This document shows, in pieces, positions 1 to 64,000 of a stretch of DNA of 64,000 bases. The stretch lies in NCBI GenBank assembly GCA_002841885.1, contig PHBE01000007.1:62001-126000 (forward strand), given 5' to 3'. Numbering within the stretch: the first letter of the stretch is position 1; each line of letters begins with the position of its first letter. This stretch comes from Deltaproteobacteria bacterium HGW-Deltaproteobacteria-18. GTDB taxonomy: Bacteria > Desulfobacterota > Desulfovibrionia > Desulfovibrionales > Desulfomicrobiaceae. Position numbers and translations under genes: made by a program. The notes under the pieces were generated by a model. It did no database searches. It had not been told where the DNA came from and worked only from the letters and a program-made list of their open reading frames with translations.

Positions 1-684
1 GGTCAGCCCGTAGGCCTTGGCAAAATAGCCCCATGAGGGATGGAAGACAAGGAATGTCCGTTTTTCCGGGGGCAACGGTGCCAGAATGGACCGGATTTCG
101 CGGTCGAGTTCGTCCAGTTCCCTTTCGAAGGCGGCAGCATTGGCGGCATAGAGATCCGCCCGATCGGGATCCACACGGCTGAGACCGTCCCGGATGTGAG
201 CCACCTGAATCCTGACCAGCGCGGGATCGAGCCAGATGTGCGGGTCGAGCATGCCCTGGTCAGGATCGTGCTGGTCGTGGCGTCCGGCATCATCCGCCTC
301 CGTCACGTGTCCATCCCCGGCGTGGTCTTCTTCGTGGTGATGCTCCTCGCTCATGGGAATCTTTGCGATGCCCTCGGCCGTGTGTACGACGGTCATTTTC
401 GGGCTTGCGCCCATGATCCGCTCAAGCCAAGTCTGATCGAAGCTGTCGCCGATGGCAAAGTAGATGCTGGCCTTGGCCAGTTCGGCCATTTGCCTTGGCC
501 TTGGCTCGTAAGCGTGGGGATTGGCCCCGGGTTCGACCATGACCGCAACGGGGACCTCGCCGCCGCTGACTTTGTCAACAAAGTATTTTTGCGGAGTTAT
601 GGTCACGAAGGCGGAGGGAGCGGCCTGGGCCGAGACTGAGAACAAACTCAGTAACAAGGTGAGCAAGCAAAGGTTTTTTCTCAT
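1..684 (-). CDS. znuA: Zinc ABC transporter substrate-binding protein, ZnuA/TroA-like (3' end outside window)
   Basis: Periplasmic metal-binding component of a ZnuABC-type importer. The ATG at 684 is preceded by GGAGG and opens a signal peptide (MRKNLCLLTLLLSLFSVSAQA). The mature part shows family hallmarks: a PHAYEPRPRQM segment carrying the first metal-ligand His, a His/Asp/Glu-rich loop (EEHHHEEDHAGDGH, roughly residues 113-126), then DPHIWLDP with another ligand His. Only 228 codons are visible and the frame is open to base 1, so the C-terminal lobe and any znuBC genes lie beyond the left edge. The His-rich loop favours zinc over manganese. The divergent promoter holds two dyad sequences that may be metal-regulator sites. 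Confidence 0.88.
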   Translation of the reverse strand, partial: MRKNLCLLTLLLSLFSVSAQAAPSAFVTITPQKYFVDKVSGGEVPVAVMVEPGANPHAYEPRPRQMAELAKASIYFAIGDSFDQTWLERIMGASPKMTVVHTAEGIAKIPMSEEHHHEEDHAGDGHVTEADDAGRHDQHDPDQGMLDPHIWLDPALVRIQVAHIRDGLSRVDPDRADLYAANAAAFERELDELDREIRSILAPLPPEKRTFLVFHPSWGYFAKAYGLT

Positions 685-713
685 TTTTCCTCCATGATTT
701 TGGAAGGATATTT

Positions 714-760
714 ATGCAACAGAATTGCATGAAGTCAAGGTTCGTGCAACAAAGTTGCGT
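714..760. promoter_or_regulatory. Two 17-bp dyad operators in the znuA divergent promoter (putative Zur/Fur-family sites)
   Basis: ATGCAACAGAATTGCAT (714-730) is a perfect 6-bp inverted repeat with a 5-base spacer. GTGCAACAAAGTTGCGT (744-760) matches it at 13 of 17 positions and keeps an inner GCAAC/GTTGC dyad. The copies are exactly 30 bp apart, about three helical turns. They lie 30 bp from the znuA start and 77 bp from the nitroreductase start, so a dimeric repressor there could control both directions. Assignment to Zur is inference from the znuA neighbour; only the repeats are seen directly. Confidence 0.6.
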
Positions 761-836
761 GCCTTTGCCGCACTTGTGCATCCACCGCTCACGCCGTAGG
801 AGGGAAATGTTCACGCTCATGACTTTTGGAGGAAGC

Positions 837-1676
837 ATGCTTGATTTCATCATTGACGAGACCCGCTGCGTACAGTGCGGAGAATGCGCGGCCGATTGCC
901 CGGTGTCCATCATAACCATGGACGAAGGCTTGCCGCGCATTCCCGAGCACCGGGAGTCGTATTGCATCGGGTGCCAGCACTGCCTGGCCGTTTGTCCCAC
1001 CGCAGCCCTTTCCATTCTGGGCAAGGACCCGGATCGGAGCGCTCCGGTTTTGCCCCCGTCTCCCGATGCGCTGGAAAATCTGATCAAGAGCCGACGTTCA
1101 GTACGTCGCTTCCGTCCTGAAAGCGTTGACGGGGAAATTCTTGACAGGCTCATGGACGTGGTCGCCCATGCGCCGACGGGCAAGAATCAGCGCCGGGTCC
1201 GCTTCACCCTGGTTGACGACCCGCAGGTGATGGAACAGATCCGGGTCCGGACCATGGACGGGATCCGCAAGGCCGTGCTCGAGGACAGCCTGCCCGATGG
1301 CATGGAGTTCTTCGCCAAGATGGTCGCCCCTTACGATCAGGGGCGGGACATCATCTATCGCAAGGCTCCGCACATGATCATCGCTTCCGCGCCCAGGGAT
1401 TCGGCCGCTCCGGACGCGGATCCGTTCATAGCCCTGTCCTATTTCGAGCTCATGGCCCATAGCCTGGGATTGGGCACCGTCTGGTGCGGCTTTGCGCGCT
1501 GGGCTCTGCAGAGCGTGGTTCCGGAGCTTGGACGGGCGCTTGGCATCCCGGCCGATCATCGCTCAATGTACGCCATGATGTTCGGTCATCCGGCGGTAAG
1601 CTATGCCCGCACCGTGCAGCGCGACGTCGCGGATGTGCACCGGGTCGGCCTGGCCGGTCTGGAGGGCGGACGGTGA
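837..1676 (+). CDS. Nitroreductase-family protein with N-terminal 2x[4Fe-4S] ferredoxin domain
   Basis: Cytoplasmic flavoprotein of the nitroreductase fold (FMN, usually NAD(P)H- or ferredoxin-linked) fused to a bacterial-type ferredoxin. The first ~60 residues hold two clusters, CVQCGECAADCP and CIGCQHCLAVCP. The nitroreductase part follows with SRRSVRRF (FMN phosphate contact) and a C-terminal GLGTVWCGFA segment. Two ATG starts each have an SD: 807 (AGGAGGG, 3-nt spacing) and 837 (GGAGG, 4-nt spacing). I prefer 837 because it begins directly at the ferredoxin fold. The stop overlaps the next gene as GTGA, so the two are probably co-translated. The substrate cannot be read from sequence. Confidence 0.88.
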   Translation: MLDFIIDETRCVQCGECAADCPVSIITMDEGLPRIPEHRESYCIGCQHCLAVCPTAALSILGKDPDRSAPVLPPSPDALENLIKSRRSVRRFRPESVDGEILDRLMDVVAHAPTGKNQRRVRFTLVDDPQVMEQIRVRTMDGIRKAVLEDSLPDGMEFFAKMVAPYDQGRDIIYRKAPHMIIASAPRDSAAPDADPFIALSYFELMAHSLGLGTVWCGFARWALQSVVPELGRALGIPADHRSMYAMMFGHPAVSYARTVQRDVADVHRVGLAGLEGGR

Positions 1677-3472
1677 AGCAGCACATCCTGACGGCTCTGG
1701 GCGAGCGGGTGGTGGTGGCCGACGGGGCCATGGGGTCGCTGCTGTTTGATCGCGGCGTGGACAGCTCATCCTGTTACGATGCCCTGAACCTGACCGATCC
1801 GGCGCTGGTGCGATCCATCCACAAGGCCTACGCAGACGCCGGTGCGGAGATCATCGAGACCAACACTTTCGGGGCCAACAGGGCCAAGCTCGGGCGTTTC
1901 GATCTGGCGGACAGGACCCGCGAGATCAACCTGCGTGGCGCGGAACTGGCACGCGCCGAGGCCGGGGCCGGTCGCTGGGTTGCCGGGGCCATGGGGCCAT
2001 TGGGGCGCATGGGGCTTGATCCGTTCAGCCAGGGGGAATTGGAGGATATCTTCAGTCAGCAGGCTCAGGCCCTGGTGGAAGGGGGCGCCGATTTCATCAT
2101 TCTTGAAACCTTCGCCAGCCTGTCTCTCCTGCTGACCGCCCTGCGCGGGGTCAAGGCCGGGGTATCCGTGCCCGTTGCCGCGCAGATGGTTTTCACCCAG
2201 CGCGGGCGGACTCATTCAGGGCGCACGGCCCGTGAATGTTTCGACGCCCTGATCAGGGCCGGTGCCGACGTGGTGGGCCTCAACTGCGGGATCGGCCCCA
2301 AGAATGCCCTGGAGGTCGTGCAGGGGCTGGGCCCCGTGACGGTCCCGCTCTCGGTGCTGCCCAACGCGGGATTTCCCGAGTCTTCCGGCGATCGTCTCAT
2401 CTATGCGTCCTCTCCCGAGTATTTCGCCCGTCGCACCGCGGCTTGCGCGACCTATGGCGCACGCCTTTTGGGAGGGTGCTGCGGCACCGCCCCGGAGCAT
2501 ATCGCGGCTTTGGTGCGTGTCCTTGACGCGGGTTCCCCCGAGGCGCGGATCATTTCCGTGTCGCCGGACGAGACAAGGACGCAGACAGCCGCCCCAACCC
2601 GCCTGTCCCGTCGTCTTGGCGAGGGCAAGGTCATTCTGGTGGAGCTCGACCCGCCCAAGCATCTCGATGTCGAGCCGGTCCTGGCGGCGGCCGAGGCCCT
2701 GGCCACCGCCGGCGTGGACGCCATCACCATCGCCGAGAATCCGCTGGCCGTGCCGCGCCTGTCAAACATCGTGCTGGCCGGCATGGTCCGTGCCAGGACC
2801 GGCGTGGACGTGGTGGTGCACATGACGGGCCGCGACCGCAACCTGGTCGGCATGCAATCGACCATCATGGGGCTGGCCGCATCGAATCTGCACAACGTCC
2901 TGGCCGTGACCGGCGACCCGCCTTCGGCCGGGAGCGCGGAGCGGGTCTCGGGAGTTTACGACCTGCGTTCGCTTGAACTCATGGCGCTTCTGGCCGGGTT
3001 CAACGAGGGACGCAACCACTATGGGGATTCCATGCGCCTGCCCGTCAATTTCTGCATCGGCGGCGCCTTCAATCCCAATACCCGGAGCATGGCGCTGCAG
3101 GTCGGGCGCATGGAGAAAAAAATGGCGGCCGGGGCAAGCTATTTTTTGACTCAGCCCGTATATTCCAAAGAGCGCGTGGATGAAATTCTGGCCGCGACCG
3201 CGCACATAACCGCACCCATCGTGCTCGGCATCATGCCGCTGGCGAGCAGCCGCAACGCCGAGTTTCTGCACAACGAGTTTCCCGGCATCGAGATTCCGTC
3301 CGAAACCCGTGAGCGCATGGCCCGTGCCGGAGAGCATGGCCAGGAAGAGGGCGTGAACATCGCCTGGGAACTGCTGGAGTACGCCTGGCCTCATTTTGCC
3401 GGGGTGTACATCATTCCGCCCTTCAACCGCCACGCCATGGCCCTTGAATTGATGCGACGGCTGGGGCGCTGA
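1673..3472 (+). CDS. Bifunctional homocysteine S-methyltransferase / methylenetetrahydrofolate reductase
   Basis: A 599-residue fusion. The N-terminal ~300 residues are a homocysteine-binding TIM barrel (DGAMGSLL; zinc-ligand cysteines in GLNCG and GGCCGT). The C-terminal ~290 residues are a MetF-type FAD barrel (VELDPPKHLD, AVTGDPP, FCIGGAFNP, YFLTQPVY, GIMPL). Together they would make 5-methyl-THF and pass methyl groups to homocysteine for methionine synthesis. The architecture matches the B. subtilis YitJ type. No cobalamin-binding domain is present, so methyl transfer is either B12-independent or needs a separate corrinoid protein. GTG start at 1673 with GGAGGGCGG upstream, overlapping the previous stop. 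Confidence 0.9.
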   Translation: MKQHILTALGERVVVADGAMGSLLFDRGVDSSSCYDALNLTDPALVRSIHKAYADAGAEIIETNTFGANRAKLGRFDLADRTREINLRGAELARAEAGAGRWVAGAMGPLGRMGLDPFSQGELEDIFSQQAQALVEGGADFIILETFASLSLLLTALRGVKAGVSVPVAAQMVFTQRGRTHSGRTARECFDALIRAGADVVGLNCGIGPKNALEVVQGLGPVTVPLSVLPNAGFPESSGDRLIYASSPEYFARRTAACATYGARLLGGCCGTAPEHIAALVRVLDAGSPEARIISVSPDETRTQTAAPTRLSRRLGEGKVILVELDPPKHLDVEPVLAAAEALATAGVDAITIAENPLAVPRLSNIVLAGMVRARTGVDVVVHMTGRDRNLVGMQSTIMGLAASNLHNVLAVTGDPPSAGSAERVSGVYDLRSLELMALLAGFNEGRNHYGDSMRLPVNFCIGGAFNPNTRSMALQVGRMEKKMAAGASYFLTQPVYSKERVDEILAATAHITAPIVLGIMPLASSRNAEFLHNEFPGIEIPSETRERMARAGEHGQEEGVNIAWELLEYAWPHFAGVYIIPPFNRHAMALELMRRLGR

Positions 3473-3480
3473 AATAAAAA

Positions 3481-3513
3481 AACGGCCGGAATATTTTCCC
3501 GGCCGTTTTTTTT
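3481..3513. terminator. Bidirectional intrinsic terminator
   Basis: A 9-bp stem, AACGGCCGG (3481-3489) paired with CCGGCCGTT (3499-3507), is followed by a T-run to 3513 and preceded by an A-rich tract at 3473-3482. It lies between the convergent metF-fusion and SH3-protein genes, so it can serve both. Confidence 0.9.
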
Positions 3514-3528
3514 CATGGGGGAAATCCG

Positions 3529-4680
3529 TCAGCCCAGACCACCACCGCTGCTGACGTAGCGCTCCATGACCCACCCGCGTAAATCTTCTTCCCCCTCCAC
3601 TTCCACATAGAGCCACCCGGGTGCGCTGCCGAGCACGCGCAGGACTGTGTAGCGCCCGACCTGGGAGATGACCGCCTCATAGGTTTCCGGGCCGTAACGG
3701 ATGTTCAGGAGGTCGATGATGACTTCAACCCGATCCGGACGGCTTGCGATGTGGCTGCGTATCGGTTCCACAACCTGATAGCCCGTGGGCACCCTGCGGT
3801 AAAAGACGTCGCCGAAGACATGGTAGGTGATGCCGGCGGAGAGAACCATACGGCTGCCCAGCGGAATGTTCAGCACGACCAGGCCGAGCGGCGGGCGTAC
3901 CAGGATGAATCCGCTGTTCCAGGGACGATAGAACCTGCCGGAATAATAATGATATCTGTCCCGACCGTGCACGACTACGGCATGGCGCGAGGGAATCTTG
4001 TGGACCACGCGCGTGATGCTCACGGGCCGTTGCCCTTTGCCGCCGTCATGACGCAATTGCGAGGAGCGCTTGCCGCTGTCTTTTATTTGCCGATAATCCC
4101 TTTGATAATAGGTCCACGACCGTCTTGAGTCTCGATGATCATCGCGTCCGCCATTATCGTGGGAGACAAAAAGGCTTTGTTGCAGCGGGGTTTGCTGCCG
4201 GGGCTGTGCGACATGAACGACGCGGCGTTTTTTGTTCTGACGCTTATCGGTCGAGTCATGTCCGAGGCGCTTCGGACCCTGGTCATGGCGCTCGAGGTCG
4301 GCCGTAGGGGGCATCTTTGCAGTACTTGCGGATCCAGGACCTTTGCCCCCTGACTCAGTTGCTTCATTTAAAGCGCCTCGCTCGGAGGCAGTGGGCTTGG
4401 GCAGGGCCAGCGCCTGGTTATCAGGTCCGGCGTTGTCGCGCCGAGAATGCGGTTTGAAATCAGCATGTTGTTCCTGCTTGTCTCGGCCATGGCGCGAGTC
4501 CTTGAAATCGGTGGGCTTCCGGTCGTTTGGACGGGAATCCTTTTTCCTGAATTCGTGTTCGGCAGGGCTTTGCGGCTCCTGGGGCAATTTTTGCGCTCCC
4601 TGGACCGGCATGGCCAGGAAATGAAGGCAGAGCAGAGCCGCAAGGAGCGGCAGGCGTGTATTTTTGAATAAGGTGTCCAT
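3529..4680 (-). CDS. Exported protein with DUF6515-like region and C-terminal bacterial SH3 domain
   Basis: 383 residues from an ATG at 4680 with GGAGG upstream. A signal peptide (about residues 1-28, ending MPVQGA) is followed by ~200 residues of low-complexity, Lys/Arg/Asp/Gln-rich sequence, probably disordered. A conserved block then follows (YYSGRFYRPW, PPLGLVVLNIPLG, GITYHVFGDVFYRRV) of the kind annotated DUF6515. The last ~65 residues resemble an SH3b domain (LNIRYGPETY, YTVLRVLGSAPGWLYV, RGWVMERYV), often a cell-wall or protein-binding module. A periplasmic or surface location is likely; the function is unknown. It stands alone, with no same-strand gene within 170 bp. Confidence 0.78.
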   Translation of the reverse strand: MDTLFKNTRLPLLAALLCLHFLAMPVQGAQKLPQEPQSPAEHEFRKKDSRPNDRKPTDFKDSRHGRDKQEQHADFKPHSRRDNAGPDNQALALPKPTASERGALNEATESGGKGPGSASTAKMPPTADLERHDQGPKRLGHDSTDKRQNKKRRVVHVAQPRQQTPLQQSLFVSHDNGGRDDHRDSRRSWTYYQRDYRQIKDSGKRSSQLRHDGGKGQRPVSITRVVHKIPSRHAVVVHGRDRYHYYSGRFYRPWNSGFILVRPPLGLVVLNIPLGSRMVLSAGITYHVFGDVFYRRVPTGYQVVEPIRSHIASRPDRVEVIIDLLNIRYGPETYEAVISQVGRYTVLRVLGSAPGWLYVEVEGEEDLRGWVMERYVSSGGGLG

Positions 4681-4855
4681 GGTTCCTCCCTGGATTATTG
4701 AGGGATTCCAAGGCAAGTGGCGTGCCAAGGCGGGAAGATGGCGTTCGGCGGGGAAAGTCCGGCGCCAGGCGGCGCCGAGGAGAGGGACGTGTGGATAAAA
4801 GTTGTGCAGTTCAGGCCTGTTTGAGCACTCTTTTCACAGCTGGCGGAACTCGTAT

Positions 4856-6196
4856 CTATTCCAGTCCGAGGCGCTTGAGCTTGTAGATGAGTCCGCGCCG
4901 GGTGATGCCCAGGAGCTGTGCCGCGTGGGTGCGGTTGCCTCCGGTTTGCTTCAGGGCGGCGGTGACGGCCTCGATTTCGTGCTGTTCGAGGGTCTTGGCC
5001 TGGGCCGGGGCATCTTCCGGCAAGAGGCCTCGTGATTCCGGAGCGGTCTTGCCTGCGGACCTGCGCACGGCGGGCGGAAGATGTTCGGGCAGGATGACGT
5101 CGGTCTGGCTCAGGAGGCGTACATGGGACATGGCGTTGGCCAGTTCTCGCACATTGCCCGGCCAGGGGTGGCTGATGAGAGTCTGCAGGGCCGCGCGCGA
5201 GAGCCTTTTGGCTTCGGTCTTGTCCTTGTTCAGGAAGGCCCGCGCCAGGGGCGGGATGTCTTCCGGGCGCTCCCGCAGGGGGGGGATATCGATGGTGATG
5301 ACGTTCAGCCGGTAGAAGAGGTCCTGACGAAAACGCCCCTCGGCCACGTCGGTTTCCAGGTCATGGTTGGTCGCCGCGATGAGTCTGCAGTCGATGAGAG
5401 CCTCCTTGTCCGAGCCTACGGGGGTGATGCGCCCGGTTTCCGTGGCCCGCAGCAGGGACGGCTGCAACTCCAGGGGCATGTCGCCGATTTCGTCGAGAAA
5501 GAGGGTCCCTTCATGGGCTTCGCGAAAATATCCCTTGCGCTTGGTTACTGCTCCGGTGAAGGCGCCTTTTTCATGCCCGAACAGTTCGCTGGCCAGCAGG
5601 GCCGGGGCGATGGCCGCGCAGTTGACCGGGACCATGGGCTTGTCGCCACGAGCGCTGTGCCGGTGGATGAATTGCGCCACGACCTCTTTTCCGCAGCCGC
5701 TCTCGCCGGTCAGAAGAATCGTGGCGTCGCTGGGCGCCACGCGGTAGGCGTCGCGCAGTACGACGCGCATGGCCGGGCTCTCGGCCACGATGCCGGCCAA
5801 TGATCCGGCGGGGATTTCCGTGTCCGTGCCGGCGTCCACGCCCAGCGTGTCGCGTACGGCCGCAAGGAGTTCGTCCAGATCCACGGGTTTGGCCAGATAG
5901 TCCACGGCTCCGAGTTTGAGGGCGTCCACGGCCTCGCGCACATCGGCGTAGGCGGTGACCAGAAGAAAGGGCAGTTCCGGTTTTCTGGCCCTCACCCGGC
6001 GAAGCAGATCGAGTCCGCTTTCGCCTGGCATGCGTACGTCGCTGATGATCATGTCCAGCGGTTCACGGCCCAGAAATCCCAGCGCGTCGGCAGCATTTGC
6101 GGCTTCCAGCACGTCAAGTCCCGCGCCTCGCAGCACGCGGGCGTAGAGTTCACGGTAGCGGACCTCGTCGTCGACGACCAGAATGGATCTGTTCAT
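4856..6196 (-). CDS. Sigma-54-dependent NtrC-family response regulator
   Basis: 446 residues in three domains. An N-terminal receiver carries the DDE acidic pocket (ILVVDDE), phospho-acceptor D53 (IISDVRMP) and KP (LAKPVD). The AAA+ domain has Walker A GESGCGKE, the sigma-54 contact loop GAFTGA, and an arginine-rich sensor region (PPLRERPEDIPP). A C-terminal Fis-type helix-turn-helix (GGNRTHAAQLLGITRRGLIYKLKRLG) completes it. It should activate sigma-54 promoters when phosphorylated by the kinase encoded just upstream, with which it overlaps by ATGA. The start at 6196 gives a family-typical N-terminus; a longer in-frame extension would lie inside the kinase gene. Confidence 0.93.
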   Translation of the reverse strand: MNRSILVVDDEVRYRELYARVLRGAGLDVLEAANAADALGFLGREPLDMIISDVRMPGESGLDLLRRVRARKPELPFLLVTAYADVREAVDALKLGAVDYLAKPVDLDELLAAVRDTLGVDAGTDTEIPAGSLAGIVAESPAMRVVLRDAYRVAPSDATILLTGESGCGKEVVAQFIHRHSARGDKPMVPVNCAAIAPALLASELFGHEKGAFTGAVTKRKGYFREAHEGTLFLDEIGDMPLELQPSLLRATETGRITPVGSDKEALIDCRLIAATNHDLETDVAEGRFRQDLFYRLNVITIDIPPLRERPEDIPPLARAFLNKDKTEAKRLSRAALQTLISHPWPGNVRELANAMSHVRLLSQTDVILPEHLPPAVRRSAGKTAPESRGLLPEDAPAQAKTLEQHEIEAVTAALKQTGGNRTHAAQLLGITRRGLIYKLKRLGLE

Positions 6197-7500
6197 GAAG
6201 TCTCTCTTGCGGGTTTGATGCCGGAAATGGTCATGGTCGTGCCCTGGCCCCGGACGGACCGGGCACTTATTTTCCAACCATGAGCCTCCACCACGCGTTT
6301 GACAATGGCCAATCCCAGCCCGTGGCCCGTGGGCGATCCGCTGACGTAGGGCTTGAAGATGTCCGGCAGCAGTTCGGAGGAGATGCCGTGCCCTTGGTCT
6401 TCAACGGTGAGGAGCAGCCTGCGCTCCCGGTTGCCGAGTGCGATCCTGACCGTCGTAACCGCCGGCGAGGCGTGCAGGCTGTTTAAAAGCAGATTGACCA
6501 GTACCTGGCGCAGCATGGCTTCGTCGGCATGGATGGTGGTGGCTTTGACCTGAGTCAGAAGTTCGACGCCGCCAGCTTCGAAGTCGGGTCCGAGGATGTG
6601 GGCCACTTCCCGGCAGAGCCTGTCGATGCGCACAGGTGCGAGGCTGGGTTTTCGCTGACGGGCGAAGTTCATGAAGTTTCCCAGACGAGACGAGGCCTTG
6701 TCCACCTCGTCCATGATGTGCCCGAGCATGGCCCGGCTTTCGGCCGGAATATCGTGCCGGGCTTCGATCTGTTGGGCCATGCCCATGATGATGCCGAGCG
6801 GGTTCTTGGTCTCGTGGGCCAGACCGGCGGCGGCAAGGCCGAGTTCTTCCAGATGCGCGCTGCGGATACGTTCGGCGGCCAGTTCGCCGGCCAGGATGCG
6901 GCGGCGTATGCCAGTGATCCAGACGATCGTGACAGCGAGGATGCAAACCAGGGCGGAGGCGAAGATAGGGCCCTGACGTTGCCAGAACCAGGACGTGGTG
7001 AAATTTTCCGAGGTGTTGCGAAAACCCAGGTACATGACCGGGTTGCTGTACGGCCAAAGCCCAAGGCCCAGGTTGGTCGCTTCGAGCGCCTCGGTCCAGT
7101 TGGCGGGGATGTGGGCGGGTTGCAGGGGGGACCACATGACATAGAGATCGTCCGTGTCCATTTCGCCCCGGGTGCTGTTGGTCATCAGGAATTCCGGCAT
7201 CGTCCCGGTCTGGGCCAGGCGACCATGACGGCCCTGGACCACGACAAAGAGGGTGCGCGAACCGCGAATGATGCTTGAGAGTACGGTCTCAACCTGTTTC
7301 CAGTCGGTCAGTTCGCCGTTGCTCATGGATGCGATGACCGCGTTCAGCGTGGCGAAGCTGTCCTGGGCACGCTGCCGACGCCACTCCATGGAGCGGTCGG
7401 AATACCCTTGCCAGGACCAGGAGACCCAGACGCAAAGCGCCATGATCAGCACCAGTGCAGTCAGGAGGGGGATGCGGTAAAGCCGGGTTTCGTGTTTCAT
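6193..7500 (-). CDS. Membrane sensor histidine kinase (partner of the sigma-54 regulator)
   Basis: 435 residues. TM1 lies near residues 11-32 and TM2 near 180-198 (FASALVCILAVTIVWITGI), bracketing a ~145-residue periplasmic sensor region with no recognised domain. The cytoplasmic part has a HisKA box LAHETKNPLG with H229, then HATPase motifs (LVNLLLNSLHA, DQGHGI, GHGLGLAIVKRV). This layout resembles the ZraS/HydH class. A strong SD (AAGGAGG) precedes the ATG at 7500. The regulator gene overlaps its end. The signal is unknown. Confidence 0.9.
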   Translation of the reverse strand: MKHETRLYRIPLLTALVLIMALCVWVSWSWQGYSDRSMEWRRQRAQDSFATLNAVIASMSNGELTDWKQVETVLSSIIRGSRTLFVVVQGRHGRLAQTGTMPEFLMTNSTRGEMDTDDLYVMWSPLQPAHIPANWTEALEATNLGLGLWPYSNPVMYLGFRNTSENFTTSWFWQRQGPIFASALVCILAVTIVWITGIRRRILAGELAAERIRSAHLEELGLAAAGLAHETKNPLGIIMGMAQQIEARHDIPAESRAMLGHIMDEVDKASSRLGNFMNFARQRKPSLAPVRIDRLCREVAHILGPDFEAGGVELLTQVKATTIHADEAMLRQVLVNLLLNSLHASPAVTTVRIALGNRERRLLLTVEDQGHGISSELLPDIFKPYVSGSPTGHGLGLAIVKRVVEAHGWKISARSVRGQGTTMTISGIKPARETS

Positions 7501-7546
7501 TTTTCCTCCTTGCCAGCTTTTGGCCTAGCAAAGAGTGTGCTGAAGA

Positions 7547-8338
7547 TTAGCCCAGCAGCATCCTGTCGGAAACTTCCGCATCTGCCTGGCTCTGGAATTT
7601 GTTCAGCAGGACCTCCACGGTAAGCCCCTCTTTCTCCTCTCCGCGTACGTCGAAGATGATGCGACCCCGATGCATCATGATCAGCCGGTTGCCCATGGTC
7701 AGGGCCTGATGCATGTTGTGGGTGACCATGAGCGTGGTCAGGCCGTGTTCGGCGACGATGTTTCGGGTCAGCTCCAGAATCTGGCCTGCGGTCTTGGGAT
7801 CAAGGGCTGCGGTGTGCTCGTCCAGGAGCAGCAGTTCGGGTCGGACCAGGGTGGCCATGACCATGGTCAGGGCCTGGCGCTGTCCGCCGGAGAGCAAGCC
7901 TGCCCGGTCCTGGATGCGGTCTTCAAGCCCAAGTCCCAGTACGCGCAGGTGCTGGCGAAAGGCTTCCCTGTCGGCCGTCTTGACGCCTCGGGCAAGGCCG
8001 CGGCGCTGTCCCCTTTTTTGGGCCAGGGCCATGTTCTGGGCAATGGAGCCGCTGGCGCAGGTGCCCATAAGCGGATCCTGAAAGACGCGGCCGATGAAGC
8101 GGGCGCGCTTGTGCTCGGGCCAGCGCGTTACGTCCGTCCCGGCCATGGTGATGCTCCCGGAGTCGAGGGCATGGGTCCCGGCCAGGCAGGACAGGAAGGT
8201 CGACTTGCCCGCGCCATTGGACCCGATGATGGTGATGAAGTCGCCCTGCTCGATATCGATGGAAAGGTCCCGCAGGCTGTGCACTTCGTTCACACTGCCG
8301 CGGTGAAAATACTTGTTGATGGCCTGGACGCGGATCAT
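7547..8338 (-). CDS. ABC transporter ATP-binding protein (TrpXYZ-like family)
   Basis: 263 residues. Walker A is GSNGAGKST, the signature is LLSGGQRQALTM, Walker B is LLLLDEHTAALD, and an H-loop (VTHNMHQAL) follows. The sequence pattern and the pairing with a LivH/RbsC-type permease fit the family that imports aromatic amino acids or similar solutes with a lipoprotein binding protein. The start overlaps the permease stop as ATGA, so the two should be translationally coupled. The C-terminal ~35 residues extend beyond the core ATPase fold. Confidence 0.88.
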   Translation of the reverse strand: MIRVQAINKYFHRGSVNEVHSLRDLSIDIEQGDFITIIGSNGAGKSTFLSCLAGTHALDSGSITMAGTDVTRWPEHKRARFIGRVFQDPLMGTCASGSIAQNMALAQKRGQRRGLARGVKTADREAFRQHLRVLGLGLEDRIQDRAGLLSGGQRQALTMVMATLVRPELLLLDEHTAALDPKTAGQILELTRNIVAEHGLTTLMVTHNMHQALTMGNRLIMMHRGRIIFDVRGEEKEGLTVEVLLNKFQSQADAEVSDRMLLG

Positions 8339-9219
8339 CGGGTGAACCTCCGCTTGAGCATGGGCGAGGTCAGGGCCGCGATGACCAGAAAGGCGGTGAT
8401 CAGGTTCAGGTCGCTGGGGGTGAAGGAGAAGCTGCCGAGTTTTGAACCCAGCGCCAGGGCGATGGCGGTGCGGTAGAGGATGGAGCCGACGATGACGGCG
8501 ATGCAGGCCCGGGCGATGGTCGCCTTGCCGAAGACCGTTTCGCCGAGGATGACCGAGGCCAGCCCCGCGACGATGGTGCCCACGCCCATGTTCACATCCG
8601 CCGCGCCCTGATTCTGGGCGATGAGCGCCCCGCTGAAGGCGACCAGGGCGTTGGAGAGGCCCACACCGAAAATGATGACGTTGTCCGTGTTTACGCCCTG
8701 GGAGGTGATCATCTGCCGGTTGTCGCCGGTGGCCAGCATGGCCTGCCCGTATTCGGTGTGCAGGAACCAGATCAGCCCGGACGTGATGAGGGCCGCGACA
8801 ATAAAAAAGAATACGGGGGTGAGCTGATAGAGCGGCAGGCCCAGGTTTTCCAGGTCCGTCAGTACCGACTGAGTGCCCAGAAGCGCTACGTTGGGCCCAC
8901 CCATGATCCTGATATTGATGGAATAAAGCGAGATCATGGTCAGGATGGAGGCCAGCAGATGCAGGATTTTGAGCTTGGTGTTCAGGATCGCGGTCACCGC
9001 GCCGGCCAGAAACCCCGCCGCCGAGGCCAGCGCAAGGGCCAGATACGGGCTGTGCCCGGCGGTGATGGTCACGGCGCTGACCGAAGCCCCCAGAGGCAGG
9101 CTGCCGTCAACCGTCAGGTCCGGAAAGTCGAGGATGCGAAAGGTCAGGTACACCCCGAGGGCCATGATGCCGTATAAAAAACCCTGTTCCAGGGCTCCGA
9201 AAAATGCGTAGAGGGTCAT
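8335..9219 (-). CDS. ABC transporter permease (TrpXYZ-like family)
   Basis: 294 residues, highly hydrophobic with about 8-9 predicted membrane segments. Recognisable features are LEQGFLYGIMALGVYLTFRILDFPDLTVDGS at the N-terminus (shown here only as its family-typical opening), a central NVIIFGVGLSNALVAFSGAL region and GLASVILGE. These match the BPD_transp_2 permeases that pair with TrpX-type binding proteins. I chose the ATG at 9219 because the family starts there; its SD is weak. The expected substrate-binding gene is not adjacent: the next gene upstream belongs to the HD-GYP operon. Confidence 0.85.
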   Translation of the reverse strand: MTLYAFFGALEQGFLYGIMALGVYLTFRILDFPDLTVDGSLPLGASVSAVTITAGHSPYLALALASAAGFLAGAVTAILNTKLKILHLLASILTMISLYSINIRIMGGPNVALLGTQSVLTDLENLGLPLYQLTPVFFFIVAALITSGLIWFLHTEYGQAMLATGDNRQMITSQGVNTDNVIIFGVGLSNALVAFSGALIAQNQGAADVNMGVGTIVAGLASVILGETVFGKATIARACIAVIVGSILYRTAIALALGSKLGSFSFTPSDLNLITAFLVIAALTSPMLKRRFTR

Positions 9220-9337
9220 GTCGTGTTGGTGCTGGATGTGAATGGATAGGGCCGCGTCTGCCCGCTGTGCGGGACATACATGGGGGCGGGTGGAAGAACA
9301 AGTCTGTGGCTGCGCCCGAAGTTTGGCTGATGCAGAA

Positions 9338-11302
9338 TCAGTCGTAGCGGGTGCGGATCTCCAGGAACTCTTGCTGAGACAGTTCGAATGCATCGACTAC
9401 GTCCGGATCGAAATGGGAGCCGCGTCCGTCCAGGATGATCTGACAGGCCTCATCGTGCGGCATGGCGTCCTTGTAGACGCGTTTCGTGACCAGCGCATCA
9501 TAGACATCGGCCAGCGCCATGAGCCTGCCCCCGATGGGGATGGCCTCTCCTTTGAGCCCATGCGGATAGCCTGTGCCGTCCCATTTTTCATGGTGGGAGA
9601 GAGCGATTTCGCGCGCCAGAGCCAGGAATGAGCGGTCACCGCTGTCCGTGCTCTGGCGTTCCGCCTCGGCCAGGGTTTCGGATCCAAGGGTGGTGTGACG
9701 CTGCATCTCCCTGAATTCTTCGCGGGTCAGCGAGCCTGGCTTGAGCAGGATGCTGTCGGCTATGCCGACCTTGCCAATATCGTGCAGGGGCGCGGATTTG
9801 TAGAGCAGTTCGAGGGCCTCCCGGTCGAGATGTTTTTTGTACTTTGATTTTCGGGCCAGGACGCGGGCCAGGACGAGGATATATTCGCGAGTGCGCCGGA
9901 TGTGCCCGCCGGTTTCGGGGTCGCGAGTTTCGGCCAGCGCGGTGAGGCTCATGATGGTGGCGTCCTGGGCGTTGAGCAGCTGCTTGCTGCGGATGCGCAA
10001 TTCGCGTTCCTCCATGCCGTATTTGACGAGGCTCAAAAGAGCCATGTTGCCCAGCAGGATTATTTCAGTGGTCAAAGGCGAAACCCAGTAGCCGGGTCCG
10101 TTCAGAAGCCAGAGGCTGGCGCTCCACGCCCCTGTCACCCCCAGGACCAGACTGGCCGCGCAGAACAGGGGGCCGGCGAACATCATCAACAGGCTCGACA
10201 GGAGGCCGACGATCACGATGGCGCATGCTTCCGCTCCGATGGCCCAGGCCGGTCGGGTGAGGGCGTCATTCTGGAGCAGGTTGTCGAGCAGGGTGGCATG
10301 GATTTCAATGCCCGGAAAGACCCGGCCCACGGGAGTGACATGATTGTCGCCAAGCCCTGAGGCTGTAGGGCCGACAATGGCCACACAGCCCTGCAAGTTC
10401 GGCAGGGGGCCGCTGAGAATGTCGGCCGCGGAGTACGTGGCAAAGGTTCCGCTGGGGCCGCGATATCTGAGCAGCACGTTGCCCTGCGCGTCGATGTGCG
10501 TGCGCTTGCGGCCAAACTGCACGAAGTTTCCGTCGGCATCTTGCCCCAGACCGATGGCGGCTTCGCCCCGGGTCATGACCGTTGCCAGGATCAGGCTTGG
10601 CAGCAGTTCGTCCGCGTGCAGCGCCGTGAGCGGGATTCTTCGGATGACTCCGTCGGAGTCGGGCAGGGCGTTGATGAAACCTGAATTTGTCGCGGCCGCT
10701 GTCAGGATCGTCAGGGGGCAGACGGCGCTATCTGCCGTGTGCAGCGAAAATCCGCCAGGCATGGTTTGTCCGGAGAGGATCGGATGAACGTCGCAGAAGG
10801 GGTCGTTGCTGCTATTCGGGGTAAAGAGCAGCTTGTAGCCCAGAACGGTCGGCAATTGTGCCAGAGCTTCCGCCAGCAGACGGTCATGGTCCAGCCTGTT
10901 CCGGGGCAACCCTTGAAGATCAATTGAGAATCCCGTTGCTTGGCGCAGTTCTTCCTGTACCAGCAGCGGGGAGGTCCTGTCGCGGGCGGAGAGGATCAGG
11001 TCCAGGGTCACGATGTCTGCGCCGGCATCGCGCAGGCGGGTGATCAGGCTTGCCAGCAAATGTCGCGGCCAGGGCCATTGACCCAGTTCGGTCAGGGACT
11101 TGTCGTCGATGGCGATGAGTACCGGCACAGGCCCCGGTGTCCGCTGACTGGTTTGGGACAGCAGCACATCATAGACCTTGCGCTCGAAGTGGGTGAGCAA
11201 CTCCGGGCGCATGACATGCAGGACCACGACACAGAGCGTGATGACGCATCCGGTGCCCAGCAGGCGAAGGATGTCCCGGCGGCGGTATCTGTGTGGCTTC
11301 AT
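9338..11302 (-). CDS. CHASE2 sensor protein with HD-GYP cyclic di-GMP phosphodiesterase domain
   Basis: 654 residues. A short N-terminal membrane anchor is followed by a CHASE2 extracellular sensor (about 45-330; VLIAIDDKSL, GQWPWPR, FIGPTASG-like segment). Three hydrophobic segments (about 345-425) come next, then an HD-GYP domain. H507-D508 (LHDIGKVG), HHEKWDGTGYP and ADVYDALV supply the metal and GYP residues, so the enzyme should hydrolyse c-di-GMP. CHASE2 is usually joined to nucleotide cyclases or kinases; here the output is a phosphodiesterase. It is the last gene of a FecR-OmpA-CHASE2 operon, 25 bp after the OmpA stop. Confidence 0.92.
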   Translation of the reverse strand: MKPHRYRRRDILRLLGTGCVITLCVVVLHVMRPELLTHFERKVYDVLLSQTSQRTPGPVPVLIAIDDKSLTELGQWPWPRHLLASLITRLRDAGADIVTLDLILSARDRTSPLLVQEELRQATGFSIDLQGLPRNRLDHDRLLAEALAQLPTVLGYKLLFTPNSSNDPFCDVHPILSGQTMPGGFSLHTADSAVCPLTILTAAATNSGFINALPDSDGVIRRIPLTALHADELLPSLILATVMTRGEAAIGLGQDADGNFVQFGRKRTHIDAQGNVLLRYRGPSGTFATYSAADILSGPLPNLQGCVAIVGPTASGLGDNHVTPVGRVFPGIEIHATLLDNLLQNDALTRPAWAIGAEACAIVIVGLLSSLLMMFAGPLFCAASLVLGVTGAWSASLWLLNGPGYWVSPLTTEIILLGNMALLSLVKYGMEERELRIRSKQLLNAQDATIMSLTALAETRDPETGGHIRRTREYILVLARVLARKSKYKKHLDREALELLYKSAPLHDIGKVGIADSILLKPGSLTREEFREMQRHTTLGSETLAEAERQSTDSGDRSFLALAREIALSHHEKWDGTGYPHGLKGEAIPIGGRLMALADVYDALVTKRVYKDAMPHDEACQIILDGRGSHFDPDVVDAFELSQQEFLEIRTRYD

Positions 11303-11327
11303 TTATTGACGCCTGGCCGTGCGGTGA

Positions 11328-11924
11328 TCAGCGGACCAGTACTTCCACGCGGCGGTTCCTGGGTTCGGGAATTTCGTCGGCGGTGGGGATGAGCAGATTG
11401 CCCTCACCGTGGGAAAACACCTTCATGATGGACGGATCGACTCCCTGTCCGGCCAGGATATCCCGCGCGCTCTCCGCACGCTCCAGAGACAGGCGGGCGT
11501 TGTCTTCTCGATGTCCGACAGTGTCCGAGTGGCCGTTGATGCGCACATCGCGGGAATTGCGTCTGGTGATGGCTTCGATGATCATGAGTGGAACGGGCTT
11601 CGACTCGGCGGTCAGTTCCGCTCTGCCGTATTCAAAGTAGAGCAGGAAGGTTTCGGGCGGATTGGGCATCGCCTGGAGAACCTGGCCATACTCGTGCTCA
11701 ATCTTTTCCTGATCGAGGGTCCGCAGTGCGCTGGGGGCGGCCGAGGAATCGCTGACTCTTGTGCTGTGTCCGGCTGCGGAAAGATTTTGCGTTCCGGCCG
11801 GAGTGCTGACCTTTACCTGCCCGACCGAGCCGTCGGGGTCCGCGAGCAGGACTACGGTTGTGCCCTTGGTTGCGCAACCGGCAAAGGCCAGACAAAGGAT
11901 GAGAAAGAGAGTCCGCGCGATCAT
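11328..11924 (-). CDS. OmpA-family lipoprotein
   Basis: 198 residues. A lipoprotein signal (LILCLAFAGC, lipobox Cys about residue 17) leads into a ~75-residue linker and then an OmpA-like peptidoglycan-binding domain (FLLYFEYGRAELT, INGHSDTVG, ARLSLERAESARDIL, NRRVEVLV). It probably tethers the outer membrane to peptidoglycan. The start overlaps the FecR-domain gene stop as ATGA. In the context of the following CHASE2 sensor it may pass a cell-wall or envelope signal, which is inference. Confidence 0.9.
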   Translation of the reverse strand: MIARTLFLILCLAFAGCATKGTTVVLLADPDGSVGQVKVSTPAGTQNLSAAGHSTRVSDSSAAPSALRTLDQEKIEHEYGQVLQAMPNPPETFLLYFEYGRAELTAESKPVPLMIIEAITRRNSRDVRINGHSDTVGHREDNARLSLERAESARDILAGQGVDPSIMKVFSHGEGNLLIPTADEIPEPRNRRVEVLVR

Positions 11925-12364
11925 TGTTCCACCACCTTGACCAGAAAACGTGTGCCATGAACGGCGATGACCGCATCCGGCGTTTCGATGCGAACTTTCT
12001 CGGGGGCAAGCCGGGCAATGACTCCGGACATGTAGGCGAAGGAACCTTTGAGCAGACGTATGGCGATGGAAAATTTTTCTTCCTGTGGTGCAAAGGCGAA
12101 GTCGTTCAGTTCGAGACGGCTGTTTGGCCCCAGAGAAAGAACAGTGTCGTCTTCAAGCATGATCCCGATAGTGCTTTGATCCGAGGTGATGACACTGTCC
12201 TCTACATAAAGGATGTCTCCAATCTTGGCAGGAATGGCATTGCCCGCACGCAAAATTTGTCCGCTTCCCTCGGTGGTTTTGATGAAGCCGGCCACGTCTG
12301 ATTCCGCCTGGGCTGTGCCACTGTGCAGAATGATGCTCAGGACGAGGAGCATGAACAGATGCAT
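11921..12364 (-). CDS. FecR-domain exported protein
   Basis: 147 residues with a signal peptide (MHLFMLLVLSIILHSGTAQA) and a FecR-type beta-rich domain (GSGQILRAGNAIPAKIGDILYVEDSVITS; TVLSLGPNSRLELNDF; IRIETPDAVIAVHGTRFLV type end). It lacks the cytoplasmic anti-sigma part of true FecR proteins, so it is a stand-alone periplasmic domain. It is first in the operon with the OmpA lipoprotein and the CHASE2-HD-GYP protein. The start at 12364 follows GGAGAA and sits about 40 bp behind a good sigma-70 promoter. Confidence 0.85.
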   Translation of the reverse strand: MHLFMLLVLSIILHSGTAQAESDVAGFIKTTEGSGQILRAGNAIPAKIGDILYVEDSVITSDQSTIGIMLEDDTVLSLGPNSRLELNDFAFAPQEEKFSIAIRLLKGSFAYMSGVIARLAPEKVRIETPDAVIAVHGTRFLVKVVEQ

Positions 12365-12404
12365 GGGAGTTCTCCGGGGTGTTTGGGTTTGTCGACAATT
12401 ATCA

Positions 12405-12433
12405 ATAATACCTCGATCTTTGATATTATTCAA
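12405..12433 (-). promoter_or_regulatory. Sigma-70-type promoter of the fecR-ompA-CHASE2 operon
   Basis: Reading the minus strand, TTGAAT (12433-12428) and TATTAT (12410-12405) are separated by exactly 17 bp. The -10 element lies 40 bp upstream of the FecR-domain ATG. Confidence 0.7.
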
Positions 12434-12837
12434 GTATAGTTCAAGCAATGTGTGTGCAGGACCAGGCGTGCGGTTGTTTTTTTGCGGTGATGATGGGCGC
12501 TGATGAACGATGGCCGTGATGTCTCGTTTGATCAGATATAGTGGATTGTAAACATGACGTGCTGAATTATTGGGTTTCGGCCAGGGGGGTGAGTCTCCTT
12601 GCATTGATCCCTTGCCGGGTCTAATAATCTTGATTCGTGGAGCCTTGTTGTCGGTGATTATCCGTCAGGTTGCGGCCCTCAGGGGCCGCATAGGGACCGC
12701 GTAGGCAAATTTGGTGGTGGGCGACGCCCTGCCGGAGGGGGCGACGCGGATGCCCTGCCGCTTTGGCCTGCGTACTTTGACAGAAGCTCCACGCTTTGAG
12801 TAGGGCAGAGCCCAAATCACCCTTGACCGAGGTCTCC
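12434..12837. other. Long intergenic region with a perfect hairpin; no convincing gene
   Basis: About 400 bp between divergent fecR-domain and recQ genes. The only clear structure is TGCGGCCC/GGGCCGCA, an 8-bp perfect stem with a TCAG tetraloop (12671-12690), not followed by a T-run. About 45 bp on, GGCGACGC...GCCCTGCCG is partly repeated (12729-12766). Short open frames here lack ribosome sites and family resemblance. recQ's promoter must lie here, but no strong match was seen. Confidence 0.5.
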
Positions 12838-15084
12838 ATGCCCAAACCCATTGATGTTCTGCGTACGGTTTTCGGTTTCGACGGGTTCGTCGGACCGCAG
12901 GAAGCCATTATCGAAACCCTGCTGGCCGGGCGTGATGCCGTTGTGCTCATGCCCACCGGCGGGGGGAAATCCCTGTGCTATCAGATTCCCGCCCTGATCC
13001 GACCCGGCACCGCCGTTGTCGTCTCCCCGCTCATCGCGCTCATGCGCGATCAGGTGCAGAGCCTGACTCAAAACGGCGTGCGCGCGGCCTACCTGAACTC
13101 CTCGCTTTCAGCGGCCGAAGCCCGGGGAGTCGAGGCCGAACTGCTGGCCGGACGGCTGGATCTGATTTATGTTGCCCCTGAACGCCTTTTCATGCCTGGT
13201 TTTCTGGAGCAGCTCGGGCGTGTTCCACTGGCGCTTTTCGCCATTGATGAAGCGCACTGCGTGTCCCAGTGGGGCCACGATTTCAGGCCTGAATATACGC
13301 GTCTCGGAATGATCGCCCAGCGTTTTCCAGAGGTGCCGCGTCTGGCCCTGACCGCCACGGCCGATGATTTGACCCGGGCGGACATCATCCGCCAGCTTGG
13401 ACTTGAGTCGGCGCGGGTATTTGCCTCGGGTTTTGACCGTCCCAACATCCGCTATCTAGTCGCGCTGAAGGATCATCCCGAGCAGCAGCTGGCCGCTTTT
13501 CTGCGCGCGCAGCCTGCAGGCGATGCGGGCATCGTCTACCGCATGTCCCGCAAGAAGGTCGAGGCCACTGCCGCGAGTCTCGGCAAACTGGGCCTTACGG
13601 CCCTGCCCTACCACGCGGGGCTGGATCCGGCCACGCGGGAGCGAAACCAGGAGCGTTTCATGCGCGAGGACGGGGTGATCATGGTCGCCACCGTCGCTTT
13701 CGGCATGGGCGTGGACAAGCCCAACGTGCGTTTCGTGGTGCACCTCGATCCGCCCACGAGCCTTGAGGCCTACCATCAGGAAACCGGGCGTGCGGGGCGC
13801 GACGGTCTGCCCGCCGTGGCTCTGATGACCTACGGTCTGGGCGACATCGCCATGTTGCGGCGACTGGTGGCCATGGACGCCGGCACGACCCGCCTCCCTG
13901 CCGATTCTCAGGAAGGACGGGCGGAAAGCCGGGTGCGGCACGAACGGCTCAAGCAGCAGAAGCTGACCTCGCTGCTCGGCTACTGCGAGACCACCAACTG
14001 CCGGCGGCAGGTGCTGCTGCGCTATTTCGGCCAGGACCTGCCCGAGCCCTGCGGAAACTGCGACATCTGTCTTGAGCCTGTTGAATCCTGGGAGGGGACG
14101 GTGGCGGCCCAGAAGGCCCTGTCCACCATCTATCGGGTGCAGGAAGGTTTTGGCGCGGGGCATCTGGCCGATGTGCTGGTCGGCAAGCAGACGAAGGCCA
14201 TCGAGCGCTGGGGGCATGGGACGGTCTCGACTTTCGGCATCGGCACGGAGCTCTCCCGTCCGGAGTGGCTGAGCGTCTATCGTCAGCTGGTGGCGGCAGG
14301 GCTGGCCGACGTTGACATGGAAGGGTATGGGGCCCTTAAGCTCAATGCCCACAGCTGGGAAGTCATGAGGGGCGGGCGATCCGTGCCTCTGCGCCGGGAC
14401 CCTGTGCCGGTCAGGGGGGTGCAAAAAACCCTGGCGCCCAAGATGGCGGAAGTGTCCTCGCCCGAGGCCCGCGAACTGTGGGAAAATCTGCGCGCATTGC
14501 GGCTGGAGATCTCCCGCGAACAGGGCGTGCCGCCCTACGCGGTTTTTTCCGACCGGACTCTTCTGGAGATGGTCCGCTACAGGCCTCGGGTCGTCGAGGA
14601 CCTGCAAGGCATCAGCGGGGTGGGACGAATGAAGCTTGGGGCCTATGGGGAGCGTTTTGTCGAGATTCTGCAACGTCACGAATCCGAACATGGCCGACCG
14701 GATGACGTCCCTGACGCTCCCGCGCCGCGCGTCCAGAAGACCAGGCCCGCAGCGCAGGTTCTGTCCGGCACGGAACAGACCAGCCTGGATCTTTTCCAGG
14801 AAAACGGCAGTGTCGAGGCGGTAGCCGAAGCCAGGGGCCTGAAGCCCGCCACCATCTACGGGCATCTGGTCAAGGCCATCGCCCTGGGGCATGTCTCGGC
14901 TGCGCAGGCGACGGGCCTGAGCCGTGGGCAACTCTCCCGCATCGAGGACAGCATCAGGTCCATGCGGCTGCGCGGTGCGGCCTCGCTTGGCGCGGTGATC
15001 GAGGCCCTCGACGGTGAATTCAGCTACGAGATCCTGCGTTGCGTCCAGGCCGGGATGCTGAGGGAACAGGCGGAGCAGGAATGA
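12838..15084 (+). CDS. recQ: ATP-dependent DNA helicase RecQ
   Basis: 748 residues, 3'-5' helicase for recombination and replication repair. Walker A MPTGGGKS (38-45), DEAH box IDEAHCVSQWGHDFRPEY (DEAH at 137-140), helicase motif VI HQETGRAGRDG, RecQ zinc ligands C383, C389, C405 and C408, a winged-helix RQC region, an HRDC domain (about 545-625), and a C-terminal helix-turn-helix extension (about 655-735). The ATG at 12838 is preferred because homologues begin at this point; an in-frame TTG at 12796 is possible. The stop overlaps cca as ATGA. Confidence 0.95.
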   Translation: MPKPIDVLRTVFGFDGFVGPQEAIIETLLAGRDAVVLMPTGGGKSLCYQIPALIRPGTAVVVSPLIALMRDQVQSLTQNGVRAAYLNSSLSAAEARGVEAELLAGRLDLIYVAPERLFMPGFLEQLGRVPLALFAIDEAHCVSQWGHDFRPEYTRLGMIAQRFPEVPRLALTATADDLTRADIIRQLGLESARVFASGFDRPNIRYLVALKDHPEQQLAAFLRAQPAGDAGIVYRMSRKKVEATAASLGKLGLTALPYHAGLDPATRERNQERFMREDGVIMVATVAFGMGVDKPNVRFVVHLDPPTSLEAYHQETGRAGRDGLPAVALMTYGLGDIAMLRRLVAMDAGTTRLPADSQEGRAESRVRHERLKQQKLTSLLGYCETTNCRRQVLLRYFGQDLPEPCGNCDICLEPVESWEGTVAAQKALSTIYRVQEGFGAGHLADVLVGKQTKAIERWGHGTVSTFGIGTELSRPEWLSVYRQLVAAGLADVDMEGYGALKLNAHSWEVMRGGRSVPLRRDPVPVRGVQKTLAPKMAEVSSPEARELWENLRALRLEISREQGVPPYAVFSDRTLLEMVRYRPRVVEDLQGISGVGRMKLGAYGERFVEILQRHESEHGRPDDVPDAPAPRVQKTRPAAQVLSGTEQTSLDLFQENGSVEAVAEARGLKPATIYGHLVKAIALGHVSAAQATGLSRGQLSRIEDSIRSMRLRGAASLGAVIEALDGEFSYEILRCVQAGMLREQAEQE

Positions 15085-16229
15085 AAATTTATCTTGTCGG
15101 CGGGGCGGTGCGCGATCAGGTGCGGGGGCAAAAACCCGTGGACCTCGATTTTGTGGCCATCGGCGGGGACGAACGGGAGCTGAGGCGGCGGGTACCGGGG
15201 CTGGTCAGGGTCGGGCAAGGCATCCCGGTCTTTGTGCGTGGAACCAGTCAGTACACGATCTCGGATTTTTCGAGCATAGAGGAAGATCTTCAGTCCCGCG
15301 ACCTGACCATAAACGCCCTGGCCAGGGACGATGCCGGCGAGATTGTGGCCCACCCCCAGGCGCTCAGCGATCTGCGCGAGAAGATTCTGCGCCCCGTGGC
15401 ACCGGCCAACTTTCTGGCCGATCCGCTACGGGCGATCCGCGCGGCCCGGTTTTCCGCCGTATTTCCAGATTTCACGGTGCACGCGCAATTGCTGGAGGCC
15501 ATGCACGGTGTTACGGTCGATGCGCTTGGCCGGGTGGCTGCGGAGAGGGTCGGACAGGAGGTCTTGAAGGCCTGCGCCGCGTCTGCGCCGGGAAATTTTT
15601 TGCGCATGCTGCAGGCCGGGGGCAAGCTCGAACCGTGGCTGGTCGAGTTCAGGGATGCGCACACCATGCCGGCCGGTCCGCCCCAGTTTCACGATGCGAG
15701 CGTGCTGGAGCATACCGCCAGGGTTATGGACAGGTGCGCCGGGAACGCTCTCGGGGTCTGGATGGCGCTGTGTCACGATCTGGGCAAGACCGTGACGCCT
15801 CCAGAGCTTCTGCCTCGGCATCACGGCCACGAGGCGGTCGGCCCGGACATGGCGCGGGAACTGGCCCTGCGCCTGCGCCTCCCGAACCGCCACGGTGCGG
15901 CCGGACGTTTGGCCGCGCGCTGGCACATGGCCGCCGGACGTTACGCAGACCTCAAGCCCTCGACCAGGGTGCGCCTGCTGCTGGAACTCGACAAGGCCGG
16001 GATAATGGAGAGTTTTTTCCGGCTGGTGGCGGCGGATCACGGCGGCGAACAGCTGGAGACGGCGCGGCGCGATCTGGATCTGATCAAGTCCGTGCGTCTG
16101 CCGGACAAGCATCGTGACCTGGGTCCCAAAAGTGCGGACATCCTGTTGCAGATGCGTTGCGAGGCACTTGCGGGCAGGTCCCGGCGCGAAACGGCAGATG
16201 GAGACGGCAGGGCGGGTACGTCGGGATGA
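15081..16229 (+). CDS. cca: CCA tRNA nucleotidyltransferase with HD domain
   Basis: 382 residues. The class II nucleotidyltransferase core shows VGGAVRD (residues 6-12) and the catalytic DLD (D21, D23). The RDLTINAL segment and the R-x-x-R-F region (DPLRAIRAARFSA) follow. An HD domain (CHDLGKT, HHGHE) lies near residues 230-255, as in the E. coli type, and may give phosphatase/phosphodiesterase activity. It adds or repairs the tRNA 3' CCA end. The start overlaps the recQ stop (ATGA) with GGAG upstream. Confidence 0.92.
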   Translation: MKIYLVGGAVRDQVRGQKPVDLDFVAIGGDERELRRRVPGLVRVGQGIPVFVRGTSQYTISDFSSIEEDLQSRDLTINALARDDAGEIVAHPQALSDLREKILRPVAPANFLADPLRAIRAARFSAVFPDFTVHAQLLEAMHGVTVDALGRVAAERVGQEVLKACAASAPGNFLRMLQAGGKLEPWLVEFRDAHTMPAGPPQFHDASVLEHTARVMDRCAGNALGVWMALCHDLGKTVTPPELLPRHHGHEAVGPDMARELALRLRLPNRHGAAGRLAARWHMAAGRYADLKPSTRVRLLLELDKAGIMESFFRLVAADHGGEQLETARRDLDLIKSVRLPDKHRDLGPKSADILLQMRCEALAGRSRRETADGDGRAGTSG

Positions 16230-16246
16230 ACCCCGAAGGAGGTTTT

Positions 16247-17206
16247 ATGAGGTGGTCTGTTACAGGCGGCCTGGCGATGGGTCTTGTTTTCTGTCTTGTT
16301 GCGCTGACCGGGCAGGCCGCCTCCAGCGCGGCGGACGACATCCTGGTCTATGAGCGCCAGGGGTGGATCTGGAGCTGCGATGGTGAGGGCGGGAAGCAGA
16401 AGCGCCTCGTCCAGGGAGCAAGGCCTGGTGTCAGTCCGGACGGACGACTGATCGCCTTTTTCCGCCCGAGCGGGGCCGGGGATGATGGGGAGATGTCCGA
16501 TTTGTGGACTTTCGATTCAGGGAGCGGAAGGGAAACGAGGATCTCTTCATCGCTTTTCGCGGCCTCCTCCCCGGTCTGGTCCGGGACGGGTGCATGGATC
16601 GCCTTTGTGGCCCGAGACGCCCGCGCGCTCACCAGTCTCATGGTCGTGGCGGCCGACGGTTCGGCTCTGGGCACTGCCTTGCGGGAGGACGGCGAGAACG
16701 TGGGTTTTCTGTGCTCGCTGTCCGTTACCCCGGAGGACTCCCTGCTGGTCCATGACATGGTGAATGCCTACTGGGTTGACCCTGCCGGTGGGGTGCTCAA
16801 AAGCGTTCCGCTGGCTGATATCATGGGCTCAAAGGCGCAAAGCGTCACCAGCCTGGACACGTTTTCGGTCTGTCCCGCCGACCCGACGGTGCTCGTCTTC
16901 AGTCATTCGGTTCCCGGTACCCCTCGCTTTGAGAATATCATGCACGAACCAAGTTCCGCCCTGTCCCTGCACGACAGCTGGGTCGGCGTGGGCAAGAACA
17001 TGCAGATCACGCCGCGTGAGATCACCGCCTTTGATCCGGTCTGGTCCGTGGACGGCAAACGGGTTTATTTCGTCGGCTATCGTGACACGCAGGCCAACGA
17101 TGCGGAGCTTTTCCGGATTCTACGCGTCGACCGTTTTGGGTCGGGGCTCAAGGAATTGGCGCAGGGTGAGAGCGTAAGCGTCGGGTCGAGGGCCGCTGCG
17201 CGTTGA
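16247..17206 (+). CDS. Exported TolB-like beta-propeller protein
   Basis: 319 residues with a signal peptide (MRWSVTGGLAMGLVFCLVALTGQAASS). The mature part has repeated propeller-blade motifs of the PD40/TolB type: RPGVSPDGRLIAFFRPSG, SSPVWSGTGAWIAFVAR, FDPVWSVDGKRVYFVG. The start at 16247 has a full AAGGAGG four bases upstream; an in-frame ATG at 16226 lacks one. It is 17 bp after cca. Periplasmic scaffold or binding function is likely, but no ligand can be named. It is probably not TolB itself, since no tol-pal genes are nearby. Confidence 0.78.
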   Translation: MRWSVTGGLAMGLVFCLVALTGQAASSAADDILVYERQGWIWSCDGEGGKQKRLVQGARPGVSPDGRLIAFFRPSGAGDDGEMSDLWTFDSGSGRETRISSSLFAASSPVWSGTGAWIAFVARDARALTSLMVVAADGSALGTALREDGENVGFLCSLSVTPEDSLLVHDMVNAYWVDPAGGVLKSVPLADIMGSKAQSVTSLDTFSVCPADPTVLVFSHSVPGTPRFENIMHEPSSALSLHDSWVGVGKNMQITPREITAFDPVWSVDGKRVYFVGYRDTQANDAELFRILRVDRFGSGLKELAQGESVSVGSRAAAR

Positions 17207-17217
17207 CAAGGGAGAGT

Positions 17218-17646
17218 CTATTTGACCTTTCGTCTGACAGCCGCGAAACACAAGAACAGCCCCGCCGCCAGGATGGCTACCTTGCCGAGATCAAAGCGGA
17301 CGTCCCGTTCCAGGGCGTTTATGTAGGGTAGGGCGGGCAGGTAGAAGACCACGCTTGCGCCTTTGGAGATGCCTGCGCTCATGGCGGTGCCGATGGTTTT
17401 GGTATTGCCGGGGATGACGCGTCCGTCCGGGAGGGTGAACTCAAAGCCTACGGAGTAGCTGTAGCTGTTGGCCACGGGATTCTGGCGATCGCCGAGTTCG
17501 CGACGGATGACTGTGATTTCGCCGGATGCCCTTGAGCCGATCAGAGGCAACAGGGGAATGACCGTGCCGTAAAGAGTCAGGAGCAGGCCTACGACAAAGA
17601 TGATGATCCGGGGCAAAAGAGGGGTGTTCCTGGTCGCTTTGGGCAT
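17218..17646 (-). CDS. Small membrane protein, DUF3592-like
   Basis: 142 residues with one hydrophobic segment at each end (about 12-36 IIIFVVGLLLTLYGTVIPLLPLIG and about 118-135 GKVAILAAGLFLCFAAV). Between them is an extracytoplasmic beta-rich domain (YSVGFEFTLPDGRVIPGNTKTIG, GASVVFYLP) matching the DUF3592 layout. Function unknown. It lies 24 bp downstream of the periplasmic binding protein gene on the same strand; the SD is weak. Confidence 0.7.
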   Translation of the reverse strand: MPKATRNTPLLPRIIIFVVGLLLTLYGTVIPLLPLIGSRASGEITVIRRELGDRQNPVANSYSYSVGFEFTLPDGRVIPGNTKTIGTAMSAGISKGASVVFYLPALPYINALERDVRFDLGKVAILAAGLFLCFAAVRRKVK

Positions 17647-17670
17647 GTCGTTATGTACTGAAGTCCAGGC

Positions 17671-18420
17671 CTATCTTTGATATTTTCTCGGCATGGGCAG
17701 ACGCCATTTTTCGTAGATCGGGGCCAGCTTGCCCTGATCGGCCAGGGCGTGCATGCCTTCCTCAAAGATCCTGCGCAACTTCCGGCCCCGTTCGGAAGTG
17801 GAGAAGACCGGAAAATACTGGCGAAATCCCACGGATTCGATGCGGAAATCATTTTCATCGAGCGGTGTCTTGAGATTCCGCATGGATTCCAAGATGAGGT
17901 TGCGGTCGTCGACATAGAAATCCGCTCCTCCGCGGAGGACCCGCTCCAGGGCCTCGGTCCCGCTGATGGTTTCGCTGAACTGGATGGGTACCGGAAAATC
18001 CTTGGGGCTGTAATATCCAAGCCTCCACACCAGCCGTTTGTTCGCCATGGAGGTTACTCCGTCCCAGTAAGGGGAGACGTCCTTGCGGAAAATGGCGTGG
18101 AATTCGCCTTCGTACATGGGTTCCTCAGCCAGTTGCAGGCCGTCAACGGGGTCCGAAAGGCATGTGTAGATGTCGATTGTGCCTTCGCGGACCATGATGA
18201 GCCCGCGTTTGGCCGGCACCTCCAGATGGCGGATCGTGTTACCGCCGGGGCCATAGATGGCGCGCATCAGGTCATGGTAAAGTCCTTGGCCTTCCTCGCT
18301 GGTGAAGCCCTCCCAGAACGGGGATCCGGTGAACACCTGGTCCGCGCGTGCGGACACGGGGAGAACCAGGAGAACGATCATGGCAATGAGGAGTACGTGC
18401 GGGTTTCGGCGGCTTGTCAT
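17671..18420 (-). CDS. Periplasmic solute-binding-like protein (SBP_bac_3 type)
   Basis: 249 residues. A signal peptide (MTSRRNPHVLLIAMIVLLVLPVSARA) precedes a single two-lobed binding fold (YHDLMRAIYG, RGLIMVREGTIDIYTCLSDP, RLVWRLGYYS, LERVLRGGADFYVDD, LRRIFEEGMHALADQGKLAPIYEKW). The end is typical of family 3 binding proteins. No permease or ATPase is adjacent, so it may be an orphan sensor-like protein rather than a transporter part. The start at 18420 is where the signal peptide begins; upstream in-frame codons read as non-coding. Confidence 0.75.
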   Translation of the reverse strand: MTSRRNPHVLLIAMIVLLVLPVSARADQVFTGSPFWEGFTSEEGQGLYHDLMRAIYGPGGNTIRHLEVPAKRGLIMVREGTIDIYTCLSDPVDGLQLAEEPMYEGEFHAIFRKDVSPYWDGVTSMANKRLVWRLGYYSPKDFPVPIQFSETISGTEALERVLRGGADFYVDDRNLILESMRNLKTPLDENDFRIESVGFRQYFPVFSTSERGRKLRRIFEEGMHALADQGKLAPIYEKWRLPMPRKYQR

Positions 18421-18626
18421 GAACGAAGTGTGTACTGCAGCATGCTTTCGTGAACAAGAAGAATCTGCTTTTTTGTGCGGATTGACCCCACGCCGGGCTT
18501 GCGTCCGCGCTTGCGACATGTTTTGTTTTGCCCCGGTCCAAACGCGTTTTGTTTGTCCCGGCCGGTCTGTTTTTTGCGTCAAGTCAAGGCCGTTTGTTTA
18601 TCATCATTCAACCGTTGAAGGCTGTC

Positions 18627-19409
18627 ATGCAGGATACTCCGATTCGATCCGGGCAGAGAATGGTTTCTCTTCTGGATCTGACCTCCCTGTCCGGCGTCGA
18701 GACCGACGCCGATATCGAGGCGCTTTGCTCCCGGGCGTCCGGGCCTTGCGGCCAGATTGCCGCCATCTGCGTTTTTCCCCGCCACCTTCCCAAGGTGAAG
18801 GCGTGCCTGCAGCGCAGCTCTCTTCAGGGAATAGAGCTGGCCACGGTGGTGAATTTTCCGGGGGGCGACCTTGACCCTGAGGGCAGCGTCCGCGAGATCG
18901 AAGTGGCCCTTGCCCTTGGCGCCACGGAAGTGGATCTTGTATTTCCCTACCGGGCGTTTTTGGCTGGCCGGGAAAGCGAGGTGGAAAAGTATCTCGATCT
19001 ATGCCGCCGTGTCTGCCCGGTGCGGCTCAAGGTCATCCTCGAGACGGGGGTACTCGGGAACCGGGAGGCGATCCGTGCGGCCGGCAGTCTGGCGGTGGAC
19101 CACGGCGCCGATTTTTTGAAGACCTCCACGGGCAAGGCCGCGATCCATGCCACGCCCGAGGCGGCCCGGATCATGCTCGAAGTCAGCGCCCAAAAGGGCG
19201 CGTCGACGGGCTTCAAGGCTTCAGGCGGGTTGCGCACCATGGCAGACGCCCAAGTTTATCTGGATTTGGCGGAGGAGATCATGGGCAGGGACTGGATCAG
19301 CCCACGCACTTTCCGCTTCGGGGCCAGCGGTCTGCTGGACGACATCCTGGCCCGGACGTGTCCATCCGGGAAATGTCCATCGGGGACGTCGCCGTCGGAG
19401 TGCGCATGA
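18627..19409 (+). CDS. deoC: Deoxyribose-phosphate aldolase
   Basis: 260 residues. It cleaves 2-deoxyribose 5-phosphate to glyceraldehyde 3-phosphate and acetaldehyde. Visible DERA motifs: AAICVFPRH, VNFPGG, EVDLVFPYRAF, LKVILETG and the Schiff-base lysine in FLKTSTGK, followed by GFKASGGLRT. The C-terminal tail has a near-tandem CPSGKCPSG repeat, coded by repeated TGTCCATC(C/G)GGG. It overlaps deoB (ATGA), forming a deoxynucleoside catabolism unit. The ATG at 18627 is the most family-like start; its SD is weak. Confidence 0.92.
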   Translation: MQDTPIRSGQRMVSLLDLTSLSGVETDADIEALCSRASGPCGQIAAICVFPRHLPKVKACLQRSSLQGIELATVVNFPGGDLDPEGSVREIEVALALGATEVDLVFPYRAFLAGRESEVEKYLDLCRRVCPVRLKVILETGVLGNREAIRAAGSLAVDHGADFLKTSTGKAAIHATPEAARIMLEVSAQKGASTGFKASGGLRTMADAQVYLDLAEEIMGRDWISPRTFRFGASGLLDDILARTCPSGKCPSGTSPSECA

Positions 19410-20647
19410 GGCGGGTCTGTCTGCTCGTGCTCGATTCCCTGGGGGTGGGCGGAGCTCCGGATGCGGACCAGTTCAAGGATCTTGGCGCGGACACGCTGGG
19501 GCACATCGCAAAAGTCTGCGCCCAAGGGTTGGCCGACGACGGCCGCAAGGGTCCGCTTCGGCTCCCGGTGCTATCTTCCCTGGGACTGGGTCTGGCGGCC
19601 GAGCTGTCCACTGGAACGCTTCCTCCCGGCCTGGAGGTGCCCGGACAGGTTCTGGGCAGGCACGGATGCGCCTCGGAAATCAGCCGGGGCAAGGACACCC
19701 CGAGCGGTCATTTCGAAATGACAGGGGCTCCGGTACTCTTTGACTGGGGCTATTTCGAGCAGGACACGAACTCCATCCCTGAAGATCTGCTGGACGAGCT
19801 GGTGTCCCGCGCCGCCCTGCCCGGGGTGCTGGGCAATTGCAAGGCCTCAGGCATCGAAATTCTGACCCGCCACGGCGAGGAACATCTGCGCAGCGGCCGG
19901 CCCATCGTCTATACCTCCGTGGATTCAGTGCTGCAGATTGCGGCCCACGAAGAGGCCTTCGGCCTTGAGCGTCTGCTCAAAGTCTGCTCCATCGCCCGGG
20001 AACTGGCGGACAAATACCGCATCGCCAGGGTTATCGCCCGGCCTTTTGTGGGCAAAGACAGGAATACGTTTACGCGTACCGGCAACCGGCGCGATTTTTC
20101 AATCCCCGCTCCTTCGCCCACTGTGCTGGATCTTTTGACGGCGGCTGGAGGAACGGTCTTGTGTGTTGGCAAGGTCGGAGATATTTTTGCTCATCGGGGG
20201 GTTGGCAAAAGCATCCGCGCCCATGGCCACGACCAGCTCATGGCCGCGACCCTGGCCGCCTTTGAGAGCGCCGGGGACCGGACATTGGTCATGACGAATT
20301 TCGTTGATTTTGATTCGGTTCATGGTCATCGTCGGGACGTGGCCGGTTATGCCCGCGCGCTTGAGGCCCTGGATGCACGTCTGCCCGAATTGTTGTCGCG
20401 GCTCATGCCTGGAGACCTGTGCATTCTGACCGCCGATCACGGCTGCGACCCGACCTGGCCCGGCACGGATCATACGCGGGAGCGGGTACCTGTGCTGGCT
20501 CATGGTCCAGGAATTGCCTCCGGATGCATGGGTGTCCGCGACACACTGAGCGATATTGGGGCCTCCGTTACGCAATTTTTCGGAATGGATGGAACCGGGC
20601 ATGGCCGGTCTTTTTTTGCTCAAGATGAGCTCTCAAACCTTTTTTAA
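19406..20647 (+). CDS. deoB: Phosphopentomutase
   Basis: 413 residues. It interconverts (deoxy)ribose 1-phosphate and 5-phosphate, feeding deoC. Alkaline-phosphatase superfamily metal sites are visible: N-terminal LVLDSLGVGGAPDA, GKDTPSGHFEMTG, a central NFVDFDSVHGHRRD and C-terminal LTADHGCDPTWPGTDHTRE. The ATG at 19406 overlaps the deoC stop with GGAG upstream. Length and motif order agree with the family. Confidence 0.95.
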   Translation: MRRVCLLVLDSLGVGGAPDADQFKDLGADTLGHIAKVCAQGLADDGRKGPLRLPVLSSLGLGLAAELSTGTLPPGLEVPGQVLGRHGCASEISRGKDTPSGHFEMTGAPVLFDWGYFEQDTNSIPEDLLDELVSRAALPGVLGNCKASGIEILTRHGEEHLRSGRPIVYTSVDSVLQIAAHEEAFGLERLLKVCSIARELADKYRIARVIARPFVGKDRNTFTRTGNRRDFSIPAPSPTVLDLLTAAGGTVLCVGKVGDIFAHRGVGKSIRAHGHDQLMAATLAAFESAGDRTLVMTNFVDFDSVHGHRRDVAGYARALEALDARLPELLSRLMPGDLCILTADHGCDPTWPGTDHTRERVPVLAHGPGIASGCMGVRDTLSDIGASVTQFFGMDGTGHGRSFFAQDELSNLF

Positions 20648-20656
20648 GGAACACTC

Positions 20657-21829
20657 ATGACCCCTGATTGCGGCCAAGGACCGTCCAATGTCACCGAGCG
20701 GATCATGCCCGCGCTGATCAGAGCTCTGGTCTGGGGCGGCGTGTTTGCAGTCGTTTTCATACTGCGCTCCTTTTTCCTGCTTCTTTTTCTGACCTTTGTG
20801 TTCGGGTATATCCAGAATCGAGGTGTGAACAGGCTGCAGGGGCTGATTCCGAACCGGTCGCTTCGGGTCGTGCTGGTGGCGAGCATATTTCTGGGAGTGC
20901 TCATCACCGTGGGCGTGTTCCTGGTGCCCCGGGCCAAGGATCAGACCGTACTCTTCGTCACGCAGCTCCCTCAATACGTGGAACGCCTGGATCAGGAACT
21001 GGGGGCGCTGGGCGAGCGCTATCCCATGATCGCCAACGCCATACCGGAGCTAGGGGCTTTTGCGGACCACTCTGCACCGGGTAACGGCAAGTCCAGGGTC
21101 GCCGCCCTGGTGCAGCAGATTTTCGGCATGGGTGATCATCCCGAAGGGCAAAACAAGGTCAATCAGCTGCTTGATCTGGTGCGAGGCGTGGGGGGCAGGA
21201 TAGCCGCCATTGCCTCGGCCTTTCTGCTGGCACTGCTCTTTTCTTTTCTCATAGTTCTCGATCTGCCACGCCTTTCAGCCAGTGTGTGCTCACTTGAAGC
21301 CTCCAAGCTTGGTTTCGTTTATCGCGAGGTAGCCGGCAGCATCAGGGATTTCGCCATGGTCCTGGGCAAGGCCCTGGAGGCCCAGTTCGTCATAGCGCTG
21401 GTCAACGCCCTGCTCACGGCTATCGGCGTGTCGTTGCTGGGCCTTGGTTCGGCCATGGCCTTTTTGACGGTCATCGTCTTTTTGTGCAGCTTCATTCCCG
21501 TTCTGGGCGTTTTCATCAGTTCCGTGCCCATCTGTCTCATTGCCCTGCAGAACTCGGGGCTGACGACCATGCTGCTGGCCATCGTCATGATCACGGTCAT
21601 TCACCTGCTTGAGGGATATGTGCTCAATCCCAGGATCTACGGTTCCTACATGCGCATAAATCCCGTCATCGTGCTCGTCATCCTGACCATCGGGGCCAAG
21701 CTTTTTCATATCTGGGGACTGGTGCTTGGCGTGCCGATCTGCACCTATATTTTCGGACACGTGATTCAGCACAAGGATGAATCAGGGTCTGTTCCCTTGG
21801 AATGCGCCCGGGAAGACAGGCCGGATTGA
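20657..21829 (+). CDS. AI-2E (PerM/YdiK) family membrane transporter
   Basis: 390 residues with about 8 hydrophobic segments in two clusters (about 20-95 and 190-370), separated by a ~95-residue soluble stretch (VTQLPQYVERLDQELGALGE onward). The FIPVLGVFISSVPICLIAL and EGYVLNPRIYGSYMRINPVIVL segments are the family signature. Members have been linked to AI-2 release or Na+/H+ exchange; the substrate here is unknown. It begins 9 bp after deoB, so probably shares its transcript. Confidence 0.85.
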   Translation: MTPDCGQGPSNVTERIMPALIRALVWGGVFAVVFILRSFFLLLFLTFVFGYIQNRGVNRLQGLIPNRSLRVVLVASIFLGVLITVGVFLVPRAKDQTVLFVTQLPQYVERLDQELGALGERYPMIANAIPELGAFADHSAPGNGKSRVAALVQQIFGMGDHPEGQNKVNQLLDLVRGVGGRIAAIASAFLLALLFSFLIVLDLPRLSASVCSLEASKLGFVYREVAGSIRDFAMVLGKALEAQFVIALVNALLTAIGVSLLGLGSAMAFLTVIVFLCSFIPVLGVFISSVPICLIALQNSGLTTMLLAIVMITVIHLLEGYVLNPRIYGSYMRINPVIVLVILTIGAKLFHIWGLVLGVPICTYIFGHVIQHKDESGSVPLECAREDRPD

Positions 21830-21905
21830 ATTGAGGCGATCCTGCCTTTTTTCGTGCGCGGGACTTTGCGCAATGCGGAGAACGACGAATGAAAATATTT
21901 GTTTG

Positions 21906-22331
21906 ATGGAGCCAAGAGTGGAAAATGCACTGCACATAATAATTGTCGAGGAGCCCAGCCTGTCGCGCAATGTTCTGGTCAAGGCGCTCGGGACCTGGGG
22001 ATACTCGTGCGAGGTTCTCGAGGACGAGGATGCGGTCTGGAAGGCTGCCCTGGCCGCAACTCCTCCTGTGCTGATCCTGGCTGACTGGCATTCGGACTTC
22101 ATGGGATGCGATGAGCTTTTCTGGCGGGTGCGCAACACGCAGGCCTTGCAGGGGGCCTATCTGATGGGGGGAATCCCGCGTGGAGCCGTGGGGGGGATCC
22201 GTCAGTGCATCTCTTCCGGAGCCGACGATTACGTCTATCGTCCCTACGACCTCGACGAAGTGCGCGTGCGTCTGCACCTGGCCTCCAAGGTCATGGGCCT
22301 GGCAACGGAAGGCGAAATTTTTCCAGGCTGA
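21906..22331 (+). CDS. Stand-alone receiver-domain protein with atypical active site
   Basis: 141 residues, a single CheY-like fold with no output domain. The acidic pair is E15-E16 (IIIVEEPS) and the acceptor position is D60 (LILADWHS). The conserved Thr/Ser is not evident (GAYLMGG), and the usual Lys before Pro is Arg (YVYRPYD, R112). The fold is intact (HIIIVEE; GADDYVYRPYDLDEVRVRL). Phosphorylation chemistry may therefore be altered. The start is uncertain: an in-frame ATG at 21873 would add 11 residues, and neither has a strong SD. Confidence 0.75.
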   Translation: MEPRVENALHIIIVEEPSLSRNVLVKALGTWGYSCEVLEDEDAVWKAALAATPPVLILADWHSDFMGCDELFWRVRNTQALQGAYLMGGIPRGAVGGIRQCISSGADDYVYRPYDLDEVRVRLHLASKVMGLATEGEIFPG

Positions 22332-22356
22332 GCCGCTCCCTTTTTCTTACCTGATG

Positions 22357-22398
22357 GCGAAATCAGTCGGGCTTGGCCGGCGGGTTTCGCTTTTTTTT
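22357..22398 (+). terminator. Intrinsic terminator after the receiver gene
   Basis: GCGAAATC (22357-22364) pairs with GGTTTCGC (22383-22390) with one G-U, and eight T follow. The T-run reaches the 3' end of the convergent zinc-ribbon gene. Confidence 0.7.
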
Positions 22399-23611
22399 AG
22401 AGCGTCGTGGACCAGTGGAGGGCATTTTTCTGGATCGCCATGTTCATTTCGGGCTGCACGAATTCCCGCGGGCCTTCAATAAACGGCAGATATTCGATGC
22501 TCGCCTCGCCTGCGCGCAACGAACCACCCTGGATTCTGGGAAACAGGTTCTTGCGGGCCGGGGCCAGGCGGCCGAGGACCACGGGTAGAGCCTGGAACGC
22601 TTCCTCCCTGGGCAGGGTCACGGGATGCAGGGGCGTGCGGGGCAGGGTTTCAAGCGTCGGAGCCTCTGGCTGGTAAAGGCTGACCTGGGCGCTCAGGTTC
22701 AGGAAAAGTCCGGGCCTGATCTTGAAGGCCGGTACGCGGAAGGAAAAGGCCGTAGACTCCATCCAGGGCAAGAGGGCGCGCGGCAGGTTGGTCAGCCGGA
22801 TCAGGTCGGCCCAGGTCTGGAGCCTGAACCCTCTGGCCTGGACGCGCAGGTTCCAGAAGGGCAGGTAGATGTCTGGCTTCTCCTGCGTATGCAGAAAATG
22901 CGGGGCGATCTGCTGGCCGCCCTCGGGACCGGGTTCCCACGCCGTGTCGCAGTGCGGGCAGGTCTGAACCAGGCTCTGACGGTCTCCGATCAGATCCCAT
23001 CCGCATTTGGGGCACAGGGTCGAGGTGAACCTGAGCCGACTGCCAGCCTTTTGCGCTTCAGCCGGGTCGATGCAGGCCGGTCCGAGATGCTCGCCGGTGA
23101 TCCCGTCCACAAGTTCATGGCTTTGAAAGACGGGCTGGTAGACAAGCGAGAGACTGTCGCCCACGCAGGCCGTGAGCTTTGGTCCTCTCTGGACAGGCAG
23201 GCCTGGGAGGGCGCGCAGGAGACGGGATTTGAAGTCGATGCTTGGTATGGTCGGGGGCAGAAAGAGGCCGTCCGTCGTCGGTTCCACAAAGGACAGCTCC
23301 ATGGCCTGGGTGCGCAGCCCAAGCGAGGCCGGGAGAGCCGGATTGCTCAGGGCCAGGAGGTTCGAATCGAGAATCTTGTGCTGGGTGGTTTGCGGTCCAA
23401 GTACAAAGGCGTTGCCCCTGAACCTCCAGTACGGGATATGAATGAGCGTGCCCGGATGACTGATGCGCGGTTTCAGGCGGTATTCAAAGGGGCCGCTGCT
23501 GTGGATGAACAGGCGGACCTGACAAAACGGACAGGAAAAAATCCTGTCCGTTTCCTTTAGCGCCACCGGCGCTCCGCATTGCGGGCATTGATGTGAGAGA
23601 TGACCGGTCAT
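22397..23611 (-). CDS. Zinc-ribbon protein of unknown function
   Basis: 404 residues with two zinc-ribbon motifs. One is N-terminal (CPQCGAP...CPFC, about residues 9-32), the other near the middle (CPKCGWD...CPHC, about 218-243). Between and after them are beta-rich, Trp/Pro-rich segments (HIPYWRFRGNAF, YLPFWNLRVQARGF) that look like two copies of one module, each following a ribbon. No membrane segment is evident. It follows the SPFH gene by 2 bp, so the two should work together. I do not recognise a named family. Confidence 0.7.
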   Translation of the reverse strand: MTGHLSHQCPQCGAPVALKETDRIFSCPFCQVRLFIHSSGPFEYRLKPRISHPGTLIHIPYWRFRGNAFVLGPQTTQHKILDSNLLALSNPALPASLGLRTQAMELSFVEPTTDGLFLPPTIPSIDFKSRLLRALPGLPVQRGPKLTACVGDSLSLVYQPVFQSHELVDGITGEHLGPACIDPAEAQKAGSRLRFTSTLCPKCGWDLIGDRQSLVQTCPHCDTAWEPGPEGGQQIAPHFLHTQEKPDIYLPFWNLRVQARGFRLQTWADLIRLTNLPRALLPWMESTAFSFRVPAFKIRPGLFLNLSAQVSLYQPEAPTLETLPRTPLHPVTLPREEAFQALPVVLGRLAPARKNLFPRIQGGSLRAGEASIEYLPFIEGPREFVQPEMNMAIQKNALHWSTTL

Positions 23612-23613
23612 GG

Positions 23614-24750
23614 TCAGCCCATGCGCTCCCCGCAATGATTGCAGAACGTGGAGGAAGCCAGGTTTTCCTGACCGCAGGACGGACATTTGGCAGTCTCGCG
23701 GACGCTGCCTGCCTGCCTGCCGCAGCGCGGACAGAAGCGCGTGCCCGGGGCCAGGTTTTTCCCGCAGCCCTTGCACTGTTCAAAGACGACCAGCTGGTGT
23801 CCGCAGGAGGGGCAGAACTTGTCGTCCTGGCGGATGGGCTGGGTGCATTCCGGGCACTTCAGGCCGTTGGCCTGCGCTGCAGGCGCCGTGGCGGATTGTC
23901 CTGCCATCTGCATGGCCTGGGCCATGAGCGAGGGCATCATGAAGCCTACCCCGAGCCCCATGGACTCGCCCGCGCTACCGGGATTCGCGGCCGCCTTTTC
24001 CATGGCGGACGCGGCCTTGAGCTGCATGAGCTTGTTCATGTCGTCGAACATGCCGAGCTTGGTCTTGTCGTCCATGGCCTTCTGGACTTCGGGCGGCGGG
24101 GTGATGGCGTTGATGAAGAGCTGGTTCAGCGACAGCCCGAAATGGCGGAAATCTTCCTGCAGCCGTTCCCGCAAGCCCGCGGACCATGCTTCGTAGCGGC
24201 TGGGCAGGTTCAGGATGGTGTCCATGTTTTCGCCCAGGTAATCGTTGAACCTGGAGACGATGACCTTGCCCAGGTAGTCGCTTAAGTCGGCCACGGTAAA
24301 GGAGCCCATGGTGCCGACCAGTGAGTTGATGAAGAGCAGGGGCTGCACGATCTGGATGTTGAACATGCCGTAGGCGCGCAGGCGGATGAGTCCGAGTTCC
24401 GAATCCTTGAAAGCCACCGGCTCCCGGGTGCCCCATTTGAGGTTGGGGAAGACCTTGGTGTTCACCATGTAGGCTTCCGCCCGGAGCGGGCTCTCCAGCC
24501 CCCAGGGGATGCCCATGATCTTGTTCAGGATTGGGATGTTGGCGGTCTTCAGGGTGTGCCTGCCCGGTCCGAAGACATGCACGGCCTTGCCGTTGTAGAA
24601 GAAGATGCCGGCTTGGGATTCGCGCACGACCATCTGCGCGCCGTACTTGATTTCGCCGGAGCCATCCTGTGGGAATCGCCGCGCGAATTCCTGACCGCTG
24701 TCGTCAAACCACTCGATGAGCTCAAGAAAGAAAAGATTGTCGACGCCCAT
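23614..24750 (-). CDS. SPFH-domain protein with C-terminal zinc ribbons (YdjI-like)
   Basis: 378 residues. The first ~220 residues are an SPFH (band 7) domain (QAGIFFYNGKAVHVFGPGRHTLKTANIPIL, RLRAYGMFNIQIV, GLSLNQLFINAITPP). A Met/Ala-rich linker (about 250-295) follows, then three Cys4 ribbons (CPECTQ...CPSCG; CKGCG...CPRCG; CPSCG...CNHCG). The layout resembles B. subtilis YdjI, a partner in the PspA envelope-stress operon; that link is family knowledge and inference. The start at 24750 has GGAGGAAG upstream. It pairs with the following zinc-ribbon gene. Confidence 0.8.
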   Translation of the reverse strand: MGVDNLFFLELIEWFDDSGQEFARRFPQDGSGEIKYGAQMVVRESQAGIFFYNGKAVHVFGPGRHTLKTANIPILNKIMGIPWGLESPLRAEAYMVNTKVFPNLKWGTREPVAFKDSELGLIRLRAYGMFNIQIVQPLLFINSLVGTMGSFTVADLSDYLGKVIVSRFNDYLGENMDTILNLPSRYEAWSAGLRERLQEDFRHFGLSLNQLFINAITPPPEVQKAMDDKTKLGMFDDMNKLMQLKAASAMEKAAANPGSAGESMGLGVGFMMPSLMAQAMQMAGQSATAPAAQANGLKCPECTQPIRQDDKFCPSCGHQLVVFEQCKGCGKNLAPGTRFCPRCGRQAGSVRETAKCPSCGQENLASSTFCNHCGERMG

Positions 24751-24865
24751 TTATCTTCCTCCGTGTCCCAAGAATTTATCGTTTAATGCTATAGGACGAT
24801 TCACTTGCAATTACAACTTGGGGCCCTTAGTGAACAAGGCTTGTCACATGAAATGGAGGAGTCTC

Positions 24866-25396
24866 ATGCACCGCAGCAAGGAAATCATGGCCGCTCGCGA
24901 TGTCGAGCGCACACTTGACCGTCTCGCCTGTCAGATTCTGGAACAGATCGCGGACCACGAGTCCATAGCCCTGGTCGGCATCCAGCGGCGCGGCGCGGAC
25001 CTCGCATGCAGGCTTTGCGCCCTCCTGTCGGCGCGTACACAGCGGAGCATTCCCTGCGGGGAACTGGACATCAATCTGTACCGCGACGACTGGACCTCCT
25101 CCACGGCCACTCCGAACATCAACGCCACACGTATTGATTTTTCCGTGGAAGACAAGACCATCATCCTCATCGATGACGTGCTCTTCACCGGTCGGACCAT
25201 CCGCTGCGCCCTTGAGGCCATCCTGGATTTTGGCAGGCCCGAGGCTGTGAAACTCCTTGTGCTGGTCGATCGCGGACACCGTGAACTGCCCATTCAGGCC
25301 GATTTTATCGGCAAGACCGTGGCTACGGAACGGGATCAGCAGGTCAATGTTTTTTTGCAGGAGCGCGACGGCAAGGACCAGGTTGTGCTGAGCTGA
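24866..25396 (+). CDS. pyrR: PyrR-family uracil phosphoribosyltransferase / pyr regulator
   Basis: 176 residues. The PRTase PRPP loop IILIDDVLFTGRTIRCAL is plain, with GIQRRGADLA upstream and YRDDWT, a PyrR hallmark. PyrR binds pyr mRNA in some bacteria and makes UMP from uracil. No attenuator was seen next to it, so regulation cannot be claimed. The ATG at 24866 has GGAGGAG five bases upstream. It is a single-gene unit closed by a hairpin terminator. Confidence 0.9.
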   Translation: MHRSKEIMAARDVERTLDRLACQILEQIADHESIALVGIQRRGADLACRLCALLSARTQRSIPCGELDINLYRDDWTSSTATPNINATRIDFSVEDKTIILIDDVLFTGRTIRCALEAILDFGRPEAVKLLVLVDRGHRELPIQADFIGKTVATERDQQVNVFLQERDGKDQVVLS

Positions 25397-25420
25397 TCCC
25401 GTATTGCGTCGAAAAAGAGA

Positions 25421-25456
25421 AAGGCCGCCTCCCCGTTGGGGACAGCGGCCTTTTTT
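25421..25456. terminator. Bidirectional intrinsic terminator between pyrR and dapA
   Basis: AAGGCCGC (25421-25428) pairs with GCGGCCTT (25445-25452), with an inner CCCC/GGGG stem and a T-run to 25456. An A-rich tract precedes it, serving the convergent dapA. Confidence 0.9.
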
Positions 25457-25474
25457 CATGGTGCGTCGAGTGGA

Positions 25475-26353
25475 TCAGATCAGTCCCTTGTCGGCCAGGA
25501 ATCCGTGCAGTGCTTCTGCGTTGGCAGGGCTCATGGGTGTCAGGGGCAGGCGCATATCAAGCTTGATGCGGCCCATGAGGGAGAGGGCCGTCTTGACCGG
25601 GATGGGGTTGGTTTCAATGAACATCATGCGGGAGAACGACGCCAGCAGGAAGTGCATTTCCCGCGCCTTGGGCAGATCGGCCGCAAACCAGGCCGAGCAG
25701 AGCGCGCTCATCTTGTCGGGCAGAATGTTCGAGACAACCGAGATGACTCCGCAGCCCCCCACGGACAAAAGGGGCAGCACCGTGAAATCATCGCCGGAGA
25801 GGACCTGGAAGTCGGGGCCGCAGAATTCGAGAACCTGGGATATCTGACTCAGATCGCCCGTGGCTTCCTTGATGCCGACCACGTCCGGGATGTCTTTGTT
25901 CAGCCTGGCCACTGTTTGCGGAAGCAGGTTCACGCTGGTGCGGCCCGGAACGTTGTAGAGGATGAAGGGCATGGACACTTCATCGGCGATGCGCTTGAAG
26001 TGCTGGTAGAGCCCTTCCTGGGTCGGCTTGTTGTAGTAGGGCGTGATCAGAAGCGCGCCATCGGCTCCTGCCTCCTTGGCAAAGCGGGTCAGTTCCACCG
26101 CCTCGGCAGTGTTGTTCGATCCGGCACCGGCCAGGACCGGCACCCGGGCCTTGACCTGGTCCACGCAAATTCGGATCACCCGCTTGTGTTCGTCGTGGCT
26201 CATGGTGGCGGACTCTCCGGTGGTGCCGCAGGGCACTACGCCGTTGATCCCGCTTTGAATCTGCCATTCGATGAGCTCTCGATAGGCTTCCTCGTCAAGC
26301 TGGCCGTTTGAAAACGGGGTGACCAGGGCTGTAAACGCTCCTTTGAATTGCAT
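25475..26353 (-). CDS. dapA: 4-hydroxy-tetrahydrodipicolinate synthase
   Basis: 292 residues. It condenses pyruvate with aspartate semialdehyde, the first committed step to DAP and lysine. Active-site residues are visible: T44-T45 (CGTTGESAT), Y133 (YNVPGRT) and the Schiff-base K162 (GIKEATGD). It ends IPV...ALSLMG...MRLPLTP as expected. The ATG at 26353 follows GGAGGAAACG. It lies 50 bp after dapF on the same strand, so the two form a DAP-pathway operon. Confidence 0.96.
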
Positions 26354-26403
26354 CGTTTCCTCCCGGATTGGGGCTGTGGTTGATAAGTTGGCCGTCTGGA
26401 GCC

Positions 26404-27243
26404 TTAAAGGCCCAGGGCGGCGGGGCAGAACTCGCCCTTGTAGACGAGCAGTGCTTTGCCGCGCAGGAAAATGTCCGAGCCTTGAACTCCTATCCCGAGC
26501 ACTTCCGAGCCCGAGGTGGTTACGCTTGCCCTGGCATCGCAAAGGCCCAGCGCGTGGGCAACGGCCACGGAAGCGGCCGCGCCGGTTCCGCAGGCATGGG
26601 TCTCGTTTTCCACGCCTCGCTCGTAGGTGCGCAGCAGGAGCTCCCCGCGGTTCAGGATCTGGATGAAGTTGGCGTTGGTCCCGGCCGGGGCGAAGTGTCC
26701 GTGATAGCGGACCTTGGCTCCAAGGCTTTTTACATCAAGGCCCTTGACGTCGTCGGTGATAATGACCGTATGCGGGACGCCGGTGTTGGCGAAATGGGCC
26801 GTAAAGGTCTCGCCGCCCAGTTCGAGGGTAAAATTCAGGGCCATGTCACGCGCCGGGGTCAGCTGCACTTCCACCTCGCCGGCTTCAGGGAAGACCTGGG
26901 CGTGCACCGCGCCCGCGTCAGTGAGCATGAGGTGTTCGGCTGGGGCCATGCCTAGCTTGTGGGCCAGCAGGGTGGCACAGCGCGAGCCGTTGCCGCACAT
27001 CTCGGCGCGGGAGCCATCGGCATTGAAAAAGTGCCAACGCGTAGCGGCCTGTCCGGAGTCGTCGAGTTCCAGAAATATGATGCCGTCCGCGCCGATGCTG
27101 AAGGCGTGCGGGCACAGCGCCTTGGCCCAGCGGGGCATGAGCCCGGGGGATATGGTCTTTGCGCGGTTGTCGATGACGATGAAATCGTTGCCGCTGCCTT
27201 GCATCTTGTAAAAAAATTGGGTCGGGCCGGCGAAAATGGACAT
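26404..27243 (-). CDS. dapF: Diaminopimelate epimerase
   Basis: 279 residues. It converts LL-DAP to meso-DAP for peptidoglycan and lysine. The two catalytic cysteines are C83 (EMCGNGSRC) and C218 (HACGTGAAA). Other landmarks are [14 protein letters not shown] and GVPH. The ATG at 27243 follows AAGGA. The minus-strand promoter region holds a perfect TATAAT (27272-27267) about 25 bp upstream of the start. Confidence 0.96.
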
Positions 27244-27266
27244 GCGTTTTCCTTCAAGGATAATTT

Positions 27267-27272
27267 ATTATA
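27267..27272 (-). promoter_or_regulatory. Consensus -10 box upstream of dapF
   Basis: TATAAT reads on the minus strand 23 bp before the dapF ATG. The hexamer 17 bp further up (GCAATT) is a poor -35, so promoter strength is uncertain. Confidence 0.45.
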
Positions 27273-27315
27273 AGTGCCAAATTATGGGGAATTGCGGCAA
27301 AATGCAAGGAATTGG

Positions 27316-28167
27316 CTAGGGATTGAAGATGGCGTGGATTTCAGGGTCCGCGACGACTTCGCCGCCAAGAGGCGTGGCCGCCGTGAAAACGGTAGTCTGC
27401 GGCTCCCAGATCATCTTGACGCCGGGTTCGGGCAGAGTTGGAATGGTCACGCCGAGGATGTTTCTGCCTTTGGTGAAGGCCCGCACCCAGAGCAGCGAGT
27501 TCTCGCGCATGAAGAGACCCGCATAGCCCGGGCCCGGCCCGGACCCAAGAATGATGTCGAAAGCCGCGCCGTGACGGTCGATGAAATCGTTCTCCCGGTT
27601 CGCGCCCCAGGTGCTGATCCCGATGATCAAGTTGTGCTTGCCGTCTTTGCGCAGAGATTTCGCCAAAGCGGCGGCCCTGTCCTCGATCTCGAGGTCGTGC
27701 AGCCCGCTGTCGGGGAAAAGAACGAAAGCCAGGCTGCCGCCCTGCACCTGCCTGACGACCAGTTGCGGTTCGTCAAACGGGCCGGCCCACTGACCGGTTT
27801 CCACGCCTGCATGCTCGAAGGCGACGGCGTCATTGGGGGCACGCAGCGCGATATCGTAGCCAAGCAGGTCGTAGGCTCTCTTGAGCTTGGAGATGACGGA
27901 CGGGTGCCTGTCCCTCTCCAGACCGATGGGGGAAAACTCGTATCCGCCGCTTATGATGACGGTGTCCGCATTCTCGCGCGCGGTTTTGAAATAGGTGGCC
28001 CGCCGGGCCAGCCCCCCGAAGGTTTTATTCCCTCAACTGGGACATGGGGCGAATTCTCCCAGACTGTTCGCGGAGAAGAGGATTGTCGTCTCGGCCCCGG
28101 CCAGGGCGGGCGCAAAAAGGGCCAGGGCCAGGGTGAACCAGAGTGCGGCATGGATGCTTGTCTTCAA
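27316..28167 (-). CDS. Probable selenoprotein: exported metallophosphoesterase-like protein with Cys-x-x-Sec
   Basis: One reading frame runs from a TTG at 28167 (AGAGG upstream) to 27316, broken only by TGA at 28035-28033. Read as selenocysteine it gives 283 residues: a signal peptide (to about residue 25), then LFSANSLGEFAPCPSU with C42 and U45, then GGLARRAT. The rest resembles the UshA/5'-nucleotidase metallophosphoesterase fold (YDLLGYDIALRAPND, LIIGISTWGANREND, IILGSGPGPGYAGLF), but the usual metal-binding Asp, Asn and His motifs are degenerate. Coding continues equally well on both sides of the TGA with no frame change. Six base pairs (27996-28001 with 28005-28010) form a hairpin with loop GGC, 28 nt past the codon, as bacterial SECIS elements do. 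Alternative: a nonsense mutation or sequencing error. Confidence 0.7.
27996..28010 (-). promoter_or_regulatory. SECIS-like hairpin downstream of in-frame TGA
   Basis: On the coding strand UGGCCC-GGC-GGGCCA forms a perfect 6-bp stem with a three-base, G-starting loop. The loop begins 28 nt after the UGA at 28035-28033, within the distance generally accepted for bacterial SECIS elements. A GC-rich gene can form such hairpins by chance. Confidence 0.5.
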
Positions 28168-28177
28168 GGAGGCCTCT

Positions 28178-28984
28178 TTAGATCAGGGGTTTCAGGATCG
28201 GGCTGCGGGAGATGAGATCTTTCAATCTGATGCGGCGGTCCATGATTTTTTGGGCGATTTCGCGAATGTCCTGCGCCGCCTGGCAGGTTGGGGCAAATTT
28301 CAGGAGCGGAACCTGATGGCGGACGGATTCCGTGACCATGGGGTCGCGGTGGACCACGCCGAGCAGGCTGATGGGCAGGCTCAGGAAATGCTCGCAGGCC
28401 TGGGCCAGGCGGTTGAAGGCGTTTTTGGCCTCTTTTTGCGATTCGGCCATGTTCACGATGATCTGGAAATTCCTGATCTGACGCTGGGTGCAGAGCACCT
28501 TGATCAGGGCATAGCTGTCGGTCAGGGAAGTGGGCTCGGGGGTGATGACCACGATCCGTTCCTGGGGCATGGCCGCAAACGAGAGCACTGTCGGGCTGAT
28601 GCCGGCGCCCAGATCGAGGATCAGGAAATCGTAGCGCCGGAACAGGGCGTCCAGTTTGTCCAGCAGCAGGCCTTGCACGTCCTCGTCCATTTCCACCAGT
28701 TCGGCCACGCCGGAGGCCGATGGGAGCAGGACGAAGCCGTCTCCCGCCAGGGGAATGACAACGTTTTCGGCCGAGGTGTCACCAAGCAGGTCCTGCAGGT
28801 TTTTTTCCGGGGAAATGCCAAGGAGCACGTCCAGGTTGGCCAGCCCCAGATCGGCGTCCAGCAGGACGATGCTGTTGCCGAGTTCATGCAGGGCAAAACA
28901 GAGATTCAGGGCGAGATTGGTCTTGCCCACGCCGCCTTTGCCGCTGGCGACGGAGATGCTGAGTGTCGTGTTGGCTTCGGTCAT
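28178..28984 (-). CDS. MinD/ParA-family ATPase, FlhG-like
   Basis: 268 residues. The deviant Walker A SGKGGVGKTNLALN, DADLGLANLDVLLG and FLILDLGAG define a MinD/FlhG-type ATPase. VNMAESQKEAKNAFNRLAQACEHFL resembles FlhG, which sets flagellar number, and no C-terminal amphipathic MinD helix is obvious. No flhF or flagellar gene is in this window, so the role could be in another polar process. It lies 13 bp after the diguanylate cyclase gene and 10 bp before the selenoprotein candidate. Confidence 0.85.
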   Translation of the reverse strand: MTEANTTLSISVASGKGGVGKTNLALNLCFALHELGNSIVLLDADLGLANLDVLLGISPEKNLQDLLGDTSAENVVIPLAGDGFVLLPSASGVAELVEMDEDVQGLLLDKLDALFRRYDFLILDLGAGISPTVLSFAAMPQERIVVITPEPTSLTDSYALIKVLCTQRQIRNFQIIVNMAESQKEAKNAFNRLAQACEHFLSLPISLLGVVHRDPMVTESVRHQVPLLKFAPTCQAAQDIREIAQKIMDRRIRLKDLISRSPILKPLI

Positions 28985-28997
28985 GTCGGTCCTTGTT

Positions 28998-29840
28998 CTA
29001 CTCCGGCCCTGACGATGGGTCGGAGAATGAGGAAAAAAGAAAGCGTTTTTCGTTCTGGTGCACCAGCGACGGCTCTTCTGCGTGGACGAGGTCCAGGATG
29101 GGTGAGGTCTCGATCCTGTTTTTTCCGGCCCGCTTCGCGCGGTACAGGGCCTTGTCCGCCTCGGCCAGAAGTTTGACCGGGTCAGGCGTGAGTTTGCCCC
29201 GATAGCTGGCCACCCCCATGGACATGGTCATGGTGAGCCGTGCCTCGCCGCAGGTGATCCAGGTGTCTTTAATGACCGACTGGATGCGCTCCAGGAGTTT
29301 CAGGGCCCTGGCCTGTCCCGTGCCGGGCAGCAAGAGGGCGAACTCCTCGCCGCCGATGCGGGCCGCCGTGTCGATCATTCTCATTTCGGCAAGCAAGATC
29401 GACGCCATGGCCCTGATGACCTCGTCTCCGCAGGGGTGTCCATGGATGTCGTTGACGGCCTTGAAGTTGTCCAGATCCATGATGCATAGCGTCAGTGGGG
29501 TCTTGAAGCGCGAGGAACGCTCTATCTCCATGGACATGGCCTGATCGAATCCACGGCGATTGGCCAGGCCGGTCAGCGCATCCTGGCCCTGCAGAACGGT
29601 CAGGTGTTCGATGTGCTCCTTAAGCCGGACCAGCGCCGGAAATTTGTCGCCGTGCAGGGGCAGGACGAGCCATTGCCCAAGTTTTTTCTGACGCAAACGT
29701 TCAGGCCAGGACGGGTCGGAGCGGATCAGCCGGACCAGGGCCGCCACCTCTGAGTCGGCCGGAGGCAAATGCACCTCCTTTTCCAGGGATTCAAGTTCAT
29801 CCAGCAGCGCCTCGTCCGGAGGGAGATTATGATTTGCCAT
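28998..29840 (-). CDS. GGDEF-domain diguanylate cyclase
   Basis: 280 residues. An uncharacterised N-terminal region of ~95 residues (acidic, helical) precedes a GGDEF domain (DALTGLANRRGFD, MDLDNFKAVND, active-site RIGGEEFALLL, ADKALYRAKRAGKNR). The intact GGEEF motif predicts synthesis of c-di-GMP. No transmembrane segment is seen, so it is cytoplasmic. The ATG at 29840 lies 14 bp inside the prfB end, implying translational coupling; a further in-frame start at 29876 would overlap more. Confidence 0.88.
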   Translation of the reverse strand: MANHNLPPDEALLDELESLEKEVHLPPADSEVAALVRLIRSDPSWPERLRQKKLGQWLVLPLHGDKFPALVRLKEHIEHLTVLQGQDALTGLANRRGFDQAMSMEIERSSRFKTPLTLCIMDLDNFKAVNDIHGHPCGDEVIRAMASILLAEMRMIDTAARIGGEEFALLLPGTGQARALKLLERIQSVIKDTWITCGEARLTMTMSMGVASYRGKLTPDPVKLLAEADKALYRAKRAGKNRIETSPILDLVHAEEPSLVHQNEKRFLFSSFSDPSSGPE

Positions 29841-30937
29841 GCAGGTATAAAAGGTAGTTGTGTATGAATGCGTCAATGTTGCCGTCGAGGACCGCGTCCA
29901 CGTTGCTGGTGTCCGTGCCGGTGCGGTGGTCCTTGACCAGGCGATAGGGCTGCAGGGTGTACGTCCTGATCTGGGAGCCGAACGCGATGGCTCCCTTGGC
30001 GATATACTCTGCCTGCCGCTCGCTTGCTATTTTTTGCAGCTCAAGCTCGTAGAGGCGGGCTTTCAAAACCTTCATGGCCGCTTCCTTGTTCTTGTGCTGG
30101 GACTTCTCGTTTTGGCACTGGGCCACAAGGCCCGTCGGGATGTGCGTAACGCGCACCGCCGAGTCAGTGGTGTTCACGGACTGGCCTCCCGGTCCGCTGG
30201 AGCGGAAGATGTCTATCCGGATGTCCTCGTCCCGAATCTCGATTTCAATATCCTGGCCTGCGTCGGGATACACGTCCACGGAGGCAAAAGAGGTGTGCCG
30301 CCGCCCGCTGGAGTCGAAGGGCGAGATGCGAATCAGGCGGTGGGTGCCTTTTTCGCCCTTGAGCTGGCCATAGGCGTAGGGGCCGTGGATGTGCAGGGTT
30401 ACGCTCTTGATGCCCGCCTCGTCGCCGGGCAGCAGGTCCAGAAGCTCGACCTTGAAGCCTACCCGCTCGGCGAAACGGCGATACATGCGCAGCAGCATCT
30501 CGGCCCAGTCCTGGGACTCGGTTCCGCCTGCTCCGGGATGGATTTCGAGGATGGCCTCGCTCACATCCTCTGGATCGCTCAGCAGGGTTCGCATCTGGGC
30601 GGCCTCAAGCCTGGCGCTCATCTCCTCCAGGGCATCCTCCAGGGCATGCAGCATCTCTTCGGTCTGTTCCGTGGAGGCCATTTCGAGCCACTCCAGCGCG
30701 TTGTCCCGGGATTGATGGAGGGCTTCCCATTCGTCCACCCGGCTTTCAAGCTGGGTCTTCTCCTGCAGCACCGGGGTCAAAAGCTCGGGCTTGTCCCAGG
30801 CTCCGGGCGAGGAGAGCTGCTTTTCGATTTCGTTCAGGCGTTCCTTGTTCTTGCGCAGGTCAAAGCCGCCTCCAGAAGTCGGTGAAGCGTTCGTCCAGTT
30901 GCGCGGCTCGGGCTTTAAGTTCTGAATATTGCAGCAT
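29827..30937 (-). CDS. prfB: Peptide chain release factor 2, with programmed +1 frameshift
   Basis: RF2 reads UGA and UAA stops. The zero frame from ATG 30937 gives 25 codons ending CTT, then TGA at 30862-30860. Skipping one base continues as LDLRKNKERLNEIEK and gives 369 residues in total, the normal RF2 length. The slip site CTTTGAC and the upstream SD-like GGAGGCGG match the classic autoregulatory frameshift. Landmarks include the GGQ motif (SSGPGGQSVN) and HIPTG. It starts 11 bp after lnt. Without the frameshift the protein would lack its N-terminus. Confidence 0.95.
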
Positions 30938-30948
30938 GATGTTCTCGA

Positions 30949-32514
30949 TTAGGTGTGAATTTTTGGGCCTTTCCGCCAAAGGGCCCACAGGAGGGCGATC
31001 GTCAGGACGGGAAAGGCCATGTGAATCAGAAGGAAATGTTCGTGGTAAAAGGTCGTCTCTGTCAAGAGCGGTATGGCCGGGTCGTGTGCGATCCTGGTCG
31101 TGAAGAGCTCAGTGGGGCCTCGCAGGCCGCCGTCAGGGCCGATGAAGACGCTCACGCCGGAGTTGGTGGCTCGGATGATGGCCCGGTTCTGCTCCACGGC
31201 ACGCAGTACGGAGAGGTGCAGATGCTGCCACGGCGCCGAAGAGCGACCGAACCAGGCGTCGTTGCTGATGTTGACCAGCACATTGGCCCCGAGCTCGACC
31301 TGTTTTTGGGCCAGTTCCGGGAAGATCGCTTCATAGCAGATCAGCAGGCCCATTGCCAGCGGACCGGTCTTGAGCGGTTCGGTGCTCAGGCCTGGCTTGA
31401 ACTCGAACTGTCCCGGGACCAGCTTGGTGATGAAGGGCAGCCATTTGCCCAGAGGCACGTATTCGCCAAAGGGGACGAGGTGTTCCTTGTCATAGGAGGC
31501 CAGAGGCTCGCCGTTTGCGCCCAGAAGATAGGCGCGGTTGTGCAGGACGTACGGAGGAGCGCCCGGTTCCATGGGGATGGAATAGGCCGGAGCTCCGGCC
31601 AGGACCGGCACCTGCATCCGCGCCACGCCAAGGCGCATGTTCGTGGTCAGGTCGGACGGGTCCTGAAAATAGAAGGGCATGGCTGTTTCCGGCCAGACGA
31701 CAAGGTCCGGCGTGTTTTCGGCGACGGCCTTGAACGAAAGGTCCAGATAGGTCTTGAGGATGTCCGCCTGCATGCCCTCGTCCCATTTGAGGCCCTGATC
31801 GATGTTGCCCTGGATCATGGATACCGAAGCCGTGGCTTTCGGGGCCTGGGGGCTGGAGACCAGACCGGGCAGCAGGGCAAGGCCGATCAGGGGCAGCACG
31901 GCCAGGCGCGAGAAACTTTTGCTGATGAACAGGCAGTGGCTTATGCTTGCCAGCAGCGCGGACAGCCCGAAGCCGCCGATCCAGGCGGCAAGGCCCAGGG
32001 TTTGAGGCCAGGGCGCCAGGGCCTGGGCCAGGGTCAGCCAGGAGAAGCCGGTCAGGAAATGGTTGCGGACCAGTTCCAGGCTGGCCCACAGGAGCCCCGA
32101 GGCGGGTATGGCCAGGGGGGCGAAAATCCGGAATCTGATCAGGTGCACGCCCATGCAGAACAGGCCGGCGTAAGCGGCGAGCAGGGCCCCGACCAGGACC
32201 GGACAGGGCAGGGCCAGGGCCCAGGGCAATCCGCCGTGGTCGTGCACGGGGATCGCCAGCCAGTAAAGGCTGGCGGCATAGCCCGGCAACGCGGTCAGGA
32301 ATCCGTTTCTGAAGGACTGGGCAAAGCTTTTGGCCCGTAGCGCGGACAGGACAAGCGCTGCGGGCAGAAGCAGGATGGCCAGGGGGAAGTGCAGGAGCGG
32401 ATTGGCAAATCCAAACCAGGTCCCGATGAGAGCCAAGCCCATGGGACCAAGACGGTGCAAAAGAGAGTCAGGATGTTGGCTTGGAGACGATAACCCATTG
32501 GATCTGTTTGACAT
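30949..32514 (-). CDS. lnt: Apolipoprotein N-acyltransferase
   Basis: 521 residues. An inner-membrane enzyme adding the third acyl chain to lipoproteins. Six or so hydrophobic segments (about 25-215) are followed by a nitrilase-type domain with the triad E276 (WPETAMPF), K343 (DKEHLVPFGEY) and C393 (LICYEAIFPE), plus a C-terminal membrane helix. The ATG at 32514 overlaps the upstream CBS gene by 47 bp, with GGAA before it; an ATG at 32442 is an alternative. The neighbour order CorC-Lnt matches E. coli. Confidence 0.93.
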   Translation of the reverse strand: MSNRSNGLSSPSQHPDSLLHRLGPMGLALIGTWFGFANPLLHFPLAILLLPAALVLSALRAKSFAQSFRNGFLTALPGYAASLYWLAIPVHDHGGLPWALALPCPVLVGALLAAYAGLFCMGVHLIRFRIFAPLAIPASGLLWASLELVRNHFLTGFSWLTLAQALAPWPQTLGLAAWIGGFGLSALLASISHCLFISKSFSRLAVLPLIGLALLPGLVSSPQAPKATASVSMIQGNIDQGLKWDEGMQADILKTYLDLSFKAVAENTPDLVVWPETAMPFYFQDPSDLTTNMRLGVARMQVPVLAGAPAYSIPMEPGAPPYVLHNRAYLLGANGEPLASYDKEHLVPFGEYVPLGKWLPFITKLVPGQFEFKPGLSTEPLKTGPLAMGLLICYEAIFPELAQKQVELGANVLVNISNDAWFGRSSAPWQHLHLSVLRAVEQNRAIIRATNSGVSVFIGPDGGLRGPTELFTTRIAHDPAIPLLTETTFYHEHFLLIHMAFPVLTIALLWALWRKGPKIHT

Positions 32515-33289
32515 CGGCTTCCTTGATGAGAAACGTGTAGCCCTGCAGCTCCAGGGATTCGTCGGTCTCGGGGACGCGGCCGAGCTGTTCGCTGATGTAA
32601 CCGCCCACGGTTTCGACCTGTTCGGATTCCAGCAGGATGCCGCATTCCTCGTGCAAGTCCTCGAGGATGGTTCGTCCGGAAACGAGGAACGTGCCCTCGT
32701 CGATGGGCTGGATGTCCTCGGGGCGTATGGGGTCGTATTCGTCCTCGATGTCGCCGACTATTTCTTCGAGCACGTCTTCTAGGGTGACCAGACCCGCCGT
32801 TCCGCCGTATTCGTCCAGAACGATGGCCATGTGCTGTTTGTTGCTCTGAAAATCAAGCAGGATGTTTTTGACGTTCTTGGTTTCGGGAATGAAATATGGC
32901 GGCCGCAGGACGGAAGCCAGGTCCGTCGGGGCCTCTTCGTCGCCGACAAAAAAGCGCAGCAGCTCCTTGCAGTGCAGCACACCCATTATCTGATCCTTGG
33001 TTTCCTTGTAGATGGGCAGGCGCGAGTGCCCGCTTTCAAAGAATTTTCTGGCGACTTCAGTGATAGTTTCGTCGATTTCAGCACAGACGATGTCCGTGCG
33101 GGGAATCATGATTTCGTATGCTTGTTTGTCATCAAGCTGCAGCACGTTCAAAAGCATGGACATTTCGTCGTTCTGCAGTTCACCGCCGTCTTTGGCCTCT
33201 TGTATGGCTTCTTCCAGATGGCATTCGCCCCTGCGTGAAAAAAAGCGCCTCAGTGTGGTCCAAAGTCGACTGTCAGGGCCCTCGTCCAT
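32468..33289 (-). CDS. CBS-pair CorC/HlyC-family protein
   Basis: 273 residues. Two CBS domains (about 60-185; MIPRTDIVCAEID, HSRLPIYKETKDQIMGVLHCKEL, HMAIVLDEYGGTAGLVTLEDVLEEIVGDIEDEYD) and a CorC_HlyC C-terminal domain (about 200-270). Members were linked to magnesium and cobalt efflux, or to ribosome-associated functions in the ybeX context. No membrane helix is present. The ATG at 33289 is preferred; a TTG at 33307 is also in frame. The GGAGG is 11 bases from the ATG. Confidence 0.9.
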   Translation of the reverse strand: MDEGPDSRLWTTLRRFFSRRGECHLEEAIQEAKDGGELQNDEMSMLLNVLQLDDKQAYEIMIPRTDIVCAEIDETITEVARKFFESGHSRLPIYKETKDQIMGVLHCKELLRFFVGDEEAPTDLASVLRPPYFIPETKNVKNILLDFQSNKQHMAIVLDEYGGTAGLVTLEDVLEEIVGDIEDEYDPIRPEDIQPIDEGTFLVSGRTILEDLHEECGILLESEQVETVGGYISEQLGRVPETDESLELQGYTFLIKEADVKQIQWVIVSKPTS

Positions 33290-33341
33290 AGATACTGTGT
33301 CCTCCAATGGAAGGTTTACAAGTTGAAAAACGCTTGCTCAA

Positions 33342-34385
33342 CTAAACAATTTCCCGTTCCCGGTAAAGCTCCAGGTGGCGTTTGAAAACCCACGTGACCA
33401 GTTCGTCGATGCCCCTTTCGGGATCGATCTTGACCCAGTCGATGGTTTCCGAGCCGTCGCTGGAGCAGCATTCCACGAACTCGTAGCCGAGCATCAAGAC
33501 GTCCTGATCAGGGTCCTGGGCCTTGGTGCGCAGCTTGGCGGCCATGAAATACGGAGGAAATTCCATGTCGTTGGTCTGTTCAAGCTCAAGGCGCATGAAC
33601 AGAATCGGATTTTTGGCCACAAAATCATTGAGTCCGTCGTAGAGCTTCGGATCAAATGACAATTTGATGCCTCCGCCGGAAAGGTCAAGCACTTTGAGTC
33701 CGTCAGGATCGTTACGGGTGTAGACAGCAAGAGGGTTGGGCCAGTTTTTGGGATCCGCCTCGAAGTGGAAGCTTCCGTCCTCGGTTGCTGGCCAGATGCG
33801 AAAATCCTTTATGTCCCTGGGGGGAAGCTCCAGCCGCAGATGTTTGCGTTTCTGACCAAGCTCGACCTTGGGGGGTATGCCAAGGATTACGTAGGAGATG
33901 TCTCCTTTTTTCCACACGCCCGCCACCGGGGACAGAAAGGTGTAGTAATAAGGCTGCTTGTTTTCACGGGGGATGCGAAAATAGCAGACCATGAGCTTGC
34001 CGATCCATGCATCGGAAGGGTCCACGCCCAGAGGCATCTCCAGGGTAATGCCCGTGTCCGCCATTTCAAAGAGCGTGCACGAGATGGTCTGGCGGGAAGT
34101 GGTGATGGGGTGAAAGCTCATGTCGATGCGACTGCGTACGACCATGGCCTGCTCCAGGATGGTGGCGATGTCCTTGGGCACTACGGTGGATCCGGACTGC
34201 CGGTTCCAGGGTGCTCCCCCGCCAAAGCGTTTCCAGATGATGTAGGCCAGAACGACCGCACCGACCAGAATCGCAGTGGTCACAATGCGGCTTTCTTCAG
34301 GCTGGTGGCCGCCGGAATTGAAGAAAGCCAAAGATATCTGCCGTATCGGGTTGTCCGAGGCCTGGATTGAAAACAGGTCGATCAT
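33342..34385 (-). CDS. PilZ-domain c-di-GMP-binding protein with N-terminal membrane anchor
   Basis: 347 residues. One hydrophobic segment lies near residues 36-52 (TTAILVGAVVLAYIIWK). The N-terminal cytoplasmic half resembles YcgR-type regions. A PilZ domain shows both c-di-GMP ligands, RKHLR (RxxxR, about residue 184) and DLSGGGIKL (DxSxxG, about 231). It may act as a brake on motility or secretion, by family analogy. It is transcribed toward the CBS/lnt operon with a 52-bp gap; whether it joins that transcript is open. Confidence 0.82.
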   Translation of the reverse strand: MIDLFSIQASDNPIRQISLAFFNSGGHQPEESRIVTTAILVGAVVLAYIIWKRFGGGAPWNRQSGSTVVPKDIATILEQAMVVRSRIDMSFHPITTSRQTISCTLFEMADTGITLEMPLGVDPSDAWIGKLMVCYFRIPRENKQPYYYTFLSPVAGVWKKGDISYVILGIPPKVELGQKRKHLRLELPPRDIKDFRIWPATEDGSFHFEADPKNWPNPLAVYTRNDPDGLKVLDLSGGGIKLSFDPKLYDGLNDFVAKNPILFMRLELEQTNDMEFPPYFMAAKLRTKAQDPDQDVLMLGYEFVECCSSDGSETIDWVKIDPERGIDELVTWVFKRHLELYREREIV

Positions 34386-34644
34386 CTTCTGTCTCGCTCG
34401 ATGTTATTCCGGTCGGGTGAAGGACTGCCGAGGCGCACACCGGGTTGCCCGGCGAATTATGCGCGGGGTTCAGGGAAGGTGCCGTGCTCCGGTGCATCGC
34501 TGCGGGTCCCGTTGATTTCTGCGGTTGTGCAGGCCCTTTTGCATGGCTGGATATGCGAAAAAAAGCAAGAATTGAAGCGGCGCAGGCCGACTGCGGAATA
34601 GTTTGTCAGCTCCCATGGGAAAAGCGCGTGGGCGTAAACGCGAT
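34386..34644. other. Intergenic region, nothing recognised
   Basis: About 260 bp between two minus-strand genes. No open frame with a plausible ribosome site, repeat or strong terminator was seen. A promoter for the PilZ gene is expected here but could not be located with confidence. Confidence 0.4.
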
Positions 34645-35526
34645 CTACAGCAGGGCGGGCATCGCTCCGGGGGTATCCGGGTCCAGCGCTTTGCATTCGA
34701 GCAGTTCGTCCAATTCGTCCAGAAGCCTGTCTTTGTCCCGTGGCAGGCGGCCGGAGAGAGGCAGGATATTGGAGCTGTGATCGGCTCGGAAAACGGTTCG
34801 TCCAAGGTTCAGGCCCGCAAGGATGTCCCGCAGTTCCCGCACGGACTGCTCTTCCGTGAGCTCCCTGAAGCTCGCGTCCGCGATGCGCCGGGCAAGGGCG
34901 GTGCCTGCGATGGGGACCAAACGCAGGCAGGACAGGAGGGTGGGCTGCATGGCGTTCAGCGCTTCCGCGGTCTGCCGGGCATGCAGCGCGGACAGTTCCT
35001 GACCGCCGAGGCCGATGAGGACCATGACCGAGACGGTCAGGCCGGCGTTTTGAGCGCGCAGACAGCCGTCGATCATTCCTTGGGCCGTGCCCCCCTTGGA
35101 CATGCGTCGCAGGACCTCTTCGGAACCGCTCTCAAGGCCAAGATAAAGGGTGTGCAGGCCCTTTTGGCGCAGGCGCTCCAGCTGCGCGTCGCTTTTGCCC
35201 GCCAGGGCCTGGCCGGAAGCATAACAGTTGACCCTCGAAAGTCTTGGAAACGATGCGCGCGCCGTGTCCAGAATCATTTCCAGCATCGCGGCGGGAAGAG
35301 CCAGCACGTCTCCGTCGGCCAGAAAAATCCGCCGGGCGCCCGGGTCTTGCGCGGCGGCCAGGGCGATGCTCCGGTTCACGGAGGCCTGATCGTGAACGCG
35401 GTAGGCAACGCCACGGTACATGGCGCAAAAGGCGCAGGAATTGTGCGGGCATCCGTCGGCCACGCGAATGAGCGCGCTGTACGCTTCTGCGGGCGGCCGG
35501 AACAGGGTGTGTCCGTTTTTGGTCAT
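34645..35526 (-). CDS. Radical SAM protein
   Basis: 293 residues. The iron-sulfur cluster motif is GCPHNSCAFCAMY, with cysteines spaced C-x4-C-x2-C. A GGE-like IFLADGDVLALP and LYLGLESGSEEVLRRM follow, as in the Elp3/HemN-like radical SAM group. No accessory domain is visible, so the reaction is unknown. The start overlaps the stop of the hybrid kinase gene as ATGA. Confidence 0.85.
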   Translation of the reverse strand: MTKNGHTLFRPPAEAYSALIRVADGCPHNSCAFCAMYRGVAYRVHDQASVNRSIALAAAQDPGARRIFLADGDVLALPAAMLEMILDTARASFPRLSRVNCYASGQALAGKSDAQLERLRQKGLHTLYLGLESGSEEVLRRMSKGGTAQGMIDGCLRAQNAGLTVSVMVLIGLGGQELSALHARQTAEALNAMQPTLLSCLRLVPIAGTALARRIADASFRELTEEQSVRELRDILAGLNLGRTVFRADHSSNILPLSGRLPRDKDRLLDELDELLECKALDPDTPGAMPALL

Positions 35527-37406
35527 GCCTGCCGGGCCATTGGCATTGTGCGCAGGAGACGTTCCAGATCCTGGCGAGAGACGGGTTTGGGCAGGTGCCC
35601 GTTCATGCCCGCGGCCATGAAGCGCTCGGTGTCGGAAGAGAAGGCGTGGGCGGTCATGGCCACGATGGGAGTCTCTCCGCCTTCGGATTTGGGCCAGGAG
35701 CGGATGACTCGGGTCGCTTCCAATCCGTCAGTTTCAGGCATCTGGATGTCCATGAGCACCAGGTCGAAAGGTTCGCTGCGCATGTATTCGAGAACTTCCC
35801 GCCCGTTCGTGGCCAGGATTGGCTTGTGCTGCATGCCTTCCAGGAATTTTATGGCGATCATGCTGTTGACGGGGTTGTCTTCGGCCACGAGCACCTTGAG
35901 GGACTGTATGGGCTGCTCATTCTCGGTTTGGAGCGGCGGAGCATGCTTGAGTGAGTGCGGCGGCGCGGGCTGCAACGGCAGACAGACGGCAAAAAGCGAG
36001 CCGCTCGGGCTCGACTCGAAGGCCATGGAGCCGCCCAGCAGCACGACCAGTTGCTGGGTGATGCTGAGGCCAAGGCCCGAGCCCTCGAATTTTCGGGTCT
36101 GGGTCGAGTCGGCCTGCGCAAAAGGCGCGAACAGGGCGGGTTGCGCCTTGTCGGGGATGCCCACTCCGGTGTCCTCGATCTCGATGTAGATGCGGTTCTC
36201 GCCGGGTTTGACGGGGGACAGGTTTGAGACGCGGATCTCGACCTTTCCGCGCAGGGTGAACTTGACCGCGTTGCCGATGAGGTTGGTCAGGATCTGGCGG
36301 ATTCGCACCGTGTCTCCGAGCAGGGCCGGGGGCACGGCGTCGTCGACAGTGCCGCGCAACGCTAGGCCCCGGTCCAGGACCACGGCCTGAAAGCTGTCCG
36401 TCAACTCATCCATGATTTCGCGGATGTCGAAAGGCTCTTGCATCACGGGCATGCGCGAGGCTTCCAGCCGGGAGAGGTCCAGAATGTCGTTCAGGAGCCG
36501 CAACAGGCTGCGGGAGGAACGCATGGCCGTTTGCAGATACTGCTGAATGACGGCCGGGTCGGAGTTGTCCATGGCCAGCTGGAGCATGCCCATGACCCCG
36601 TTCATGGGCGTGCGGATTTCATGGCTCATGTTGGCCAGAAACTGGGTCTTGGCCTGAGTCGCGCTTTCGGCCTGTTCCTTGGCCAGGGACAGTCTCGATT
36701 CGGCGATGCGTCGTTCTTCGACTTCCTCGCTCAGTTTGGTGAAGGCCTCCAGCAGTCCGCTCCGCATTTTTTCCAGCGAAGCGGTGACCTGGTCGAGTTC
36801 GTCGTCGCGGAACCTCTTGTTGAGCGCGATGGGTTGCTCCAGATTGACGGGAGAGATGTCCCGGACCCGGGCGGCCAGGGTCCGCAGATGCATGCCTATC
36901 TGGCGGTGAAAAAGAAAAAGCAGGGCAGAGACCAGAAACAGCGCGACGATGACCTCGCCCACGAAGAGGTCCAGGAATTCGCGGCCAACCTGGGCCCTGA
37001 GCCCGTCCAGCGAAGCGACTAGCACCAGTGTGCCCAGTTCGTAGGGCTGATCGTTGAAGGCAAATGTGAGCTCGAATTCGCGTCTTATGGCTCTTTTGGC
37101 ATCGACGCGGCCGGCCTCTGCGATGGTCTTGCCGGATTGGACAATGGCCGCGTGCACGAAGTTCGGTCGTGCGATGAGTCCTTGCAGCTGGATGTCGAGC
37201 AGGGCGGTATCAAGTTGCCACAGGCTAGCGGAGATGCTGTTGAGATCGCCGGAGGCTACCTGTTCCATGGATTCGTACACAGCGCCGATATTGCTCTCAT
37301 ATTTGAAATGAAGCTGGACAGCGGCCAGGATGGTGCTGGCCGCCAGGCTCAAAAGCCCCATGGAGATGATCAGGCGCAGACTGAGGCTGCGGCGGGTAGA
37401 AAACAT
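35523..37406 (-). CDS. Hybrid sensor histidine kinase with C-terminal receiver
   Basis: 627 residues. TM segments near 11-29 and about 145-165 bracket a ~115-residue extracytoplasmic sensor. HAMP-like and coiled-coil regions (about 165-255) lead to HisKA (SHEIRTPMNG, H262) and HATPase (GNAVKF, DTGVGIP, GSGLGLSITQQLV). A receiver domain has LVAEDN and phospho-acceptor D553 (LVLMDIQMP). An SD (AAGGA) precedes the ATG at 37406. Its substrate is unknown; no DNA-binding partner adjoins it. Confidence 0.92.
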   Translation of the reverse strand: MFSTRRSLSLRLIISMGLLSLAASTILAAVQLHFKYESNIGAVYESMEQVASGDLNSISASLWQLDTALLDIQLQGLIARPNFVHAAIVQSGKTIAEAGRVDAKRAIRREFELTFAFNDQPYELGTLVLVASLDGLRAQVGREFLDLFVGEVIVALFLVSALLFLFHRQIGMHLRTLAARVRDISPVNLEQPIALNKRFRDDELDQVTASLEKMRSGLLEAFTKLSEEVEERRIAESRLSLAKEQAESATQAKTQFLANMSHEIRTPMNGVMGMLQLAMDNSDPAVIQQYLQTAMRSSRSLLRLLNDILDLSRLEASRMPVMQEPFDIREIMDELTDSFQAVVLDRGLALRGTVDDAVPPALLGDTVRIRQILTNLIGNAVKFTLRGKVEIRVSNLSPVKPGENRIYIEIEDTGVGIPDKAQPALFAPFAQADSTQTRKFEGSGLGLSITQQLVVLLGGSMAFESSPSGSLFAVCLPLQPAPPHSLKHAPPLQTENEQPIQSLKVLVAEDNPVNSMIAIKFLEGMQHKPILATNGREVLEYMRSEPFDLVLMDIQMPETDGLEATRVIRSWPKSEGGETPIVAMTAHAFSSDTERFMAAGMNGHLPKPVSRQDLERLLRTMPMARQA

Positions 37407-37584
37407 GAAAATCCTTGGAGAGCTGCTCCAGCGGGGGCTAGCATCGATAAAGTAACCTTGATCGGTGTGCTTCGTTTCGAGGAAGTGCGAACGCTAGCGT
37501 TTCATGTTTTTTTTGACAAGGGCGCAATTTTTGCCGTGGTCTCTCTTTTGCCAACAGGGCAGCGTGCTGGTAAGGCTTGTGGCC

Positions 37585-39078
37585 ATGAAACACGGCATGC
37601 GCCTTGGCGACTATCTCGACCTGGAATGGTTCCTTGAAAAGGACAGGGTCCTCGATCCCGGAGAAATCCTGGACCGGGATCGCACTATCGGACTGGCTGC
37701 CAAGGCCGATGCAGTGCCTCCCAAGCTGCAAGGCGCATACTGGCTGGAGCATCGCCGGGATGCAGGTGCCGCAGGGCTGCCGTCGGATTCGTTGCGGACG
37801 GTCCTGGTCGTGCTGCGCCTGCTGCTTGTGATCGGCGGCCTGCTGACGGGCATCTCGCTGGTGCGGGCGTTGCTCCTCTACTCGGGAATCGAGCCGGTCA
37901 ATGTCTCGGTTTTTTTGCTGCTGGCCGTCTTGCCTCAGGCGGGGTTCAGCCTGCTGGCCGCAGGATTGCTTGTGCTTCGGGGGCTGGGCCGGGCCGAATT
38001 TCGCATCCCGCTGCGCCCCCTGTTCGATCTTTTCTGGCGCAGGCCCGGCAGCCTTTCCGCCCAGGCCGGATTTGTCCGCGCGCTTTTCCTGCGCCGGGGT
38101 TGGCCTGCCCGGATGCTGGGTTGGGAGAGCTTGCGGCTCCTGCATCTGGGCGGCCTCTGCCTGGCTTTCGGTTCTCTGGCGAGCCTGGCCGTCAGCGTGG
38201 CGGTCACGGACCTTGCGTTTGGCTGGCAGTCGACCCTGCAGATCGGGGCGCAGGGCATGCACTCCCTGGTCTCGGCCCTGTCCGTGCCGTGGTCCTGGCT
38301 GCCGGAGCAGTGGGGGCTGACGCCGACCCTGCTCCAGATCGAGGGCAGCCGCATAGTTCTAAAAGACGGCATTCAGGCCCTGGCCAGCGCGGACCTCGTT
38401 GCCTGGTGGCCATTTTTGTGCATGTGCCTGCTGGTCTATGCCCTGCTGCCCAGACTTCTCCTGCTGGCGTCGGCCCACTGGATGCTGCGGCGCGCGGAAC
38501 GGCGTTTTGTCCATCCTGATCTCGGACGCATCGTCGATCGCATGCAGGCGCCGCTGCTTGGCTCGTCCAGGGGCAAAGAGAGCCCGTCCGCGCCCTTGCC
38601 CCTTGGCATCGAGGCGAGTCCGGACGCGGAACGTTCCGCCCGGCAGTCTCCGGCCGAAGTAGGCTGCGTGCTGCTCTTGCCGCCGGAACTTGTGGGCCGG
38701 ATCGAAGACGGTCTTCTCTCGGACCTGACCCGGCGGGTCTGTGGCTATCCTGCCGGGCGCGTGGTTCCCGCCGCCCTGGAGGTGGATGAGGTCCGGCAGG
38801 TGCTGGATGATTGCGCCGGGCTCGACTGGGCCGGAGGATTCGAGCGGTTTGTGGTGCTCGTCGAGGCCTGGCAGCCGCCCATCCGGGAGAACATGCAGGC
38901 CCTGGCGCTGCTTGGCCGGGAAGAAGGCCGGGGCCGGAACCTGGTCCTTGTTTTCTGCGGCCGCCCTTCCGGCGGGGACTGGCTGACCGCTCCAAATGAG
39001 GCCGAGCGGGCGGTCTGGGCCGATGCCGTTGCCCGTCTGGCCCCGCTGCGCGTTGATATTTTTGGAGCAAACACATGA
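37585..39078 (+). CDS. DUF2868-type membrane protein
   Basis: 497 residues with about five hydrophobic segments (near 78-100, 112-136, 190-212, 270-290, 305-325) and a soluble C-terminal half rich in Arg/Glu. It has the layout of DUF2868 proteins, which normally sit next to a DUF3482 GTPase, as here. Function is unknown. The stop overlaps the GTPase ATG (ATGA). The start at 37585 follows AAGG; an in-frame ATG at 37597 is also possible. Confidence 0.72.
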   Translation: MKHGMRLGDYLDLEWFLEKDRVLDPGEILDRDRTIGLAAKADAVPPKLQGAYWLEHRRDAGAAGLPSDSLRTVLVVLRLLLVIGGLLTGISLVRALLLYSGIEPVNVSVFLLLAVLPQAGFSLLAAGLLVLRGLGRAEFRIPLRPLFDLFWRRPGSLSAQAGFVRALFLRRGWPARMLGWESLRLLHLGGLCLAFGSLASLAVSVAVTDLAFGWQSTLQIGAQGMHSLVSALSVPWSWLPEQWGLTPTLLQIEGSRIVLKDGIQALASADLVAWWPFLCMCLLVYALLPRLLLLASAHWMLRRAERRFVHPDLGRIVDRMQAPLLGSSRGKESPSAPLPLGIEASPDAERSARQSPAEVGCVLLLPPELVGRIEDGLLSDLTRRVCGYPAGRVVPAALEVDEVRQVLDDCAGLDWAGGFERFVVLVEAWQPPIRENMQALALLGREEGRGRNLVLVFCGRPSGGDWLTAPNEAERAVWADAVARLAPLRVDIFGANT

Positions 39079-40481
39079 AGTCCATGCCCGTTTTTGCCGT
39101 CATCGGTCATCCAAACGAAGGAAAGTCCTCGGTGGTGGCCACCCTGGTCGAGAATGATCAGATCCGCATCAGCCCCCGGCCGGGCGAGACCGTGGAATCC
39201 ATGACCTACCCGGTCAGCATCGACGGAAGGGATGTCATTGCCTTCGTGGACACTCCCGGTTTTCAGAACCCCGTGCAGACCCTTGGCTGGATGCGAAAAT
39301 TCCGCGGTCCGGAAAACGAGGTCTTCGCTGCGTTCCTGGCCGAGTTCAGGGATGACCCGGGCATGGCCCATGAGTGCGAGTTACTGACCCCGGTGCGCGA
39401 TGGAGCCGGGATCATCTATGTGCTCGACGCCTCACGCCCGCTGCGACAGGTCGACAAGGCCGAGATGGAGATTTTGCGTTTGACCGGACGCCCGCGCATG
39501 GCCATTCTCAACTGCAAGACCGGGGAGGAGCAGTTTCTGGAGGAATGGAAGAACGAGCTGCGCAAACATTTCAATATGGTGCGTACTTTCAACGCCTTAC
39601 GCGCAACTTTTGCCGAACGCATGCGTCTGCTCGAAAGCCTGCGCGCCCTCGAACAGGACTGGGAGGACGCGCTGGGTTTGGTGGTGGATGTCTTTGTGCG
39701 CGACTGGCAGCGCAGGAACGCGGAATGCGCGGCCCTGGTCTGCGCTTTCTTGCGGCGTGTGCTTGGCATGGTGGAAACGGCGCGGCTGTCCGACCTGGAC
39801 CGCAGGGCCGAAGTGGAGGCCCGCCTGACCACGCGTCTGGAGGAGCGGATCCGGCAGGAGGAGGAAGTGCTGCACGAGCAGGTCTGCCTGCAGTTTCGCC
39901 ATGATCGGCGATCCTTTGTGCTCCCGGAACAGTCGGTCCTGCGTCAGGATCTGTTTTCCCGCACCACCTGGACCGTCTTCGGACTGAGCAAGGGCAAGCT
40001 CGTGGCAGCGGCCGTGGCCGCCGGTGGAGCGGCGGGGGTCGCGCTTGATCTGGCCACGCTGGGCAGCAGCCTGGGACTTTTTGCCGCCGTGGGCGGGGCC
40101 ACGGCCGGACTTGCCGCCCTTTTTCAGGGCGAACGCCTGGTGCGGGGCAAGGTCCTGGGACTGGGCATCGGACAGCGCAGCGTGCAGGTCGGCCCCTTGG
40201 ACACGGTGCAGTGGGTGTTTGTTTTGCTGGATCGCTTCCTGCTGCACTACTGGTACGTGATCCACTGGTCACATGCCTGGCGGGGCGAAGATTTTTTGCC
40301 CGCGACCCTCGACGAGGGCGGCAAGCAGGGATTCACCAGCGCCTGGAGCAGGGAGCCGCGCGGTCTTTGCGCGGAGTTTTTCAAGGTTGTCACCGCAGGC
40401 GATGACTCCAGGGCCCTGGACCTTGAAATGGATCTGCGGCGTTTTCTGGAAGGGGAACTGGAGAGGATGTCCCGGCTTTAG
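39075..40481 (+). CDS. DUF3482-type GTPase
   Basis: 468 residues. An N-terminal Era-like GTPase domain shows G1 GHPNEGKSS (residues 11-19), G3 DTPGF and a weak G4 (NCKTGEE in place of NKxD). The rest is helical, with a Gly/Ala-rich hydrophobic hairpin near 310-350 (AAAVAAGGAAGVALDLATLGSSLGLFAAVGGATAGL), as in DUF3482 proteins. It may insert into or remodel a membrane with the DUF2868 partner, which is inference. Confidence 0.78.
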   Translation: MKSMPVFAVIGHPNEGKSSVVATLVENDQIRISPRPGETVESMTYPVSIDGRDVIAFVDTPGFQNPVQTLGWMRKFRGPENEVFAAFLAEFRDDPGMAHECELLTPVRDGAGIIYVLDASRPLRQVDKAEMEILRLTGRPRMAILNCKTGEEQFLEEWKNELRKHFNMVRTFNALRATFAERMRLLESLRALEQDWEDALGLVVDVFVRDWQRRNAECAALVCAFLRRVLGMVETARLSDLDRRAEVEARLTTRLEERIRQEEEVLHEQVCLQFRHDRRSFVLPEQSVLRQDLFSRTTWTVFGLSKGKLVAAAVAAGGAAGVALDLATLGSSLGLFAAVGGATAGLAALFQGERLVRGKVLGLGIGQRSVQVGPLDTVQWVFVLLDRFLLHYWYVIHWSHAWRGEDFLPATLDEGGKQGFTSAWSREPRGLCAEFFKVVTAGDDSRALDLEMDLRRFLEGELERMSRL

Positions 40482-40492
40482 CTGACTGCCTG

Positions 40493-41227
40493 TCAGGGGA
40501 CTGGCAGGTGTTGCCGGGCGGCCCAGAGGTGCAGGGACAGGACCAGGACGGCGGCAGTTTCAAAGCGCAGGATGTTCGGACCAAGCCCCACCGGGATGAA
40601 ACCATGCTCCCGGAAAAGAGCGGCTTCTTTGAGCTCCAGCCCGCCTTCCGGTCCCAGTACCGCGATGCTGCCCCGCGGATGGGCCAGCAGCGAGGGGGCG
40701 ACGAACCCGCTCTCTTCCTGTTCCCAGCAAAGCACCTTGGATCCAAGGTCAACAGCGGCGCGGATGACGTCACCGGGCCCGGAAAAAGTCCGGATTCGGG
40801 GCAGCCAGCTTGTGCCGCACTGCTTGGCCGCAGCCGTGAGCTGTCTCTCCCATCCGTCTTTGCCTTCTTCCGGAACCGCACCCTGGGAGCGGCCCGCCTT
40901 CCATAACCAGACCTGCGCCGCGCCGAGTTCCACCGCCTTTTCCAGTAAAAAACCCCGACGCAGCCCCTTGGACCAGCCCACGGCCAGAACAAGCGGACAG
41001 GATGGAGCGGGGTCTGTCTGCTCTGACAGGCGCTGGAGGCCGGCGTTTTTCTTGGACAGTTCCCGGACGCAGAAAATTCCCCATCGACCCCGACCGTCAA
41101 AAAGGCGGATCGTGTCTCCTGTCTTGGCGCGCAGCACGCGGGTCAGGTGGTGGAATTCTTCCCCGTCGAGTGAAAAAGGCTCCCGCCACAGGGCGGGAGC
41201 CAGATAAAAGGAATTGAGACGCGCCAC
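40493..41227 (-). CDS. rsmE: 16S rRNA m3U1498 methyltransferase
   Basis: 244 residues. N-terminal PUA-like domain (FHHLTRVLRAKTGD, LFDGRG), then a SPOUT fold: GWSKGLRRGFLLEKAVELGAAQVW, the SAM-binding VLGPEGGLELKE, and knotted C-terminus LGPNILRFETAAVLVLS. It starts with GTG at 41227, directly after the gcvT stop, and a weak AGGA lies upstream. It ends facing the DUF3482 gene with an 11-bp gap. Confidence 0.92.
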   Translation of the reverse strand: MARLNSFYLAPALWREPFSLDGEEFHHLTRVLRAKTGDTIRLFDGRGRWGIFCVRELSKKNAGLQRLSEQTDPAPSCPLVLAVGWSKGLRRGFLLEKAVELGAAQVWLWKAGRSQGAVPEEGKDGWERQLTAAAKQCGTSWLPRIRTFSGPGDVIRAAVDLGSKVLCWEQEESGFVAPSLLAHPRGSIAVLGPEGGLELKEAALFREHGFIPVGLGPNILRFETAAVLVLSLHLWAARQHLPVP

Positions 41228-42310
41228 CTAGATCAGCTTCCTGCGGGCCGTGCCTGCGGTGTAGAAAGGCATGTCCACGCGGATGGCTTCAAGGGTGGTC
41301 CGGGGTCCCTTGATCGTAAACGCCTCCTTGTCGGCCATGTCCGCGTGCACAAAGGCCATGGCCACGCAGTAGCCAAGGCTGGGCGCGATGGAGCCGCTGG
41401 TGACCGTGCCGACCCTGGTTTCGCCCACATAAACCTCGTCGTAATGGCGAGCGCTGCGGCGGCCGTCGATGCGCAGGCCGATCAGCTTTTCGCGCACGTT
41501 GCCGAGCCCGGATTTGCCCATGAACTGCGCTTCGCTCTTGAGCATGGCTCCATAGCCGGCCTCCACCGGGGTGTGATCCGTGTCCAGGTCCTGGCCGTAC
41601 AGGGGCAGCCCGACCTCAAGGCGCAACGTGTCACGTGCGCCAAGGCCCGCCGGGCGCACGGCTTCGTCGGCCATGAGCTTCTCCCACAGCACCTCGGCCT
41701 TGTCCCAGGGCAGGTAGAATTCGCAGCCCAATTCGCCCGTGTAGCCGGTACGGCTGACTATGAGCTTGAATCCTTCAAACTCCACTTCACGGAAGGCGAA
41801 GTAGCCAAGGCCGGTCCAGTCTCCGGGCATGATGCGGGCCAGCACATCAAAGGATTCCGGGCCCTGCAGGTCGATCTTGGCGATCTCGAAACTCTGGTCG
41901 ACAAGGGTCAGGCTTGCCGGGAGGTGGCTTTTTATCCAGGCGAAATCGGATTCGATGCATGCTCCGTTGACCACGAGCATGTATTTTTCCGTGTCCAGCC
42001 GGTAGACGATGAGATCGTCGAGCACGCCGCCCTTTTCGTTCAGGAGGAACCCGTAGCGGCACTTCCCGGGAGCCAGGGTGGCCAGGTTGTGGGTCACGAC
42101 GGCGGCCAGGGCCTCGGTCGCGCCGTCGCCCTCGAGCAGAAACTCTCCCATGTGGGAGATGTCGAAGATGGACGCGTGGGCTCTGGTGTGCTTGTGTTCC
42201 TCAAGGATGCCTACATATTGGACAGGCATGTCCCAGCCCGCGAAAGGGACCATTCTGGCTCCGTTGTTCTTGTGCCAGGCATGAAGAGGGGTGGTCAGCA
42301 GTTCGGACAT
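41228..42310 (-). CDS. gcvT: Glycine cleavage system T protein (aminomethyltransferase)
   Basis: 360 residues. It transfers the aminomethyl carbon to tetrahydrofolate. MVPFAGWDMPVQY, ASIFDISHMGEF, GYTGELGCEFYLP, ARDTLRLEVGLPLYG and GTVTSGSIAPSLGYCVAM mark the family and the folate site. gcvH and gcvP are not adjacent. It shares a transcript with rsmE, whose GTG follows its stop immediately. Confidence 0.95.
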   Translation of the reverse strand: MSELLTTPLHAWHKNNGARMVPFAGWDMPVQYVGILEEHKHTRAHASIFDISHMGEFLLEGDGATEALAAVVTHNLATLAPGKCRYGFLLNEKGGVLDDLIVYRLDTEKYMLVVNGACIESDFAWIKSHLPASLTLVDQSFEIAKIDLQGPESFDVLARIMPGDWTGLGYFAFREVEFEGFKLIVSRTGYTGELGCEFYLPWDKAEVLWEKLMADEAVRPAGLGARDTLRLEVGLPLYGQDLDTDHTPVEAGYGAMLKSEAQFMGKSGLGNVREKLIGLRIDGRRSARHYDEVYVGETRVGTVTSGSIAPSLGYCVAMAFVHADMADKEAFTIKGPRTTLEAIRVDMPFYTAGTARRKLI

Positions 42311-42341
42311 AGGTGTTTCCCGCTGTTAGAGGGTGGTGGGG

Positions 42342-44054
42342 TTACGCATCGGTCTTTGTCTTGCGTATGGCTTTGAGTTCGTCAACCAGGGAGACCAGCC
42401 TGCGGTAAAGCTTTCTGATGATGATGCCGTTTTCGGTAAGTTGATCCTCTTTTGGCGTCATGTAGGTCTTGATCAGATAGCGGTCGTTGAGCATGGATTC
42501 GGAAAAAAAGATGGCCTTGGCGACCAGCGGCTCGAAATAATGGGCAAATTCAAATTTCAGGTTGCCAAGGACAGCGGTGCTCAGCCGCAGCATTTCAAGG
42601 TACGAGATCTTCTTTCCCTTGTGGATGCGGCTCTTCAGGTCTTCGAGTTCTTTGATCTCCCTGGCCTGCTTGATGTAGCTGAAAGTGGTCCAGACCTCCT
42701 GGTAGAGTTCGTGGTGTTCGCCGAACTCCTCGGCCAGCCCCGGATCGCACAGATAACCGTCCAGTACGCGCACGATCTCGGCATAGAATTCATCCGAATA
42801 TCCGATCATGCGCCGCTGATGCTTGCTGAGCCACGAGTGCAGGAATTTGAGGCGCTTTTCGTGGGTCTCCGTATTCTCGATGATGTCGTTTTTCTTGTAA
42901 ACCACCCGGCCCAGATACTCACCGCGCACGATGTCGTTGAGTTTGAGGCTCATGGTGTAGGTGTCCTTGAGCAGGTTGACGGAGGTGCAGACCTTTCCGG
43001 TCAGGGGGTGGAGGATCTCCTGTCTCCAGACGGACAGGGCGCGGTCCTGGCGGACGTTGTTGGCGTCGAATTTGTGCTGGCGGTAAACCACCCGCAGGAT
43101 GACGATGCGCCGCTTGCGGTCAAAAAAGTAGCCTCCTTCTTCCAGGTAATCGACGACATCCCTGCTGCCGATTTCCATGGGAACCAGGGCGACTTTCTCC
43201 ACGCGGGGGTAGGCGTGTCCGGACTGGCTGCTGAAAATGGATGTCAGGGTCCGGTCCGACTGCCCCAGCGCCTTTATCAGGAAATTTTCTCCCATCTTGT
43301 GCAGGCGTCTGGCAAAAATTGCGGCCGAGGTCTTGCGTTCCGAAGAGATGGGGTAACCGTACAGTTCCATAAGAAACTGGTACACGAATTCGCGGTTGTT
43401 TTCGTAAAGCAGATTGTCGTTGGATTTGAATTTGCGGCTCCTGAGCCCGAAGCGTTTGAGTTCGGTGTCCAGGTCCGAGGGCAGGGACGCGTAGATTCCT
43501 GACAGATAGAACTGGCCGTCGCGGTCCAACGAGAGGACGTGGGCGCGGTCCATGCGGCTCAGGAAGCCGACGAGCAGGGAATAGGAGGAGATATCCGAGA
43601 TCTGGTGATCCCTGGTCGCCTCCTTGAATTCCTCGCGCATCTCTTTTGACATGTGCGCCAGGAAGCAGGCCAGGTTCTTGCTGTGCAGCGAGGATTCCAG
43701 CACGCAACTGTCTCCGAGTACGCGGCTGCCCGGGTCGCGGCAGGTGTGCAGCAGGTCGAACTGGAAAATTTCGTTGAAGTAGTCCAGCGGGCGCCCGAAG
43801 GCGACCATGGAAAAGCCCGGAAGTTCCGGGAATTCGGTCAGGGAAGGCTCGAACGAAGGCAAAAGGTCGCGTGCGTCGATCAGGGGATAGCCCTTGACCT
43901 CGGCGTAGGGTTTGAGCAGGCAGAATTTGATGTGGATGAAATCCAGGAAGCGCCGCAGCTCATTCATGTCGCGCAATGGAGATTTCGGCAGCAGGTGCCC
44001 GTTTTTCAGGGCTTTAAGGGTCGGAATCTCGGAGAACGCGTTTTGCCATTTCAT
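42342..44054 (-). CDS. Large conserved-looking protein of unknown function
   Basis: 570 residues. No signal peptide and no membrane segment. No nucleotide-binding, zinc or DNA-binding motif was recognised. The sequence is rich in aromatic and charged residues with long helical stretches (EIKELEDLKSRIHKG, RKLYRRLVSLVDELKAIRK) and a basic C-terminus. Codon use matches neighbouring genes, so it is likely expressed. It lies between gcvT (31-bp gap) and a divergent GAF gene, giving no functional clue. The ATG at 44054 lacks a strong SD; later in-frame Met codons exist. Confidence 0.7.
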   Translation of the reverse strand: MKWQNAFSEIPTLKALKNGHLLPKSPLRDMNELRRFLDFIHIKFCLLKPYAEVKGYPLIDARDLLPSFEPSLTEFPELPGFSMVAFGRPLDYFNEIFQFDLLHTCRDPGSRVLGDSCVLESSLHSKNLACFLAHMSKEMREEFKEATRDHQISDISSYSLLVGFLSRMDRAHVLSLDRDGQFYLSGIYASLPSDLDTELKRFGLRSRKFKSNDNLLYENNREFVYQFLMELYGYPISSERKTSAAIFARRLHKMGENFLIKALGQSDRTLTSIFSSQSGHAYPRVEKVALVPMEIGSRDVVDYLEEGGYFFDRKRRIVILRVVYRQHKFDANNVRQDRALSVWRQEILHPLTGKVCTSVNLLKDTYTMSLKLNDIVRGEYLGRVVYKKNDIIENTETHEKRLKFLHSWLSKHQRRMIGYSDEFYAEIVRVLDGYLCDPGLAEEFGEHHELYQEVWTTFSYIKQAREIKELEDLKSRIHKGKKISYLEMLRLSTAVLGNLKFEFAHYFEPLVAKAIFFSESMLNDRYLIKTYMTPKEDQLTENGIIIRKLYRRLVSLVDELKAIRKTKTDA

Positions 44055-44108
44055 GCTGGTGCCAACTATCTCATTGTGTTTGTTACGGTAGTGTGTAGAC
44101 TATTTTTC

Positions 44109-44258
44109 ATGTTTTGCGTTGCCAGTAAACAGGATTTTCAGTTCGTGCCGCCGGTCGCTCCGGAGGTTGAAGAGAGTATTCATTCCCTGTATGTTCGAGT
44201 CCTTGCGTCGATGCGTGTTTCAAACCACAGGCACGCCGTGCGAGTGTTTATCCCATGA
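44109..44258 (+). CDS. Possible 49-residue ORF coupled to the GAF gene
   Basis: The frame from ATG 44109 ends in a TGA that overlaps the GAF-protein ATG (ATGA). The product would be MFCVASKQDFQFVPPVAPEV... ending HAVRVFIP, with an amphipathic middle and no recognised domain. No SD precedes the ATG. It may be a leader peptide or chance. Confidence 0.3.
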   Translation: MFCVASKQDFQFVPPVAPEVEESIHSLYVRVLASMRVSNHRHAVRVFIP

Positions 44259-45283
44259 CCATGAAATACCCATCCCTGGACAGGCTGCTTGAGAGCATCG
44301 GCAGCGTTTTTGACGCCTATTCGGTGGTTCTCTTTTGTCGCAATTCTGCCGGAACTTTCGATTTAACCACTTCATTCAGTCTTGGGGATTCCATCCGCAA
44401 GGGCGCAAAGATCGAATCTGGCCAGGGCCTGGTGGGCTGGATTCTCAAGAACGACTCGCCGCTTGTTGTCGAGAAGTTCGACGAGAAGAATACCTTTCTT
44501 GGTTACTACGGCGCAGAACAGGACGAGCAGATCAAGGTTTTCGTTGGCTGTCCCCTGCCCGGCGGACTTGGCGCCCTGTGCATGGACAGCAAGAAAACCT
44601 ACGCCTTCACGTCCAAGGACCAGCGTCTGCTGTCCCTCTTTGCCCTGGTTGTGGCCGCCATCATCGATGATGTGGGCGAGGGCGGGGTTTCCAGTCGCGA
44701 GCAGGCCCTGTATCGTGTGCTGCAGCAGGTGTACGCCCTGCGCGAGGCGCATCCCAAATGGACGGACTTTCTGAATCGCTATCTGGCTCTTCTGGCCGGG
44801 GCCAGCGGTTACGAATACGCCTTCCTGGTGGTCAGCGACGAGTGGGGGAACAACTATCTCCTTGAAGGCAGCAACAAGCCGTTCATGCCCGAGAACATCA
44901 CTGCCCGGCAGTCTTTCAGCACGGGCAGCGGACTTCTGGGATGGGTCTTCAAGAAGAATCAGCCTGTCTTTTTTGGCGACGGCAAGAGCGAGCTTGGCCG
45001 CACGCCCCTTTTTGGCCGCGACATCCCGGGCCCGGTTTTGAATACCCTCATGGCTTTTCCCCTGAAAGTGCATACCCGTTGTCGGGGCGTGCTGGTTTTC
45101 GGGGATCGCGAAAGCGGGGTCATCAGCAGTGAAATCCGGGCCTTTGCCAACATGGCCTCGGATTACTTGGCTCTTTTTCTGGAGAATCTGTATCTGAGGA
45201 ACAAGGTCAGGCGTTTTGCCCTTCCCGGCATAACCGATCCGGGCGACGCTTCCGATTTCGACAATTCCGATTATCACCCTTAA
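44255..45283 (+). CDS. Protein with two GAF domains
   Basis: 342 residues. Two GAF-like sensor folds, about 10-140 (VVLFCRNSAGTFDL, IESGQGLVGWILKN, FVGCPL) and about 165-310 (YAFLVVSDEWGNNYLLEGSN, GSGLLGWVFKKNQPVFFGD, LMAFPLKVHTRCRGVLVFGD). No output domain is present, so it would signal by protein contact or ligand sequestration. The acidic tail (DPGDASDFDNSDY) is distinctive. It precedes mreB by 16 bp on the same strand, so it may be co-transcribed with it. The ligand is unknown. Confidence 0.78.
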   Translation: MTMKYPSLDRLLESIGSVFDAYSVVLFCRNSAGTFDLTTSFSLGDSIRKGAKIESGQGLVGWILKNDSPLVVEKFDEKNTFLGYYGAEQDEQIKVFVGCPLPGGLGALCMDSKKTYAFTSKDQRLLSLFALVVAAIIDDVGEGGVSSREQALYRVLQQVYALREAHPKWTDFLNRYLALLAGASGYEYAFLVVSDEWGNNYLLEGSNKPFMPENITARQSFSTGSGLLGWVFKKNQPVFFGDGKSELGRTPLFGRDIPGPVLNTLMAFPLKVHTRCRGVLVFGDRESGVISSEIRAFANMASDYLALFLENLYLRNKVRRFALPGITDPGDASDFDNSDYHP

Positions 45284-45299
45284 GTCAGGCAGGGCGAAT

Positions 45300-46325
45300 A
45301 TGTTTTTCAGCAAGCTTTTCGGCTTTCTCGGTAAAAATCTGGCCATGGACCTCGGCACGGCCAACACGCTCCTGTATTCGCCCAAGGACGGGATCGTGCT
45401 CAACGAGCCGTCGGTGGTGGCCCTCGACATCCGCAACGATGCCATCCTGGCCGTGGGCCGGGAGGCCAAGGAATATCTCGGCCGCACCCCGGAAAGGATC
45501 CGTGCCGTGCGTCCCCTGAAGGACGGGGTCATCGCCGACTTCGAGGTCACCAAGGCCATGATCTCCTACTTCATCAAGAAGGTCATGACAGGCATGCGCA
45601 TCGTCAAGCCGCGCATGGTCATCTGCGTGCCTGCGGGGATAACCCAGGTGGAGAAGAGGGCGGTCATCGAGTCGGCGCTGCAGGCCGGAGCGCGGGAGGT
45701 CAAGCTCATCGAGGAGCCCATGGCCGCAGCCATCGGGGCGGGCCTGCCCATCCACGAACCGAGGGGCAACATGGTGGTCGACATCGGCGGCGGCACTACC
45801 GAAGTGGCGGTCATTTCGCTTTCCGCCGTGGCCTACTCAGAATCCGTGCGCATCGCCGGGGACGAGATCAACGACGCCATCCAGCGCTACGTTCAGGATG
45901 AATTTCAGCTTCTGATCGGTGAGAACATGGCCGAGGCGGCCAAGATCCACATCGCGTCCGCCGTGCCCCTGCCCGAGCCCCTGCAATACCGGGTGGCGGG
46001 AAAGAACCTGGTCGACGGCAACCCGAAGTCCATCATCCTGAACGACTCGCATGTGCGCGAGGCGATCAAGGAGCCCGTGGCCGCCATTGTCGCAGCCGTG
46101 CGCAGGGCCCTTGAGAAGACTCCTCCCGAACTGGTCGCGGACATCGCCACCAACGGCCTGCTGCTGGCTGGCGGCGGGGCCCTTTTAAAGGGTCTGGATA
46201 AACTCATCACGCAGCAGAGTTCCCTCATGGTGCATATCGATGATGATCCCTTGACCACGGTAGTGCGCGGAACTGGCCGCTCTCTTGAGGATGAGGCGTG
46301 TTTCTCGAAGGTCTATATCAACTAG
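45300..46325 (+). CDS. mreB: Rod shape-determining protein MreB
   Basis: 341 residues, bacterial actin that organises elongation-phase wall synthesis. Actin-fold phosphate loops are visible: AMDLGTANTLLY, VVDIGGGTTEVAVIS and LLLAGGGALLKGLD. An N-terminal amphipathic start (MFFSKLFGFLGKN) fits membrane binding. mreC and mreD do not follow; the next gene is convergent and overlaps by 8 bp. The window supports a rod or vibrioid cell. Confidence 0.96.
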   Translation: MFFSKLFGFLGKNLAMDLGTANTLLYSPKDGIVLNEPSVVALDIRNDAILAVGREAKEYLGRTPERIRAVRPLKDGVIADFEVTKAMISYFIKKVMTGMRIVKPRMVICVPAGITQVEKRAVIESALQAGAREVKLIEEPMAAAIGAGLPIHEPRGNMVVDIGGGTTEVAVISLSAVAYSESVRIAGDEINDAIQRYVQDEFQLLIGENMAEAAKIHIASAVPLPEPLQYRVAGKNLVDGNPKSIILNDSHVREAIKEPVAAIVAAVRRALEKTPPELVADIATNGLLLAGGGALLKGLDKLITQQSSLMVHIDDDPLTTVVRGTGRSLEDEACFSKVYIN

Positions 46326-46842
46326 CAGTGGCCGGGCGATGAAGATTCGCGTTCCACACGGTCAGAAGCGCCGGTGAGAGCTGGTCCGGGTAGGCGGAGG
46401 CCAGGGCGTCGAGTTCGTCCTGGTCCACGGCCATGAAGGAGAGATCCTGAAGAAGGAGCCGGGCGGCCTGGCTTGAAAGACCGGCGCAAAAGACGTCCAC
46501 GATTTCGTTGCCGGTTCCCGCTCCTTCGGCCAATGTCAGCATATGCCGCAGATTTCCGGTCAGCTCGGCCGCGACGGGGGGCAGATGCCTTTCGGCGGCC
46601 TCCTCGGCGGCCTCAGTGGCCATGATGTGCCCGCAGCCCACGATGTCCCAGCGCCCCGGATGAAGGGGGTGGCTTTTGTCCAGCCTGCGCAACACGAGAC
46701 GTCCCTGTGCATCCGTCAGCAAGAGCAGAAAACCCCTGTGCCTCAGTCCCTGCAGATGGACCTGCTCCGAAGCCATGATGGCCAGGGGCAGGTTGTTTTC
46801 GTCCACGACATGGATTTTTTCCTGGCCTGTTTCCAAAGACAT
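46318..46842 (-). CDS. Nudix-like hydrolase with degenerate Nudix box
   Basis: 174 residues. The fold is Nudix-like (HVVDENNLPLAIMAS, GFLLLLTDAQGRLVLRRLD, GRWDIVGCGHIM), but the catalytic box GHIMATEAAEEAAERHLPPVAAEL keeps the first Gly and Glu while the REx2EExG end is replaced. It resembles IPP isomerase-type or Idi-like Nudix proteins (KIHVVDENNLPLAIM). Metal-dependent hydrolysis is doubtful. The minus-strand frame extends further upstream, opposite the rimI gene, but the SD-like GGGAA and the fold both indicate the ATG at 46842. Confidence 0.68.
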   Translation of the reverse strand: MSLETGQEKIHVVDENNLPLAIMASEQVHLQGLRHRGFLLLLTDAQGRLVLRRLDKSHPLHPGRWDIVGCGHIMATEAAEEAAERHLPPVAAELTGNLRHMLTLAEGAGTGNEIVDVFCAGLSSQAARLLLQDLSFMAVDQDELDALASAYPDQLSPALLTVWNANLHRPATAS

Positions 46843-46869
46843 GAGTTCCCGCACTGAAAAGAGGTAAAG

Positions 46870-47331
46870 ATGGTTGAAAAGGGTCTCGAACTGCGCGTGC
46901 TCGGGCCTCGGGATGCAGCGGCGCTGGCCGCTCTGGAGGCCCGGGTCTTTGACGACGCATGGAATTTCGAGCAGTTCAGGGACCTTTTGGGGCAGGATCG
47001 TTTTTTGGCCGTGGGCGCCTTTGATCCTGCCGGGCTGTGCGCATACCTGACGGCTTACAGTGTGGCGGGTGAGCTGGAAATAGTCAACGTGGCGGTGACT
47101 GTCGCCCAGCGCGGCAAAGGCATCGGCCGCTCGCTGCTGCTTTTTTTCCTGGAGCAGGGACGCTTGCGGGGCGCAGAACGTGCGGTGCTTGAGGTTCGCA
47201 GCGGCAATGCCGCGGCCCGGGCCCTTTACGGGGGGTGCGGATTTGTGCAGGTGGGGATGCGCAGGGCGTATTACGCCGACAGCGGCGAAGATGCCCTGGT
47301 ACTGGAGTGGACGCCTTGCCCCGGCTCGTGA
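46870..47331 (+). CDS. rimI: GNAT acetyltransferase, RimI-like
   Basis: 153 residues. The GNAT acetyl-CoA site reads VAVTVAQRGKGIGRSLL, then ERAVLEVRSGNAAARALYGGCGFVQVGMRRAYY. This matches RimI, which acetylates the N-terminus of ribosomal protein bS18. An SD (AAGAGG) precedes the ATG. It is divergent from the Nudix-like gene by 27 bp, and its stop overlaps the next gene. Confidence 0.85.
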   Translation: MVEKGLELRVLGPRDAAALAALEARVFDDAWNFEQFRDLLGQDRFLAVGAFDPAGLCAYLTAYSVAGELEIVNVAVTVAQRGKGIGRSLLLFFLEQGRLRGAERAVLEVRSGNAAARALYGGCGFVQVGMRRAYYADSGEDALVLEWTPCPGS

Positions 47332-47930
47332 AAGACCCGCACTCCTATTTTCGTGCTCTGGTTCCGGACGGAGCACGCGATCTGTCGAGGCTGGCCGGGG
47401 ATGCCGCTGCGCGGGGAGTGCCGGTCATCGGGCCGGTCGTGGGCGGGCTGCTGGCGCTTCTGTGCCGGGTCATGGGGGCCTTGCGCGTGCTTGAGCTGGG
47501 CGCGGCCGTAGGCTATTCCACGACTTTTTTGGCCCAGGCCATGCGGGATACGGGCGGATTTGCCTTCAGCGTGGACATGCATGAGGCCCATTGCCGCGAG
47601 GCGCGGGCCAATCTGGCGTCTTTCGGACTGGGGCAGAGCTGCGCCATTCTGTGCGCCGACGCCCGCGCGCTGCCTTTTGGTGACGAAGGCTTTGACCTGG
47701 TTTTTCTGGATGTGGACCAGCGCTATTACGCAAAGCTCGAATCCGTCTGCCACCGACTGTTGCGGCCCGGGGGGCTGCTGGTCGCGGACAACACCGCCTT
47801 TGCCGACGCAGGCGAATTCAACATCCTGATCCAGGATGGCAGGCGCTGGGACGCGGTCAATATTTACGCATTCTTACCGAATCATGCGCCGGAGCAGGAC
47901 GGAATCTGCCTGGCGCGCAAGAAACCATAA
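47316..47930 (+). CDS. SAM-dependent O-methyltransferase-like protein
   Basis: About 204 residues. It has the class I methyltransferase core: [34 protein letters not shown] and [34 protein letters not shown]. The catechol/caffeoyl-CoA type metal-binding signature is suggested by the D-x-D and DN residues. The start is uncertain: TTG 47316 has GGAG 8 nt upstream, whereas GTG 47328 overlaps the rimI stop (GTGA) without an SD. Substrate unknown. Confidence 0.82.
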
Positions 47931-47943
47931 GGAGACACTAAAA

Positions 47944-48429
47944 ATGATAGTTATGGAAACTTCCAAGGGGACGATGAAGATTGAACTGTTCGCGGACAAA
48001 GCCCCTCTGACCTGCGAGAACTTTCTCAATTATGTGCGCGAGGGCTTTTACGACGGGACGATCTTCCATCGCGTCATTCCCAATTTTATGATCCAGGGCG
48101 GCGGGATGACCGAGAACATGAGCGAAAAGAAGACGGGCGATCCGATCAAGAACGAAGCCGACAACGGACTCAAAAATCAGCGCGGCACCCTGGCCATGGC
48201 CCGCACCCAGGCCGTGGACAGTGCGACCTCACAGTTTTTCATCAATCTGCGCGACAACGCGTTCCTGGATCACGGCTCGCGGGATTTCGGCTACGCCGTG
48301 TTCGCGCAGGTGGTCGAGGGGATTGAAGTCATGGAAGAGATCGCGGGCGTGCCCACGGGCAACTTCGGTTTTCATCAGGACGTGCCCAAGGAGTCGGTCA
48401 TCATTACCCGGGTCAGCGTAGAGGAATAA
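47944..48429 (+). CDS. Cyclophilin-type peptidyl-prolyl cis-trans isomerase
   Basis: 161 residues with no signal peptide, so a cytoplasmic PpiB-type enzyme. Active-site segments are visible: [17 protein letters not shown] (catalytic Arg), [18 protein letters not shown] and [11 protein letters not shown] strong AAGGAG precedes the ATG at 47944. It follows the methyltransferase by 13 bp and precedes the hydrolase by 3 bp. Confidence 0.95.
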
Positions 48430-48432
48430 GGT

Positions 48433-49407
48433 TTGGTTCAGCTGGCGAGAGCCTTTCCCTTCTCCTCGGGGCATGTCCAGACCCTTTTCCCGCCTTTGTT
48501 CCGGTCCATGCCGGACGCGTGTTACGAGCGGGAGCGTTTCGAGACTTCGGACGGCGATTTCGTGGATCTGGACTGGTCCCGGGGCGAGGGGAGCCCCGGT
48601 CTTGTGTTCATCATGCACGGCCTGGAGGGGCATTCCCGGCGTAAATACGTACTGGGAATGGTCAGGGCCGCGCGGGAGCACGGCCTTGACGCCGTGGCCA
48701 TGAACTTCAGGGGTTGCAGTGGGGAGCCCAATCGCAAAGTCTCCATGTACCATTCGGGCTGGACCCGAGACTTGCACGAGGCCCTGCTCATGATCGCGTC
48801 CCTGCGGCGCTATCGGAGTGTACACCTGATTGGGTTCAGTCTCGGTGGAAACGTCATTCTCAAGTATCTCGGGGAGGATGCGTCGATCATTCCCGGGGTC
48901 GTTAGTGGGGCCGTGGCCATTTCCGTACCCTGCGACCTGGAGGATTCGGCCAGGGCTCTGGCCCGTCCCCAGTGCGCCCTCTACACCCGTTATCTGCTTG
49001 ACCAGCTGCGAAAGAAGATTATCGATAAAGGTCGGCTTTTTCCCGGAGCGCTCGACCTCAAAGGCGTGGAGAAGCTGCGCACCTTTCGCCAGTTTGACGA
49101 CCGCTTCACGGCCCCCCTGCACGGATTCCGCGACGCGCTTGACTACTGGCGCAGATCCAGTTCGCGGCAGTATCTGCCCGGCATCGACCGGCGGACGTGT
49201 ATAATAAATGCCGCCAATGATCCTTTTCTGGGGCCGCGGTGTTATCCTGAAGGGGAAGCCCGCGCCAACGGGAATCTGACCCTGCTCACTCCTCCGACCG
49301 GCGGCCATGTGGGTTTTGTGGGTTCGGGCGGGGGCTGGATGTACTGGTCGGAGTGGATGGCCATGCGCTTTCTGCTGGACCCGGCTGCATCGCAAGTGCA
49401 GGAATGA
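48433..49407 (+). CDS. Alpha/beta hydrolase, YheT/YheT-like
   Basis: 324 residues. The nucleophile elbow is IGFSLGGN (Ser about 138), with an oxyanion-type HGLEGHS, the acid in NAANDPFLG and the His in GGHVGFVG. This matches the YheT (AB_hydrolase, UPF0017) group. A TTG start at 48433 follows GGAATAAGG; no ATG suits until codon 26. It is 3 bp after the cyclophilin gene, so both are in one operon. Substrate unknown. Confidence 0.87.
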   Translation: MVQLARAFPFSSGHVQTLFPPLFRSMPDACYERERFETSDGDFVDLDWSRGEGSPGLVFIMHGLEGHSRRKYVLGMVRAAREHGLDAVAMNFRGCSGEPNRKVSMYHSGWTRDLHEALLMIASLRRYRSVHLIGFSLGGNVILKYLGEDASIIPGVVSGAVAISVPCDLEDSARALARPQCALYTRYLLDQLRKKIIDKGRLFPGALDLKGVEKLRTFRQFDDRFTAPLHGFRDALDYWRRSSSRQYLPGIDRRTCIINAANDPFLGPRCYPEGEARANGNLTLLTPPTGGHVGFVGSGGGWMYWSEWMAMRFLLDPAASQVQE

Positions 49408-49502
49408 GGCGCAGGATTCTGCAGATGGTCACAAGTGTGCAATTGGCTGCACAGAATGTCTGCGCGCAAATTTTTTCTTCTTGCCGACCAGTGGGTTGGC
49501 TC

Positions 49503-49518
49503 TGGCATGATCGATGCT
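49503..49518 (+). promoter_or_regulatory. Sigma-54-like promoter upstream of htrA
   Basis: TGGCATGATCGATGCT matches the -24/-12 pattern with GG-N10-GC exact, 35 bp before the htrA ATG. Compared with TGGCACG-N4-TTGCW it has two mismatches. One chance match in 64 kb is possible. Confidence 0.45.
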
Positions 49519-49553
49519 TTTTGCAGGTTGTCAACAAGAGACGGAGGTCTTCA

Positions 49554-50975
49554 ATGAAATATGCCATTCGACTCCTTACCATCATGTTCGTGTTTGTGGC
49601 TTCGGCATCCATGGCCGCGCAGCTTCCGGATTTCACGGAGCTTGCGGAAAAGTCGGGCCAGGCGGTGGTCAATATCAGCACGGTCAAGATCGTCAAAAAT
49701 CAGCGCAACATGCAGCAGTTTTTTCCGAGGGGGCCTCAGGGACAGCACCCGTTCGGGGATTTCTTCGATCAGTTCGATCGATTTTTCGGGGAGCAGGGCC
49801 AGGGAGCCCCGCGCGAACAACGTTCTCTGGGATCGGGCTTTGTCTTTTCCGCTGACGGTTACATAGTCACCAACAACCATGTCATCGAGGGCGCGGATTC
49901 CATCAAGGTCAATCTTCAGGTCGACAAGAACGGCGACCGCTCCTACGACGCCGAAGTCATCGGCACGGACAAGGAGACGGATCTGGCGCTTCTGAAGATC
50001 AAGGCCGACAAGCCGCTGCCGTATCTGGTTTTTGGCGACTCCGACGCGCTCAAGGTAGGGCAGTGGGTCATGGCCATCGGCAATCCCTTCGGCCTTGACC
50101 ACACCGTCACGGCCGGAATCGTCAGCGCCAAGGGCCGCACCATCGGCGCCGGTCCCTACGACAACTTCATTCAGACCGACGCTTCCATCAATCCCGGCAA
50201 CAGCGGCGGGCCGCTCATCAACCTGGACGGGCAGGTGATAGGCATCAACACCGCCATCGTGGCATCGGGGCAGGGCATCGGCTTTGCCATTCCCAGCAAC
50301 ATGGCCAGGCAGGTCATCGAGCAGCTGAGGGAATACCAGAGCGTGAAGCGCGGCTGGCTGGGCGTGTCCATCCAGAACGTGGATGAGAATTCCGCCAAGG
50401 CCCTGGGCCTTGAAGAGGTTCGGGGCGCCCTGGTTTCGTCCGTGACGGCCGGAGATCCGGCGGAAAAGGCCGGGATCAAGGCCGGAGACGTCATTGTCGC
50501 CGTGGATGGGATTTCCGTGGCAGACGCCGGGGATCTGACCCGCAAGATCGGTGATCTCCTCCCCGGCGTGAAGATCGATCTTTCGGTCTGGCGCGAGGGC
50601 AAGATCGTCAAGATTCCACTGGTCCTGGGTGAGCGCAGCGCGGAAAAGGTGGCGCAGGGACGGCCCGGCGCCCCGCAAGACCAGGGCGAGGATGTCCTTG
50701 GCCTGAGCGTCCGCCCCGTGACCGAGGCCGAGGCGAAGGCGCTGGAGCTCGACCGGGCCCAGGGGCTTCTGGTGGTTGAAGTGAGCGAGGGTTCCCTGGC
50801 TGCGCAAAACGACCTGAGCGCCGGGGATGTGATCCTTGAAGCCAACGGCAAGGCCGTGGACACGGTCAAGGCCTTGCGTGAGGTGGTCGAAGGCGACGGC
50901 AAGGAGAAGGGCGTTGTCATGCTGCTGCTCAAGCGTCAGGGCCGCAACATCTTCCGTACCGTGCCCCTCTCCTAG
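49554..50975 (+). CDS. htrA: DegP/HtrA-type periplasmic serine protease
   Basis: 473 residues. A signal peptide (MKYAIRLLTIMFVFVASASMAA) leads to a trypsin-like protease with the triad H109 (NNHVIEG), D143 (TDLALLK) and S217 (INPGNSGGPL). Two PDZ domains follow, near 265-355 and 385-470. It degrades or refolds damaged envelope proteins. The ATG at 49554 has GGAGG upstream. The Q-rich linker after the signal peptide (HFGDFFDQFD-like) is typical. A sigma-54-like site precedes it. It is followed by ispE after 4 bp. Confidence 0.95.
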   Translation: MKYAIRLLTIMFVFVASASMAAQLPDFTELAEKSGQAVVNISTVKIVKNQRNMQQFFPRGPQGQHPFGDFFDQFDRFFGEQGQGAPREQRSLGSGFVFSADGYIVTNNHVIEGADSIKVNLQVDKNGDRSYDAEVIGTDKETDLALLKIKADKPLPYLVFGDSDALKVGQWVMAIGNPFGLDHTVTAGIVSAKGRTIGAGPYDNFIQTDASINPGNSGGPLINLDGQVIGINTAIVASGQGIGFAIPSNMARQVIEQLREYQSVKRGWLGVSIQNVDENSAKALGLEEVRGALVSSVTAGDPAEKAGIKAGDVIVAVDGISVADAGDLTRKIGDLLPGVKIDLSVWREGKIVKIPLVLGERSAEKVAQGRPGAPQDQGEDVLGLSVRPVTEAEAKALELDRAQGLLVVEVSEGSLAAQNDLSAGDVILEANGKAVDTVKALREVVEGDGKEKGVVMLLLKRQGRNIFRTVPLS

Positions 50976-50979
50976 GAAC

Positions 50980-51891
50980 ATGTCGGATCAGGCAGGGATG
51001 AGCGCGGTCTGGACGCTTCGCGCAGGGTGCAAGGTCAACCTTTACCTGGACATTGTCGGGGTGCGGGAAGACGGCTATCATGAGATTGAGAGCCTCTTTT
51101 ACCCGCTCCCCTCGCCATGCGATATTCTGGAAGTGCAGCTGACCGGAGGGCAGGGCCTTAGCCTGTCCTGTTCCGTTCCAGATCTTGACGGCGGGGAAAA
51201 TATCCTGTCCCGGGCGTACATGAGGTTCGCCGAAGCTACGGGTTTTGCTCCGGGCGTGTCGGTGCATCTGCACAAGAACATACCCATGGGCGCGGGTCTC
51301 GGGGGGGGCAGCAGCGATGCGGCCGCCTTTCTTTCCTGGCTCAACGCCCGGGCCGAAGAGCGTGCCCTGGGCAGGAGCGAGCTGGCAGGACTGGCCCTGA
51401 CACTGGGGGCTGATGTACCTTTTTTTCTGGAAAACGAACCGGCCTGGGTCACGGGGATTGGCGAGAAGCTCCAGCCGGTGGACTGCGATCTGTCCGGCTA
51501 CACTCTGCTGGTGATCTGTCCTTCCGTGCACGTCAACACCAAGTGGGCCTACGGGCGCTGGGACGAGATGCGTGAAAGCGCAGGCGTGCGACCAAGAAAA
51601 GAGTTGACACCCGAAATCAGCCCTATTATGAGTCTTTGCTTCACGAAACCGCCCAAGCTTTGGAATGGGTTTGAAGACGTTGTTTTTCATGAATTTCCAG
51701 CGCTTTACGAGGTCAAAAGGCAAATACTGAATCACTTTCCGGACGCCTGCGTCATGAGTGGAAGCGGTTCAAGTTTTGTGGCTCTTTTTTCTTCAGCGGA
51801 GCGTGCGATTCGGTGTGCCTGCGTCATGCGGACCATGGGGAACACATGCCACGCGAGCAGATCCGGCGAACCTCTGGACTGGATTTCGTGA
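50980..51891 (+). CDS. ispE: 4-diphosphocytidyl-2-C-methyl-D-erythritol kinase
   Basis: 303 residues, the ATP-dependent kinase of the MEP isoprenoid pathway. GHMP-kinase motifs are clear: KVNLYLDIVGVREDGYHEIESLFYPL, the ATP loop PMGAGLGGGSSDAAAFL, and C-terminal MSGSGSSFVALF. Members are usually about 280-300 residues. The start 4 bp after the htrA stop implies co-transcription. A weak hairpin and T-rich tract follow. Confidence 0.94.
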   Translation: MSDQAGMSAVWTLRAGCKVNLYLDIVGVREDGYHEIESLFYPLPSPCDILEVQLTGGQGLSLSCSVPDLDGGENILSRAYMRFAEATGFAPGVSVHLHKNIPMGAGLGGGSSDAAAFLSWLNARAEERALGRSELAGLALTLGADVPFFLENEPAWVTGIGEKLQPVDCDLSGYTLLVICPSVHVNTKWAYGRWDEMRESAGVRPRKELTPEISPIMSLCFTKPPKLWNGFEDVVFHEFPALYEVKRQILNHFPDACVMSGSGSSFVALFSSAERAIRCACVMRTMGNTCHASRSGEPLDWIS

Positions 51892-51909
51892 AGGCTTAGG
51901 GTTGGGCTG

Positions 51910-51940
51910 CGGGTCTGCAAACCCGACGCTCTTTTTCTTT
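51910..51940 (+). terminator. Possible intrinsic terminator after ispE
   Basis: CGGGT (51910-51914) pairs with ACCCG (51921-51925), and a T-rich run (CTCTTTTTCTTTT) follows. The stem is only 5 bp, so efficiency is doubtful. Confidence 0.5.
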
Positions 51941-51982
51941 TACTTGAGGAAGCCACTGGCCGACAGGCCGGGCGACCTATGT

Positions 51983-52058
51983 TGGGGCGTCGCCAAGCTG
52001 GCAAGGCAACGGTTTTTGGTTCCGTCATTCGGAGGTTCGAATCCTCCCGCCCCAGCCA
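51983..52058 (+). tRNA. tRNA-Gln (anticodon TTG)
   Basis: A 76-nt cloverleaf. Acceptor stem TGGGGCG pairs with CGCCCCA, the T-arm carries GGTTCGAATCC, and the CCA end (52056-52058) is genome-encoded. The anticodon loop TTTTGGT places TTG at the anticodon. It lies 22 bp before the prs start. Confidence 0.95.
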
Positions 52059-52080
52059 TTTTTTTATCCAAGGACAGATT

Positions 52081-53025
52081 ATGCCACGCATGGGCGAGCT
52101 GAAAATCGTCACGGGAACCGCCAATCCGGCTTTGGCTGCCCGCATTTGTGATCATCTGGGCTGCAAGTTGACCCACTCCCTGGTCGATAAGTTCAGCGAT
52201 GGAGAGATCCGTGTTGAAATGGGCGAGAACGTTCGGGGTGACGATGTGTATGTGGTGCAATCCACCTGCGCTCCGGTCAATCATAACCTGATGGAACTCT
52301 GCCTGATGCTCGACGCCCTGAAGCGTGCCAGTGCAGGCCGGGTCACGGCGGTGGTGCCGTATTTCGGTTACGCCCGTCAGGATCGAAAAGTCGTGCCCCG
52401 CGCACCGATCAGCGCCAAACTGGTGGCCGACTTCATCACCGTTGCCGGCGTGGACCGCGTTCTGACCATCGACCTGCATTCCGGGCAGATCCAGGGTTTC
52501 TTCAACAAGCCCGTGGACAACCTCTATGCGGCCCAGGTACTGCTTGAGTATATCCGCAAGCTGGGTGACAATTTGATCATCGTGTCGCCCGATGCTGGCG
52601 GCACTGAGCGGGCGAGAGCTTACGCCAAGCGTCTCGGCGTAGGGCTGGCCATCGTGGACAAGCGCCGCGAAGGTCCGAACAAGGCTCATGCCATGCAGCT
52701 CATCGGTGACGTCAAGGGCAAGATCGCCGTTGTGCTCGATGACATGATCGACACGGCCGGCACCATGACCGAGGCCGGGAACATGCTGGCCGAAAACGGC
52801 GCCGAGGATGTCGTTGCCTGCGCCTCCCATGCGGTCCTTTCCGGACCTGCAGTGGAGCGTCTCAACAACTCGGCTTTTTCGCAGGTCATCGTGACCGACA
52901 CCATCCCGCTCAATGCCCAGGCTCTGAGCAGTGACAAGTTCAAGGTAATTTCCGTTGGCAGTCTCATTGCCAAGGCCATACATAATATCCATTCCGAATC
53001 TTCCGTCAGTGTTCTGTTCAGCTGA
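52081..53025 (+). CDS. prs: Ribose-phosphate pyrophosphokinase
   Basis: 314 residues. It makes PRPP from ribose 5-phosphate and ATP for nucleotide, His, Trp and NAD synthesis. [32 protein letters not shown] and the PRPP loop [13 protein letters not shown] are present. The ATG follows AAGGA. The order prs-rplY-pth after a tRNA is common in deltaproteobacteria and fits here. Confidence 0.97.
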
Positions 53026-53076
53026 ACCCGGGCAGACAAGAGATTGATTTTTAGTTGATGAATAAAGGAGAAAAGC

Positions 53077-53670
53077 ATGTCTGAAGTCGCAAGTTTGCAG
53101 TTAACGCCTCGTGAAGAAAGGGGAAAAGGCCCTTGCTCCCGTTTGCGTTCCAATGGTTTGGTTCCCGGCGTGTTCTACAACTCTAAGGGTGAAAATATCT
53201 CCTTTACCGTAGAAAACCTGGCTTTGGGCAAGGCTTTCGAGAAGGTTCGCTACTCAAAAATGATTGAGCTGCAGATCGAAGTTGACGGCCAGGTGCAGAA
53301 GCGCAACGCCCTGTTCAAAAAACTCGTGAAGCATCCGGTCAAAAGCCGTTATGACCACGTGGACTTCATAGGCATCGATCTCGACAAGGAAGTGCAGGTC
53401 ACCATTCCCGTCGAGACCATCGGTCGCGCCAAGGGCGTCGTGCTGGGCGGCAAGCTTGAGATTCTGGAAGAACGCGTCATGGTGCGCTGTCTGCCGACCG
53501 CCATTCCCGATTCCATTGTCGTCACCGTTACCGAGCTTGAAATCGGTGGCAAGGTATTTGTCGATCAGCTCGTTCTCCCCGAAGGGGTCAAGGCCGTTTA
53601 CGATCGCAATTTCCCTGTCGTCGCGATTCAGACCGCTCGTGGCGCCAAGACCGGCGAAGAAGAAGAATAG
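53077..53670 (+). CDS. rplY: 50S ribosomal protein bL25, CTC/TL5 type
   Basis: 197 residues, the long two-domain form. It has an N-terminal 5S-rRNA-binding domain (RGKGPCSRLRSNGLVPGVFY) and a C-terminal CTC beta domain (about 95-185), ending in an acidic tail (GEEEE). The start is preceded by AAAGGAG. It is followed by a hairpin terminator before pth. Confidence 0.94.
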   Translation: MSEVASLQLTPREERGKGPCSRLRSNGLVPGVFYNSKGENISFTVENLALGKAFEKVRYSKMIELQIEVDGQVQKRNALFKKLVKHPVKSRYDHVDFIGIDLDKEVQVTIPVETIGRAKGVVLGGKLEILEERVMVRCLPTAIPDSIVVTVTELEIGGKVFVDQLVLPEGVKAVYDRNFPVVAIQTARGAKTGEEEE

Positions 53671-53681
53671 TTCGCAATCCC

Positions 53682-53715
53682 GGGGCCTTGCCTTGGCAGG
53701 GCCCTCTTTTCTTTT
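53682..53715 (+). terminator. Hairpin terminator after rplY
   Basis: An imperfect GC-rich hairpin (53682-53704, GGGGCCTTGCC...GGCAGGGCCC) is followed by TCTTTTCTTTTT. It falls between rplY and pth. Confidence 0.6.
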
Positions 53716-53744
53716 TCGACCATCCTCTTTTCTGACGGTTCCCC

Positions 53745-54341
53745 ATGACATATGACGGCCTGATAGTAGGCTTGGGCAATCCGGGCACGAAGTATGCCCG
53801 GACCCGGCACAATTTCGGTTTCATGCTCGCGGATCATCTCCTGGAGTACTGGGCCGGTCAGCCCGGAGCTGTCTGCACCTCCCGCAGCGCGCGTCTCAAC
53901 ACGCAGCTTTGGGAGGTCAGTGAGGATTACGGCGCACGACGCTGGATCATCGCCAAACCGCTGACCTTCATGAACCTGAGCGGTCAGGTGGTGGGAGAAC
54001 TCAGCAGGAAAAACGGGATTCCGGCGGATCGGGTCCTCGTCGCCCACGACGAACTCGACCTGTCTTTGGGCACGGTTCGTCTCAAGTTTTCCGGCGGATT
54101 GGCTGGACACAACGGGCTCAAATCCGTAGCTGCGCATCTGGGCACCCGCGATTTCGCCCGGATTCGTCTGGGCATCGGACGCCCGGAGGGTAGCGAGGCC
54201 ATGGCCGATTACGTGCTGCGCTCCTTCCTGCCAACTGAATGGGAGCTGGTAGCCCAGGCCCTTGACATCGCTCGCGACGCGGTCGTGCATTATTGCCGCG
54301 AAGGTCTGACAGCGGCCACGAGCCGCCTTCACGCCCGCTGA
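53745..54341 (+). CDS. pth: Peptidyl-tRNA hydrolase
   Basis: 198 residues. It releases tRNA from dropped-off peptidyl-tRNA. VGLGNPGTKYARTRHNFGF carries the catalytic His (H22). The PLTFMNLSG and VAHDELDL (catalytic Asp) motifs and GGLAGHNGLKS follow. Length and motif order are standard. Confidence 0.96.
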   Translation: MTYDGLIVGLGNPGTKYARTRHNFGFMLADHLLEYWAGQPGAVCTSRSARLNTQLWEVSEDYGARRWIIAKPLTFMNLSGQVVGELSRKNGIPADRVLVAHDELDLSLGTVRLKFSGGLAGHNGLKSVAAHLGTRDFARIRLGIGRPEGSEAMADYVLRSFLPTEWELVAQALDIARDAVVHYCREGLTAATSRLHAR

Positions 54342-54439
54342 AACCTGGTGCCCATTTCAGCTCCTAGTGGACGCCGTCTTGATTTTGATCTATAGTCATC
54401 TTCCTTTGTAGTTCGATTACGTATTTCTGGAGGTCACTT

Positions 54440-54970
54440 GTGTTTTCAGTTGATGAACTTGTCGTCTATCCCGCTCAGGGGGTCGGTAAGGTCGAAAGGA
54501 TTGAGACCCAGGAGATCGGCGGCGTTGCCACTGAACTGATCATCGTGCGTATATTGAGTAATAACGTCACCTTGATGGTTCCCGTGAAAAACGCCCGCAA
54601 TGTCGGACTGCGTGGTGTCTACACTCCTGAGCAGGCAGACGAAATTCGCGTCTACCTCCAAGACAGGAGCGACTTTACAGGCTATTCCGGTCAAAACTGG
54701 AATCGTCGCTATCGTGAATATTCCGAAAAACTGAAAAGCAGCGACTTGCGTGATGTCGCATACGTGCTCAAGGAGCTCATCCTGATCGGCAAGGACAAGG
54801 AGTTGTCCTTTGGCGAGCGGCGTTTGCTGGAACAGGCCATGGGACTCATCTCCCTTGAGCTGTCTTTTGCCCTGAAGCAGGACCAGGCCGAAGTGAAGAA
54901 GTCCATTGAAGACTTGTTTGCCGACATTCTGCATGCCAAGGAAGCAGAAAACGAGGCTGAGGTTGATTAG
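54440..54970 (+). CDS. carD: CarD/CdnL-family transcription regulator
   Basis: 176 residues. An N-terminal RNAP-interacting Tudor-like domain (VYPAQGVGKVERIE, LMVPVKNARNVGLR) and a helical C-terminal DNA-binding domain (WNRRYREYSEKLKSSDLRDVAYVLKELILIGKDKELSFGERRLL). CarD stabilises open complexes at rRNA and other promoters. It starts with GTG after GGAGG. It precedes rho by 253 bp. Confidence 0.92.
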   Translation: MFSVDELVVYPAQGVGKVERIETQEIGGVATELIIVRILSNNVTLMVPVKNARNVGLRGVYTPEQADEIRVYLQDRSDFTGYSGQNWNRRYREYSEKLKSSDLRDVAYVLKELILIGKDKELSFGERRLLEQAMGLISLELSFALKQDQAEVKKSIEDLFADILHAKEAENEAEVD

Positions 54971-54993
54971 GGGCCATTGGCCCCTTGTTTTTT
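54969..54993 (+). terminator. Intrinsic terminator overlapping the carD stop
   Basis: AGGGGCC (54969-54975) and GGCCCCT (54979-54985) form a 7-bp stem with an ATT loop and a T-rich run to 54993. The stem begins inside the TAG stop codon. Confidence 0.85.
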
Positions 54994-55223
54994 GTTCTGT
55001 GATCAGCTAAATATTTGTTCCATTCCTGCCTGACACTACAAGTCCGTAAGCAGATGTTCATATTTTCCTTTTTGATCCCTTGAAGGGCTTCATATTCATA
55101 TCAGAGTACTCCTTATTCCATTATTATTTTTCGAATTTTGCATCGTGCATGCTTTTTTCTTTTTGGTCTGCTCCATTCCAGAGGTCACAGGTCCCAGCCA
55201 TTTCATTGTTACGAGGGTTTGTT
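54994..55223. other. Leader region before rho
   Basis: About 230 bp, AT- and pyrimidine-rich compared with the flanking genes. It contains in-frame open codons back to 55080 and CT-rich stretches. Long leaders before rho are known to mediate Rho autoregulation; no specific attenuator was recognised here. Confidence 0.4.
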
Positions 55224-56471
55224 ATGAATCTTTCTGAGTTGAAAACCAAGTCCATGTCAGAACTTATGGACATTGCCGGCGAGTATCAGATTGAAAATAT
55301 GAGCGGTCTGCGTAAGCAGGAGCTTATTTTCGCGCTGCTTCAGGCCTGCGCCTCCCAAAACGGTTCCATTTTCGGCGAGGGAGTGCTTGAAATCCTGCCC
55401 GACGGATTTGGTTTTCTGCGTTCACCCATGTACAGCTACATGCCGGGTCCGGACGATATTTATGTATCGCCTTCACAGATCAGGCGCTTTGGACTGAGGA
55501 CAGGTGACGTCATTTCCGGACAGATTCGCCCCCCCAAGGAAGGGGAGCGCTACTTTGCGCTGCTGCGGGTCAAGGAGATCTGTTTCCGTGAACCGGAGGA
55601 AGCCAAACGCATTGTCCTTTTTGACAACCTCACCCCCATTTATCCTGACGAGCAGTTCCGCCTGGAAAACGGCGACAAGAACTACTCCGCCCGCATCCTC
55701 GACCTCATGACCCCCATCGGCAAAGGTCAGCGAGCGCTCATCGTTGCGCCGCCGCGCACCGGCAAGACCATGCTCATGCAGGCCATCGCCAACTCCATCA
55801 GCATCAACCATCCGGATGCCTATCTCATCGTCCTCTTGATTGACGAACGCCCCGAGGAAGTCACGGACATGGAGCGCACGGTCAGGGCCGAGGTCATAAG
55901 TTCCACCTTCGACGAGCCGCCGCAACGGCACGTGCAGGTCGCCGAGATGGTGCTCGAAAAAGCCAAGCGACTGGTCGAGCGCAAGGTCGACGTGGTGGTC
56001 CTGCTCGATTCCATCACCCGTCTGGGTCGTGCCTATAACGCGACCACACCGTCCTCCGGCCGCGTTCTGTCCGGTGGTCTCGATGCCAACGCCCTGCAGC
56101 GGCCCAAGCGCTTTTTCGGAGCGGCCCGTAACATCGAGGAAGGCGGAAGCCTGACCATCATCTCCACCGCTCTTGTCGATACCGGCTCGCGCATGGATGA
56201 AGTCATCTTCGAAGAGTTCAAGGGCACGGGCAACTCGGATATTTATCTCGATCGCCATCTTTCCGACAAGCGCGTCTTCCCGGCCATCGATCTCAATCGC
56301 TCCGGCACCCGCAAGGAAGAGCTGCTGCTTGCGCCCGACGTCCTGAACAAGGTTTGGATCCTGCGCCGCATCATGGCTTCCATGAATTCCGTGGACAGCA
56401 TGGATTTTCTGCTGGACAAGATGCGCGGTACCAAGAGCAACAAGGATTTTCTGGACATGATGAATTCCTGA
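55224..56471 (+). CDS. rho: Transcription termination factor Rho
   Basis: 415 residues. N-terminal RNA-binding OSB-type domain ([46 protein letters not shown]) and the RecA-like ATPase ([45 protein letters not shown]). An extra open frame extends upstream to 55080, but the ATG at 55224 with GAGGG upstream and standard Rho length set the start. nadE follows after 12 bp. Confidence 0.97.
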
Positions 56472-56483
56472 AGAGGAGGTTGA

Positions 56484-57386
56484 ATGGTTGCCCTGCCCCG
56501 CATGGAATGCCCCCATGACGATGATTTTGAACTGTGGCTGGAACTGCTTGCCATAAAGCCTTCCGAGCAACTGCTCGATGCCTTGGGTGATTTTTTGCAG
56601 GAATACCTGCGCGCCTCGGGTTTGAAGGTCTATGTCATGGGGCTGTCCGGAGGGATCGATTCTTCCTTCCTTGCCGCATTGCTGCATCATCGTCGTATTC
56701 CTTACCTGGGTTTCTGCCTGCCCATCGCGACCAACACTCCCGAGGAGACCGCGCGCGGGTTGGGCGTTGCCAATGCCTACGGCAACCCGCCACAGGGAGC
56801 CTCTTTTTCGCATCTTCAGGATTTTACCCCGTTGTACCAAAAGATTTCAAGCACCTTCGCAGGCATCTGCCCAGACTCAACCCCCGTGGCGGAAGGCAAC
56901 CTGAAAGCCCGCACCCGCATGCTCTTTCTTTACCATATGGCCCAGATTCACGGCGGATGCGTCCTCTCCACGGATCAGCTCGACGAGCTCTTGACCGGTT
57001 TCTGGACTCTGCATGGCGACGTCGGTGATGTAAGCCCCATCCAGCTTGTGCCCAAGAGCGTCGAGTACGAACTGGCCCGCATGCTCTGCACGCGTCTGGC
57101 CGATCCCGCGCCTCTGCAGGCGGCAATCGAGGCCGTGCCTACGGACGGTCTCGGCATCAGCCGTTCCGATCTGGATCAACTCGGGGCTGATTCCTATGCC
57201 CAGGTCGAAGACATCTTCAGGGAGTATTTTCAGCTGCGTCTCACGGCGCTTGGTCGCGGGCTTTCAGCGGCCGAAGCGCTGCGCAGGGAAGAACTCGAAC
57301 AGACCGGCCCCGTGCGGCGCTTTCTGCTCAGTGGCTTCAAAAGAGGCGGCGCGGTGCTTGTGGATCCGAGGAGGGCGTCGTCGTGA
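56484..57386 (+). CDS. nadE: NAD+ synthetase, NH3-dependent type
   Basis: 300 residues. The PP-loop SGGIDSSF and LSTDQLDELLTGFWTLHGD mark the amidotransferase-type synthase. There is no N-terminal glutaminase domain, so ammonia is the likely nitrogen donor. The C-terminal GFKRGGAVLVDPRR extends the fold. It is followed by an overlapping M48 protease gene (GTGA). Confidence 0.88.
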   Translation: MVALPRMECPHDDDFELWLELLAIKPSEQLLDALGDFLQEYLRASGLKVYVMGLSGGIDSSFLAALLHHRRIPYLGFCLPIATNTPEETARGLGVANAYGNPPQGASFSHLQDFTPLYQKISSTFAGICPDSTPVAEGNLKARTRMLFLYHMAQIHGGCVLSTDQLDELLTGFWTLHGDVGDVSPIQLVPKSVEYELARMLCTRLADPAPLQAAIEAVPTDGLGISRSDLDQLGADSYAQVEDIFREYFQLRLTALGRGLSAAEALRREELEQTGPVRRFLLSGFKRGGAVLVDPRRASS

Positions 57387-58801
57387 CCTTTTTCCAGGGT
57401 GCGCGCATGCGGGTCTTTGCATTTACCTGCCTGATCGCCCTGGTTTTCCCTTGCTCGACTTTTTCAAGCTTTGGCGAGTTCACCATTCGCGACGAACTGG
57501 AGCTTGCTCGCAAGTTCGATCTGGTCATCGAGACCCGCTTTCCCGTGATCCACGACACGCGGATTACCGGATATGTGAGCTCGCTGGTCGACCGCCTGAT
57601 CGCCGCCATGCCTCCCCAGCCTTTCCCGATCAAGACGACCGTGGTCAGTAATCAGGCCCTGAACGCCTTTGCTTCGGCAGCAGGCCATATCACGGTCTTC
57701 ACGGGCCTGATCGCCAACCTTGAGACCGAGGACGAACTTGCCAGCGTCATCGCCCATGAACTGGCCCACGTTTCCGAACGTCACATCGCCAACTCCATTG
57801 AAAAGAGCAAACTGGTCGGAGCCGGCTCCCTGCTCGGAATCCTGGCGGGAGTGCTGGTCGGTTCCCAGGGCGGGGGTGATGGTGCCGGAGCCCTGGTGCT
57901 CGGTTCCGTAGCGGGCGCCAAGGCCATGCAGCTCAAGTACACCCGTGAAAACGAGAAGGACGCGGACCAGTACGGGCTTGGCTATCTGGTGGATGCCGGT
58001 TTCGCACCAGCCGGCATGACCAGCGCTTTCAACAAAATCCGGAAATTGCAGTGGCTTGGCGGCGGCGGGGATGTCCCCTCGTATCTGTCCACGCATCCGG
58101 GCATGGATGACCGCGTGGTCTACATGCAGGAGCGCATGGCCCGGCTTCCGGCCAACGTGCGCAACCGCGCGTCGGACAATACCGATTTCGAGCGCGTCAA
58201 GCTGCTGGTGCAGGCCTGGTATACGGACCCGAACACCGCCAGGGCCATATTCACTTCCTCTGAAAAATCCACGTGCCCCGCAGTGCTCGGTGAAGCAATC
58301 ACTTTGAGCAGGCTGCAGCAGATCGAGGCGGCCAGCGCCCGCTTTGAAGATGCCATGGCCTGCAATGGCCGTGACCCTTTGTGGATGCGTGAATACGGGC
58401 GTTTTTCCTTCGAGTACGGCGATCTTGAAACTGCAGCGAAATATCTGCAGGAGGTTGTGTTGCGTGACCCGAAAGATCTCTTTGCCCTTTTTTTCTATGC
58501 CCGGGCCGTGGCCGAGCAGGGGAAACATGCGGCCAGCGTTTCGGCCATGGAAAGAGTCCTCAAGGCCGTTCCCCGCGATGCCGAGGTTCTGGAATATCTG
58601 GCACGTTACCAGGCGGCTCTGGGGCGCGCCTTCGATGCGCATTTGAATTATGCCAAGTCCTTTGCTTACAAGAGAAAATTCAGTAAATACAACTTTCATC
58701 TGCAAAAGTCCGAAGCATTGGCCCAGACCCCCCCGCAGCAGGAGCAGCTTCGCAAGGTGCGCGAGGAGATAGCCGAATTTCGGGAGATTCTGGGGATCTA
58801 G
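57383..58801 (+). CDS. M48-family metalloprotease with TPR region (BepA/YfgC-like)
   Basis: 472 residues. A signal peptide or anchor (about 9-32) is followed by a peptidase M48 domain with HELAH (125-129) and the third ligand Glu in ENEKDADQYG. TPR-like helices (about 300-470) contain the blocks DPLWMREYGRFSFEYGDLETAAKYLQEVV and EVLEYLARYQAALGRAFDAHLN. Members act in outer-membrane assembly or quality control. GTG start at 57383 with GGAGGG, overlapping the nadE stop. Confidence 0.9.
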   Translation: MTFFQGARMRVFAFTCLIALVFPCSTFSSFGEFTIRDELELARKFDLVIETRFPVIHDTRITGYVSSLVDRLIAAMPPQPFPIKTTVVSNQALNAFASAAGHITVFTGLIANLETEDELASVIAHELAHVSERHIANSIEKSKLVGAGSLLGILAGVLVGSQGGGDGAGALVLGSVAGAKAMQLKYTRENEKDADQYGLGYLVDAGFAPAGMTSAFNKIRKLQWLGGGGDVPSYLSTHPGMDDRVVYMQERMARLPANVRNRASDNTDFERVKLLVQAWYTDPNTARAIFTSSEKSTCPAVLGEAITLSRLQQIEAASARFEDAMACNGRDPLWMREYGRFSFEYGDLETAAKYLQEVVLRDPKDLFALFFYARAVAEQGKHAASVSAMERVLKAVPRDAEVLEYLARYQAALGRAFDAHLNYAKSFAYKRKFSKYNFHLQKSEALAQTPPQQEQLRKVREEIAEFREILGI

Positions 58802-58882
58802 TCCGCTTTGGCCTTGTATTTCAGGCTTTGCCGGTGTAGCAAAACCGCGAGTTTTCGCGACAATTCGTAATGGAGGAACACC

Positions 58883-59239
58883 ATGTTTTTTGAAAATCTC
58901 GCCCATGCCATGGGACAGGCCCCTGCGGCCGGAGGTCAGCCCGGCAATCCGCTGATGACCTTCATGCCCCTTATTTTGATGTTCGTGATCTTTTATTTTC
59001 TGCTTATCCGTCCGCAGCAGAAAAAGCAGAAGGAGCACAAGCAGATGCTTGAGAATCTGACCCGGGGCGATCGCGTGGTCACCGCCGGCGGATTGTACGG
59101 TCGCGTGGTCGAAGCCAAGGAAGATGTCCTGACGCTTGATCTGGGCAATGACATGCATGTACAGGTCGGACGCGGTTTCATTTCGGGTCTTGTCCCCGCC
59201 GACGGCGGCGCCAGCAAGGCCAAGGACAAGAAAAAGTAG
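58883..59239 (+). CDS. yajC: Preprotein translocase subunit YajC
   Basis: 118 residues with one membrane helix (MTFMPLILMFVIFYFLLIRPQQKK) and a cytosolic domain (LTRGDRVVTAGGLYGRVVE) typical of YajC. The C-terminus is Lys-rich (KAKDKKK). It precedes secD by 149 bp and is part of the secDF-yajC complex. Confidence 0.95.
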   Translation: MFFENLAHAMGQAPAAGGQPGNPLMTFMPLILMFVIFYFLLIRPQQKKQKEHKQMLENLTRGDRVVTAGGLYGRVVEAKEDVLTLDLGNDMHVQVGRGFISGLVPADGGASKAKDKKK

Positions 59240-59265
59240 CCTTTTCATACGGCATACGATAAGGC

Positions 59266-59300
59266 AGGCCTGTTTCCGTAACTGGGAACAGGCCTTGTTT
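59266..59300 (+). terminator. Hairpin between yajC and secD
   Basis: A 12-bp stem with one mismatch (59266-59277 with 59284-59295) is followed by TGTTTTG. It could end part of the yajC transcript or attenuate secD. Confidence 0.65.
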
Positions 59301-59388
59301 TGTATGCGTGACCGGGCCTTTGGTTCCCGGGTTCCTGGTGTGATTTTGGCAACATTCAACCTGTTTGATTTGGATAAGGATGATGCTC

Positions 59389-60984
59389 ATGGGTAGTTTG
59401 CGCTGGAGGGCATTGCTTGCCGCGTTCGTGATTTTTTTGGCCCTGATACATGTTCTGCCCTCAATTCCCTCGGTACGGAATTCATCGCTGGGGGCTCTGC
59501 TTCCTTCCGATGAAATCGGCCTTGGACTTGACCTCAAAGGCGGAATTCATCTGACTTTGGGTGTGGATCTTGATGCCGCTCTTGGCAATGCCGTCACCAG
59601 CATTGGACAGGATCTGCGCCTTGAAGCCCGGGAAAAGAAAATTCCGGTCCTGCGTCCGCGTCTGCTGGACAGCCGCAGGATCGAATTCACCCTGCTCAAA
59701 CAGGAACAGCGGGCAGATCTTGATGCGCTGCTGAGCAGTCGCTTCGGCAGCATGGAAATCATTTCCACCGAGGACGGCGGCAAAGGGCAGCTGCGCTATG
59801 TGCTGGGTGCCACTCCTGATTATGTGAAGTATCTTCAGGACCTGACCATGGATCAGGCCCTCAAGACCATCCGCAACCGAATCGACCAGTTCGGCGTGGC
59901 CGAGCCCGACATTCGCAAGCAGCAGGGCAATCGTATCATCGTCCAGCTGCCGGGTCTTGACGATCCCAAGCGGGCCATCAACATCATCGGTCGCACCGCG
60001 CATCTGGAATTCAAGCTGGTCGACGACAGCGCTGACGTCCAGGCCGCCGTGGCCGGTACGGTCCCGGCGGAGAGTGAACTGGCCTACATGGAAGACAAGC
60101 GGGGTGCCTCCGAAGTCAAGACGCCCATCGTACTCAAATCCGAGGTCGTGCTGACCGGTGAGTACATCACCGACGCCAATGTACAGTTCGACTCCTACGG
60201 ACAGGCATATGTAGGCATGAATTTCAATGCGCGCGGAGCCCGCACCTTCGAAGATGTCACCGGCTCGAACATCAAGAAGCGTCTGGCCATCGTGCTTGAC
60301 GGCACGGTTCATTCCGCACCCGTCATCCAGGACCGCATCGGCGGCGGACGCGCTTCCATCACCGGTCAGTTCACCACAGAAGAGGCACATGATCTGGCCG
60401 TGGTGCTCAGGGCCGGCTCCCTGCCCGCTCCGGTGAACATCCTCGAAGAGCGATCGGTCGGTCCTTCCCTGGGGCAGGAATCCATCGACAGCGGCATGAT
60501 GGCCGCATTGATCGGCGGTTTGCTGGTGGTGGTCTTCATGTCCATCTACTACCGCCGGGCAGGCCTCATTGCGGCCTTTGAGATTGTCCTCGACATTTTT
60601 CTGATCCTGGCCGGCCTTGCGGCATTCGGCGCCACGCTGACCCTGCCTGGCATCGCAGGCATCATCCTGACGCTCGGCATGGCGGTTGACGCCAACGTGC
60701 TCATCTATGAGCGCATCCGTGAAGAACTCCGGCACGGAGAGTCCGTGGCCGCCGCCATCAACAACGGCTTCAGCCGGGCGACCCAGACCATCATCGACTC
60801 CAATTTGACCACGATAATCGCCGCCGTAATCCTGTACCAGTTCGGCACAGGCCCGGTGCGCGGATTTGCCGTCACCCTGACGCTCGGCATACTGGCGTCC
60901 ATGTTCACGGCCATTTTCGTGTCCCGCATCTTCTTCGACTCCTGGCTGGCCAGACGGCAGCCCGGCACCCAACCGAGCATTTAA
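59389..60984 (+). CDS. secD: Protein translocase subunit SecD
   Basis: 531 residues. N-terminal helix, a large periplasmic P1 domain (about 40-340), then five C-terminal membrane segments (about 355-525) with LTLPGIAGIILTLGMAVDANVLIYERIREELR, the conserved TM4 stretch implicated in proton-coupled pulling. The start at 59389 (GSLRWR...) has AAGGA eight bases before; earlier in-frame Met codons are less well placed. It is 10 bp before secF. Confidence 0.95.
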   Translation: MGSLRWRALLAAFVIFLALIHVLPSIPSVRNSSLGALLPSDEIGLGLDLKGGIHLTLGVDLDAALGNAVTSIGQDLRLEAREKKIPVLRPRLLDSRRIEFTLLKQEQRADLDALLSSRFGSMEIISTEDGGKGQLRYVLGATPDYVKYLQDLTMDQALKTIRNRIDQFGVAEPDIRKQQGNRIIVQLPGLDDPKRAINIIGRTAHLEFKLVDDSADVQAAVAGTVPAESELAYMEDKRGASEVKTPIVLKSEVVLTGEYITDANVQFDSYGQAYVGMNFNARGARTFEDVTGSNIKKRLAIVLDGTVHSAPVIQDRIGGGRASITGQFTTEEAHDLAVVLRAGSLPAPVNILEERSVGPSLGQESIDSGMMAALIGGLLVVVFMSIYYRRAGLIAAFEIVLDIFLILAGLAAFGATLTLPGIAGIILTLGMAVDANVLIYERIREELRHGESVAAAINNGFSRATQTIIDSNLTTIIAAVILYQFGTGPVRGFAVTLTLGILASMFTAIFVSRIFFDSWLARRQPGTQPSI

Positions 60985-60994
60985 GGAGCAGACC

Positions 60995-62068
60995 ATGTCC
61001 TTTGAAATCATCAAACGCGACACGAACTTCGACTTTGTCGGAATGCGTAGGTACGCGTATGTCCTTTCCGCCGTGCTGCTTCTGGCCGGATTCCTGTCCC
61101 TTCTCGTCAAGGGGGGGCCGCAATACGGCATCGATTTCGCCGGCGGCTTCAATGTCCAGGTCAAGTTCAGCCAGTCCGTCGAGCTGGACAAGATCCGTAC
61201 GGCCCTCGACAGCCCCGCCCTGACCGGTCTTGTGGTCCAGAATTTCGGCGATGCCGGAGACCACGAGATCCTGCTGCGGGCGTCCTTTTCCGAGCAGACC
61301 GCCAATCAGGTCCGCGAGGCCGTGAATACCGGGCTTGAGTCCGCCTTTCCCGGGGTGACCCATGAAATACAGCGCTTGGAAATGGTCGGTCCCAAGGTGG
61401 GTGCGGATCTGCGCGAGAAAGCCTTGGAGGCTATTTTTTACGCGGTCCTGCTCATCGCAACCTACATCTCCGGACGCTTCGAGCAGAAGTGGATGGTTGC
61501 CGGGCTCATGGCCGCCGGCCTAGCCTCGGTCGTCTACGTTCTCGATCTGCTCAATGCGCCCACAAGCCTGTCCGTCATCGTCGCAACCGTTGCGTCCCTG
61601 GTGCTTTGCGTGGTGTTGCGGCTCAAATACGCTCTTGGAGCCATTGTCGCCCTCATCCATGACGTCATGATCCCGTTGGGACTTTTCTCCCTGCTGAACA
61701 AGGATGTCGATCTGACCATCATAGCGGCGTTGCTGACCATCGTCGGTTACTCATTGAACGATACCATCATCATTTACGACCGTATCCGCGAAAACATTCG
61801 CGCCAAGGTTTCTCCGTCCCTCGATGTCGTCATCAACAAGTCGGTCAACCAGACCATGTCCCGCACGCTCATCACCGCAGGCACGACCTTCGTGGCCGTG
61901 CTCGCCCTGTATGTATTCGGCGGCGGCGTCATTCACGATTTTGCCCTGACCATGCTCGTCGGTGTTGTGGCCGGAACCTATTCGTCCGTTTTCGTGGGCG
62001 CTCCGATTCTGGCCTTCTTCAAACCCCGCATCGATGTCGATGAGCATCCTGCACCGGCTACTGCTTGA
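60995..62068 (+). CDS. secF: Protein translocase subunit SecF
   Basis: 357 residues. FDFVGMRRYAYVLSAVLLLAGF opens TM1. A periplasmic domain with GIDFAGGFNVQVKF follows, then TM2-6 with SLNDTIIIYDRIREN and NQTMSRTLITAGTTFVAVLALYVFGG. It partners SecD. A GGAG precedes the ATG, and a strong terminator follows. Confidence 0.96.
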   Translation: MSFEIIKRDTNFDFVGMRRYAYVLSAVLLLAGFLSLLVKGGPQYGIDFAGGFNVQVKFSQSVELDKIRTALDSPALTGLVVQNFGDAGDHEILLRASFSEQTANQVREAVNTGLESAFPGVTHEIQRLEMVGPKVGADLREKALEAIFYAVLLIATYISGRFEQKWMVAGLMAAGLASVVYVLDLLNAPTSLSVIVATVASLVLCVVLRLKYALGAIVALIHDVMIPLGLFSLLNKDVDLTIIAALLTIVGYSLNDTIIIYDRIRENIRAKVSPSLDVVINKSVNQTMSRTLITAGTTFVAVLALYVFGGGVIHDFALTMLVGVVAGTYSSVFVGAPILAFFKPRIDVDEHPAPATA

Positions 62069-62097
62069 ACTAGGTTTCTTTGTACACACTCTTAAAG

Positions 62098-62120
62098 GCG
62101 CTCTTCGGAGCGCTTTTTTT
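62098..62120 (+). terminator. Intrinsic terminator after secF
   Basis: GCGCTC (62098-62103), UUCG tetraloop, GAGCGC (62108-62113), then seven T. It closes the rho-to-secF housekeeping block. Confidence 0.92.
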
Positions 62121-62435
62121 GTTGTAATTTCTGGTTGCTGCCGGGTTGTTTGGATAACTGGCGGCATTATGGGATGTTTTCCATGCAGGCATATTGTGAA
62201 ATTTTGAACGAATTAACATGGTTTAGAAGGGGGTTTTGGGTGAAAGTTTGGTGAAAAATGTGACAAAAGGAGCAAAGCTGTCTATAAAAAGTCTTAGTTT
62301 GCCTTTTTCCTCAAAACAGTGGTAGGCGAAGCAATCTTTTCAAGACGAGTGCTGTCTGGTGGTAAAATCCGATAACTGCTCGGAAATTTTCAGCTTAGTG
62401 TCATTTTTTTTACAATGGGAGAAAAGGGAGGATTT
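62121..62435. other. Intergenic region holding the TauE gene promoter
   Basis: About 315 bp, AT-rich, with no credible gene. It contains the GTGACA / TATAAA promoter candidate noted separately and a 150-bp leader before the TauE/SafE gene. Confidence 0.5.
62260..62288 (+). promoter_or_regulatory. Sigma-70-type promoter upstream of the TauE/SafE gene
   Basis: GTGACA (62260-62265) and TATAAA (62283-62288) are separated by 17 bp. The transcript would have a leader of about 140 nt before the ATG at 62436. Confidence 0.55.
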
Positions 62436-63680
62436 ATGTCTAAACGTTTTCGTGTTCTGGTTTTGTCCGCTCTGTTTGTACTTGTGAGCGTAGTCGGCCC
62501 CCTCTGGGCTCAGCAGGAAGCTGCCGCGCCCGCGGCTGCCCAGACGGAAGTAACTGCTCAGGCTGCAGCTGCGCCTGAAGCTCCCAAAGCCCCCGCCACC
62601 GGTTCCAAGCTGGAAAAGGCGATCGCCATGGCTCCTGTGGGAACAGAAGTCGGCCAGATCGATCCGGCCAAGCCCGTCGGCTTTCTCGGCATCCCCGGCG
62701 CTCCCCAGATCAATCCCATCATTGCGCTGCTCTGGGCGGTGTGGGTAGGCTGGATTTTCTCCACTGTCGGCGCTTTCGGCGGCGTCATGGCCGGTGTCGG
62801 CCACGTCACCGTTTTCGGCCTGGGAACCTACGCCAAGGGTTTCAAGACCACAGCTCCCGAACTGAACAAGACCGTGACCGACTCCATCCGTGCGTCCAAC
62901 CAGTTTCTTGTCGGTCTTTCCGCCCTTATTTCTTCCATCAATTATGGTAAGATGGGACGTCTTGTGCTGCCTTTGGGCTTAGCCTTGGGCGCTGGTTCGC
63001 TGCTCGGCGCATGGGGTTCCGCAACCCTGTCGGCCGGCAAGGTTTCCTTTTCCGCTTATCAGGGCTGGTTCGGTTTCTTCGTGTTGGCCCTTGGTTGTTA
63101 CCTGCTGTGGGAGACTTCTCCTGCCGGCCAGGCCAAAAAGGTCAAGGCCAAGCAGGCTGCACAGGCTTTTGAAGCTGCAGTCAAGGCCCAGAAGGCTGGC
63201 GGCGCGCCCGCTCCGACAGGCGTCAAGATTCTCGGCATCACCTTTTCCAAGGTTCAGTTCACCTTTTGCGGCGTCGAGTTCAGCTTCAATCCCGTGCTGC
63301 CCGTAGTCGGCGGCGTTGTCATCTCCGCCCTGGCAGCTTTCCTGGGTGTCGGCGGCGGCTTCCTGCTGGTGCCCTTCCTGACCAGCATCACCCAGCTGCC
63401 CATGTATCTGGCTGCCGGTACCTCCGCCCTGGCCGTTCTGGTCAGCATGGTCACCAGCATCCTGACCCTCATGACCAAGGGCACCCCGGTTGACTGGGTA
63501 CTCATCGGTACGGAAATGGTTGGTATCGCCATCGGCTCCATTGTCGGTCCGCATACTTCCAAGTATTTTTCCGACAAGCTGCTCAAGCGCATCTTCATCG
63601 TTCTTGCCTTCTATGTAGGCATTGACTATATCTTGAAGGGCTTCTTTAACGTACGCGTTATCGAACTTCTGTTCGGCTAG
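62436..63680 (+). CDS. TauE/SafE-family membrane protein with exported Ala/Pro-rich N-terminus
   Basis: 414 residues. A signal peptide (MSKRFRVLVLSALFVLVSVVGPLWAQ) and an Ala/Pro/Glu-rich stretch (about 28-65) precede about eight membrane segments. TauE/SafE hallmarks are VGAFGGVMAGVGHV and AAFLGVGGGFLLVPFLTSI. A hydrophilic loop with charged Lys/Ala repeats (about 230-260) separates the halves. The family includes sulfite and sulfonate exporters; in sulfate reducers a role in sulfur-anion transport is plausible inference. The ATG at 62436 has GGGAGGA upstream. Confidence 0.85.
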   Translation: MSKRFRVLVLSALFVLVSVVGPLWAQQEAAAPAAAQTEVTAQAAAAPEAPKAPATGSKLEKAIAMAPVGTEVGQIDPAKPVGFLGIPGAPQINPIIALLWAVWVGWIFSTVGAFGGVMAGVGHVTVFGLGTYAKGFKTTAPELNKTVTDSIRASNQFLVGLSALISSINYGKMGRLVLPLGLALGAGSLLGAWGSATLSAGKVSFSAYQGWFGFFVLALGCYLLWETSPAGQAKKVKAKQAAQAFEAAVKAQKAGGAPAPTGVKILGITFSKVQFTFCGVEFSFNPVLPVVGGVVISALAAFLGVGGGFLLVPFLTSITQLPMYLAAGTSALAVLVSMVTSILTLMTKGTPVDWVLIGTEMVGIAIGSIVGPHTSKYFSDKLLKRIFIVLAFYVGIDYILKGFFNVRVIELLFG

Positions 63681-63707
63681 GCGCCACTTGTAAAAACGTA
63701 CACACCC

Positions 63708-63737
63708 AATGGCCCCGGCTCTGTCGGGGCCATTTTT
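63708..63737 (+). terminator. Intrinsic terminator after the TauE/SafE gene
   Basis: AATGGCCCCG (63708-63717) pairs with CGGGGCCATT (63725-63734), with the T-run TTTTTG at 63733-63738. The next gene begins 8 bp later. Confidence 0.85.
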
Positions 63738-63744
63738 GTTGCAT

Positions 63745-64000
63745 GGAAACACTACGAAATATTCTCTTGATGATGGACCCCTTTCTCATTTGGGGATTCC
63801 GCCTCTTTGATCACCCCTGGGGCGGCTTTTTGACCGGCCTGGCCGTGCTGACACTTCTCTGCGTGGTCACGGGGGATTTCACTTCACATCTGGCCCGCAG
63901 GCTCAATCGAGGGGTTTACGGCAAATACCGCGATGAGATGGTTCGCCAGCACAACCTTTCCGTTCAGGCCCTGAAGCATTCCGACAAGGATGCGTACAAG
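63745..64000 (+). CDS. Small membrane protein, 5' part only (runs off right edge)
   Basis: At least 85 codons from ATG 63745 (a second ATG at 63772 is in frame). One hydrophobic segment near residues 25-48 (GGFLTGLAVLTLLCVVTGDF) is followed by a basic, helical cytoplasmic stretch (ARRLNRGVYGKYRDEMVRQHNLSVQALKHSDKDAYK). It resembles the start of DUF106/EMC3-like membrane proteins, but too little is visible to be sure. No clear SD precedes either start. Confidence 0.55.

Follow-up and report, generated by a model that had tools for sequence, protein, structure and literature searches.

An in-frame TGA in a gene for a probable exported protein

Does the in-frame TGA in a gene on the minus strand of the window (i.e., the whole stretch of 64,000 nt analysed here) interrupt that gene, or is it read as selenocysteine (Sec), and if so, what could such a protein do? 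An earlier interpretation, made from the letters alone (below, the sequence-only reading), had proposed an unannotated periplasmic selenoprotein of metallophosphoesterase-like fold with a Cys-x-x-Sec motif. The features discussed below are collected in Table 1.

Translation bears out that the frame 28167-27316 consists of 283 codons and a TAG, with one internal stop, the TGA at 28035-28033. As had been suggested, this TGA occupies the place where it completes a CPSC-type pair: with the TGT codon of Cys42 (28044-28042), the motif reads C42-P-S-UGA45, and C42 and U45 are the sole Cys/Sec residues of the protein. From the N-terminus onwards, a signal-peptide-like stretch is followed by strand 1 with C42, the TGA, GNKTFGGLARRATYF and 223 more residues; the N-termini of relatives resemble the putative signal peptide. 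The TTG start is supported by the ATG or GTG that relatives have at the same position and by the Shine-Dalgarno-like AGAGG upstream. The truncation to 162 residues by ordinary gene calling, also foreseen, agrees with the table-11 ORF that is left downstream of the TGA (27804-27316; 162 aa).

Table 1. Coordinates of the selenoprotein gene, its elements and its neighbours in the window
Feature	Position	Strand	Basis or remark
CDS, UshA-like selenoprotein family 2	27316..28167	minus	283 aa; NF049981 254.3 bits
Start codon TTG	28165-28167	minus	
Stop codon TAG	27316-27318	minus	
In-frame TGA, codon 45, predicted Sec45	28033..28035	minus	TGA in 19/20 family genomes with the gene
TGT codon of Cys42, the supposed partner of Sec45	28042..28044	minus	Cys in 23/25 rows of alignment A1
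Probable signal peptide, residues 1-25	28093..28167	minus	Visual judgement: Lys, hydrophobic stretch, A-G-A/E
Shine-Dalgarno-like AGAGG, 5 nt upstream of TTG	28173..28177	minus	Sequence
SECIS-like hairpin TGGCCC-GGC-GGGCCA	27996..28010	minus	6 bp, 3-nt loop starting with G; in L-A-R-R-A-T codons
MinD/ParA-type ATPase gene, ends 10 nt upstream of the selenoprotein gene	28178..28984	minus	Conserved neighbour
dapF, downstream neighbour	26404..27243	minus	TIGR00652 235.4 bits, cut-off 114.65

Of the 25 close loci scanned, 22 have a MinD-like P-loop gene upstream, and none is seen in L010 (a locus cut by a contig end), L021 and L022. Downstream, the neighbour is dapF in 12 of 15 loci scanned within the genus. 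In L020 and L030-L034, a HU-like gene was seen by eye between the MinD-like and the selenoprotein genes. Some distant relatives occur near selA, formate dehydrogenase-related genes or a HD-domain YfbR-like gene. The MinD-like ATPase, HU and dapF say nothing on redox chemistry, and these neighbours fix no function. Elsewhere in the window, the neighbouring proteins encoded at 23614-24750 and 22397-23776 (minus strand) display zinc-ribbon-like Cys patterns and have no NCBIfam match at E <= 0.001.

Conservation of the TGA and of its flanks

In a search across the window's family, 20 of 22 genomes proved to carry the gene, at protein identities of 31-100%; there was no match in G018 (96% complete) or G019 (83% complete). 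The same single TGA is present in 19 of these 20 genomes with both flanks conserved, which argues that neither the TGA nor its flanks are there by chance. The sole Cys form in the family, L017 of genome G021, has the motif CPVC. Position 45 is Sec or Cys in all 25 rows of alignment A1 and position 42 is Cys in 23, so that homologues with Sec (UGA) or Cys at this position, as anticipated in the sequence-only reading, do exist, and GGLARRAT is conserved in them. A contig profile search with A1, whose pattern had a Cys codon at the Sec position, gave no relative; the same search with A2, which covers what follows the TGA, gave five loci. Contig ends truncate two loci, L010 and L019.

In pairwise comparisons with L003 and L004, codons 26-44 have a dN of 0.023 and a dS of 0.51 and 0.67, respectively, and the part after the TGA a dN of 0.084 and 0.092 and a dS of 0.46 and 0.41. 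As judged from these substitution patterns, purifying selection acts on both flanks of the TGA.

The selenocysteine machinery

The genes that a Sec reading calls for were all located in the window's genome: selA (623.8 bits), selB (366.5 bits), selD (327.1 bits; with an in-frame TGA of its own) and the tRNA-Sec (86.3 bits; anticodon tca). Among the 21 other family genomes, 19 have selA; the two without are G021 and G006, the latter 63% complete and carrying selB. In G021, the genome with the Cys form, no selA scored above the cut-off and the best selB match reached 92.4 bits against a cut-off of 242.25. As G021 is 85% complete, absence of selA and selB is likely there, not certain; its congeners G019 and G020 have both genes. 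The selB search covered G000, G006, G016, G017 and G019-G021, and in G017 selB is split across two contigs, each part scoring below the cut-off. The change of UGA to Cys where selA and selB were not found constitutes a natural control for the selenoprotein reading.

A putative SECIS element

In bacteria, a SECIS element is a hairpin just past the UGA with a G opening the apical loop. The perfect 6-bp hairpin with a GGC loop that had been pointed out 23 nt past the TGA indeed folds as described, at 28010-27996, and is SECIS-like in its position and its loop. Across 23 UGA genes, it is conserved at the codon level: A54 is GCC and R55 is CGG in 23 of 23, A57 is GCC in 22 of 22, and R56 is CGG in 21 and AGG in two. 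These four have the lowest codon entropies of the 29 conserved degenerate positions in the close set (residues with at least four codons, kept in at least 20 of the 23 close-set UGA genes), where Arg, Ala and Gly positions outside the hairpin use three to five codons each. In the Cys form L017, the corresponding codons read GCT CGC CGG GCC, and the hairpin codon pattern is broken.

Of 200 synonymous shuffles, 4% were as stable as the window's hairpin. Folding energies lower than in synonymous shuffles (p <= 0.05) were obtained for 3 of 23 close homologues (mean z -1.08), 11 of 33 distant CxxU genes (mean z -1.01), two of nine Sec-only genes (mean z -0.65) and none of 14 Cys forms (mean z 0.16); the CxU group gave no such signal (3 of 48; mean z -0.17). 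Since the folding signal is weak, and nil in the CxU group, we take codon conservation and not folding energy as the SECIS evidence. Rfam had no match at the hairpin, and the window-wide Rfam scan yielded one tRNA only.

By every computational test tried, this is a selenoprotein gene, and Sec insertion is predicted: homologues, sel genes and the codon conservation of the hairpin all support the proposal that the TGA hides a Sec-containing protein. An apparently broken gene would thus be an intact one.

A member of a catalogued UshA-like family

The window protein scores 254.3 bits (245.5 in the genome search) with the NCBIfam model NF049981, for which the cut-off is 140, over residues 28-281. 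By sequence, it is an ordinary member of the catalogued NF049981 “UshA-like (seleno)protein family 2”. A 2026 review (PMC13188914) includes the NF049981-type family in its Table 1, with the motif CxxU and as GenBank-annotated. The window gene is therefore not an unknown kind of selenoprotein, given the existing model and this entry. The Cys form L017 passes the same cut-off (227.3 bits). With NF041198 (UshA-like family 1, CxU), the window protein reaches 32.6 bits (cut-off, 275) and is not a member. There was no match to it in the SoxB model TIGR04486 at E <= 1 or in Pfam up to E = 1; the one match in PHROGs (E 0.47) was set aside. Our literature searches found no paper on the function of the UshA-like selenoprotein families.

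The family-2 model matched at least 153 of the 395 genomes of the phylum (E <= 0.001), of which at least six score over the cut-off, the window's own included. Neither NCBIfam cut-off was passed by any of the nine distant CxxU and seven Sec-only proteins tested outside the window's clade, nor by L049. A middle band of Desulfobacterota UshA-like Sec proteins, among the distant relatives L035-L058 and L086-L185, is thus nameless in NCBIfam.

Diverged copies were also encountered. G005 has a second UshA-like gene (L023:1444-2319) with PCPG-UGA after a signal-peptide-like N-terminus, and G001 a second family-2 copy (L022:1357-2247; PCPD-UGA; 261.7 bits) in a locus without a MinD-like gene. The window's own genome encodes a 420-aa UshA-like paralogue (L029, C7:292108-292698) with GGLARR and DAGD and a loop without Cys or Sec, which L025 and L026 resemble.

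Cys, Sec and haem motifs in the relatives

From the matches listed, we sampled 29 loci beyond the window's own and 100 taken nearly in E-value order, covering the model start. The parser received 150 loci, of which 127 were counted and 15 unparsed and eight misparsed ones were left out. Among the matches listed, 54 of the 127 parsed loci are CxxU, none with CxxCH and none with a Cys in the last 15 residues; 48 are CxU, with CxxCH in 46 and a C-terminal Cys in 20; 11 are Sec-only, with a C-terminal Cys in eight; and 14 are without Sec. Four CxxCH motifs occur in 45 of the 46 CxU proteins that bear any, and three in L103, which is cut by a contig end. Pfam Cytochrome_C554 matches 13 of the 18 CxU and Cys proteins of alignment A6. 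Most of the loci left out were re-read: seven are CxxU (L038, L039, L040, L055, L110, L119 and L140), four are CxU with CxxC pairs downstream (L096, L170, L179 and the frameshifted L121), three are CxU without haem motifs (L124, L133 and L156), and the remaining ones re-read have Cys in place of Sec.

Some of the relatives have features of their own. In L110, a second in-frame TGA follows some 50 codons past the first. The UshA-like Sec genes of L203 and L207 lie beside a gene run with selA, with a B12-binding radical SAM protein between (selA was placed by coordinates in L207 and by BLAST cluster in L203), and in G279 and G358, selA is likewise within a few kb of an UshA-like Sec gene. Those of L197, L198 and L203 are near molybdopterin oxidoreductase and fdhE-like genes, joined in L197 and L198 by a fdhD-like gene; the neighbours are annotated in L197 and were assigned by BLAST cluster in L198 and L203.

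In a wider genome set, which omits duplicates, haem-bearing rows and the misparsed L253 and L255, the 94 haem-less Sec proteins divide into 16 Sec-only proteins and 78 with a loop Cys. A C-terminal Cys is found in 10 of the former and in none of the latter; the contrast weakened with sampling, from 8/11 Sec-only versus 0/54 CxxU to 10/16 versus 0/78. A naive Fisher test of it, which ignores relatedness, gives p 8.9e-10, and a tree-corrected sign test on independent pairs is not significant (median p 1), the three pairs available on starred branches being too few to reach significance. Along the tree, six changes are required for the Sec-only state and four for the tail Cys. In group g229, one of four Sec-only species has the C-terminal Cys, and the two Sec-only proteins of the window's family end in SSCGQ (L020) and TSCGH (L021), both passing the family-2 cut-off. 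A C-terminal Cys does not by itself mark a lost loop partner, since 20 of the 48 CxU proteins have both.

This pattern lends weak to moderate support to a Sec-Cys couple in which either of two sites can supply the Cys, and we read the haem motifs as a better sign of electron transfer than the C-terminal Cys. A point against such a couple is that the GOS study (PMC2398784) names UshA-like as one of the few major families that lack a conserved Cys-based redox motif.

A metallophosphoesterase-like fold without its metal site

The AlphaFold model (five sequences) has a pLDDT of 80.9 and a pTM of 0.82. Its top structural match is SoxB (2wdc: Z 21.5, rmsd 2.9, 231 residues aligned, 15% identity); UshA (1ush) gives Z 19.9 and rmsd 3.4 over 240 residues, the alignment stopping at 1ush residue 351, and there are many 5'-nucleotidases among the matches. 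A 2z1a profile has weak similarity (E 0.02) near GG-x-ARR after strand 1. According to DSSP of the model, Sec45 lies between strand 27-32 and helix 51-66, where local confidence is low (block means of 65 and 61 for residues 31-50).

Enzymes of the UshA/SoxB type hold two metal ligands (D-x-H) in the loop that joins strand 1 to helix 1. At the positions of what we take to be the ligands of the dinuclear site in UshA and 5'-nucleotidase (D, H, D, N, H, H and H), profile alignments and A5 place N34, L36, G74/75, P111, T186, G210 and G212 in the window protein. Among the 25 rows of A1, position 34 is Asn in 23 and Glu in two, position 36 is His in two, and positions 210 and 212 are Gly throughout. 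In the distant CxxU group (A5), the GD position retains Asp in 16 of 22 and the SHLG position His in 7 of 22, and the metal site appears half degraded there. The substituted ligand positions and the SoxB and UshA matches support the earlier suggestion of a metallophosphoesterase-like fold with degraded metal ligands. With the metal site gone, metal-dependent phosphoesterase activity is unlikely.

A probable redox couple and its alternatives

The window gene probably encodes a periplasmic NF049981 selenoprotein in which Cys42 and Sec45 form a redox couple on a dead UshA/SoxB-type metallophosphoesterase scaffold. UGA at codon 45 would be read as a sense codon, with SelB on the hairpin delivering Sec-tRNA, and Cys42-Pro-Ser-Sec45 would occupy the loop leading from strand 1 to helix 1. 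Cys and Sec could then form a reversible selenenylsulfide, and the protein would be a thiol/selenol oxidoreductase of the periplasm, with c-type cytochromes or some other carrier as its partner in electron exchange; from the SoxB-like fold, the substrate may be guessed to be a sulfur species (persulfide, thiosulfonate or disulfide). In favour, we count that C42 and U45 are the only Cys/Sec residues and that CxxCH occurs in 46 of 48 CxU relatives; against it count the six of 16 Sec-only members without a C-terminal Cys and the lack of a haem domain in the window's branch. Of the mechanisms considered, a redox mechanism is the most likely.

The TGA as a true stop (a pseudogene, a sequencing error or two genes) is barely conceivable: standard gene calling does halt there and leaves an ORF, but the same TGA recurs in 19 of 20 genomes between flanks under apparent purifying selection, grounds on which pseudogene and sequencing error were rejected; moreover, a curated selenoprotein model matches and the codon conservation of the hairpin is lost in the Cys form. 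Use of the Cys/Sec pair as a binding site for soft metals or metalloids, in a chaperone or in detoxification, seems unlikely to us. Soft-metal binding is a property of Cys-x-x-Cys/Sec motifs, no further Cys exists in the protein, and a Sec without loop Cys, as in 16 of the 94 haem-less members, is unexpected for a redox pair alone. The haem motifs of the CxU relatives nevertheless fit electron transfer better, and the 16 annotated neighbour proteins, a small sample, include no metal transporter or sensor.

It would also be rather improbable that Sec45 replaces the dinuclear metal centre as the catalytic nucleophile of a hydrolase or transferase, e.g., in sulfur or phosphate transfer, although Sec lies in the very loop that bears the D-x-H ligands in UshA-type enzymes, Sec or Cys is kept at position 45 in every one of the 25 A1 rows, compared with 23 for Cys42, and the best structural match, SoxB, is a hydrolase of sulfur oxidation. 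Most members, however, conserve Cys42, the haem motifs found in relatives speak for electron flow, and SoxB, 3ive, CD73 and UshA are within 2 Z of each other, so that the SoxB match selects no chemistry.

With the redox couple as the preferred reading, a wider generalisation may be offered tentatively, as a possibility that we hold with less than even confidence: the UshA-like selenoproteins may be redox enzymes of the periplasm that arose when a dead metallophosphoesterase fold became a Sec-based electron-transfer device. The CxU branch would carry its own tetrahaem cytochrome, the window's branch would use the Cys-x-x-Sec pair with an outside carrier, and several lineages would have replaced the loop Cys by one at the extreme C-terminus (C-G-Q/H, G-C-Q and similar). 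Such tails recall that of the thioredoxin reductase selenoproteins. Sec would here be placed in a fold otherwise known for metal-dependent hydrolysis, and a testable hypothesis is at hand for two families, i.e., a Cys/Sec redox couple that exchanges electrons with c-type haems.

Comparison with known systems

With the members of NF049981, the window protein shares a score above the cut-off and the CxxU motif, and no difference was found. SoxB (2wdc) has the fold in common with it, but in the window protein the metal ligands are replaced, the C-terminal domain is missing and the SoxB model does not match. Likewise, the fold is that of UshA and 5'-nucleotidase (1ush, 2z1a), whereas the metal ligands are replaced and the C-terminal substrate-binding domain was not found in the 283 aa, by Pfam (E up to 1) or by structure alignment. 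NF041198, the COG0737 UshA-like family of the GOS study, has the N-terminal region and the Sec position in common with the window protein; its members are CxU, nearly all with CxxCH (46/48), whereas the window protein is CxxU and does without CxxCH.
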